From positions 1 through 37,597 of the forward strand of contig JANQQU010000011.1 of NCBI GenBank assembly GCA_028284905.1: 37,597 nt of DNA, read 5' to 3'. Shown here in pieces: positions 1-37,597 of the stretch. Source of the DNA: Calditrichia bacterium (GTDB taxonomy: Bacteria; Calditrichota; Calditrichia; RBG-13-44-9; J075). Both the position numbers and the translations under genes were made by a program. Position 1 is the stretch's first letter. Each line of letters starts with the position of its first letter. Below the pieces are notes generated by a model that saw only the letters and a list, made by a program, of their open reading frames with translations, made no database searches and was not told the origin of the DNA.

Positions 1-82
1 AATCTCCCGGGTTTCCTAAATCCGACACTTTTTCCTCCCATGTAAGTTTTGGGAGTAAGATAACAATTTATTAAACAACATA

Positions 83-100
83 AAAACGGGTGACTACCCC
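83..100 (-). terminator. Possible terminator of the gluconokinase gene
   Basis: Just past the stop codon of the minus-strand gluconokinase gene, the minus strand reads GGGT-AGTC-ACCC followed by GTTTTTA. This is a short GC stem with a T-run, the form of a weak Rho-independent terminator. The stem has only 4 bp, so confidence is modest. The first 80 bases of the window hold no gene; a second small dyad (CTCCCA at 35-40, TGGGAG at 50-55) is also present. Confidence 0.35.
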
Positions 101-109
101 CATTTGCTT

Positions 110-589
110 TCAGTTTAAACTTTTCAGAATATCTTCGCAGATTTTTTCCGGAGAGTGTCGTATATCGATGGTCACTACATTATCCGGCGCCTCCAGTGCA
201 TCGAACTGACTGGCCAGCATGCCGGATTTCATATAGTGCCCTTCCCGGTTGCTCATCCGTCCTTCAATCAGCTTAAAATCACCTTCCAGATGAAAAAAAC
301 GGCAGGGGCTTTCCAGTTTTTCCACGATCAGGTTTCGGATAAAAACTGTTAGCGCAGAACAGGCAATAATTTGTGATGATGCAGTATCTGCGTTAACCGC
401 GGCGGTCAGGGCGGCAATCCAGGGAATGCGGTCCTTATCCGTCAATGGCGTGCCAGCGCTCATTTTCTGAACATTTTCAGCGGAATGATACTCGTCTCCT
501 TCGAAGAAAGGAAATCCGGTTTTCCGGGAGAGCTGTTTCCCAATTGTGGTCTTCCCACAGCCGGATACACCCATTAAAACAATCACCAT
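110..589 (-). CDS. gntK: Gluconokinase
   Basis: This enzyme phosphorylates D-gluconate with ATP to 6-phosphogluconate, feeding the pentose phosphate or Entner-Doudoroff pathway in the cytoplasm. The 159-residue length fits the small GntK/IdnK family. The N-terminus carries a Walker A loop, GVSGCGKTT (about residues 7-15), followed by the family's FFEGDEYHS and LTDKDRIPWI segments that shape the gluconate site. The ATG at 587-589 is preceded by AAAGG at suitable spacing. It stands alone, divergent from the Kdo transferase gene. No gluconate transporter or dehydratase is adjacent, so substrate specificity rests on sequence similarity alone. Confidence 0.92.
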   Translation of the reverse strand: MVIVLMGVSGCGKTTIGKQLSRKTGFPFFEGDEYHSAENVQKMSAGTPLTDKDRIPWIAALTAAVNADTASSQIIACSALTVFIRNLIVEKLESPCRFFHLEGDFKLIEGRMSNREGHYMKSGMLASQFDALEAPDNVVTIDIRHSPEKICEDILKSLN

Positions 590-797
590 TCGTTTCTGCC
601 TTTCAGTTTTCTGCGATTCGTAATTGAAAGCATTTAGCGCATTCTGAGCGCCCCAAAGGTAAAGCTGAAAAGAGAAATAAACAATATACGATCCCGGTCA
701 TAATCAATTATCGTTTTTTTATCAATTATCCGTGTGCTATTTTAGGTTTTTCAAGAAGGAAGTCGGGGCGAAACTTAAGCGAACGGACAGAATCCTG

Positions 798-2075
798 ATG
801 CGTCGATACATACTGGATGGACTTTACAATCTGATCATTTTCCCGCTGCTGTTTATTTTTTATCATCTCTACGGATTGATCAACGCAAAAGCGCGGCGCG
901 GCATCATCGGGCGCTATCGCACCTTTCGCCAAACCGCTGACTTTCTAAAAACATTGCCTGCTGAAAAACCTGATATCTACCTGCTTCATTGCGCCTCAAT
1001 GGGGGAGTTCGAGCATATCAAGCCGTTCATCCGCAGCCTGAAAGAGCGCCGCCCCAGCAGTAAATTAATCGTGATGTTCTTTTCCCCATCCGGCTACGAA
1101 CATGTCCGTCAGTTCCCGGGGGTAGATCTATTCATCTATGCGCCATTCGATTGGAAACTGACCGTAATGCGCTTTTTTAAACTGGTCAATCCCTCTGCAT
1201 TAATTATCGCCAAGTATGATGCCTGGCCGAACCAGGTTTGGACGGCAGCAGCAATGGGCATTCCCCGTGTGTTGATTAATGGCACCATCTATCGTTCGAG
1301 CGGACGACTGAACCCACTGGTGCGCTGGTTTCAGCAATCGATTTATGAAGCGATGGATCTTATTCTGGTGATTTCGGACAGCGATCGCGATCATTACCGC
1401 AAGCTCGCTCCGGCGGAGAAAATATTGCTTGTCGGCGACAGCAAATTCGATCAGGTCATTTTCCGCAGCGAAGAATCCCGGAAAAAAGTACTTATTCCTC
1501 CCCGTATCCTGCAGAATCGTCGAATACTTGTCGCCGGCAGCACCTGGCCCGCCGACGAGCACCACCTGGTGCCGGCCATTAAAAATCTTGCCGATAAATA
1601 TCCGGACTTTCTCGCCATCGTTTGTCCGCACGAACCGACAACCCGGCATATTGAACAGTTGAAACGGGAGTTGCAGCCTTTAAAGGTTTGCCTCTATTCT
1701 CAACTGGCAATGTATCATCGGGAACCGGTGCTGGTGATTGATAGCGTCGGCATGCTGGCAAATTTATATTCGTTGGCGGATGCGGCATTTGTCGGGGGAG
1801 GATTCAAACAGAATGTGCACAATGTGCTGGAGCCGGCCGCCTATGGCATTCCAGTGCTTTTCGGTCCAATCAATGAGAACTCCAGTGAAGCGCAGCTTCT
1901 GTTACGAAATGGCGCAGCAAAAGTAGTGCGGTCCGATGCGGATATCTTTGCGCAGTTAAACAAGATGTTTACCCTCCCGGAATATCGCTCCCAAATGGGG
2001 AACAGTGCCCGACAGATTGTCAATACCAACAGCGGCGCTACAGAGCGTATGATTAATGCGATTCTTATCACTTAA
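798..2075 (+). CDS. waaA: 3-deoxy-D-manno-octulosonic acid (Kdo) transferase
   Basis: WaaA/KdtA transfers Kdo from CMP-Kdo to lipid A precursor at the inner face of the cytoplasmic membrane, so it indicates a Gram-negative envelope with LPS. The protein starts with a hydrophobic anchor (LYNLIIFPLLFIFYHLYGL), then the glycosyltransferase N-domain with HCASMGEFEH, whose Glu matches the family's catalytic GE. The C-terminal Rossmann half includes FVGGGF and HNVLEPAAYGIPVLFGP, typical of GT-B CMP-sugar enzymes. I chose the ATG at 798 because the Kdo transferase anchor normally begins within about ten residues of the start; a GTG at 732 would add 22 residues unlike the family. About 425 residues, normal length. 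Confidence 0.93.
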   Translation: MRRYILDGLYNLIIFPLLFIFYHLYGLINAKARRGIIGRYRTFRQTADFLKTLPAEKPDIYLLHCASMGEFEHIKPFIRSLKERRPSSKLIVMFFSPSGYEHVRQFPGVDLFIYAPFDWKLTVMRFFKLVNPSALIIAKYDAWPNQVWTAAAMGIPRVLINGTIYRSSGRLNPLVRWFQQSIYEAMDLILVISDSDRDHYRKLAPAEKILLVGDSKFDQVIFRSEESRKKVLIPPRILQNRRILVAGSTWPADEHHLVPAIKNLADKYPDFLAIVCPHEPTTRHIEQLKRELQPLKVCLYSQLAMYHREPVLVIDSVGMLANLYSLADAAFVGGGFKQNVHNVLEPAAYGIPVLFGPINENSSEAQLLLRNGAAKVVRSDADIFAQLNKMFTLPEYRSQMGNSARQIVNTNSGATERMINAILIT

Positions 2076-2157
2076 ATGGACAAATGGGCAAATGGGCATC
2101 TCGGAACTTTAACTTTGCTCATCTGCTCATCTGCTCATCTGCTCATCTGTTCATTTT
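2076..2157. terminator. Iterated-word hairpin between convergent genes, probable bidirectional terminator
   Basis: The gap between the stops of waaA (+) and the histidine kinase (-) contains iterated words. On the left, ATGGRCAA-type units repeat (2077-2098); on the right, the 8-mer TGCTCATC repeats four times in tandem (2116-2147) with a degenerate fifth copy. The left array (ATGGGCAAATGGGCA) pairs with the right array as RNA over 15 positions with two G-U pairs and one mismatch. A T-run follows at 2154-2159. Position and structure suit a terminator, although the perfect tandem iteration is unusual for one. Confidence 0.5.
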
Positions 2158-5100
2158 TTAAGCAGTAACATTCTTCTCACTATCTTCTTTCGCCAACACT
2201 CGCCGAATGGCTTCCCCCAGCTCTTTTGAAAAAACCGGTTTACTGAGGAATTCATTCACGCCAATTTTCCGGGCTTTTTCCTGGGTAGGCACGTCGCCAA
2301 ATCCACTCATGATGATAATTGGCAGATCCGGCCGTATTTGCTTCATCTCTTTTGCCATTTCCACCCCGGTCATATCCGGCATGGCATGGTCCGAGACGAC
2401 CAGATCATAATCCTGCGGATTTTGGGAAAACATTGCCAGAGCGTCGGTGCTTTTCCCGCAGGTGGTTACCTCGTATCCTAATTGTGCCAGAATTTGTTCA
2501 CCAACTTGAATCAATGGCGCTTCGTCGTCTACCAGCAGAACCCGCTCCGCCCCTTTGGGAATTTTCGCGATTTCCGGAATTTCCGGCTGGGTCGAAATCG
2601 CCTTTTCGGCCACCTGGCAATGCGGTAAATATATTTCGAAGAGTGCCCCTTTCCCCGGTTCGCTTTTCACGGTAATCGCACCGTTGTGCGCTTTCACTAT
2701 CCCGTGCACCACGGCCAGTCCCATCCCGGTGCCTTCCCCGGCTGGCTTCGTCGTAAAGAATGGATCAAAGATGCGGTTGATGACATCAGCAGGAATCCCC
2801 GGGCCATTATCCTTCACCGCGAGCCGCACATATTTCCCGGCGCTTAAATCTGGCATATTTTTCGACATTTGCTCGTCAATTTCCGCCGGGGCGAGGTAGA
2901 CATCCAGTTCGCCACTATGATCATGCATGGCATAATATGCATTGATGCACAAGTTCATCAATATCTGGTGGATCTGTGCCGGATCGGCAAGCACCACTCC
3001 GCTGGCTTCATCAATATGGCGACGCACTTTTATCGTCATCGGCATGGTTGCCCGGATCAATTTAAGCGCTTCCTTTATCAGCGACTTGATTTCCACCGGC
3101 TTCATTTCATGCTCATTCTGATGGCTAAAGGTAAGGATCTGCTGCACCATGCTTTTTCCCCGTTGGGCAGCGGTGTAAATCTGTTTCAGATTGGCATAGG
3201 AGACACCGGCTTCCGGGAGCATGTTCAAGGTTACTTCGCTATAACCAATGATCGCAGCAAGTATATTATTGAAGTCGTGGGCGATACCTCCGGCGAGGGT
3301 ACCGATTGATTCCATTTTCCGTGATTGAAAGAGCTGTTGCTCCAGCATCTTTTGTTCGGAGAGCAAGGATGATTTCATCATGGCGATGCTCACCTGGCGG
3401 GCAGCGGCATCGAGAAATTCCAGCTCCTTGTCCCGCCATATCCGCCGGTAACATACCTGGTTACAAATCAGCAGATAAAATCCTTCATCGCTAAAGGCAA
3501 ACGGATACCAGAGCAAACTATCGATATCCATTTTCTGATGCAGCAAGGCGCCGGCTTTATCCTGCAGCAGCTTTTCATGGACATCATCCATGTGGCTTTC
3601 GAAAGGCATCTGCGTCGCCATGATGTGATTCATGGTTTTCGGCAGCTGCTTCAGATCAAATATATCGCGGGTTGGTTGAATGCCCGGGTGCAAGGGATTA
3701 ATCCACTCGCAAAGGCTTTCCGTTTCCCGCATAAAGGAAAAATGATAAATAAGCGAACGATCGAGCTTCAACGTCTCCCCGACAATCGTCGCGGTTTTTT
3801 CGAGAATATTTTCGGAGCGATTTTCAGAAATAATCACCGCGGCAATCTTGTTCATTGCTTTGGAAGAAGCGAGCTGCTCCTGTAACTCCACCTCGGAGCG
3901 GATACGTTCGCTGATGTCGTGCACAGCAACTATCTGTGCCGGCTGACCACGATAGGTGCAATTTCGACCAACAACTTCCATCGGGAACTTATTTCCGTCG
4001 AGATCCATCCCGACAACCTCGTAAACATCCTTATTATTCCCATCGATGTTGTCCAGCATTATCTGCCGCGTTTCCGGGGCGACAAAACGAATGATCGGGC
4101 GATTAATAATTTTCTCCCGGGTGCCTCCGGTCATATTAAAAAACGCCTGGTTCGCCTCGACGATAATGCCGTTCTGATGAATAAATACGCCATCGAAACT
4201 ACTGTTCACCAATAAACGAAAACGCTCCTGGCTTTCATCAAGCACTTCCTGGGCTTGCTGCCGTTCTTCCTCTACCCCGATCGCCACGGCAATGATGTTC
4301 ATCAGGCGCAAGTCATCTTCACTCAGGGTGATGTCATCACAAAAGACCAGGCTTAAGGCCCCGATCACTTCCTGGTTCCATTTCACCGCGATGCCGGCAA
4401 AAGTCTGTAAATTAAACTGCTGAACGTTCGGGTCACTTTTCAGATAGGCCGTTGATTGCAGATGGCGTATAATCACCGGACGATCACCGGGCGTCCGGAA
4501 ACTTTCATAACAGATATAACCTTCCCCTTTATTCTCATCATCGCTACTGGCCGGGGAATGCCAGGGGCCGGAAGCATGCACAAAATCGTCAGACAGCCTC
4601 CGGTAAATCACCCGCGCGGCATTCAACAACGATCCGCATGTTGCTACTAACTGCTTGATATTTTCATCCGGCTCCTTACCAAAATTGAGGAAGCAATCAT
4701 TCAGGGCCGCCAGCCGTTGTTCCCGGCGTTTTTGACTGGTAACATTTCGAATGACAATCTGCACCGCATCATTTTTTCCATACAGGAAAGGAGTAGCGAC
4801 AATATCGACATATAAACTTGCACCATCCGGCCGCAACAACTTGATGCCGCTAATACTACCAGGTGAATTATTGCGCTCCACATTACGCAGCCAGCGGGTG
4901 GCGGCCCGGCGTGGCCGCTCCGGTAAATAGCGAAGCACCGATTGCCCGGTAATTTCCCGGACATCCGTAGCGCCAATCAACTTCAGACCGGCCGGATTGC
5001 TGTAAACGATCTGCCCTTCCTGATGAACAACAATCGCATCCGGCGCACCTTCTACCAGGCGCTGATAGCCGCGCTCATTATTATGCTGCATCATATCGCG

Positions 5101-5490
5101 GGTATTCATGCTGTGCTTCTGCAGCACTTCCTGCAAGGTAACCGGTAATGCTTTGATGTTTGGCAATGCTTTCACGATATAGTCGGCGGCGCCATTTTTG
5201 AAGGCATTGGCGGCAATTTCTTCGGAACCGCTGCCAGTGAGAATAATGATGGGGGATTCTTTACAATGTTTTTGGATAAATGGGATTATTTCCAGACCGT
5301 CATGATCTAATACATTCAATTCGCTAATGACCAAATCGTAATGAGCTTCCCGTGTGAGACGAACAAAATCATCATAATTCATCGCCCCGGTTACCTGGTA
5401 ATTTAACGATGAAGCGGCGAGGGTATCCCGAATCAATTTTTGATCCGGCTGGTAATCGTCGATGTAAAGAATGCGTATCGGTGAAACCAT
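2158..5490 (-). CDS. Hybrid sensor histidine kinase (REC-PAS-GAF-PAS-GAF-HisKA-HATPase-REC)
   Basis: A cytoplasmic multidomain signalling kinase of 1110 residues with no membrane segment. The approximate order is receiver 5-125, PAS 135-255, GAF 260-415, PAS 420-540, GAF 555-715, HisKA with phospho-His 738 in GIAHDFNN, HATPase with DNGPGIP near 893 and GTGMGLAVVHG, and a C-terminal receiver from about 982 with Asp1034 in DLVVSDHAMPD. The N-terminal receiver keeps the acidic pair IDD (11-12) but has Glu57 at the phosphoacceptor position (DLVISELN), so it probably cannot be phosphorylated normally. The ATG at 5488-5490 starts right before the receiver strand; a TTG at 5547 would add 19 unrelated residues. 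No separate response regulator is adjacent, so the output partner is unknown. Confidence 0.92.
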   Translation of the reverse strand: MVSPIRILYIDDYQPDQKLIRDTLAASSLNYQVTGAMNYDDFVRLTREAHYDLVISELNVLDHDGLEIIPFIQKHCKESPIIILTGSGSEEIAANAFKNGAADYIVKALPNIKALPVTLQEVLQKHSMNTRDMMQHNNERGYQRLVEGAPDAIVVHQEGQIVYSNPAGLKLIGATDVREITGQSVLRYLPERPRRAATRWLRNVERNNSPGSISGIKLLRPDGASLYVDIVATPFLYGKNDAVQIVIRNVTSQKRREQRLAALNDCFLNFGKEPDENIKQLVATCGSLLNAARVIYRRLSDDFVHASGPWHSPASSDDENKGEGYICYESFRTPGDRPVIIRHLQSTAYLKSDPNVQQFNLQTFAGIAVKWNQEVIGALSLVFCDDITLSEDDLRLMNIIAVAIGVEEERQQAQEVLDESQERFRLLVNSSFDGVFIHQNGIIVEANQAFFNMTGGTREKIINRPIIRFVAPETRQIMLDNIDGNNKDVYEVVGMDLDGNKFPMEVVGRNCTYRGQPAQIVAVHDISERIRSEVELQEQLASSKAMNKIAAVIISENRSENILEKTATIVGETLKLDRSLIYHFSFMRETESLCEWINPLHPGIQPTRDIFDLKQLPKTMNHIMATQMPFESHMDDVHEKLLQDKAGALLHQKMDIDSLLWYPFAFSDEGFYLLICNQVCYRRIWRDKELEFLDAAARQVSIAMMKSSLLSEQKMLEQQLFQSRKMESIGTLAGGIAHDFNNILAAIIGYSEVTLNMLPEAGVSYANLKQIYTAAQRGKSMVQQILTFSHQNEHEMKPVEIKSLIKEALKLIRATMPMTIKVRRHIDEASGVVLADPAQIHQILMNLCINAYYAMHDHSGELDVYLAPAEIDEQMSKNMPDLSAGKYVRLAVKDNGPGIPADVINRIFDPFFTTKPAGEGTGMGLAVVHGIVKAHNGAITVKSEPGKGALFEIYLPHCQVAEKAISTQPEIPEIAKIPKGAERVLLVDDEAPLIQVGEQILAQLGYEVTTCGKSTDALAMFSQNPQDYDLVVSDHAMPDMTGVEMAKEMKQIRPDLPIIIMSGFGDVPTQEKARKIGVNEFLSKPVFSKELGEAIRRVLAKEDSEKNVTA

Positions 5491-5762
5491 ATACAAGGCA
5501 CAATTCCTTTTGCTATATCTATCGCCGCAAAACGAGATCAGCGGCAAGCCACATTTCCTGTGGAAAGTTGGTGGAAGAGAATTTTAAAGAGCTATTTAAC
5601 GCTAAAGCATTGCCTGTTTCGGGATGACGGTCACGGATAGCGATCTATCGGTGTGTGGTGGAAAACCGGAGCGTTAATTGACAAGATCTGCACTTCGCAG
5701 GAAAAATAGCAATTTACCGGAATAGTAATTTGCGAGATGGCCGATTTTCAAAATATTTTTTC

Positions 5763-6332
5763 TTAATTCGCGGAGACATTTACAGAGGAGATTAACTCAA
5801 AATCCGGCAAACTTAGAACGACATAGGCTGGCAGTCCCAATGCTTTCCAAAAGTCTTCAGCGGAGATCATGTTAAAAGCAGCGACAAAGAGAGACATTAC
5901 TGTGCCATGGGAAACAATCATAAGGTTGCCATCTTTTTGCCGGTGAACAAGCTGCTCCACTGTTTTAACAAAGCGTGTTTTCGCTGCGGCGGCAGACTCC
6001 GGTCCATATAATGCTTTGGTCGGTTGCCGAAATATTTCAGTAACCCTGGCTCGGAATGCCTGTTGGCTCATCAATGGCCAAACACTCCTTTCCTGTTCCT
6101 GCAAACCGGCGACCGTTTTAACAGCACCTCCGGTTACTTCGGCAATTATTTCTGCGGTTTCCTGTGCTTTTCTTTCTTCGCTGGACATAATCTGGCAGGG
6201 AGCATATTGTACGAGATCTTTCGCCATTTTTCGGGCATTTACGATACCTTCCGCGGATAACCGCCAGCGAGTTGAGTGCACCCCATCTATAATTTCCGGG
6301 TTGGCGTGCCGGGCCAATATTAGCAGACTCAT
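5763..6332 (-). CDS. Histidine phosphatase family protein
   Basis: A 189-residue member of the phosphoglycerate-mutase-like superfamily, which transfers phosphate through a phospho-His intermediate. The N-terminal motif is LARHANPE (Arg8-His9, with Ala in place of the usual Gly of RHG). SSEERKAQETAEII matches the SxxxRAxxTA region and VSHGTV carries the second catalytic His. The substrate cannot be read from the sequence; SixA-type phosphohistidine phosphatase, sugar-phosphate phosphatase and mutase are all possible. Its ATG overlaps the stop of the upstream gene in an ATGA (6329-6332), implying translational coupling. It is the last gene of a three-gene operon with an unknown protein and a PP2C-like phosphatase. 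Confidence 0.82.
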   Translation of the reverse strand: MSLLILARHANPEIIDGVHSTRWRLSAEGIVNARKMAKDLVQYAPCQIMSSEERKAQETAEIIAEVTGGAVKTVAGLQEQERSVWPLMSQQAFRARVTEIFRQPTKALYGPESAAAAKTRFVKTVEQLVHRQKDGNLMIVSHGTVMSLFVAAFNMISAEDFWKALGLPAYVVLSLPDFELISSVNVSAN

Positions 6333-6934
6333 TTCCAACTGCCCTTCCAGGTGCCCACCCAAACATCCCCGGTGCGGACGTGATAACAAGTGTCTCCATT
6401 GGAAATTTTTTCGACAGTATAAGCCTGTTTTTTTAGCCGTTCGATTTCTTCCGGAGATAACCCATCCATTTCTTCGAAGGCCATATATTCATCGATATGC
6501 AGCTGCCATTTGAAGTCATCCAGCAGCATTGATTCGCCGGCAAATTTTTCCCGCGGGAATTTTTTCTGCTGTGGGTCTTCCGGATAAAGCAGGGCGTTTT
6601 CCGGTCGGCTAAAGACCATTTGAGAGCTCATAAACCAGGGATCATGGAGGTAAATTCTCGCTACGAATGGAATCTTCGCTGCCTGAAAAGCGCCTGTCCA
6701 GTGCTTTGCCAAGTCGACCATTGCAGCAATCATCTTTCGCTGATACCAGGAAGGTGGATTCCGTTTTGCCAAACGATACCAGGGATCAATCCAGAACTTC
6801 ACGTAGCATTGATGATGGGTGGCAAACCAATCCAGATTAGGCGCCTGATTTTTCTGCTGCCATTGGGTAATCTTACGAACTTGTTTTTTCCAGCCGCGAA
6901 TTTTTTTCCGGTTGGACATCGGGTCAACAGCCAT
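6329..6934 (-). CDS. Unknown protein in phosphatase operon
   Basis: A soluble protein of about 201 residues that I do not recognise. It opens with a basic stretch (MSNRKKIRGWKKQVRKI), is rich in Trp, Tyr and His (WFATHHQCYVKFW, PPSWYQRKM, YLHDPWFMSS), and ends with an acidic segment (MDGLSPEEIERLKKQAY) and a short beta-rich tail. There is no signal peptide, membrane segment or obvious catalytic motif. The ATG at 6934 is preceded by AAGGA at 8 nt and overlaps the end of the PP2C-like gene by 11 nt; an ATG at 6919 is the alternative. At the 3' end it overlaps the histidine phosphatase start by 4 nt. Coupling on both sides suggests it acts with the two phosphatases, perhaps as a substrate or adaptor. 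Confidence 0.72.
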   Translation of the reverse strand: MAVDPMSNRKKIRGWKKQVRKITQWQQKNQAPNLDWFATHHQCYVKFWIDPWYRLAKRNPPSWYQRKMIAAMVDLAKHWTGAFQAAKIPFVARIYLHDPWFMSSQMVFSRPENALLYPEDPQQKKFPREKFAGESMLLDDFKWQLHIDEYMAFEEMDGLSPEEIERLKKQAYTVEKISNGDTCYHVRTGDVWVGTWKGSWK

Positions 6935-7799
6935 TTGCACGATCCTTATTTTCTGCGGTCAAACGTATTTTCAAAAAGCTTCGATCATCAAAGGAAATAT
7001 TGGTTGCAAGCTTTCCTTTCGTCTCAAAATGAACTTTATACAACATCGGGTCTTCCTGCAAAATTTTTGCCAGGCAAGCTTCCGATGCCGCCAAATCAGG
7101 TTTTAGTTGCGGATAACCATCCGATGCGAGAACGATTGTCTCTGCATCTTCCGGAACAGGTAACACTTTTGCACCGTTGACGGACAGGGAAAAACCATCG
7201 ATTACCGGATAGCCGAATACGCCGGCAACGGCATTATTTTGTAACATAGTCTGCGCTTCCAATAAAGGCAAAATAAACCTTCTGCCGGGATCATTTTCCC
7301 GAATTTCTGATTCCCGAATGCCCTTCACGCGGGCATTTTGCAGCACAACTGCCCGTGCTGCCGCCGCTATTTTGTCAACGATTTTCGGGAAATGTACATG
7401 TTCTTTCCCCAGCAAGGCCTGACAATCGCCAACCATCCAGAGCTCCCGGCGTTCAATACTTATAGCTGCAAAGCAAGCGGTTAAACGATGGATGGGCTTC
7501 TCTTTGACCATCTCCAGCAAACCGCTTTGCAGATAACATTGCCGAATCTCCCGATTAATTGCACTTACTGCCTTTGCTACAGTCGCAGCGGCGGGTAAAT
7601 CGGCGAATGTTTCATCAATAATTTCAGCGGCTTTTTGCCCGGCAGTCATACCATTCCAACGATTGGGCGTTTTTCCCGTCGCCCCGTCAATTACTGCCAG
7701 AAAATGTTCGCTGATATGCAGACGATCTTCACAGTCCTCCATTCGCCCACTTTTCGCCGCGATAAATTTTTCGAGAATTTCGTATTTCTTCGTGTTCAT
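6924..7799 (-). CDS. PP2C-like protein phosphatase
   Basis: A 291-residue protein with a divergent PP2C (PPM) fold. Metal- and phosphate-binding elements are visible: EDCEDR near 21-26, VIDGATG with Asp38, a central WMVGDCQ strand, LASDGYPQL, and SFDDRSF near the C-terminus for the last metal-binding Asp. These match the order of acidic motifs in PPM phosphatases, but overall similarity is low, so it may act on a phosphoprotein or on a small molecule. It is the first gene of the minus-strand trio. No Shine-Dalgarno is visible before the ATG at 7797-7799. The region up to sdaA (7800-7962) must hold divergent promoters. Confidence 0.65.
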   Translation of the reverse strand: MNTKKYEILEKFIAAKSGRMEDCEDRLHISEHFLAVIDGATGKTPNRWNGMTAGQKAAEIIDETFADLPAAATVAKAVSAINREIRQCYLQSGLLEMVKEKPIHRLTACFAAISIERRELWMVGDCQALLGKEHVHFPKIVDKIAAAARAVVLQNARVKGIRESEIRENDPGRRFILPLLEAQTMLQNNAVAGVFGYPVIDGFSLSVNGAKVLPVPEDAETIVLASDGYPQLKPDLAASEACLAKILQEDPMLYKVHFETKGKLATNISFDDRSFLKIRLTAENKDRANGC

Positions 7800-7855
7800 T
7801 TGAAGGAGAATTTAAGGAAAAGTTCAGCATTCGGAATCAAAATATTCATCATTAT

Positions 7856-7883
7856 TTGAAATCTGATTCCTTCTATGTAATTT
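7856..7883 (+). promoter_or_regulatory. Possible sigma70-type promoter of sdaA
   Basis: TTGAAA (7856-7861) is followed after 16 nt by TAATTT (7878-7883), close to the -35/-10 consensus and upstream of sdaA. If real, transcription would begin near 7890, just before or at the alternative ATG at 7894. Prediction from pattern only. Confidence 0.3.
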
Positions 7884-7962
7884 AGGCGGTTTTATGGTGG
7901 AAATACTGGCAGCGGGCAATCATAATTCTTCGTTAGATGAAATTATAAGCGGGAAGTCGAAA

Positions 7963-9381
7963 ATGGAACAAATCAGCGTTTTAGATATATTCAAAATAGG
8001 CGTCGGGCCATCCAGTTCACACACTGTCGGTCCCTGGAAAGCAGCTTTAAAAAGCATCGCTGAGCTGAAGGAAGCCCAATTATTCGACACCATTCGCAGC
8101 CTGGAAGTAGATCTCTTCGGCTCCCTGGCAAAAACCGGCAAAGGACATGGCACCGGTCTGGCGATCGTCCTTGGTTTACTAGGAGAAAATCCGGTTGATA
8201 TAGACACGACAACACTTTTTGCCAAGGCAAATAAGGTAAGAGCTGAGAAGAAACTGCTGCTCAACGGCGAAAAAGGGCTCCCCTTCGATACCAACAAAGA
8301 CCTCCGCTATAATTGGGATAAATCGCTGCCATTTCATCCCAATGGCCTACGCTTTACCTACAATTTTCCCGACAGGGAACCACTGGTATTAACATATTAT
8401 TCCATTGGAGGTGGATTCGTTGTGCAGGAGAATGAACCGCTGGTCAGCAATCCGGTAGAATTACCATACCCAATCCATCAGGCCTCGCAACTCCTCGATT
8501 ATTGCCATTCGCTTAATGCGCCGGTTTGGAAGATCGTTTATGAGAATGAAAAATCCTGGCGCACCCCGGCGGAAACAGACGCCGCCTTGATGAACATTTG
8601 GCAAACCATGCTCAACTGTGCTTACCGGGGATGCCACACGGAAGGAGAGCTGCCGGGCGGCTTAAGCGTGCGCCGCCGCGCGTGGGGACTGAATTATAAA
8701 CTTTCCGGCAGCCGGGAAAAGAGCAGCCCGGAGGAATGGCTGAGTATGATCCGCAATTCCAACCCGACATTTCACCAGGTCTTAAAATGGGTGAGCTGCT
8801 TTGCCATTGCCGTCAATGAGGAAAATGCCGCTTTTGGGCGAGTGGTTACCGCACCAACCAATGGCTCCGCCGGTGTCATCCCGGCAGTACTACTCTACTA
8901 TCTCTGCTTTTGTGACAATGCAAAAGAGGAAGACGTCATTCGCTTTTTGCTCGTCGCGGGAGAATTGGGCAGTCTTTTCAAAAAAGGGGCGACGATATCT
9001 GCTGCTCTTGGTGGCTGCCAGGCGGAAATCGGGGTATCTTCCGCCATGGCTGCCGGCGCGCTCACCGAATGCCTCGGCGGCAATGTAGAGCAGGTATTAA
9101 TGGCAGCGGAGATCGCTATGGAGCATCATCTTGGGCTCACTTGCGATCCGGTAGGTGGACTGGTGCAAATCCCTTGTATTGAACGAAATTCGATGGGCGC
9201 AGTAAAAGCAATTACAGCAGCAAATATTGCCCTGGAGAGCGATCCGGCTGATGCCAAGGTAACCCTGGATTCTGTCATCAAATCGATGTGGGAAACCGCG
9301 CAGGATATGAATCTGAAATACAAAGAGACTTCCGAAGGCGGATTAGCGGTTAATATTCCTGCGAACGTTATCGAATGCTAA
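7963..9381 (+). CDS. sdaA: L-serine dehydratase (L-serine ammonia-lyase), iron-sulfur type
   Basis: This enzyme converts L-serine to pyruvate and ammonia using a 4Fe-4S cluster. The 472-residue protein is the single-chain type, with the beta domain first ([15 protein letters not shown]) and the alpha domain after ([14 protein letters not shown]). The three cluster cysteines are Cys352 (GGCQAEIG), Cys394 (LTCDPVGG) and Cys405 (IPCIERN), spaced as in characterised enzymes. The last residue is Cys472, matching the C-terminal tail that plugs the active site in the Legionella enzyme. I chose the ATG at 7963 because homologues start at this point; an in-frame ATG at 7894 with AGGCGG upstream would add 23 residues and cannot be excluded. 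Confidence 0.95.
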
Positions 9382-9387
9382 ATCCAG

Positions 9388-9411
9388 GCACTTTAGTAAC
9401 AGGTTAAGTGC
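9388..9411 (+). terminator. Weak stem-loop after sdaA
   Basis: GCACTT (9388-9393) pairs with AAGTGC (9406-9411) seven bases after the sdaA stop. There is no T-run, so it could be an mRNA-end stabiliser or chance. The rest of 9412-9634 shows no other clear structure. Confidence 0.25.
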
Positions 9412-9634
9412 AGGAGAAGAATATATCTTTTGCGTCAATTGTGCTGGTGTGTTAATTTAGTGATGTTGTTTTTTGTGCTGGTACATAAATCGATACAGAA
9501 ATTATCCCTATATTTGCTTATCGATCTCTACCAGCAATAACTCAACCGGAATCAAAATCGTTTTTATGTCACCCCCTTTGGCTGCACTGCCAGCATTTCG
9601 CATATTTGCGGAGCCTAAAACAGAGGTTATTACC

Positions 9635-11836
9635 ATGAAACGCCGATTTACCTTTTTGACCTTTTTCATTTTGTTCTTTAGCATTTTCCCGCCATTGTTT
9701 GCTCAACAACATTCTGTTGCACGCGAGTGGAATGAATTATTACTGGAAGCCATTCGGAACGACTTTGCCCGTCCGACTGTCCATGCCCGTAATTTATTCC
9801 ATACTTCCGTCGCAATGTATGATGCCTGGGCAGTCTACGATAGTAAAGCAGAGACCTATTTGCTCGGCAAATCCGTCGGCGGTTATATTTGCCCGTTTAG
9901 TGGCATTCCGGAACCGCTGGATGTACGGAAAGCCCAGGAAACAGCGATTAGCTATGCATCGTACCGGGTACTCAGCCACCGCTTTCAAAACTCCCCCGGT
10001 GCGGAAGAGTCCCAGGCGCGTTTCGACAGCCTGTTCTCAGTACTCGGGCACGACCCAACCTTTACTATTACCGAATACAGCACCGGCTCGCCGGCCGCAT
10101 TGGGCAACTACATCGCCCTTTGTATCATCAATTTTGGCCATCAGGATGGCAGCAATGAGCAGAACGATTATGCGAACATATTTTACGAGCCATATAATCC
10201 GACCTTGCTCCCGATCGTTCCCGGTAATCCGGATATTATCGATCCCAATCGCTGGCAGCCGCTGACCCTTGATGTTTTCATCGATCAGAGCGGCAATGTT
10301 ATTCCGATAACCACACCGGAATTTCTTAGCCCGGAATGGGGCGTTGTCACTCCCTTTTCGCTTTCCAGATCCGATTTGACCGTTCGCCAAAAGAATGGCA
10401 ATGAATATTGGCTTTACCATGATCCCGGTGATCCTCCCTACATCGACCTGGAAAACAGCGACGCGATGTCCGAAGAATATAAATGGGGATTTGCCCTGGT
10501 TTCCGTTTGGTCCGCCCATCTCGATCCGGCGGATGGCGTTATGTGGGATATTTCCCCCGGTTCGATTGGTAATATTCCAACCTTGCCGCAAACCATTGAA
10601 GGCTTCCGCGATTTTTATGACCTGATTGAAGGTGGCGACCCCAGTCTGGGACATTCGATAAATCCGGTCACCGGAGAGCCATACGAGCCACAGATGGTTC
10701 CCCGGGCAGATTACGCCCGGGTTTTAGCGGAATTCTGGGCAGATGGCCCTGATTCCGAAACGCCACCGGGCCACTGGTTCACTATCCTGAATTATGTGAA
10801 CGATCATCCAATGTTTGAAAAAAGATTTCGGGGAGTCGGCCCCATCCTTGATGATTTGGAATGGGATGTTAAATCATACTTCCTGATGGGTGGTACAATG
10901 CACGATGCTGCCATCTCTGCCTGGGGGATAAAAGGCTACTACGATTACCTCCGTCCGATATCCGCGATTCGCATGATGGCCGATCTCGGGCAAAGCAGCG
11001 ATCCTACGCTCTCCAATTATTCGCCGGGCGGCATCCCACTTATCCCTGGCTACATCGAGGTTGTTCAAGCGGGAGACCCGCTGGCAATCGACAGTACACA
11101 GCATATTGGGAAAATTAAATTACTCGCCTGGAAAGGGCCGGATTATATCTCCGAGCCGGAGACTGATGTCGCCGGTGTTGGCTGGATTCTCGCCGAACGC
11201 TGGTGGCCGTACCAACGCCCGACATTTGTGACACCACCTTTTGCCGGCTACGTTTCCGGACACTCTACTTATTCCCGCGCGGCAGCGGAGGTAATGACAT
11301 TGCTGACCGGCGACGAATTTTTCCCGGGCGGGATGGGCGAATTTCTCGCAGAGAAAAACGAATTTCTGGTATTTGAAGATGGTCCTAGTGTAGACGTTAC
11401 TCTACAATGGGCAACCTATCGGGATGCCTCCGACCAAACCAGCCTCTCTCGTATTTGGGGCGGCATTCATCCTCCAGCAGACGATATTCCTGGCCGCATT
11501 ATCGGGGAGAAAATCGGGGTTGAAGCTTTCGCTTTTGCTGATCGTTACTTCCTCGGCCTGGCAGAGGGAGAAACGCTGCCGCCTTCAACGCGGGTTTTTC
11601 CCAATCCGGTTACCCGGGGCAACACCCTGAAGGTTGAATTGATACTTCCCACGGAAAGTGCCAAAGTAGTCATGTGTAATGTGTTGGGGCAGGTGGTCTA
11701 TTCGACAGAACTATCGATCAATCAAAATCAGGAATACATTCAGGTCGATACTGATAGCTTACCTTCGGGCATCTACCTGGTGCGCATTACCGGCAGTCGC
11801 TGGGATTCCGCGCATAAAATTACCATTGTCCGCTAG
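9635..11836 (+). CDS. Secreted vanadium-dependent haloperoxidase/PAP2-family protein with C-terminal sorting domain
   Basis: A 733-residue exported protein. A Sec signal peptide (MKRRFTFLTFFILFFSIFPP, cleaved near LFAQ) precedes a helical domain. The vanadate/phosphate pocket motifs are in the second half: YVSGHSTYSR near residues 538-547 and SRIWGGIHPPADD near 604-616, the SGH and SRxxxGxHxxxD signatures shared by vanadium haloperoxidases and PAP2 phosphatases. The last ~80 residues form a type IX-style sorting domain (RVFPNPVTRG, SLPSGIYLVRI, HKITIVR). The protein is therefore probably released or surface-anchored. Whether it is a haloperoxidase or a phosphatase is undecided. The ATG at 9635 has AGAGG upstream and creates the signal peptide; longer upstream frames do not. 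Confidence 0.85.
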   Translation: MKRRFTFLTFFILFFSIFPPLFAQQHSVAREWNELLLEAIRNDFARPTVHARNLFHTSVAMYDAWAVYDSKAETYLLGKSVGGYICPFSGIPEPLDVRKAQETAISYASYRVLSHRFQNSPGAEESQARFDSLFSVLGHDPTFTITEYSTGSPAALGNYIALCIINFGHQDGSNEQNDYANIFYEPYNPTLLPIVPGNPDIIDPNRWQPLTLDVFIDQSGNVIPITTPEFLSPEWGVVTPFSLSRSDLTVRQKNGNEYWLYHDPGDPPYIDLENSDAMSEEYKWGFALVSVWSAHLDPADGVMWDISPGSIGNIPTLPQTIEGFRDFYDLIEGGDPSLGHSINPVTGEPYEPQMVPRADYARVLAEFWADGPDSETPPGHWFTILNYVNDHPMFEKRFRGVGPILDDLEWDVKSYFLMGGTMHDAAISAWGIKGYYDYLRPISAIRMMADLGQSSDPTLSNYSPGGIPLIPGYIEVVQAGDPLAIDSTQHIGKIKLLAWKGPDYISEPETDVAGVGWILAERWWPYQRPTFVTPPFAGYVSGHSTYSRAAAEVMTLLTGDEFFPGGMGEFLAEKNEFLVFEDGPSVDVTLQWATYRDASDQTSLSRIWGGIHPPADDIPGRIIGEKIGVEAFAFADRYFLGLAEGETLPPSTRVFPNPVTRGNTLKVELILPTESAKVVMCNVLGQVVYSTELSINQNQEYIQVDTDSLPSGIYLVRITGSRWDSAHKITIVR

Positions 11837-11855
11837 AAGACACTGTAGTAAAAAG

Positions 11856-11918
11856 AAAGTGGCAGTAGCAGTTTACAGTTAGCAGGTAAATGCAACTGCC
11901 TACTGCTACTGCCACTTT
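11856..11918. terminator. Long inverted repeat, bidirectional terminator between convergent genes
   Basis: A 17-nt arm, AAAGTGGCAGTAGCAGT (11856-11872), is perfectly complementary to 11902-11918. The pairing extends inward to 25-nt arms (11856-11880 with 11894-11918) with three mismatches and a 13-nt loop. A-rich sequence on the left and TTTTTTCG on the right give a T-run for transcripts in both directions. It sits between the stops of the haloperoxidase gene (+) and ppk2 (-). The arms are built from repeats of words like GGCAGT/AGCAGT. Confidence 0.7.
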
Positions 11919-11928
11919 TTTCGTTGTT

Positions 11929-12810
11929 TTATCCTGCCGGTTCATTCTCCAGAATATTTCGCATCTCATCGAATTTCGCTTTTTCCTCGACACCAACCGC
12001 CGGGTATTTCAGGTCCAGAGATTTTAAGGTATCCACAATAATTTGAGCGACGGTTAAACGCATAAAAGGCTTATTGTCCGCAGGTATCGCATACCAGGGT
12101 GCATGGGCCCGGGAAGTCGCATTCAAAGCCGCCTGATAGGCAGCCATATATTCGTTCCAGTGCTGGCGCTCGGCAACATCCCCCGAAGAGAACTTCCAGT
12201 TTTTCTCCGGCACATTCAGCCGGTCCAGAAAACGGTTCTTCTGTTCTTCCTTCGAAACGTTCAGCCAAAATTTGAGAATAATTGTGCCATTCCGCGCCAA
12301 ATGTTTTTCATGCTCGCGAATCGATTCGAACCGTTCTTTCCAGATTGTTCTCTGGTTTACCGGATAAGGCAGTTTTTGGTATTTCAGATACTGCGGATGT
12401 ACCCGCACCACCAGCGTTTCTTCGTAATAGCTTCGATTAAAGATGCCAATCCTCCCGCGTTCCGGCAGACTACAGGTAGTGCGCCAGAGGAAATCATGAT
12501 CGAGCTCTTCCGGGGTTGGTTTTTTAAAAGAGAAGACCTGGCATCCCGCGGGGTTTACACCGCTCATCACTGTGCGGATGGTGCTGTCTTTTCCAGCTGC
12601 GTCCATCGCCTGGAAAACCAGCAGCAGGGAATATTTATCGCTGGCGTAAAGCACTCGCTGCAACTCATACAATTCCTTTACAGCTTTTTTTAACGCCTTT
12701 TTACTGGCCTTTTTACCGACTGCATCGGCCGGTGGCTTCGTGGTCGAATTATTAACTTTAAAGCTGCCATTGTAAGGCACCCGGTAGGGGTTATCAATTC
12801 CTTTGAACAT
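11929..12810 (-). CDS. ppk2: Polyphosphate kinase 2 family protein
   Basis: PPK2 enzymes use polyphosphate to phosphorylate nucleoside mono- or diphosphates. The 293-residue protein has a single PPK2 domain. It shows the Walker A-type FQAMDAAGKDSTI (about 66-78), the lid-region FNRSYYEETLVVRVHP and the segment FLDRLNVPEKNWKFSSGD, all typical of single-domain PPK2. Whether it prefers AMP or ADP (class I, II or III) cannot be settled by reading. The ATG at 12808-12810 has GGGAG just upstream. It is monocistronic, converging on the haloperoxidase gene. Confidence 0.93.
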   Translation of the reverse strand: MFKGIDNPYRVPYNGSFKVNNSTTKPPADAVGKKASKKALKKAVKELYELQRVLYASDKYSLLLVFQAMDAAGKDSTIRTVMSGVNPAGCQVFSFKKPTPEELDHDFLWRTTCSLPERGRIGIFNRSYYEETLVVRVHPQYLKYQKLPYPVNQRTIWKERFESIREHEKHLARNGTIILKFWLNVSKEEQKNRFLDRLNVPEKNWKFSSGDVAERQHWNEYMAAYQAALNATSRAHAPWYAIPADNKPFMRLTVAQIIVDTLKSLDLKYPAVGVEEKAKFDEMRNILENEPAG

Positions 12811-12872
12811 GGATACTCCCGTTTTTATTCAATAGAGGCAGGAAGGATTAGTATAAAATTAGCGAGTAAAAC

Positions 12873-13178
12873 TTATCCGGTATGCTGATAAGCGCGCACT
12901 TCGTTTTCAATCTTTTCAGACAATTCATCTTCAGCGATATCCAAATCATAGTCCATCTGTAAACCTAACCAAAATTCCGGAGACATATCAAAAAAGAATG
13001 CTAAACGTAAGGCTGTATCAACTGTTATTCGCCGTTTCCCTTGTACGATTTCATTAATTCTTCTTGCCGGCACCCTGATATCCAGTGCGAGGCGATTTTG
13101 GCTTAATCCCATAGGCTTAAGAAAATCCTCATGAAGAATTTCTCCAGGATGAATCGGCGCTATTTTCTTTTCTCTCAT
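12873..13178 (-). CDS. higA: HigA-type antitoxin
   Basis: The 101-residue DNA-binding antitoxin of a type II toxin-antitoxin module. It begins with the HigA signature APIHPGEILHEDFL, then an XRE helix-turn-helix (GLSQNRLALDIRVPARRINEIVQGKRRI) and the C-terminal FFDMSPEFWLGLQMDYDL segment. HigA binds and blocks HigB and represses the operon. The ATG at 13176-13178 has a strong GGGAG Shine-Dalgarno (13188-13192) that overlaps the higB TAG stop. An upstream TTG at 13208 would overlap higB and is rejected. Strong translation relative to the toxin would fit antitoxin excess. Confidence 0.93.
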   Translation of the reverse strand: MREKKIAPIHPGEILHEDFLKPMGLSQNRLALDIRVPARRINEIVQGKRRITVDTALRLAFFFDMSPEFWLGLQMDYDLDIAEDELSEKIENEVRAYQHTG

Positions 13179-13191
13179 TTCTATCGACTCC

Positions 13192-13473
13192 CTAATGATA
13201 ATCGACAATTTCTACATCAAACGCATCTGCTCCGGACCAAAGAAAACAGATACGCCATTGATCATTAATTCTTATACTATGTTGTCCTTTTCTATCACCT
13301 TTCAAGGCTTCAAGTCTATTGCCGGGAGGAACAAGTAAATCCCTTAAATCCTGCGCCCGATTAATCATTCTAAGCTTCTTAAGTGCAGTTCGTTGAATGT
13401 CCTGGGGGAATTTTTTAACGTATTTTCTTTGAAAAATTCGCTCCGTTTCTTTGCACCTGAAGGACTTAATCAT
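13192..13473 (-). CDS. higB: HigB/RelE-type toxin
   Basis: The 93-residue toxin of the HigBA module, a ribosome-dependent mRNA endonuclease in characterised members. It has the family start MIKSFRCKETERIF, the conserved middle LLVPPGNRLEALKGDRKGQHSIRINDQWRICF and the end VEIVDYH. The order is toxin first, antitoxin second, with 13 nt between them, which is typical for higBA and unlike most other type II modules. No Shine-Dalgarno precedes the ATG at 13471-13473, and the predicted -10 box ends only 5 nt before it, so the transcript may be leaderless and the toxin weakly translated. Confidence 0.93.
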   Translation of the reverse strand: MIKSFRCKETERIFQRKYVKKFPQDIQRTALKKLRMINRAQDLRDLLVPPGNRLEALKGDRKGQHSIRINDQWRICFLWSGADAFDVEIVDYH

Positions 13474-13478
13474 ATTTA

Positions 13479-13507
13479 AATATATAACGTCCGGCGTTAA
13501 ATGTCAA
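13479..13507 (-). promoter_or_regulatory. higBA promoter with embedded operator
   Basis: On the minus strand, TTGACA (13502-13507) and TATATT (13479-13484) are separated by exactly 17 nt. This is an almost perfect sigma70-type promoter, unusually clear for this window. The spacer contains an imperfect palindrome, AACGYCCGGCGTT-like (AACGTCCGGCGTT on the plus strand, 13486-13498), with five of six pairs matched. Its position between -35 and -10 is where a HigA repressor would block polymerase. Confidence 0.65.
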
Positions 13508-13524
13508 ACGGCCATACTGCTATT

Positions 13525-15084
13525 TCATTTATTTTCTTTCAATTCAGGATATAACGCCGGAGGTTTGCGGTGTTTCGTCCCTTGCTCGTAGGCATAGGTC
13601 AGCTTGATCAGCGTTCCCTCCGCAAACATACGCCCGAGAAATTGTAAACCGGCCGGTAGGTTGCCACTGACAAATCCCATCGGCACTGAAAAAGCCGGCT
13701 GCCCGGTATGCGGTGCAATAATTTGACTGTTATCGCCTTTATAGTCCTCGGCATATCTTTCGATTTTTGCCGGGGGATGATTCCAGGAAGGATAGACAAT
13801 GGCATCCAGGGAAAGGCGATCCATGGATTTTTCAATCGCTGCCCGATAGGCAATTCTCCGTTTATCGGTGAATGCATCTTCGCAGGGAACATCGCTCAGC
13901 TCACCGCGGCCTTCATTCGCCAGAAAATAATCGATACCGGCGAGCACATCCTCGGGGAATTCCCCGGCAGCACGAATATCCTCCAGGGTTTTCAGAGAAT
14001 CCCATTTCACATAAGTCGCGAGATAATCCTCAATATCTTCCCGGAACATCGCACACCACTGGTGCTGGCGAAGTTCATTAAATCCGGGAATCTCCAGTGG
14101 ATCGACAATTTCCGCACCGAGTCGTTCTAAATCTTTAATCGCCTGCTCAAAAAGTGCCTTGATTTCCGGATGCGGGTCCGCATCGCTCAACTCACGTAAA
14201 ACGCCAATACGCGCTCCTTTCAATCCATCCTTCTGCAGAAAGGAGAGATAATCTGTTTCAACTTTCCCTTCGCTATGGCTGGTTAACGGGTCTGCCGCGT
14301 CATAACCGGCAATGGCAGCGAGCACCCGGGTGGCATCTTCTACGGTACGGCACATCGGCCCGCCAACATCATTGCGCATATAAAGGGGGACAATACCATG
14401 CCTGCTGGTTAGCCCAAGCGTAGAACGGAATCCCACCAATGCAGTGTGAGAAGAAGGTCCACGGATCGAATTTCCGGTATCGGTTCCCAGGCCAATAGTG
14501 CCAAAATTCGCTGCAACTGCTGCTGCGGTACCGCCGCTGGATCCCGCAGGCACATGGGCAAGATTATAGGGATTTAAAGTTTCTCCGGCGAGAGAACCAA
14601 CCGTATGCTTGGCACTAAACGCCCACTCCGCCATGTTGGTTTTTACCAGCACGATTGCGCCGGCTTCTTTTAATTTCCGCACCTGGAAGGCATCCGCTGC
14701 CGGAATAAATCCTTTTAACGTGGCGGAGCCGGCAGTGGTCTGTAGGCCGGCAGTATGATAATTATCCTTCACAATTAGCGGGATGCCATGGAGCGGCCGG
14801 AGCTTCCCGGTTTCCCGGAATTCCGCATCAAGTGCGCGGGCATCGGCCAATGCATTGGGGTTTTTCAGCACCACGGCGTTTAACCCGCTGGACTGGTCGT
14901 AAGCGTCAATTCGGGCGAGGTAAACATTCACCAATTGTTCAGCGGTATATTCCCCTGCCTGATAGGCACGATGAATTTCCGCTACGGTTAATTCCTCAAC
15001 ATTGATTGTGCTGTCACCTTTATCGGAGGTATTGCAGCTCATAAGCAACAATCCTATCAGAATTATCTTTACAAATTTTCTCAT
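13525..15084 (-). CDS. Lipoprotein amidase (amidase signature family)
   Basis: A 519-residue amidase-signature hydrolase, which cleaves amide bonds through a Ser-cisSer-Lys triad. The N-terminus is a lipoprotein signal (MRKFVKIILIGLLLMSC), so the enzyme is probably anchored in the envelope. Triad elements are visible as PLIVKDNYH (Lys near 106), GSSGGTAAA (cis-Ser near 182) and GTDTGNSIRGPSS (nucleophile Ser near 206). The last motif normally reads GGSIR; here the second Gly is Asn. It resembles the secreted amidases related to GatA and peptide amidases rather than the tRNA amidotransferase subunit itself. The substrate is unknown. The ATG at 15082-15084 gives the signal peptide. Confidence 0.88.
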   Translation of the reverse strand: MRKFVKIILIGLLLMSCNTSDKGDSTINVEELTVAEIHRAYQAGEYTAEQLVNVYLARIDAYDQSSGLNAVVLKNPNALADARALDAEFRETGKLRPLHGIPLIVKDNYHTAGLQTTAGSATLKGFIPAADAFQVRKLKEAGAIVLVKTNMAEWAFSAKHTVGSLAGETLNPYNLAHVPAGSSGGTAAAVAANFGTIGLGTDTGNSIRGPSSHTALVGFRSTLGLTSRHGIVPLYMRNDVGGPMCRTVEDATRVLAAIAGYDAADPLTSHSEGKVETDYLSFLQKDGLKGARIGVLRELSDADPHPEIKALFEQAIKDLERLGAEIVDPLEIPGFNELRQHQWCAMFREDIEDYLATYVKWDSLKTLEDIRAAGEFPEDVLAGIDYFLANEGRGELSDVPCEDAFTDKRRIAYRAAIEKSMDRLSLDAIVYPSWNHPPAKIERYAEDYKGDNSQIIAPHTGQPAFSVPMGFVSGNLPAGLQFLGRMFAEGTLIKLTYAYEQGTKHRKPPALYPELKENK

Positions 15085-15192
15085 ATAGGCACCGGGCAAA
15101 TTTGGTTTGACAGTTTTTAGTATAAATCAATCTGTACGAATGAATATAGCAAAATCGTAGAATTTACCCAATATCCGAGAGGGGATTTGCGA

Positions 15193-16377
15193 TTATCCAC
15201 CGGAGATGCTGGCCTCCGCAGCGGCATTGGGGGGCGTGTCGTCATCCAGTTGATCGAGGTAACCGATCGGCAGCGAAACTTTCTGGCTACGTCCGAATTT
15301 ACCGCGTGGCAATCGTAGCTGGTGAGTGGGGTATGGAGTATCCCGATCGATGGTTGCGAGAATATCTTCCATTTCTTCGATGGAATTGATGCGCACCAGC
15401 TTTTCCCGCAGCCAGGGCGTTTCATCAAAATCCTTGATGTACCAGCCGCAATGCTTGCGAAAAGCGTGCACGGCCAGGCGGGGTTCACTCCAATCACAAA
15501 GCAGGCGCAGGTGCCGCAGCATAATATCCGCCACAGCGCCTAAATTCGGAAAGGGCTGCGGCGCTTTTCCATTGAAAACATCGGCGAGGTCCCGGAAAAG
15601 CCAGGGGCGGCCCAAACAGCCGCGGCCAACGACCACGCCATCACAGCCGGTCGCACGCATCATGCGCAGGGCGTCGTATGCTTCCCAAATGTCGCCATTG
15701 CCAAATACCGGGATGGATGTTACCGCTGCCTTCAGACGGGCAATCGATTCCCAGCGCGCTTCCCCATCATAGAGCTGAGCGGCGGTGCGGGCATGTAAAG
15801 CAACGGCGGCGCAGCCTTCGTCTTCGGCAATTTTGCCGGTTGTCAAATAAGTCAGATATTCATCGTTGATGCCCATCCGGAATTTAATCGTCACCGGAAC
15901 GGATTCGGCATTACGCACTGCCGCCCGCACCAGGTTCCGGAGCAATTTCGGCTTCAGGGGTATTGCTGAGCCGCCCCCCTTGCGGGTCACTTTCCGCACC
16001 GGGCATCCGAAATTCATATCAATATGATCCACCCGATGCTCTGCCAGCAGTTTTTTCACGGCCTCTCCCATGTAATAGGGATCGGTGCCGTAAAGCTGCA
16101 AACTGCGTGGGGATTCTTCCGGGGCGAATGCGGCCAGCTTTAAGGTGTATTCATCTTCGGCAACTAACAGGCGGGAGGTGATCATTTCGCTAACATACAG
16201 TCCTGCCCCAAACTCCCGGCAAAGCGAGCGAAACGGCGCATTGGTGATGCCGGCCATCGGGGCTAATACTACCGGCGGCCACACCTGCAGCGGCCCGATT
16301 TCAGCCGGAGAGAATTCACCTTCGGCTGCCGGCTGGACATCCTGATTAATCTCGCTCTTGTAAGTCAGTTCACTCAT
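15193..16377 (-). CDS. dusB: tRNA-dihydrouridine synthase (DusB/NifR3 type)
   Basis: Dus enzymes use FMN and NADPH to reduce uridines in tRNA to dihydrouridine. The TIM-barrel part shows VVLAPMAGITNAPFRSLC near the FMN site and MNFGCPVRKVTRKGGGSAI, the NifR3 signature with the catalytic Cys. HARTAAQLYDG, GNGDI and GVVVGRGCLGRPW complete the FMN phosphate-binding strands. At 394 residues it is longer than most DusB proteins (about 320-350). The extra residues are an N-terminal extension (ELTYKSEINQDVQPAAEG) and a C-terminal tail rich in Asp, Pro and Ala. The ATG at 16375-16377 has no clear Shine-Dalgarno. It is divergent from the DUF3179 gene. Confidence 0.93.
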   Translation of the reverse strand: MSELTYKSEINQDVQPAAEGEFSPAEIGPLQVWPPVVLAPMAGITNAPFRSLCREFGAGLYVSEMITSRLLVAEDEYTLKLAAFAPEESPRSLQLYGTDPYYMGEAVKKLLAEHRVDHIDMNFGCPVRKVTRKGGGSAIPLKPKLLRNLVRAAVRNAESVPVTIKFRMGINDEYLTYLTTGKIAEDEGCAAVALHARTAAQLYDGEARWESIARLKAAVTSIPVFGNGDIWEAYDALRMMRATGCDGVVVGRGCLGRPWLFRDLADVFNGKAPQPFPNLGAVADIMLRHLRLLCDWSEPRLAVHAFRKHCGWYIKDFDETPWLREKLVRINSIEEMEDILATIDRDTPYPTHQLRLPRGKFGRSQKVSLPIGYLDQLDDDTPPNAAAEASISGG

Positions 16378-16504
16378 ATTCGCTAATATAATACTTTTTC
16401 GGGGAGATTGTAATGTCAATTACGGAGAATATCAGGGCGGATTGGCAATATATTTTTGCTAACTGTCGAGAGTTTAAAGTGAGTCATTTTGGGAAAAATA
16501 CACA

Positions 16505-17176
16505 ATGAGAATATTAGTATTAACAGCAATACTAGCTTTGGTGATACTGGCCGGCTCCTGCGAGAGTCCCGGCGAGCCGGGTCCGGAACGGGTGATTCGG
16601 GAAAACGGCAGAATTTTTATTGTTGATAGAGTTGGGCAGCAATGGGACGTTACCAGTGCCGAAGAAAAATATGGTATGATCGCCGACGAGTTTCAGTTCG
16701 GTATTGGCAAGAACGCCATTCGCCCGATTTCCGATCCACAATTTATCCACAGCGGCATCTCTTCATTTCCCGATGCGGATGCGACATTTTTGGTCATGGG
16801 TGTCTCGCTGAATGGTGACAATCGTGCTTACCCCATTGATGTAATGAGTCGCCACGAGGTTGTCACAGAAAAGTTTGGTGATGCCTATGTTTCCGTCGCC
16901 TACTGACCGCTGGTAGATTTGGCTGCCGTGTACAGCCGGGAAATTGACGGGGAAATCCTCACCCTGAGCGCCAGCGGATGGACCTATCGGAACACTTTTG
17001 TATTGTATGATTGGGAAACGGAGAGCATGTGGTATCACCTAAGTGGTACGGATGAACTTACCTGCATCAGTGGATTTTATCAGGATCGCACCCTGCCGGA
17101 GTTGCCATCAACTTTAACAAGATGGAATAATTGGGTAAGCCAGTTTCCGGAAACGCGTTTTTTAGATTATCCCTAA
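16505..17176 (+). CDS. DUF3179 lipoprotein with in-frame TGA, candidate selenoprotein
   Basis: The frame runs 223 residues with one TGA at codon 134 (16904-16906). Before the TGA are a lipoprotein-like signal (MRILVLTAILALVILAGSC), then AYPIDVMSRHEVV and VSVAY. After it come PLVDLAAVYSREIDGE, LTLSASGWTYRNTFVLYD, TESMWYH and the end RFLDYP. Across both halves this follows the DUF3179 family pattern, in which the region reads (T/A)(Y/F)CPLC...(F/Y)(D/S)R. The TGA stands exactly where the first Cys of CPLC is expected, and the second Cys is Val. DUF3179 proteins have no established reaction that I know of. I infer selenocysteine insertion because the frame is intact, a SECIS-like hairpin follows, and mnmH is nearby. 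A single TGC-to-TGA nonsense mutation is the alternative; then 16505-16906 would encode a truncated protein. Confidence 0.65.
16911..16944 (+). promoter_or_regulatory. SECIS-like stem-loop downstream of the in-frame TGA
   Basis: GGCTG (16921-16925) pairs with CAGCC (16933-16937) around the loop CCGTGTA. The stem extends with ATTT (16917-16920) pairing to AAAT (16941-16944) across a GGG bulge. The apical loop starts 19 nt after the TGA and contains GTG. Bacterial SECIS elements lie directly downstream of the UGA inside the coding region, with a small G/U-containing apical loop about 16-37 nt away, so the position fits. The helix is short and was judged by eye. Confidence 0.4.
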
Positions 17177-17187
17177 GCGACCAGAAG

Positions 17188-18048
17188 CTAAAGTGGCAGG
17201 ATCATCTCAAATTGGCGAACCGTTTCCCGGCAACCGCAGGCGAGCAATAATTGCCGGGTTCCCTGGTCCTGCCGATCGACATTGATGTATTTAAGCGCAT
17301 CGGACTGGCATAGCTGAAGCAACTTTTCTAAAATTGCTGTCCCCACACCTTGACGGCGATATTCCCGCGCAACAGCGATTTGCGGAATATCGCCGCTATT
17401 CGGATCGATGATCCCATATCCTACCAACTCATTCTCAGAGAAAGCACCGACATAGCTAAATTCATCAGCTTTTCGCTTCAGCGAATCCGGGGAGTTTTGC
17501 CAGGAAGGTGGATAATCCCAAAAACTGTCCAACCGGGAAATTTCCTTCAGGGATATCTCCCGAATCTCAAAATGCTCCTGACGATTATCCGGGAATGACA
17601 AATCCCCTTGGGTCGCAGCGTAGCAAACAAATTCACGGGTAGTTTCAAAATTCATCTTTTCATACAAAGCGACGGCCGAGGTATTCGATTGGATGACTTC
17701 CAGTAGATATTGACGAATCCCTTTTGCTTTTAACGCCGGTAGCGCCACGGCAAACATTTGCTTCCCGACGCCTTTTCCTTGCTGAGAAGCACGCACGCCG
17801 GTGCCGGTGTCATAGGCGGTGGCGAGGCCGTTCCATTCCCCAACTCCGTTCATCACAAAACCCACCAGCCGATCGCCCTCAAATGCACCAAAGGATAGCT
17901 GCCAATCGACACCGCGCCGGGAGAACATGTACTCCAATTGAGCGAGGCTTAACTGAAGCGGCACTTCATAATCGGAAAATGCGTCCAGAAAACAATCATG
18001 CACTTCACTTAATGGTGTATCTAGCAGTGGACGAATTTCGATATCCAT
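17188..18048 (-). CDS. Tandem GNAT N-acetyltransferase
   Basis: A 286-residue protein with two GNAT domains in tandem. The N-terminal one has the acetyl-CoA pyrophosphate loop VRASQQGKGVGKQMF and the following LEVIQSNTSAVALYEKMNF; the C-terminal one has VAREYRRQGVGTAIL and ends NVDRQDQGTRQLLLACGCRE. Both loops keep the Q/RxxGxG form, so both may bind acetyl-CoA, although in tandem GNAT proteins one half is often inactive. The substrate is not evident. The ATG at 18046-18048 lies 6 nt after the cupin stop, so the two form an operon. It converges on the DUF3179 gene with only 11 nt between stops. Confidence 0.88.
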   Translation of the reverse strand: MDIEIRPLLDTPLSEVHDCFLDAFSDYEVPLQLSLAQLEYMFSRRGVDWQLSFGAFEGDRLVGFVMNGVGEWNGLATAYDTGTGVRASQQGKGVGKQMFAVALPALKAKGIRQYLLEVIQSNTSAVALYEKMNFETTREFVCYAATQGDLSFPDNRQEHFEIREISLKEISRLDSFWDYPPSWQNSPDSLKRKADEFSYVGAFSENELVGYGIIDPNSGDIPQIAVAREYRRQGVGTAILEKLLQLCQSDALKYINVDRQDQGTRQLLLACGCRETVRQFEMILPL

Positions 18049-18054
18049 TCCCCC

Positions 18055-18597
18055 TTACAGAAATTTCAACCCATATTTAGCGGCAATTTCCGCAACTTTT
18101 GTTCGATCCAATGGCTGATCTTTCGGCAGTTGATCAATATCTTCGAAAAAAACTTCGAAGCCACCGGGAGAGATAGTATTCAGGAGTACGCCGGGCGTAT
18201 CGCCAACATTCTTAAAGCTATGCGGCTTCCCGCGCGGCAAATGCACTAAAGCGCCTTCGCTAACGGTTTTCAGCGCATCTCCGCAGCGAAATTCGTAAGT
18301 GCCTTTTACGACATAAAACAGCTCATCTTCTTTTTCATGCACATGTAATGGTGGGCCGCCGGCCGGCGGGGTGGTACTCATAACCACCGCGTATTGCCCG
18401 GCGGTTTCTTCACTCATAATTTTTCCGACAATCTTCAAACCGAAGATATTCCAGGTCTTTCCTGCTTCCGCATCCACATAAACAGCATTTGAAGAATGCT
18501 GCGCGACATCTACTTCCGCAGCTTTCGGTACTGTTTCCTTTTGCCCTTCTCCGCATCCGACCACAATCAACAACAGCAATAACCAGCATTTTTTCAC
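18055..18597 (-). CDS. Cupin-domain lipoprotein
   Basis: A 180-residue exported protein with a lipoprotein signal (MKKCWLLLLLIVVGC) and one cupin domain. The first cupin motif is GGPPLHVHEKEDELFYVVKG, with His, His, Glu and a further Glu in the usual metal-ligand pattern, and the second is LVHLPRGKPHSFKNVGDTPG with the last His. It could be a metal-dependent dioxygenase-like protein or a binding protein; no substrate can be read. The start is probably the GTG at 18595-18597, because a GGAGGA Shine-Dalgarno (18604-18609) is 6 nt upstream and the resulting N-terminus is a standard MKK signal; the ATG at 18603 is too close to that site. Confidence 0.85.
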   Translation of the reverse strand: MKKCWLLLLLIVVGCGEGQKETVPKAAEVDVAQHSSNAVYVDAEAGKTWNIFGLKIVGKIMSEETAGQYAVVMSTTPPAGGPPLHVHEKEDELFYVVKGTYEFRCGDALKTVSEGALVHLPRGKPHSFKNVGDTPGVLLNTISPGGFEVFFEDIDQLPKDQPLDRTKVAEIAAKYGLKFL

Positions 18598-18729
18598 AAC
18601 CATTCCTCCGCTAGAGACCACTACATAAACGAATTTTTAATAGCGCTTAATATTTAGCAGAGCGCTTCGAATATCAAGTACTATTTAGAGGAAAATCTGT
18701 TCGCCTTTGCTACAAACCTATTGATGGTT

Positions 18730-21700
18730 TTAAGGCAATGCTTTCAGAATTTCGGCAATGGCGCGGTCCAGTTGCGGATCTTTTCCATCCTGACGGTCTT
18801 TCATGGTATTTTTCAGATAGATGTCCGGAGCGACGCCTTCCAGCTCCAGGTCTTTTCCATCCAGCGAATAACAGCCCCAGGAAGGCAGACGGTAAAAGGA
18901 ACCATCGACCAATCCCTTACCACTGGTAAAAATGATCCAGCGATAGGTTTCCGTACCAACGATTGTCCCTAATTTCAATGTTTTGAATCCATTCGCCGTT
19001 ACTTCCGCATCACTGAGGCTTTGGGCGTTTATTAACAAAACGATCGGTTTGTCACCCGGCGTCCAGTTCGGCTGGGTAGCCGGTTTACCTTCCCGGTATT
19101 TCCATTTCATATATGACTTTTGACTGAGAATTTGCAACACTTTATCGTGCACATTGCCACCGGTGTTATAACGCAGGTCAAGAATTAATCCATCCCGGTA
19201 GTTCTCCTCAGCAGCAACTTCCCGAATAAAATTATTCAATTCTCTTTGTCCCATATTTTTCATGTGGATGTAGGCAATACGTTCTTTGCCCTGCTCATCG
19301 ACCCGGCGCTGGTTATCAGCCACCCACTCATCATAGAGGTTGCCGCGAAAAGAGAATCTGCTTTGCGGGTGTATTTTCAGCGGGAACGTTTTTCCGCTCC
19401 GGCGCAGGGTGAGGGTCATTTCCTCCGGGCGGGATGTGCAGTAGAAATATTTTTCCCGGTTCTCCGCGGCATCAACGGATTGCCCGTTAACCGCGACCAA
19501 TTCGTCACCTTTCCGAATATCAAGTCCAGTTTTATCACTGGCGGAATTTGCGACCACCCGATCTACGATAAACGGCTGATTATTATCGAAAATAATCCCG
19601 CTATGCATGCTGCCGCTTTTGTAAAACACTTCTTCTTCCTTCCCGGATGACCGGAAGGCAAGGTGTGAAGCATTCAGTTCACCAAGCATATCATTGAGTA
19701 AGGTTCGCAGGTTGGCGCGATTTTTTATATGAGGCAAAAATTCACTGTATTTTTTCCCCATCGCTTTCCAATCTACCCCATGAAAATTTTCATCGTAAAA
19801 ATTCTCCTGCAGATTTGCCCAGGTTTCATGATACATCTGATGAAAAACGGCCTCGAGGTTGCGCTGGAATTTATGGGAAATGTCAATTTTCTCGACTTTG
19901 TTACCACTTACTTTCAGTGTATGAATATTCCCGCTGATCAGCACGTAGGTCTTCGACTTGCCCGATGCTATCGCGCTGACATTTTTTGCTCCCTTAATTT
20001 TCTCTGTCTTGGAAGATTCAAAAGGCTCATAAACGGTTTTCCAGACATGATATCCATCCCCGTCATGATTGGAAGAATACAGCACAATCGTTTTTTCGCC
20101 ATCTTTTAAGACATAAGGATTATATTGCTGACCACTGCCCGGAGAGACGCGCTCCACCCGCTGCAGTGCGTTTTCAAACTCGATTTCGACAACAAGGCCG
20201 GGCTTTTCCGCCTTTTCCTCTTTATCATCGGATTTATCTTTATCCTTTTTCTTATCATCCTTTTTCTTATCATCCGCTTTTGCGAAAAGGCTGTCATATT
20301 CGCTGGAACGGAACGCCTCCTGCATGCGGGTTAGCGGTACCCGCCAGACATGCACATTTTTCCCACCGTACGGGTAATTCGGTTGTTCCCGGTCGCTATG
20401 AAAGTAGAGATACTTTCCGTCCGGGGACCAATAAGGCGCGCTTTCCGAAACGCTGGTTTTGAAGAGGGGACGGGTATTACCAGTCTTCGTATCGAAGATA
20501 ATAATATCCTGCTCAAAATTCTCAAAAATGGTAAATGCGATATAGCGATCATCCGGAGAAAACACCGGCATCGGATTATAGAATCCCCAGAGCTCATCGC
20601 GGGCAATTGTTTCGCTTTTGTACGTTTTCAAATCCATTAAACGGACTTCATGTTTGCCGCTGAGATATACGCCCTTTTCGCGCTTACTGTCCCAGGTCAA
20701 ATTTCGGTTGTTTTGCTCATCCCGGGTAATTTGCACTTCTTTCTGCTGACCGCGCGCATCAATGCGATACCAGTTTAGCCAGCCATTTTCATCGGTTTGA
20801 TTAAAGAGAATCGTTTCATTGTCGTCCATCCAGACAACTTCTATCACCCGTCCCTGCGCATGGGTGGGCATCTGGCGCACGAACTTTCCCTTCAGGTCAC
20901 TGACAAACAGTTCACCCCGGGCAACAAAGGCAAATTTTTTGTCATCCGGAGAAATGTCAAATGCGGTAATCTTTCCCCGGGTATTAAATTCCCGGGACAG
21001 GGAAAGGGTATTATTTTCGACCATACGGATCTTTAGCAGCTGCGTCTTGCCACTGGCAGTATCGTAGGTATACAGCTGATAGCCTTTTTCGAAAACTACT
21101 GTCTTTCCGTCAGCGGAAACCCGGGGCGTCTTCAGGGAATGCTTGAAACGGGTCAACTGCCTGGGTGAGTCATTCTCCAGGGTATATAGATTAAACTCAT
21201 TATTTCCCTCATCAGACAAGTAATAAAGCTTTCCATTCCGGTCAATTGTCGGGGCGAAATCCTTCCCCCGAAAATCCGTCAATTGTTTGAATTCACCGGT
21301 TTTCGGATTGTATTGTTTGATGTCCGGATTAAAATCACCGCGGTAGCGTTTCCGCTGGGGATAAATGAAACTCTCCCAGCTATCAGTAAAATAATAAGCT
21401 TCGCTACCCGGATCTTCCACAACACCATGAATGGTATTAAAATGATGCTTGAAGAGGCGAACCGGCGTCCCTCCTTCCCGGGAAACCTTATAAGCGGTGA
21501 AGCGATTGTAGCGATTCGAGGTAAAATGAATCCATTTGGAATCCCAGGACCAGCTTTCCACCTGGTCGAATCCGTCATTATAGGTTAGCTGACGAATATC
21601 ACCTCCCCCGGCCGGCATCAGGTAAATATTCTGATTGCCGTCTTGCGTGCCCGTAAAAGCAATCCATTTTCCATCCGGGGAAAAATCCGGGTGTGTCTCT

Positions 21701-21891
21701 CTACCGTCCATCGCGGTTAAACGAAAGGCATTGCCCCCGTTCGCCGGCACCTGCCAGAGATCATCTGCATAGCTAAACACAACCGTTTCACCATCCGGTG
21801 ATATTGTCGGATGTGTCGTAAAATATGCGTCATCATTTGCAAAAAGAGTTATCGTTGTTATCAACCAGAAACACAGTAAGCGGTATATCAT
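18730..21891 (-). CDS. Tricorn-like protease (S41 family) with beta-propeller and PDZ domains
   Basis: A 1053-residue exported protease related to tricorn. A signal peptide (MIYRLLCFWLITTITLFA) precedes a long beta-propeller region of WD40/TolB-type repeats (HPTISPDGETVVFSY, HPDFSPDGKWIAFTG, APYWSPDGKYLYFHS). A Lys/Asp-rich linker follows (KADDKKKDDKKKDKDKSDD, about 530-555). The C-terminal third has the tricorn core with ELNASHLAF, containing the Ser-His pair, then a PDZ domain (DKTGLDIRKGDELVAVNGQ). The S41 part follows, with LINAQSLSDAEVTANGF carrying the nucleophile Ser and ELEGVAPDI near the end. Such enzymes degrade oligopeptides. The ATG at 21889-21891 has GGGAG upstream. The gene is alone on the minus strand. 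Confidence 0.92.
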   Translation of the reverse strand: MIYRLLCFWLITTITLFANDDAYFTTHPTISPDGETVVFSYADDLWQVPANGGNAFRLTAMDGRETHPDFSPDGKWIAFTGTQDGNQNIYLMPAGGGDIRQLTYNDGFDQVESWSWDSKWIHFTSNRYNRFTAYKVSREGGTPVRLFKHHFNTIHGVVEDPGSEAYYFTDSWESFIYPQRKRYRGDFNPDIKQYNPKTGEFKQLTDFRGKDFAPTIDRNGKLYYLSDEGNNEFNLYTLENDSPRQLTRFKHSLKTPRVSADGKTVVFEKGYQLYTYDTASGKTQLLKIRMVENNTLSLSREFNTRGKITAFDISPDDKKFAFVARGELFVSDLKGKFVRQMPTHAQGRVIEVVWMDDNETILFNQTDENGWLNWYRIDARGQQKEVQITRDEQNNRNLTWDSKREKGVYLSGKHEVRLMDLKTYKSETIARDELWGFYNPMPVFSPDDRYIAFTIFENFEQDIIIFDTKTGNTRPLFKTSVSESAPYWSPDGKYLYFHSDREQPNYPYGGKNVHVWRVPLTRMQEAFRSSEYDSLFAKADDKKKDDKKKDKDKSDDKEEKAEKPGLVVEIEFENALQRVERVSPGSGQQYNPYVLKDGEKTIVLYSSNHDGDGYHVWKTVYEPFESSKTEKIKGAKNVSAIASGKSKTYVLISGNIHTLKVSGNKVEKIDISHKFQRNLEAVFHQMYHETWANLQENFYDENFHGVDWKAMGKKYSEFLPHIKNRANLRTLLNDMLGELNASHLAFRSSGKEEEVFYKSGSMHSGIIFDNNQPFIVDRVVANSASDKTGLDIRKGDELVAVNGQSVDAAENREKYFYCTSRPEEMTLTLRRSGKTFPLKIHPQSRFSFRGNLYDEWVADNQRRVDEQGKERIAYIHMKNMGQRELNNFIREVAAEENYRDGLILDLRYNTGGNVHDKVLQILSQKSYMKWKYREGKPATQPNWTPGDKPIVLLINAQSLSDAEVTANGFKTLKLGTIVGTETYRWIIFTSGKGLVDGSFYRLPSWGCYSLDGKDLELEGVAPDIYLKNTMKDRQDGKDPQLDRAIAEILKALP

Positions 21892-22178
21892 TTTAATCTC
21901 CCGGATAAAAATATGTAATTCGGTTTTGCCTTTTATACATGGAAGCCAGCATCAAACGTGAGCGACGAAACACCGACATTATCAACCGGATATTCAAACC
22001 TTTTGCAGGATTTTAAATTTACGCCATGTTCTCAAAGTAACAATGTAACCGGATGCCTTTTAAAAAAAAAGTAACTGAATAATTGTTGGTACCCACGAAG
22101 CGACTTTTCACTGTTATATTGCCGGATATTTCAGTATTTTAGAAAAATAAGTTTCATTTTAGATAGTTAAAGGCGTTT

Positions 22179-23246
22179 GTGGCTTCGAAAATTGAACATA
22201 TAGAAATCGCAGAATTTATCCAGTTGGCAGAGCGTCATCCAGTATTTGATGTGCGCACGCCGGCGGAGTTTGCAGATGGCCACATTCCCGGCGCAATCAA
22301 CCTGCCCTTGTTTGACAATAACGAGCGTGCGGAAATCGGCACGCTTTACAAGAAACAGGGCCGGCAGGCGGCTATTTTACAAGGGCTGGATTTTGTCGGA
22401 CCGAAAATGCGCAAGATGGTCGAATCCGTCATGGCACAAACCAGCGAGAAAACCGTGCTGCTTCATTGCTGGCGCGGTGGGATGCGCAGCGGTAGTGTCG
22501 CCTGGCTGTTGAGCTTCAATGAATACCGGGTGATCCTCCTGAAAGGCGGTTATAAAGCTTATCGTCGTCATGTTCTTGACGCCTTTCGTATTCCCCTGCA
22601 GGTATACATTCTTAGCGGCTATACCGGTTCCGGAAAAACGGCGATTTTGCATTCCCTGCAAGCAGCCGGGGAGCAAATTGTAGATCTGGAGGGATTGGCC
22701 AATCACAAGGGATCGTCTTTCGGTGGATTGGGAGAGGCGCCGCAGCCCACACAGCAACAGTTCGAGAACGATTTGGCACTGGCACTACGGGAATTGGATC
22801 CCTCCCGCCCGGTTTGGCTGGAAGATGAAAGCAAGAAAGTCGGCTGGCGAATTATTCCGGAAGATCTCTGGTCGCAAATGCGCAATGCCCGGGTATTTTT
22901 CCTGAATATGCCCGCCCATCTCCGGGTGGAAAGGCTGATTGGCGATTACGGAAGCTTCAGCGAAACAGAACTGGAATCCGCCATCCTCCGCCTGGAAAAA
23001 CGGTTGGGTAACCTGAATATGCGACAATCAATCGAGGCTTTGGCCAAAGGTGATTTGCGTACCTGCACGGACATACTGCTTCAGCATTATTATGATAAAA
23101 CCTATCTGCATGGTCTTTCCAAACGGGACCAGTCCCAGGTTTCGAAAATCGATACCGAAACACTTGTGCCGGAAGAGAATGCCCGGCTGCTCATCAAAGC
23201 CAGTCAGTCTTTAAATAGCCAGATGATAACACCGATATTGAAATAA
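22179..23246 (+). CDS. mnmH: tRNA 2-selenouridine synthase
   Basis: MnmH (SelU/YbbB) replaces the sulfur of 2-thiouridine at the tRNA wobble position with selenium, using selenophosphate made by SelD. Residues 1-130 are a rhodanese domain with VFDVRTPAEFADGHIPGAI and the catalytic Cys97 in HCWRGGMRSG, the same number as in E. coli YbbB. A P-loop domain follows with SGYTGSGKTAIL near 146-157. KGSSFGGLGEAPQPTQQ and WLEDESKKVGW are also family hallmarks. The start is a GTG at 22179 with AAAGG 7 nt upstream. The length, 355 residues, is normal. Its presence implies selenophosphate synthesis elsewhere in the genome. Confidence 0.95.
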   Translation: MASKIEHIEIAEFIQLAERHPVFDVRTPAEFADGHIPGAINLPLFDNNERAEIGTLYKKQGRQAAILQGLDFVGPKMRKMVESVMAQTSEKTVLLHCWRGGMRSGSVAWLLSFNEYRVILLKGGYKAYRRHVLDAFRIPLQVYILSGYTGSGKTAILHSLQAAGEQIVDLEGLANHKGSSFGGLGEAPQPTQQQFENDLALALRELDPSRPVWLEDESKKVGWRIIPEDLWSQMRNARVFFLNMPAHLRVERLIGDYGSFSETELESAILRLEKRLGNLNMRQSIEALAKGDLRTCTDILLQHYYDKTYLHGLSKRDQSQVSKIDTETLVPEENARLLIKASQSLNSQMITPILK

Positions 23247-23249
23247 TCG

Positions 23250-23265
23250 CCGGAGCATTCTCCGG
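23250..23265 (+). terminator. GC-rich stem-loop after mnmH
   Basis: CCGGAG (23250-23255) and CTCCGG (23260-23265) form a perfect 6-bp stem with a CATT loop, four bases past the mnmH stop. There is no T-run, so it may be an mRNA-end structure that separates mnmH from the next small gene, or a partial terminator. Confidence 0.35.
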
Positions 23266-23306
23266 TTCCTGTCCGATTCAATAGTCACGAATACTTTCAT
23301 AGAACA

Positions 23307-23564
23307 ATGTCCGATCAACATACCGGTGATTTTCAGGAAGTCCTGAACCAATACGAGCAGGGTCAGCTGGATCAACTGAGCTGCACCCGATGTCGCGAAG
23401 AACAAGTCTCGGTCTATTTCGATGGCCCCCGGGAGGTGAATAGCATGCTCTGGACACGGGTCTATTTTTATTGCCATGCCTGCCGCGCCTGGGATCGCCT
23501 GACCTATCCCGGATTTCCACCTCACTTTGACGAAAATCGCGACATTCTCGGCCTCGATATTTAA
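23307..23564 (+). CDS. Small CxxC zinc-ribbon-like protein
   Basis: An 85-residue acidic protein that I do not recognise. It has two CxxC pairs, Cys26/Cys29 (SCTRC) and Cys56/Cys59 (CHAC), spaced as in zinc ribbons and likely to bind Zn. There is no signal peptide or membrane segment. The ATG at 23307 has no strong Shine-Dalgarno. It follows mnmH by 60 nt on the same strand with a hairpin between, so shared function is possible but not shown. The cysteine arrangement and reasonable composition make it more likely a gene than chance. Confidence 0.6.
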   Translation: MSDQHTGDFQEVLNQYEQGQLDQLSCTRCREEQVSVYFDGPREVNSMLWTRVYFYCHACRAWDRLTYPGFPPHFDENRDILGLDI

Positions 23565-23681
23565 TGCCAGAGCATCAATAGATTTCGAAAGTAAATAAAT
23601 TTAATCGGAATTCTTGCACACTGCCCGGCAAACAATGCACGCTGCTTCCCTCTTCAGCCGCTTTTTCTCATTTGTTTTTTT

Positions 23682-23696
23682 CCGGCCGAACGACTA
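23682..23696 (+). repeat. Shared 15-mer upstream of a gene (copy 1)
   Basis: CCGGCCGAACGACTA lies 42 nt before the lipoprotein ATG. A copy with one difference (CCGGCCAAACGACTA) occurs at 36342-36356, also on the plus strand just before a gene. Both are preceded by a CTTTTTC or CTTTTC stretch. Confidence 0.4.
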
Positions 23697-23738
23697 ACTT
23701 GCAGTAATCCAGATAACTTTGGCAATAATTCGGGCAAA

Positions 23739-24707
23739 ATGAGAAGCTGCATACTAATTGGCGTTATTTTTGCGATTTTACTTGCTGGGTGCACCAAAGA
23801 CGCTCCGCGAGATAATCCTTTGGATCCGGTCAATGGCATCGGGTTAGAGGGTATGGTGCTTAAATTAAGTAGCAACCAGGGAATTGCAAACGCCGTGCTG
23901 ACCTTAACACCGGGTAATCTGGTAACTATCACAGACAACGAAGGGAATTTCACGTTTCAGGATCTTGATGCCGGCAACTATCAGCTTTCCTGCCGGGCGC
24001 ACGGATTTATTGCCGATTCCCTCAGTTTCGAGCTCCTGCAAACAGATTCCGTACGTTTTGTACTGAATGCATTACCAACATTCCTGCGTACAACGGTGAC
24101 AACTGCGCATATTCTTCGATTTGCCCCTCCCGGTGAAGCATATTCACTAACCCTAACAGCGGAGATTGATGACCCGGATGATTTTGATAACATCAATCAA
24201 TTATCTGCGACAATTGAAGACATTGGAGATATTGATTCATTATCAGAAGTCCCCGGAAGTGGCGGACGCTTATTCACCCGGGAAATAAATGTTGAAGATC
24301 TAGCTCTCTTTTCTTTGGATCAACTGGCGGGAAAATCTTTCCGCTTTCTTATTAGCGATACCACTTCCCTGGTTAGTATCTCCAGCGATAATTATATTTC
24401 CCGGTTTATCGAAAAAATTCCGGTAACAACCTCCCCCAGTGATACCAATGTCGCATTACCGATTGTTTTTCACTGGAACGATCCGCAACAGTTATTTGCA
24501 TTTACATATTCGATTGAAATTTTACAATTTAATGAGGACGAAACGGCTTTCAGAACTGTCGATCGCATCGACGAAATTCCTTCGCACATTTCCAGTTTCG
24601 CGTACAACCGTGCCCAGCCGGATGGGGAATATTTCTGGGTGCTTTACATCGTTGATGAATTTGGCAACGTCAGTCGTTCTACACCAAAACCATTTATTCT
24701 ATTTTAA
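23739..24707 (+). CDS. Lipoprotein with carboxypeptidase-regulatory-like domain
   Basis: A 322-residue lipoprotein. The signal MRSCILIGVIFAILLAGC has a clear LAGC lipobox. Residues ~30-105 form a carboxypeptidase-regulatory-like beta-sandwich (IANAVLTLTPGN, TDNEGNFTFQDLDAGNYQL, FELLQTDSVRFVL). The remaining ~200 residues are beta-rich and end in a fibronectin-like segment (QPDGEYFWVLYIVDEFGN). No catalytic motif is visible, so it is probably a structural or binding surface protein. It is followed after 32 nt by the Kelch protein gene, and the two are likely co-transcribed. Confidence 0.82.
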   Translation: MRSCILIGVIFAILLAGCTKDAPRDNPLDPVNGIGLEGMVLKLSSNQGIANAVLTLTPGNLVTITDNEGNFTFQDLDAGNYQLSCRAHGFIADSLSFELLQTDSVRFVLNALPTFLRTTVTTAHILRFAPPGEAYSLTLTAEIDDPDDFDNINQLSATIEDIGDIDSLSEVPGSGGRLFTREINVEDLALFSLDQLAGKSFRFLISDTTSLVSISSDNYISRFIEKIPVTTSPSDTNVALPIVFHWNDPQQLFAFTYSIEILQFNEDETAFRTVDRIDEIPSHISSFAYNRAQPDGEYFWVLYIVDEFGNVSRSTPKPFILF

Positions 24708-24739
24708 CGGTAACCGGCAACGGACTACCGGAGTTTAGT

Positions 24740-25990
24740 ATGATTAAAAAATGTCAACTGTTTGTTTTCTGGCTGCTGCTTACCCTGCTGCTGCCTGCCC
24801 AGACCGACTGGGAAGCATTCGTGCCGCTGAATACGGCACGAACCGGCGCCAGTGCGGTCGTCCTGGACGGTACGATATACGTCATTAGCGGGCAAACTAA
24901 CAACAATCAGTTCCTGACATCTGTAGAAGTTCTCGATAGCGAACGTTCCGAATGGGAAGATGCATCCGTTACCGAGATCGGCATTCCGAGAATAAACGCT
25001 GCTGCTGTTGCCTATAACGGTGAAATCTATGTCATTGGCGGCAGAAGTGGCAGCAGCACACTCAGCTCAGTGGAGATCTATAATCCACTGACCAACGCCT
25101 GGCGCTCGGCAGATAGTCTTAATGATGCCCGGGAAGGACATGCTGCGATCATTATTAATAACAAAATCTGCGTTTTCGGTGGCGTCAAAGATGATAATGA
25201 TTATCCGCTGACAATTGAAATCTACGACGAAAGTAGTGATGACTGGTTCCTTTCGCCCAGCGAGATTATTCAGCCACGCGCCTTGATTTTTGCAGGTGTT
25301 ATCCATAACAGAGCCTATATGTTCGGCGGGGTAAATGTTTTTCCCCGGAGAAATGGATACAGTGCCACGGTAGATGGCGCCTGGAACTTCACCTGGACGG
25401 AAATTTCTTCTCTGCAAAAAAGCCGCGGATATGGCGCCAGTGTCGTGCTCAATGATGAGCGATTAATGATGCTCGGTGGCTACACCCTTACAGATACCAC
25501 TGCCAGCGTAGAAGTCTTTGATCCTGCCATTCCCACTCTGGTCGATAGCACGGCGCTTTTAACGCCACGCCTTGGGCTAAATACAGTAGCGATAAGAGAC
25601 ACCATCTTTGCGATTGGCGGCAGCAGCGCCGGGGAAAATCGCCCGCAATCGACCGTGGAGATCCTGACACCGGTACCGGTCTCCCTGGCACCTTCCGAGC
25701 ATTATCTTCCGGACAATTTTGCCATCGTTCGTGGTTATCCCAATCCGTTCAACGGACAGATTCAACTGCAGATTCGCTTACCGGAGCGCGCTGCAATTCA
25801 CTTTGCAGTTTATGATATTCATGGCCGGAAAGTGGCCACGCTTGCCCGGGAAGCGCTTCCCGCCGGGGCACACAATTATTCCTGGAACGGCATCAACCAG
25901 CATGGTGATGTAGTTGCTTCCGGTATTTATTTCGCCGTCTTAACCAATGGCATTCAGGCCCGCCAATTTAAAATGATTTACATTCGATAA
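24740..25990 (+). CDS. Secreted six-bladed Kelch-repeat protein with C-terminal FlgD/sorting-like domain
   Basis: A 416-residue secreted protein. After a signal peptide (MIKKCQLFVFWLLLTLLLPA) there are six Kelch repeats, each with a (I/A)Y(V/M)(I/F)(S/G)G-type core: GTIYVISGQ, GEIYVIGGR, NKICVFGGV, NRAYMFGGV, ERLMMLGGY, DTIFAIGGS. These make one beta-propeller. The C-terminus is an FlgD Ig-like/sorting-tail domain (YPNPFNGQIQLQI, VYDIHGRKVATL, GDVVASGIYFAVL, QFKMIYIR), common in FCB bacteria for surface delivery. The ATG at 24740 has GGAG upstream. The partner or ligand is unknown; galactose-oxidase-type catalysis is unsupported because no copper site is visible. Confidence 0.88.
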   Translation: MIKKCQLFVFWLLLTLLLPAQTDWEAFVPLNTARTGASAVVLDGTIYVISGQTNNNQFLTSVEVLDSERSEWEDASVTEIGIPRINAAAVAYNGEIYVIGGRSGSSTLSSVEIYNPLTNAWRSADSLNDAREGHAAIIINNKICVFGGVKDDNDYPLTIEIYDESSDDWFLSPSEIIQPRALIFAGVIHNRAYMFGGVNVFPRRNGYSATVDGAWNFTWTEISSLQKSRGYGASVVLNDERLMMLGGYTLTDTTASVEVFDPAIPTLVDSTALLTPRLGLNTVAIRDTIFAIGGSSAGENRPQSTVEILTPVPVSLAPSEHYLPDNFAIVRGYPNPFNGQIQLQIRLPERAAIHFAVYDIHGRKVATLAREALPAGAHNYSWNGINQHGDVVASGIYFAVLTNGIQARQFKMIYIR

Positions 25991-25993
25991 TCC

Positions 25994-26018
25994 GGCAGAT
26001 GCACTGCCATTTTATTCT
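25994..26018 (+). terminator. Terminator of the lipoprotein/Kelch operon
   Basis: GGCAG (25994-25998), loop ATGCA, CTGCC (26004-26008), followed by ATTTTATTCT. A short GC stem with a T-rich tail five bases past the Kelch stop. It separates this pair from the regulator/kinase operon. Confidence 0.45.
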
Positions 26019-26113
26019 CGTCGGCTAACCACCGGAATTAGTTGTTTTTACAGCTAATAGCTGATATATTTTATCAGCGGCAACGAGAAACCTGTAACGA
26101 TTGGCCGAACACC

Positions 26114-27592
26114 ATGTCCGATAAAAACACACATGAAGCTTTACTTGCGATCAGCCGGGAATTAAACAGCGTCCGAGAAACCTCACTGTTGCTGGACCGC
26201 ATTTTGGATATCGCACTGGATGCACTGCAGGCAGAGCGGGGATTTATTCTCCTGAAAGTGCCCGGTGCGCAAAAAGAGTTTGAAGCCATCTCCGCCCGGA
26301 ATATGAGCAATGAAGCGATTACCTCCATTCGCGAATTATCGAGTAGCGTTGTCAACAAAGTATTAAGCAGTGGTGAAGCGGTTTTATCCGTCGATGCAAT
26401 GGAAGATCAGCGCTTCGCCGGGGCGGAAAGCGTGCTGCTACAGAATATCCGCTCGGTCGCCTGCACGCCGCTCTTTCAGGGAGAAAACCTGGTCGGTGCT
26501 ATTTACGTCGATAACCGCATGGACAGCGGGCAATTCGATCAACCCAGCCTGACGTTCTTACAGGCATTCGCTACCCAGGCCGCATCGGCGATCGAAAACG
26601 CGCAAATATTTGAACAGCTTCAGTCCGAAAACGAGCAGCTGCGCTTGCAATTGGCGCTGAAGGCCTATTTCCCGGAAATCATCGGCAAAAGTAAGCCGAT
26701 CCTGGAAATACTTCAGTTGATTGATGACGTTGCAGATACCAACGCCACTGTGCTGGTAGAAGGTGAAAGCGGCACCGGAAAAGAGTTAGTTGCCCGGGCG
26801 CTGCATTATCACTCCTCCCGGAAAGATCATCCTTTTATCCCAATCTTTTGCGGAAGCCTGGCCGATTCGCTGTTGGAGAGCGAACTTTTTGGCCATAGCA
26901 AAGGCGCTTTTACCGGTGCCATCGCCCATAAGCAGGGCCTGCTGGAAGCCGCCGATAACGGAACACTTTTCCTCGATGAAATTGCCGACATCGATAAGAA
27001 TATGCAAACCAAGCTGTTGCGGGTTTTGCAGGAAGGCGAAATTAAGCGGATTGGGGAAAATAAAATCCGGAAAATCAATGTGCGCATTATCGCTGCAACC
27101 AATAAAAATTTATGGGAAGAGGTAGAAACAGGGAATTTCCGGGAAGATCTTTTCTACCGCCTGAACGTTATTAATATTACCATGCCCCCGCTGCGCGCCC
27201 GATCGGAAGACATTCCCTTGCTGGCAGAACATTTTCTGAAAAAATTTGCCCTGGAAAACAAAAAACAACTGAAGGGATTAGCAGCGGATGCCCGCGAAGC
27301 ATTACTCTCCTATCATTGGCCCGGCAACATCCGGGAATTGGAAAATGCCGTCGAACGCGCAGTGATTCTCGCCCGGGAAGATCAGCTAACCGCCCAGCGC
27401 TTTTCCCTGAACCGCCCCCAATCCACCACGCACCTGATCGGTAAACCGCTCAAGGAAATTGAAAAATTTGTTATTCTGGAAACACTGAAGCAGGCTGGTA
27501 ATAATCGCACTAAAACCGCAGAAATTCTCGATGTCTCCCGGCGGTGGCTGCAGTATCGCCTGAAAGAGTGGGGCATCCGGGATGAAGATTGA
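26114..27592 (+). CDS. GAF-domain sigma54-dependent transcriptional activator
   Basis: A 492-residue activator of sigma54 RNA polymerase. The order is a GAF sensor domain (~5-175), a short coiled coil (EQLQSENEQLRLQLALKAYF), the AAA+ domain and a Fis-type helix-turn-helix. The AAA+ part has Walker A GESGTGKE, the sigma54-contacting loop GAFTGA, Walker B GTLFLDEI and the arginine-finger region FREDLFYRLNV. The C-terminus is NRTKTAEILDVSRRWLQYRLKEWGI. The ATG at 26114 precedes the GAF domain; an ORF extends upstream to 26042 but the extra residues are not family-like. The end overlaps the next gene, a Ser/Thr kinase, by 11 nt. What the GAF domain senses is unknown. Confidence 0.93.
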   Translation: MSDKNTHEALLAISRELNSVRETSLLLDRILDIALDALQAERGFILLKVPGAQKEFEAISARNMSNEAITSIRELSSSVVNKVLSSGEAVLSVDAMEDQRFAGAESVLLQNIRSVACTPLFQGENLVGAIYVDNRMDSGQFDQPSLTFLQAFATQAASAIENAQIFEQLQSENEQLRLQLALKAYFPEIIGKSKPILEILQLIDDVADTNATVLVEGESGTGKELVARALHYHSSRKDHPFIPIFCGSLADSLLESELFGHSKGAFTGAIAHKQGLLEAADNGTLFLDEIADIDKNMQTKLLRVLQEGEIKRIGENKIRKINVRIIAATNKNLWEEVETGNFREDLFYRLNVINITMPPLRARSEDIPLLAEHFLKKFALENKKQLKGLAADAREALLSYHWPGNIRELENAVERAVILAREDQLTAQRFSLNRPQSTTHLIGKPLKEIEKFVILETLKQAGNNRTKTAEILDVSRRWLQYRLKEWGIRDED

Positions 27593-29252
27593 CGGCTACA
27601 AAATTATCAGTGAAATCAATCGAGGTCCCATTAGCAGCGTGTATCGCGGCGAACAAATCGCCCTGGAGCGGCCGGTGCTGATCAAAATGCTCAACCCGGA
27701 ATTGCAAAACGAGGATGACCTGGTCGCTCGTTTTCGCCGAGAAGCATTAATCTGTGCCCGATTAAAACATCCCAACATCGTCAATATTTTTAATGTCAGC
27801 ACAGAAACCGACCAGCTCTATCTGATTATCGAATTCCTGGAAGGGATGAATCTCGAAGCATTTATCCGGAAATTTCATCCACTCCCCTTTCCGGTAATTC
27901 AATTCATTGCTGAAGAAATCCTGAAAGGGCTGGATTATGCTCATGGGAAAGGCATTATCCACCGGGATATAAAACCCGGCAACATCATGATCAGTGAGGA
28001 CGGAGAGGTTAAAATCACTGATTTTGGCCTGGCAACTGCCAAGAGCATGTCGAAACTAACGGCCCAGGGCGGTATTCTCGGCACCCCGGCATATATGTCC
28101 CCGGAACAGCTACGCGGCAGCACCCCGGATGTGCGCTCTGATATTTTTAGCCTTGGCGCAACCCTCTATGAAGTTGTGGACAACCATTCCCCTTTCCTTG
28201 GCGAAACCGTCGCCGATTCCATGCAACGAATTATTTATCATCAACCACCGGCCGCTGATGCCCTGCGAGCAGATATCCCCGCCTGGTTTGCCAATCTGCT
28301 CAATGCTATGCTGGCAAAAGCCCCGGAAGCAAGGCCGGCATCCGCTGCCGCTGTGTTAAATGAATTTCCCACCCAGTCCGGGCTTTCCAATCGACATCTT
28401 GCCGCCTTTCTGAAAGATCCGGGCACTTCTTTGCCGATACCTTCCACGGAAAAAGCAACACCAGGGAATGCTAATACTTCCCGCAAAAGAATTTGGTTTG
28501 CCGGCATTCTGCTAGTATTGATGGCACTGGCAACCGTTTACTGGCAAAGCAATCCGCTTTCAAATCCCAAGAATGAAATTGCCGTTACAGATACATTATC
28601 AATCGCGCAACAGACAACGCTATCGGATACAACCAACAAGGTCGCCAATGAAAGCGACATCGACTCTCAACAGACAAATTCATCCGCGCCAGTAAAGCCG
28701 CCTGCCACAACTGATACACAGCTTACCCGGCAGCGCCCGGAACCGGAAGCAGTTACGGCAAAGAATGATAGTCCGAAAACATCTCTCATTCAAACCGCGG
28801 ATACACTAACGACAGCTGCATCTTCCGCTGGTGTTTTTATCATTTGTAATCCCTGGGCGGAAGTTTACATTGATGACCGCCGCACGGACACAACACCAAT
28901 GGCAGCGCCGCTTTTGCTAAAGCCGGGACGCTATCAACTGAAATTAAGCCATCCCAATTATGAAAGTTATCAAACGAGCATTACTATTTCTCCCGGAAAC
29001 ATTGACACTTTACGGGTGCGTTTGCTCCGCCCCAATGGCAAACTGGATTTACGAGTAACACCATGGGCAAGAGTGTATATCGATAACGACTACCGGGAAA
29101 CGACGCCTTTAAGCGAGCCGCTTTCTTTGGCGGCCGGCAAGTATCATCTGAAGCTAACCAATCCTAATTTTGTTACCTGGACAGACAGCATCGAAATCTT
29201 TCCCCGGCAAACCCTGCAGCTCAATATCTCCCTTACCTCCGGCAATGATTAA
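27582..29252 (+). CDS. Membrane Ser/Thr protein kinase with two PEGA domains
   Basis: A 556-residue transmembrane kinase. The cytoplasmic kinase domain (1-260) has Lys35 (VLIKML), HRDIKPGNIM with Asp129, Asp147 in DFG, and GTPAYMSPEQ. The Gly-rich loop is degenerate: INRGPISSVY instead of GxGxxG. A linker follows, then one membrane helix (RIWFAGILLVLMALATVYW, ~303-321), a Ser/Thr/Gln-rich stretch and two PEGA repeats outside (VFIICNPWAEVYIDD..., LDLRVTPWARVYIDN...). The activator gene upstream overlaps it by 11 nt, so both are translated together. The kinase may phosphorylate the activator or envelope proteins; no target is known. Confidence 0.92.
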   Translation: MKIDGYKIISEINRGPISSVYRGEQIALERPVLIKMLNPELQNEDDLVARFRREALICARLKHPNIVNIFNVSTETDQLYLIIEFLEGMNLEAFIRKFHPLPFPVIQFIAEEILKGLDYAHGKGIIHRDIKPGNIMISEDGEVKITDFGLATAKSMSKLTAQGGILGTPAYMSPEQLRGSTPDVRSDIFSLGATLYEVVDNHSPFLGETVADSMQRIIYHQPPAADALRADIPAWFANLLNAMLAKAPEARPASAAAVLNEFPTQSGLSNRHLAAFLKDPGTSLPIPSTEKATPGNANTSRKRIWFAGILLVLMALATVYWQSNPLSNPKNEIAVTDTLSIAQQTTLSDTTNKVANESDIDSQQTNSSAPVKPPATTDTQLTRQRPEPEAVTAKNDSPKTSLIQTADTLTTAASSAGVFIICNPWAEVYIDDRRTDTTPMAAPLLLKPGRYQLKLSHPNYESYQTSITISPGNIDTLRVRLLRPNGKLDLRVTPWARVYIDNDYRETTPLSEPLSLAAGKYHLKLTNPNFVTWTDSIEIFPRQTLQLNISLTSGND

Positions 29253-29317
29253 GATTTGTTTCTATCCGGCATTGTTTAATCTGTTCAGATGCGTTACCTT
29301 GTTATATACTAACAATT

Positions 29318-30103
29318 ATGAGTATCATGAACAGACAAACCATGCGCATAATACTTTTGGGCTGTGTCTTGCTGCTTACATGTCAGATGGTAGCCCAGTC
29401 AAAAAATAGCCTCCCGGCAATTCGCCAGACCTATGACGCGGCGAATTTTGAGCAGACAATTGCAGCATGCCGTCAATGGTTAAATCAACGTCCCATTACC
29501 TTAACGCCTCCGGAAACCGCGCAATTACATCAATACATGGCGCTTTCCTTTTTTAACCTGAATGTACCGGACTCTGCAAAAACTCATTTCCAGACCTTGC
29601 TTTCCCTCGCCCCGACGACCACATTGGATCCGATAACGACGTCTCCGAAGATCATCGAGTTTTTTAACACCCTGAAAAAGGAGATGCAAATATCGCCACC
29701 AACGACGGGGCTGACCCGTTACGCTTTTATGCCTGATAAACGGCCGGGAGCGGCCTGGCGTTCGATCGTATTCCCTGGCTGGGGACAATATCATAAGGGG
29801 CAAAAGGGAAAAGCCTGGTTACTCGGTGGGGCCTTCTGGGGAAGTGCATTTGCAACCGGGTTTAGCTGGCTGCGGGAAGAGCAAGCCCGAGACGATTATC
29901 TTACCAGTGCAACCGCCGCAGACATTGCCGCTAATTATGAGACCTATAATAGCTGGTTCAAGCGCCGGCGCTCCTTAATGGTCGTCACGACAACAATTTG
30001 GGCGCTCACTTTTTCTGATGCCCTCTGGAGCAATTACGCCACTCCCCAGGCGACACTTGGCGGAAATGGAACGCTGCAATTCGGAGTAGCGGTCAACTTC
30101 TAG
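29318..30103 (+). CDS. DUF5683-type envelope protein with TPR-like N-terminus
   Basis: A 261-residue exported or membrane protein. After a hydrophobic signal segment (IILLGCVLLLTCQMV) the first half has TPR-like helices (YDAANFEQTIAACRQWL, QLHQYMALSFFNLNVPDSAK). The second half has the DUF5683 pattern RSIVFPGWGQYHKGQKGKAWL and helical membrane segments. DUF5683 proteins are common in FCB bacteria and of unknown function. Alternative ATGs at 29327 and 29342 exist, so the start is uncertain. It follows the PEGA kinase by 65 nt on the same strand and shares its stop region (CTAG) with the convergent YihY gene. It is probably part of the activator/kinase operon. Confidence 0.75.
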   Translation: MSIMNRQTMRIILLGCVLLLTCQMVAQSKNSLPAIRQTYDAANFEQTIAACRQWLNQRPITLTPPETAQLHQYMALSFFNLNVPDSAKTHFQTLLSLAPTTTLDPITTSPKIIEFFNTLKKEMQISPPTTGLTRYAFMPDKRPGAAWRSIVFPGWGQYHKGQKGKAWLLGGAFWGSAFATGFSWLREEQARDDYLTSATAADIAANYETYNSWFKRRRSLMVVTTTIWALTFSDALWSNYATPQATLGGNGTLQFGVAVNF

Positions 30104-31026
30104 TTAGATTCGGCAGACGCATCTTCAGGCGCCGCATCCTCTTCTTCCGGGAAATCCTTCTCATCTTTCTTCTTTGCCAGCGAACCAAACTCCTTCGCAT
30201 AAAAATGTGTATAAGCGGCCCCCAACAGCAATATTTGCGAGGAAATTGATACCCAAATTAAAATGACCACGAATGAACTGGCAGCCCCAAAGAGGGTAAT
30301 GGTTCGGCTGTTACTGAGGTAAATGGCTATGAGGAATTTGCCGAGGGTAAAAAGGAGGGAAGAAAGCACCGCGCCGCCCCAGATATCGCTCCATTCAATT
30401 TTCACATCAGGCAAAATACGATAAATCACCGCAAAGAGTAGCGTGATGATAATAAACGAAACTACTACGCTGCCTAACCGCCAAACATCAATTTCAGAAA
30501 ACATTGGTACATATTTGGAGAGCACTTCGTCGAATGCGGCGAGGGTGATATCGACCAGAACGAGGCAAAACAAAAGAAGCCCGATGGAGAGAATCATCAA
30601 AAAAGAGACCAGTCTTTCCCAGAGGATATTCATCACCCAATGGCGTTCCCGGCCAGGCGCATCCCAAATTTCATCAATGGCATTTTTAAGCTGGGCAAAG
30701 ACGTTCGTTGCCGCATAGAGGATCACTGCGATACCGATTAAATTTGTTACGGAAAGCGTGGCCATATGCATGCCGGATTCGATCATACGTTCAATTGCAT
30801 GCGCAGTATTATCCCCGACCAGGCCGTGGATTTTCTCCACGATTTGCCCTTTCACCGCTTCTTCGCCGAAAATTCTCCCAAAGATCGCCACAACTAAAAT
30901 AAACATCGGCGCCATGGAAAAAAGCGTGTAATAGGCCAACGCCGCGGACATCCAGGCGATATTTTCCGATTGCCACTTTGTTCTGGTTAATTTGATCAGG
31001 TGCCAGAATTTTTGCCAACGATTCAA
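30100..31026 (-). CDS. YihY/BrkB family membrane protein
   Basis: A 308-residue inner-membrane protein of the YihY/BrkB family (once called RNase BN in error). It shows IAWMSAALAYYTLFSMAPMF near residues 23-42 and about six membrane helices (LIGIAVILYAATNVFAQL, FLMILSIGLLLFCLVL, VVSFIIITLLFAVIY, LLFTLGKFLIAIYL, SFVVILIWVSISSQILLLG). The C-terminal tail is highly acidic (EDAAPEDASAE). Its transport role is not settled in the family. The start is a TTG at 31024-31026, chosen because GGAGGT lies 6-7 nt upstream. The stop overlaps that of the convergent DUF5683 gene by 4 bp. Confidence 0.9.
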   Translation of the reverse strand: MNRWQKFWHLIKLTRTKWQSENIAWMSAALAYYTLFSMAPMFILVVAIFGRIFGEEAVKGQIVEKIHGLVGDNTAHAIERMIESGMHMATLSVTNLIGIAVILYAATNVFAQLKNAIDEIWDAPGRERHWVMNILWERLVSFLMILSIGLLLFCLVLVDITLAAFDEVLSKYVPMFSEIDVWRLGSVVVSFIIITLLFAVIYRILPDVKIEWSDIWGGAVLSSLLFTLGKFLIAIYLSNSRTITLFGAASSFVVILIWVSISSQILLLGAAYTHFYAKEFGSLAKKKDEKDFPEEEDAAPEDASAESN

Positions 31027-31032
31027 CGATCA

Positions 31033-31038
31033 ACCTCC
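31033..31038 (-). promoter_or_regulatory. Shine-Dalgarno deciding a TTG start for the YihY-family gene
   Basis: The minus strand reads GGAGGT, six bases before TTG (31024-31026). It is one of the best Shine-Dalgarno matches in the window, and no ATG start lies near it, so the TTG start is well supported. Confidence 0.6.
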
Positions 31039-31290
31039 AAACCGATTCGGTATCCGGAAGAAATAAAATCTGCACTGCCATATCATCGCACAGAATGCTT
31101 GTTTCGTATTAACAAATTAGTGTTTATTTTTGGGGGAAACAAATTATGCTTTTTCCGCCACTTTGGTAAAACAATTGGCTTTTTTCTAATTCGCTTCAGG
31201 AATACGCTTAACATCCATTATTTTATTCTTTTGGCCTTCTGACATATTATGTGAAAATATATTTAATTGAAAAAATTAACATAAAAAATT

Positions 31291-31480
31291 CTGTAACCCC
31301 TTCAGGGTTATTAAAAAAGTTGCCTCAACCGGGGGCATGCAGCGGCTGCCCCCGGTTGAGGCCTGTAACGCCTTCGGCGTATTATTACCGCAAAGCGGTT
31401 GCAGATTTTAACCCTGGGCTGATGATCTTTTCAGCCCAGGGTTAAAACCCCCAAAGCGCTTTACCCTGAAAGGGTTACAG
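31291..31480. repeat. Multi-hairpin intergenic element (REP/BIME-like)
   Basis: Outer arms CTGTAACCCCTTCAGGGTTA (31291-31310) and 31461-31480 are inverted copies matching at 18 of 20 positions. Inside lie, in order: a perfect 16-bp stem (31322-31337 with 31347-31362, starting GCCTCAACCGGGGGCA), a 5-bp stem with a TTC loop (31368-31380, ACGCC/GGCGT), a 5-bp stem with an AAA loop (31387-31399, ACCGC/GCGGT), a perfect 17-bp stem (31406-31422 with 31431-31447, starting TTTTAACCCTGGGCTGA), and a 10-bp palindrome AAAGCGCTTT (31453-31462). The unit TGTAACnCCTTC recurs at 31292 and 31364. The layout is that of a composite REP/BIME element or a structured RNA. Confidence 0.75.
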
Positions 31481-31491
31481 AAAAGGTGTAA

Positions 31492-31701
31492 CAGATAATA
31501 CCTACTCAAAAAATATGTCTGACAACCATTCTTTTTTCCAAAACTTTGGATTTACACCGATGGACAAAGGCTAAAAATGTGTATATTAAAGATATTGCAA
31601 AATCGATGATCTGCTTAAAAGAAAGACAAAATCAAATACACCCTGAATTGATAAAAACCATAAGAAAGCATTGCTACCTTAAAGAAAATATCCCGGGGTA
31701 G
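31492..31701 (+). other. Possible small ORF or gene remnant
   Basis: A frame open from 31492 to a TAG at 31699-31701 reads as plausible protein: TLDLHRWTKAKNVYIKDIAK, then SMICLKERQNQIHPELIKTI, then RKHCYLKENIPG. There is no ATG before 31606; a GTG at 31579 has AAAGG 8 nt upstream and would give about 40 residues. It could be a degraded gene end or chance in AT-rich DNA. I recognise no family. Confidence 0.2.
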
Positions 31702-31827
31702 ACTTTCTTTTGAATCCCGTCTCTTAAATCCGATTTCTGCATCTTATACGAATAGTTTAGGAGATTTTGTAAGTAATTTTGAAAATTGAGAAATAGAAAT
31801 AATCCAGACCTGTTGAGGAATTAATTT

Positions 31828-32850
31828 ATGAAAAGAGATTTTGCCAGCATGCCATTTGATCCTGCCCTGGAAAAAGGTGCCTATAATGCGATTCATGTTT
31901 GCCTCCGTTTACAACCGGAAGAGCGCATCACCCTGATTATTGGGGAAGAAAATCTGGAAATTACCGCTGCCTTCGTCGCGCAAATACGGGAAATCGGCGC
32001 GAATTACCGGGTGTTTGTATTGGAAGATTATCAGAAACGCCCCTGTCTTTCCCTCCCTAAAGAAATACTGGAAGATATGAAAAATTCCCAGGTGAGCCTC
32101 TTTGCCGCCGATCCGAAACCGGGAGAATTAAAAATGCGCATGGAGATCACCGGTTTTGTCAATCACGTTCACAAACTTCGCCACGGCCATGCAGTTAGCC
32201 TGACGAAAGAAATTATGCTGCAGGGCATGACGGCCGATTATCTTGCCGTGGATGACCTCAGCAGCCGGGTTATTGAAAAAGCCCGGCAAACCGAAAAAAT
32301 TCACGCAAAAACGCAGGCCGGTACTGATATCGAAGCAACTTTTATCCCGGAACTTAACTGGGTAAAAACCAGCGGGATTATTACCACAAAAAAATGGGGG
32401 AATTTACCAGGAGGGGAAATTTTCACCTCCTCACATCGGGTTGATGGTCAGTTTGTCGTCGATGGGGTTGTCGGCGATTATCTCTGCGCCAAATACGGCG
32501 ATCTGCAAACCTTTCCCCTGTTTATCGACATTGAGGATTCCCGCATTCGCAATCTACAGTGCGAGAACAAGGAACTATTGACAGATTTCAAACGCTACAC
32601 CAGTGTAGATGAAAATAGTGATCGGGTGGGTGAATTTGCCATTGGTACCAATCTGGCGGTAACGGATATTATTGGCAACATTTTGCAGGATGAAAAAATT
32701 CCCGGTATCCATATCGCTTTCGGAGATCCTTATCCGCACCACACCGGTCAAACCTGGCACTCCAGTACGCACATCGACTGTGTCGGCCGCGATTTCGATA
32801 TTTGGCTTGATGGCGAAAAGATTATGAATGAAGGCGAGTTTTTATTATAG
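31828..32850 (+). CDS. Aminopeptidase, M29-like metallopeptidase
   Basis: A 340-residue cytoplasmic metallopeptidase resembling the M29 (aminopeptidase T/AmpS) family, which removes N-terminal residues from peptides with two metal ions. The signature regions are NLPGGEIFTSSH (metal-ligand Glu), VGEFAIGTN (second Glu), GIHIAFGDPYPHHTGQ and TWHSSTHIDCV with the His and His-x-Asp ligands near the C-terminus. The N-terminal domain (RLQPEERITLIIGEENLEIT) matches the M29 N-terminal fold. The ATG at 31828 has GAGGA 8 nt upstream. No operon partner is adjacent. Confidence 0.85.
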   Translation: MKRDFASMPFDPALEKGAYNAIHVCLRLQPEERITLIIGEENLEITAAFVAQIREIGANYRVFVLEDYQKRPCLSLPKEILEDMKNSQVSLFAADPKPGELKMRMEITGFVNHVHKLRHGHAVSLTKEIMLQGMTADYLAVDDLSSRVIEKARQTEKIHAKTQAGTDIEATFIPELNWVKTSGIITTKKWGNLPGGEIFTSSHRVDGQFVVDGVVGDYLCAKYGDLQTFPLFIDIEDSRIRNLQCENKELLTDFKRYTSVDENSDRVGEFAIGTNLAVTDIIGNILQDEKIPGIHIAFGDPYPHHTGQTWHSSTHIDCVGRDFDIWLDGEKIMNEGEFLL

Positions 32851-32860
32851 CTTTCAAAGG

Positions 32861-32886
32861 ACAGTAGCACTGGCAGTTGGCAGTAT
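32861..32886 (+). repeat. CAGT-word array after the aminopeptidase gene
   Basis: The words CAGTAGCA, GGCAGT and GGCAGT follow each other (32861-32884), resembling one arm of the inverted repeat at 11856-11918 but with no second arm here. It is listed because it may belong to the same class of iterated-word sequences. Confidence 0.3.
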
Positions 32887-32895
32887 AATACTTAC

Positions 32896-33002
32896 CCTCT
32901 GGTTACTATTCCGGAATGCCGGGATGGGAATCCAATTAACACTGTTCCTCTGGTACCCAAACTCCAGTTTGGGTACCAATTAATGGCGAAACTCTGTTTC
33001 GC
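32896..33002. repeat. Framed hairpin repeats between convergent genes
   Basis: Two units each start CCTCTGG (32896, 32947) and end CCAATTAA (32932-32939, 32976-32983). The second unit is a perfect hairpin: TGGTACCCAAACT (32951-32963), loop CC, AGTTTGGGTACCA (32966-32978). A third hairpin, GCGAAAC-TCT-GTTTCGC (32986-33002), follows and ends just before the stop of the acetoacetyl-CoA synthetase gene. The first unit keeps only traces of a stem (ATTCC...GGGAAT). They may serve as terminators for both converging genes. Confidence 0.6.
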
Positions 33003-33004
33003 AA

Positions 33005-34990
33005 TCACCCAAGTCCCAATCGCTGCCGAAACTCAAGAAAATATTGCAAAGAATCCGGATTCTTCATCGAATCCGGGTTCGCAGCCTTCTCGATCGGAAT
33101 CCCCATGAGAATTTTCTTTACTGGTGCTTCCAACTTTTTCCCGCTGATGGTGTAGGGAATTTCCTGAATCTCGATCACCTCATCCGGCACATGGCGCGGT
33201 GTATACTCCTGCCGCAGCGTTTTCTTAATAGTTTGCTTTAATTCGTCATCAAGGTCAATACCATCATTTAAAACGACAAACAATGGCATGTAATGCTCAC
33301 CGCCTTCCAGCTCCAGATTTACAATTAGGCTATCGGCGATACCCGGCACCTTATCGATCGCCCGGTAAATTTCTGCGGTACCGATGCGAATGCCTTGCCG
33401 ATTCAGAGTCGCATCCGATCTGCCATAGATGATCAGGCTATTCCGCCCGGTAATTTTTAGCCAATCTCCATGCCGCCAAATACCGGCATACATTTCAAAG
33501 TAGCTGGCCAGGTAGCGCGCCTTTCCGGGATCATTCCAAAAATAGATCGGCATGGAAGGCATCGGTTTCGTAATCACCATTTCTCCGACAGTTTCCAACG
33601 CCGGTTCCCCCATCTCGTCATAGCTATACATGCTGCAGCCCAGCGCCCGGCACTGAATTTCCCCGCGATAAACCGGCTCCAGAGGACAACCGCCGACAAA
33701 AGCAGTACAAACATCGGTCCCCCCACTCATCGAGCAAAGCCAGATATCCTCGGAAATATTTTCATAGATCCAGTCGAATCCTTCCGGTGGCAGCGGCGCT
33801 CCGGTCGAACCAATTGAACGCAATTTCTTTAAATTGTATTTTTTCCCCGGCTGCTGGCCCGCCTTCATACAGGCGACGATATACGGTGCGCTGGTGCCAA
33901 AATGATCGATGCCAGCCTCGGAGGCAAATTCCCACAAAACTTCCAAATCGGGGAAGCCCGGACTGCCGTCATAAAGCACGATACTGGCGCCAACAAGTAA
34001 AGAGGCCTGCACAAAATTCCACATCATCCAGCCGGTGGTGGAAAACCAAAAGAATCGTTCCCCGGGATGCACATCATTATGAAACGCCAGATATTTGTAA
34101 TGCTCCAGCAGCACCCCACCATGAGAATGGGTAATTGCTTTCGGAATGCCGGTGGTCCCGGAAGAATACAAGACCCAAATCGGATGATCAAAAGGCACCG
34201 CGGCAAAAGTCAATGGCTCGGACGGTGTTTCCAAAGCTGTTTCCCACAGCACACAATCGGGGAATTTCTCCACCGCAAGATTTTCATTCAGATAGGGAAT
34301 CATGACCAGCTTTTCCAGGCTAGGCAAATCATCAAACAATGACTGCACCGCTTCGCTTTTATCGAAGGATTTACCACCATATTGGTAGCCATCAACAGCA
34401 ATTAGCACCTTCGGAGATATTTGTGCAAATCGATCCACCACGCTGTTCACCCCAAAATCCGGGGAACAGCTGGACCAGATTGCGCCCAAAGCATTCACTG
34501 CCAGAAAGGCAATCGTCGCCTCGGGAATATTGGGCAGAAACGCCACCACCCGGTCCCCCTCTTTAACGCCAGCCTGCCTCAGCCAGGTTTTGAAAGCAGC
34601 GACCTTTTTCTCCAGGGTTTCCCAGCTGATTTCCATCAATGGCTGACGCTCCGAGCGAAAAATAATTGCCGGGTGCTCGCTTGTTTTTTCCCGAAAAATA
34701 TGTTCGGCGTAATTCAAAGTGCTGCCGGGAAACCACTTTGTTTCCGGCATCGGGTCATCGGTATGCATCGTTGTATATGGGGAGTGCGATATGATCTGGA
34801 AATATTCCCAAACAGATTCCCAAAATGCCGCAGTATTTTCTACCGACCATTCCCACAAGGACTGATAGTCTGCAAAACTTAACTGATGATTTTCCTGCAG
34901 CCAGTGGCGGTATTTATTCAATTGTGTCTCATTCTTAAATTGCTCTGAAGGCTGCCAGAGTGGGGTTGGTTGGGAAGTTGCCGCTGACAT
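33005..34990 (-). CDS. aacS: Acetoacetyl-CoA synthetase
   Basis: AacS activates acetoacetate with ATP and CoA to acetoacetyl-CoA through an adenylate, for ketone-body use or lipid synthesis. The 661-residue protein matches the full-length family. It has the N-terminal ACS cap (WEWSVENTAAFWESVWEYF, STLNYAEHIF), the AMP-binding loop YSSGTTGIPKAITHSHGG near 275, SMSGGTDVCTAFVGG, the hinge TGRNSLIIYGRSDATLNRQG and the acylation-Lys region YTISGKKLEAPVKKIL. The ATG at 34988-34990 has AAGGAG 10 nt upstream. It is monocistronic and converges on the aminopeptidase gene. Confidence 0.95.
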   Translation of the reverse strand: MSAATSQPTPLWQPSEQFKNETQLNKYRHWLQENHQLSFADYQSLWEWSVENTAAFWESVWEYFQIISHSPYTTMHTDDPMPETKWFPGSTLNYAEHIFREKTSEHPAIIFRSERQPLMEISWETLEKKVAAFKTWLRQAGVKEGDRVVAFLPNIPEATIAFLAVNALGAIWSSCSPDFGVNSVVDRFAQISPKVLIAVDGYQYGGKSFDKSEAVQSLFDDLPSLEKLVMIPYLNENLAVEKFPDCVLWETALETPSEPLTFAAVPFDHPIWVLYSSGTTGIPKAITHSHGGVLLEHYKYLAFHNDVHPGERFFWFSTTGWMMWNFVQASLLVGASIVLYDGSPGFPDLEVLWEFASEAGIDHFGTSAPYIVACMKAGQQPGKKYNLKKLRSIGSTGAPLPPEGFDWIYENISEDIWLCSMSGGTDVCTAFVGGCPLEPVYRGEIQCRALGCSMYSYDEMGEPALETVGEMVITKPMPSMPIYFWNDPGKARYLASYFEMYAGIWRHGDWLKITGRNSLIIYGRSDATLNRQGIRIGTAEIYRAIDKVPGIADSLIVNLELEGGEHYMPLFVVLNDGIDLDDELKQTIKKTLRQEYTPRHVPDEVIEIQEIPYTISGKKLEAPVKKILMGIPIEKAANPDSMKNPDSLQYFLEFRQRLGLG

Positions 34991-35051
34991 GTGCTATACG
35001 CTCCTTTTTGATTTTTTTTGAGTAGCCTTAAATAAGTTATACTACCCAAAC

Positions 35052-35138
35052 TGTCATTGCGAGGCGCTTTTTGCCGAAGCAATCTCCAAAGTGCAAGCAA
35101 CAAAGAGATCGCTTCGGCAAAAGCGCTTCGCGATGACA
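35052..35138. repeat. REP-like inverted repeat of the TGTCATTGCGAG type
   Basis: The left arm (35052-35086, beginning TGTCATTGCGAGG and ending GAAGCAATCTC) and the right arm (35105-35138, beginning GAGATCGCTTCGG and ending CGATGACA) are near-perfect inverted copies, differing at about four positions plus one indel. I recognise the TGTCATTGCGAG...GAAGCAATCTC wording from dispersed intergenic repeats in many unrelated bacteria, so it is probably a MITE/REP-type element. It sits between aacS and the CDF gene, outside any ORF. Confidence 0.8.
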
Positions 35139-35278
35139 ACTAACTTAGTTTTTGAAACTAAATCTTTACCATTTCAGATCTTTAAATACTTCAACAGAAT
35201 TTCAAAAAATGCGCAAAAAAGCAACCCCTTAAATTTTTTCTTTATGGTGTTTTTGTTTGCCGAACTATATTTTCTGAC

Positions 35279-36211
35279 ATGGAAATGGATCATATCACCA
35301 GCGAAGACCGCAAGGTGCTTCAATTTGCGATGCTGCTTTCTCTTGTGATCGGATTCGTCATGCTGGCAATCAAAATCGGGGCGTATCTGCTCACGGGGTC
35401 GGCCGCGATTTTAAGTGATGCCGCGGAATCCGTCGTTCATGTCGCGGCAGTCGCTTTTGCCGCCTACAGCTTGCGCCTTTCCTTCAAACCAGCCGATGAC
35501 TCACATCTTTACGGCCATGAAAAGATCAGTTTCTTTTCCGCCGGTTTTGAAGGCGCAATGATTGTAATTGCCGCTATCTACATTATTTATGAAGCGATTA
35601 TGAAATGGCTGCATGGTCTGGTTTTGGAGAACCTCGGCACTGGTACCCTATTAACGTTGTTAGCGATGCTCGTTAATGGGCTATTGGGCTGGTATCTCAT
35701 CCGTACCGGACGGAAGCGGAAATCCCTCATTCTGGAAGCTAATGGGAAACATGTGCTGACAGACTCCATCACCAGCCTTGGTGTCATCGTCGGTCTTGTT
35801 CTCACCCTTTTTACCGGCTGGCTTCCCTGGGATCCCATCTGTGCAATTCTCGTGGCTCTGAATATCCTCGTTTCCGGCATCGGGCTGATCTCCCGCAGTA
35901 TCACCGGATTAATGGATCAGGCAGATCCCGCGATTCAAAACGAGATACAGGCGATCCTCAGCGAAGAATCCGAACGTTACCAGATTGAATTCCACGCCTT
36001 AAAGCATCGTAATATGGGCAACCGGTTTTGGGTTGATTTTCACCTTTTGTTTCCGGCAGAGACGACCATCTCGGAAGCACATCGTATTGCTACTATCATC
36101 GAAGACCGCATTGAACGGGCACTGGAAGTACCGGCGACGGTGACCACTCACCTCGAGGCAATCGAGGATCATCAGGAAATCCATGCCGCCAAAAAAGCCG
36201 GCCATTTATAG
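35279..36211 (+). CDS. Cation diffusion facilitator family metal transporter
   Basis: A 310-residue inner-membrane metal/proton antiporter of the CDF family (export of Zn, Fe, Co, Cd or Mn). The six membrane helices include helix 2 with SDAAESVVHVAAVAFAAYS and helix 5 with HVLTDSITSLGVIVGL, whose HxxxD is a metal site. Helix 2 has Asp followed by Glu (DAAES), a common non-YiiP pattern, so metal specificity is not predicted. The cytoplasmic C-terminal domain (FHALKHRNMGNRFWVDFHLL, TTHLEAIEDHQE) is the CDF dimerisation fold. The ATG at 35279 (or 35285) has no Shine-Dalgarno. Confidence 0.9.
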   Translation: MEMDHITSEDRKVLQFAMLLSLVIGFVMLAIKIGAYLLTGSAAILSDAAESVVHVAAVAFAAYSLRLSFKPADDSHLYGHEKISFFSAGFEGAMIVIAAIYIIYEAIMKWLHGLVLENLGTGTLLTLLAMLVNGLLGWYLIRTGRKRKSLILEANGKHVLTDSITSLGVIVGLVLTLFTGWLPWDPICAILVALNILVSGIGLISRSITGLMDQADPAIQNEIQAILSEESERYQIEFHALKHRNMGNRFWVDFHLLFPAETTISEAHRIATIIEDRIERALEVPATVTTHLEAIEDHQEIHAAKKAGHL

Positions 36212-36341
36212 ATAGTCTGCTTTTCCACCATTGCTAAAATATAATTTTTCAATTTCGTTAATTAGTTTACGTCTTCTCCTGCCAGCTTTTGTATCTTAGC
36301 ACGATATAAATAAAGCCGAGAGACGTCTCCGACGCTTTTCG

Positions 36342-36356
36342 CCGGCCAAACGACTA
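36342..36356 (+). repeat. Shared 15-mer upstream of a gene (copy 2)
   Basis: CCGGCCAAACGACTA, one difference from 23682-23696, lies 18 nt before the SGNH gene ATG. A perfect palindrome GAGACGTCTC (36320-36329) lies just upstream. Confidence 0.4.
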
Positions 36357-36374
36357 TTCACGGAGTTATTCTTT

Positions 36375-37454
36375 ATGCGTCGCCTGAAATCAACTTTTCT
36401 ACTCTTGTTCTTTACCCTGCTGGTTTCCTTTCTGCTTGGAGAAATAATCGTTCGGTTTTTTGTTGTGCAGGAAACCAAGCGACTGGCAACCTATGATAAA
36501 GAGCTGGGCTGGCGGGGCACTCCCAATGGCGAGGGCACTTTCATTCGCTTGCGCGATGATATCCGCACTCCTTTCAGGTTTAACAACATTGGTTTTCGGG
36601 ACGATGATTATCTGCCCAAGCAACCGGGGCAAAAACGATTGGTTTTACTGGGCGACTCATTTGTGGAAAGTCTGGAAGTTCCGGTTGAAAAAACGTTTCA
36701 TGCCCTTCTGGAAAAACAGTTTCAGGCAAGCAGTGCTACCATCGCGGATGTAGCAATTCTCGCCTCGCAGGGATACTCTACAGCGCAGGAAATTCTGGCG
36801 CTGCGCAAGTTTCAGGATGTCATTCAACCCGATTATGTCTTTTTGGTTTTCTATACCGGCAACGATTTTGAGAATAACCTTCGCCGGAAATTTGCCTTCC
36901 TCAATAAAAAAGAAGAACTGGTATTTCCTCCGAATAAAGACTCCTGGCTACGCATTCAATACCTCTCTGCCCAGCGCTGGCTTTATGAAAATTCCCACCT
37001 GGTTTTCTTTCTCAAGAACCTGATTCAGTCCAACACACAGATCAATCTCGCCGATAATGCCCGCAAAACCGAGCAACGATCGGACAGCTATAAACATCAA
37101 ATTACCCGAGCATTGATTGCTGCTGCCCGTGAGGATGCACAACGTTTTGGCGCACAGTTTGCCATGGTGGTTGTTCCCAGTCGGGGAGAAGTTCGCAGAG
37201 GAGACGACACAAAAACAAATATCATTACAGCGTTTTGCCAGGCGGAAAATATTCCCTGCCTGAACCTCTTTTCACTATTGTCTGAGGAACATTATTTTGC
37301 CCACGACATCCATTTCAATGATGCCGGGCATCAGCTAACTGCGGAGAAGATTCGTTTATTTTGGGAAGAAAATTTTTCGGAAAAAGTTCGGGAAGGAGAC
37401 GGTACATCGTCAGAAAAGCTGGACAGCGAATATCCAATATCCAATAATCAATAA
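36375..37454 (+). CDS. SGNH-fold hydrolase-like membrane-anchored protein
   Basis: A 359-residue protein with an N-terminal membrane anchor (STFLLLFFTLLVSFLLGEIIV) and an SGNH/GDSL-type domain. Block I is VLLGDSFVES with the nucleophile Ser, block III is FYTGNDFEN, and block V is HDIHFNDAGHQLT with the catalytic Asp/His pair. Such proteins often de-acetylate or acetylate polysaccharides or cleave lipid esters in the envelope; the substrate is unknown. The ATG at 36375 has GGAG 9 nt upstream. The last residues (EYPISNN) are encoded by the iterated AATATCC sequence that forms the downstream hairpin. Confidence 0.8.
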   Translation: MRRLKSTFLLLFFTLLVSFLLGEIIVRFFVVQETKRLATYDKELGWRGTPNGEGTFIRLRDDIRTPFRFNNIGFRDDDYLPKQPGQKRLVLLGDSFVESLEVPVEKTFHALLEKQFQASSATIADVAILASQGYSTAQEILALRKFQDVIQPDYVFLVFYTGNDFENNLRRKFAFLNKKEELVFPPNKDSWLRIQYLSAQRWLYENSHLVFFLKNLIQSNTQINLADNARKTEQRSDSYKHQITRALIAAAREDAQRFGAQFAMVVVPSRGEVRRGDDTKTNIITAFCQAENIPCLNLFSLLSEEHYFAHDIHFNDAGHQLTAEKIRLFWEENFSEKVREGDGTSSEKLDSEYPISNNQ

Positions 37455-37504
37455 AGATTTTCCAGGTATTTCATTCGAAATTGGATATTGAGCGTTGGAT
37501 ATTG
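37428..37504. terminator. Iterated-word inverted repeat at the end of the SGNH gene
   Basis: Two tandem copies of (G/C)AATATCCAA (37428-37437, 37435-37444) pair with two copies of TTGGATATTG (37481-37490, 37495-37504). The left arm lies inside the 3' end of the SGNH coding region. It has the same plan as the inverted repeats at 2.1 and 11.9 kb. It may end transcription, but there is no long T-run. Confidence 0.5.
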
Positions 37505-37516
37505 TTATGTGTTGTT

Positions 37517-37552
37517 AAGTCGTACCCCCAAAGTATCATAAAGTCGTACCCC
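37517..37552. repeat. Direct 12-bp repeat near the window end
   Basis: AAGTCGTACCCC occurs at 37517-37528 and 37541-37552, 24 bp apart. Iterated binding sites of this kind occur at the ends of some transposons, but the window stops before any transposase could be seen. The remaining 45 bases hold no recognisable gene. Confidence 0.45.
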
Positions 37553-37597
37553 TCTTAGCAGGTGTAATAATTTGTAATTTTCTCCAATCATTATAAG

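Follow-up and report, generated by a model that had tools for sequence, protein, structure and literature searches.

The window analyzed here, the whole stretch of 37,597 nucleotides, carries a gene of the DUF3179 family (PF11376) whose translated frame contains exactly one internal stop, a TGA in the context SVAY*PLVDL (Table 1). Residues 71–221, which extend on both sides of the TGA, match PF11376 (E=2.6e-33, 116.1 bits, Pfam cut-off 27). In the family alignment, the TGA coincides with the invariant first Cys of DUF3179, and the fourth motif position is occupied by Val. The earlier note had described a single TGA splitting a DUF3179 frame exactly where CPLC has its first Cys, giving UPLV and leaving no Sec–Cys pair, and each of these points is borne out by the translation, the profile match on both sides and the alignment.

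Table 1. Features of the window discussed in the text
Feature	Position	Strand	Description and basis
Sec-DUF3179 gene (predicted)	16505..17176	+	223 residues, Sec at 134, then TAA; frame, PF11376 match, single-module clade
TGA read as selenocysteine (predicted, UPLV)	16904..16906	+	codon is TGA throughout 62 distinct single-module homologues and in two paralogues
SECIS-like hairpin, TGGCTG CCGTGTA CAGCCG	16920..16938	+	loop from 19 nt past the TGA; codon constraint, base-pair covariation
Putative signal peptide ending in lipobox-like AGSC (Cys19)	16505..16561	+	hydrophobic N-terminal helix; by inspection
mnmH (selU), tRNA 2-selenouridine synthase	22179..23246	+	NF008750, 385 bits; independent sign of selenium use
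Secreted protein	9473-11836	+	vanadium chloroperoxidase-like helical-bundle match, DUF6851, Por secretion tail
HTH_3 antitoxin-like gene adjoining HigB-like toxin gene	12873-13473	-	toxin gene, PF05015
Tricorn-like protease	18730-21891	-	WD40-like propeller repeats, PDZ, peptidase S41

The PF11376 match spans profile positions 3–148 of 292 and thus covers only its N-terminal half, the gene being a one-module version of DUF3179. Ordinary DUF3179 proteins arise by tandem duplication of a module of ~130 residues, with the Cys or Sec in the first copy only. In 24 full-length sequences, the N- and C-terminal halves were found to be homologous (probability 98.9; E 3.9e-17, a value for this single comparison). 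In a two-module paralogue, the predicted secondary structure repeats in line with the duplication. The window gene does not have this architecture: its stop comes after the first module, leaving a single N-type module with an N-terminal extension. The two-module proteins, with either Cys (CPLC, CTLC, CPLT) or Sec (UPLC, UPLA), share with the window protein a homologous catalytic module and the invariant Cys/Sec, Glu, Ser-Gly and Trp positions, but differ from it in having a second, Cys-less module and in falling into separate tree groups. In unrooted trees of the catalytic module, the one-module branch comes out as monophyletic, with 100/100 support for its separation, while a second group (95–98/89–94) is made up of the two-module Sec proteins.

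Sixteen short homologues were aligned, and a scan based on them, taking a single genome for each species, yielded 56 loci in Calditrichota, KSB1, Latescibacterota, Desulfobacterota, Nitrospirota and a few others (depositors' labels). The search patterns, SGW[TV]Y..TF and D.TGK.WD[VI]T, leave out the Sec site, so that the scan carries no bias towards TGA. TGA occupies the site in 62 distinct single-module genes, the sole departure among those scored being a third tandem copy in one genome (Ser-Gly), and neither TAA nor TAG is found there among single-module homologues. By phylum sample, strong matches carry TGA in 5/5 cases from Desulfobacterota, 3/3 from Nitrospirota and 23/23 from the phylum of genome G063. 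Within the genome of the window, three of the four DUF3179 genes are interrupted once by TGA, in each case at the codon in question (UPLV in the window and on contig C39, UPLA on C85), and the fourth reads CTLC without a stop. Downstream of the TGA, purifying selection is evident, with a median pN of 0.22 and a median pS of 0.74 over 26 comparisons. Seen in isolation, one gene with a single stop could equally be a Cys gene that has become a pseudogene, suffered a nonsense mutation or been misread in sequencing, but this reading is refuted by the conservation of the same TGA in distinct genes of several phyla and in two paralogues, with no other stop codon at the site and a conserved downstream half, and its probability is negligible.

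Cys at the position of the TGA was found in the two-module Cys proteins and in one divergent single-module protein (L207 in G706; CILA, in the context VYCILAD), which groups with the single-module clade. The statement that the branch has no Cys counterpart at all is ruled out by this relative, and Sec is therefore the rule in the single-module branch without being absolute.

The 8.55-Mb genome, in which the window is contig C10, contains the machinery for selenocysteine insertion. Profile searches identified selB (332.7 bits, 349.5 bits with its C-terminal part), selA (531.6 bits, on contig C46, where the gene is cut by the contig end, with an N-terminal piece on C28) and selD (388.6 bits), and a tRNA-Sec with anticodon TCA is present. 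The SelD protein (L025, G000:C21:22816-23739, - strand) is a Sec protein itself, with the motif TCAGUASK. In addition, the presence of mnmH in the window indicates selenium use in tRNA, on top of that in proteins. Reassignment of TGA to an ordinary amino acid would likewise open the frame once the codon is read as a residue, but four of the 22 confident window genes terminate at TGA, from which we take the code not to be reassigned; since TGA moreover occurs only at the Cys site and tRNA-Sec and SelB are present, reassignment deserves next to no credence.

The distribution of selA follows that of the TGA genes. The Calditrichota sample comprises 12 genomes having DUF3179 genes with TGA and seven having Cys forms only; selA exceeded the cut-off in 11/12 of the former versus 0/7 of the latter (p=1.6e-4, Calditrichota with DUF3179). 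In the remaining TGA genome, G010, which carries a UPLC gene, selA was not found in a fragmented assembly of 540 contigs. Furthermore, selA was over the cut-off in 31/34 other carrier genomes searched. The proposal of a candidate selenoprotein, made originally from the letters of the window, is supported by the machinery (selA, selB, selD and tRNA-Sec), by TGA rather than TGC or TGT at the codon in relatives, and by the conserved downstream half; no further damage to the frame was found, the related genes sharing the same single TGA.

Further evidence comes from a SECIS-like hairpin downstream of the TGA. Published rules for bacterial SECIS elements (bSECIS) place the loop 16–37 nt past the UGA, with a stem of 4–16 bp, a G as the first or second loop nucleotide and an MFE of at most -7.5 kcal/mol. 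The window hairpin, a 27-nt element with an MFE of -8.4 kcal/mol, a 6-bp stem containing one G-U pair and a 7-nt loop, is borderline by these rules, its G being at the third loop position instead of the first two. The single-sequence fold of 71 nt downstream of the window TGA was not significant, so that the case for a SECIS is carried by comparative evidence only; an Rfam search of the window returned nothing. Nearly all members encode the residues L-(A/T)-A-V-Y-S-R past the TGA, and the codons used for them are constrained: Val is encoded by GTG in 61/62 genes, where GTG otherwise makes up 31% of the Val codons, and Tyr by TAC in 56/59, compared with 47% in the rest of these genes.

The stem occurs in two registers. 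In the Calditrichota/KSB1 type, the codons GCT-GCC...AGC-CGN give a UGGCUG/CAGCCG stem, while in the Desulfobacterota/Nitrospirota type, GCG-GCT...AGC-CGC gives a GCGGCU/AGCCGC stem, encoding the same residues by other synonymous codons. Position +18 (A/G) tracks the synonymous Ser codons AGT/AGC at +32 (Fisher p=0.0034), and the outer pair is altered on both sides in both Desulfoluna genes, giving UCGGCU/AGCCGA. Against synonymous shuffles, the Desulfobacterota/Nitrospirota type folds far better, with a mean z of -3.6, and the homologues shown agree with all the bSECIS rules; the Calditrichota/KSB1 type, the window included, is weaker (mean z -0.96) and agrees with them only loosely. The hairpin p-values are optimistic, since related sequences are not independent. 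As read from these alignments, the choice among synonymous codons creates the hairpin in two different registers, providing a clean natural example of SECIS evolution under coding constraint.

On the combined computational evidence of frame, TGA conservation, machinery and hairpin constraint, there can be very little doubt that selenocysteine is inserted at the TGA of the window gene, and the selenoprotein reading of the gene as a whole is, in our judgment, highly probable. The gene almost certainly encodes a small membrane-anchored selenoprotein, made by reading through a stop at its predicted active site. Standard gene callers would cut the gene to a lipoprotein of ~133 residues, making mis-annotation likely. 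Such a truncated product with a role of its own at low selenium, the TGA acting mainly as a selenium-dependent switch, might be considered, given that any Sec-UGA yields some truncated product and that the N-terminal extension shows good conservation in places. The most conserved residues, however, lie at and just past the TGA, and truncation would remove a large part of a confidently predicted beta fold, and we regard a switch as very improbable.

At the N-terminus, Cys19 follows a hydrophobic segment and is invariant in 16/16 aligned genes; the lipobox-like AGSC of the window protein has Ala at -3. Because of this invariant Cys, the window protein is probably a lipoprotein, as judged by inspection and as the earlier note had also proposed.

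Conservation around the selenocysteine suggests how the protein may work. Sec134, Pro135, Leu136, Glu118 and Ser-Gly-Trp 157–159 are invariant in 60 aligned single-module genes, while His117 is present in 49/60 and Cys187 in only 29/60. The fourth motif position varies among V, I, A, E, Q, R, K and S, with C or T in 0/60. Besides the presumably lipidated Cys, no conserved thiol partner for Sec is found in these 60 genes; therefore Sec, if redox-active, would have to be resolved from outside. In the proposed mechanism, SelB, guided by the hairpin ~19 nt past the UGA, would put selenocysteine at residue 134 (UPLV), and translation would then run on to the TAA, producing an envelope lipoprotein of ~220 residues consisting of a single DUF3179 module. 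Sec might serve as the nucleophile of a thiol/selenol reductase or peroxidase and, with no conserved resolving Cys, be regenerated by an external thiol. Such a one-selenol cycle is suggested by the invariance of Sec-Pro-Leu and Glu118 together with the variable fourth position and the patchy Cys187. One-Cys peroxiredoxins and glutathione-peroxidase-like one-selenol enzymes likewise use a lone selenol or thiol with no neighboring resolving Cys and need an external thiol; the likeness is one of mechanism only, with no sequence or fold relation detected.

Alternatively, the Sec of this selenoprotein could be a metal ligand or a non-redox nucleophile that binds metal, mercury or electrophiles. A missing resolving thiol would suit such a role, and the nearby His117 and the invariant Glu118 are possible partners; furthermore, ordinary DUF3179 proteins use CPLC, CTLC or CPLT, so that the family at large can do without a second thiol too. 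His117 is not invariant, however, and no heavy-metal resistance genes were noted among the neighbors examined, which leaves this role a serious but rather unlikely alternative. An envelope selenol reductase or peroxidase resolved by an external thiol is the function that we tentatively propose from the conservation pattern, short of an even chance. PDB fold searches with one-module and two-module models gave no significant match, nor did a sequence search of the PDB, and NCBIfam contains no model for the one-module gene. No conserved operon or neighborhood was found in general, the gene usually standing alone or in tandem copies.

DUF3179 (PF11376) has been listed by two reviews as a selenoprotein family with the motif UxxC/T, a listing traced to Zhang and Gladyshev 2007 and the Olavius algarvensis Delta 1 symbiont (PMC9312934, PMC13188914). 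The window gene therefore does not represent a new selenoprotein family. The earlier note had left it undecided whether Sec members were on record: Sec DUF3179 proteins are already catalogued, and the one-module branch departs from their UxxC/T motif. The catalogued proteins belong to the same Pfam family and likewise have Sec in place of the leading Cys of CPLC, whereas the one-module branch is distinguished by its single module, its putative lipobox, the lack of C or T at the fourth position and Sec as the rule. The open-licence papers searched mention neither a single-module, near-Sec-only branch without C/T nor the module duplication, a silence that is weak evidence. As far as checked, what is new is a one-module, probably lipoprotein, almost exclusively Sec branch with the motif UPL[V/I/A/E/Q/R/K/S] and no CxxC partner.

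Reviews note that Cys homologues exist for nearly all selenoproteins and that Cys/Sec pairing is one of the main ways of discovering them. We consider it quite possible, if somewhat below evens, that the branch is a distinct near-obligate selenoprotein subfamily: a one-module envelope lipoprotein of several phyla with almost no Cys counterpart, a lone selenol, a fold lacking any solved relative and, perhaps, undescribed chemistry. A clade with Sec as its norm lends itself to the question of what Sec can do and Cys cannot. The single-module gene is present in two named Desulfoluna genomes, those of D. butyratoxydans and D. spongiiphila, which puts experimental work within reach.

Several loci depart from the common pattern. 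The Ser-Gly copy mentioned above (L058, about 5653-6297, + strand; G003:C6:314652-315296) adjoins two Sec copies and has Ser-Gly in place of Sec-Pro (AVYSGFF), and is probably a pseudo-enzyme. The same genome contains a divergent DUF3179-like gene (L066, G003:C21:9507-10178, - strand) whose TGA is embedded in LTFUVVCNS and which may represent another Sec branch, one with UxxC. A match in G031 that had been flagged for TGA was rejected, its motif being CTLC and its TGAs sitting upstream in the frame. On plasmids, the search found one distant DUF3179 only. Elsewhere in the window, the adjoining HTH_3 and HigB-like genes are likely a HigBA toxin–antitoxin pair. In three Calditrichia loci only (L103, L105, L129), Omp28-like/PEGA secreted proteins lie downstream of the Sec gene, and the Omp28-like proteins at L105 contain CxxC motifs.
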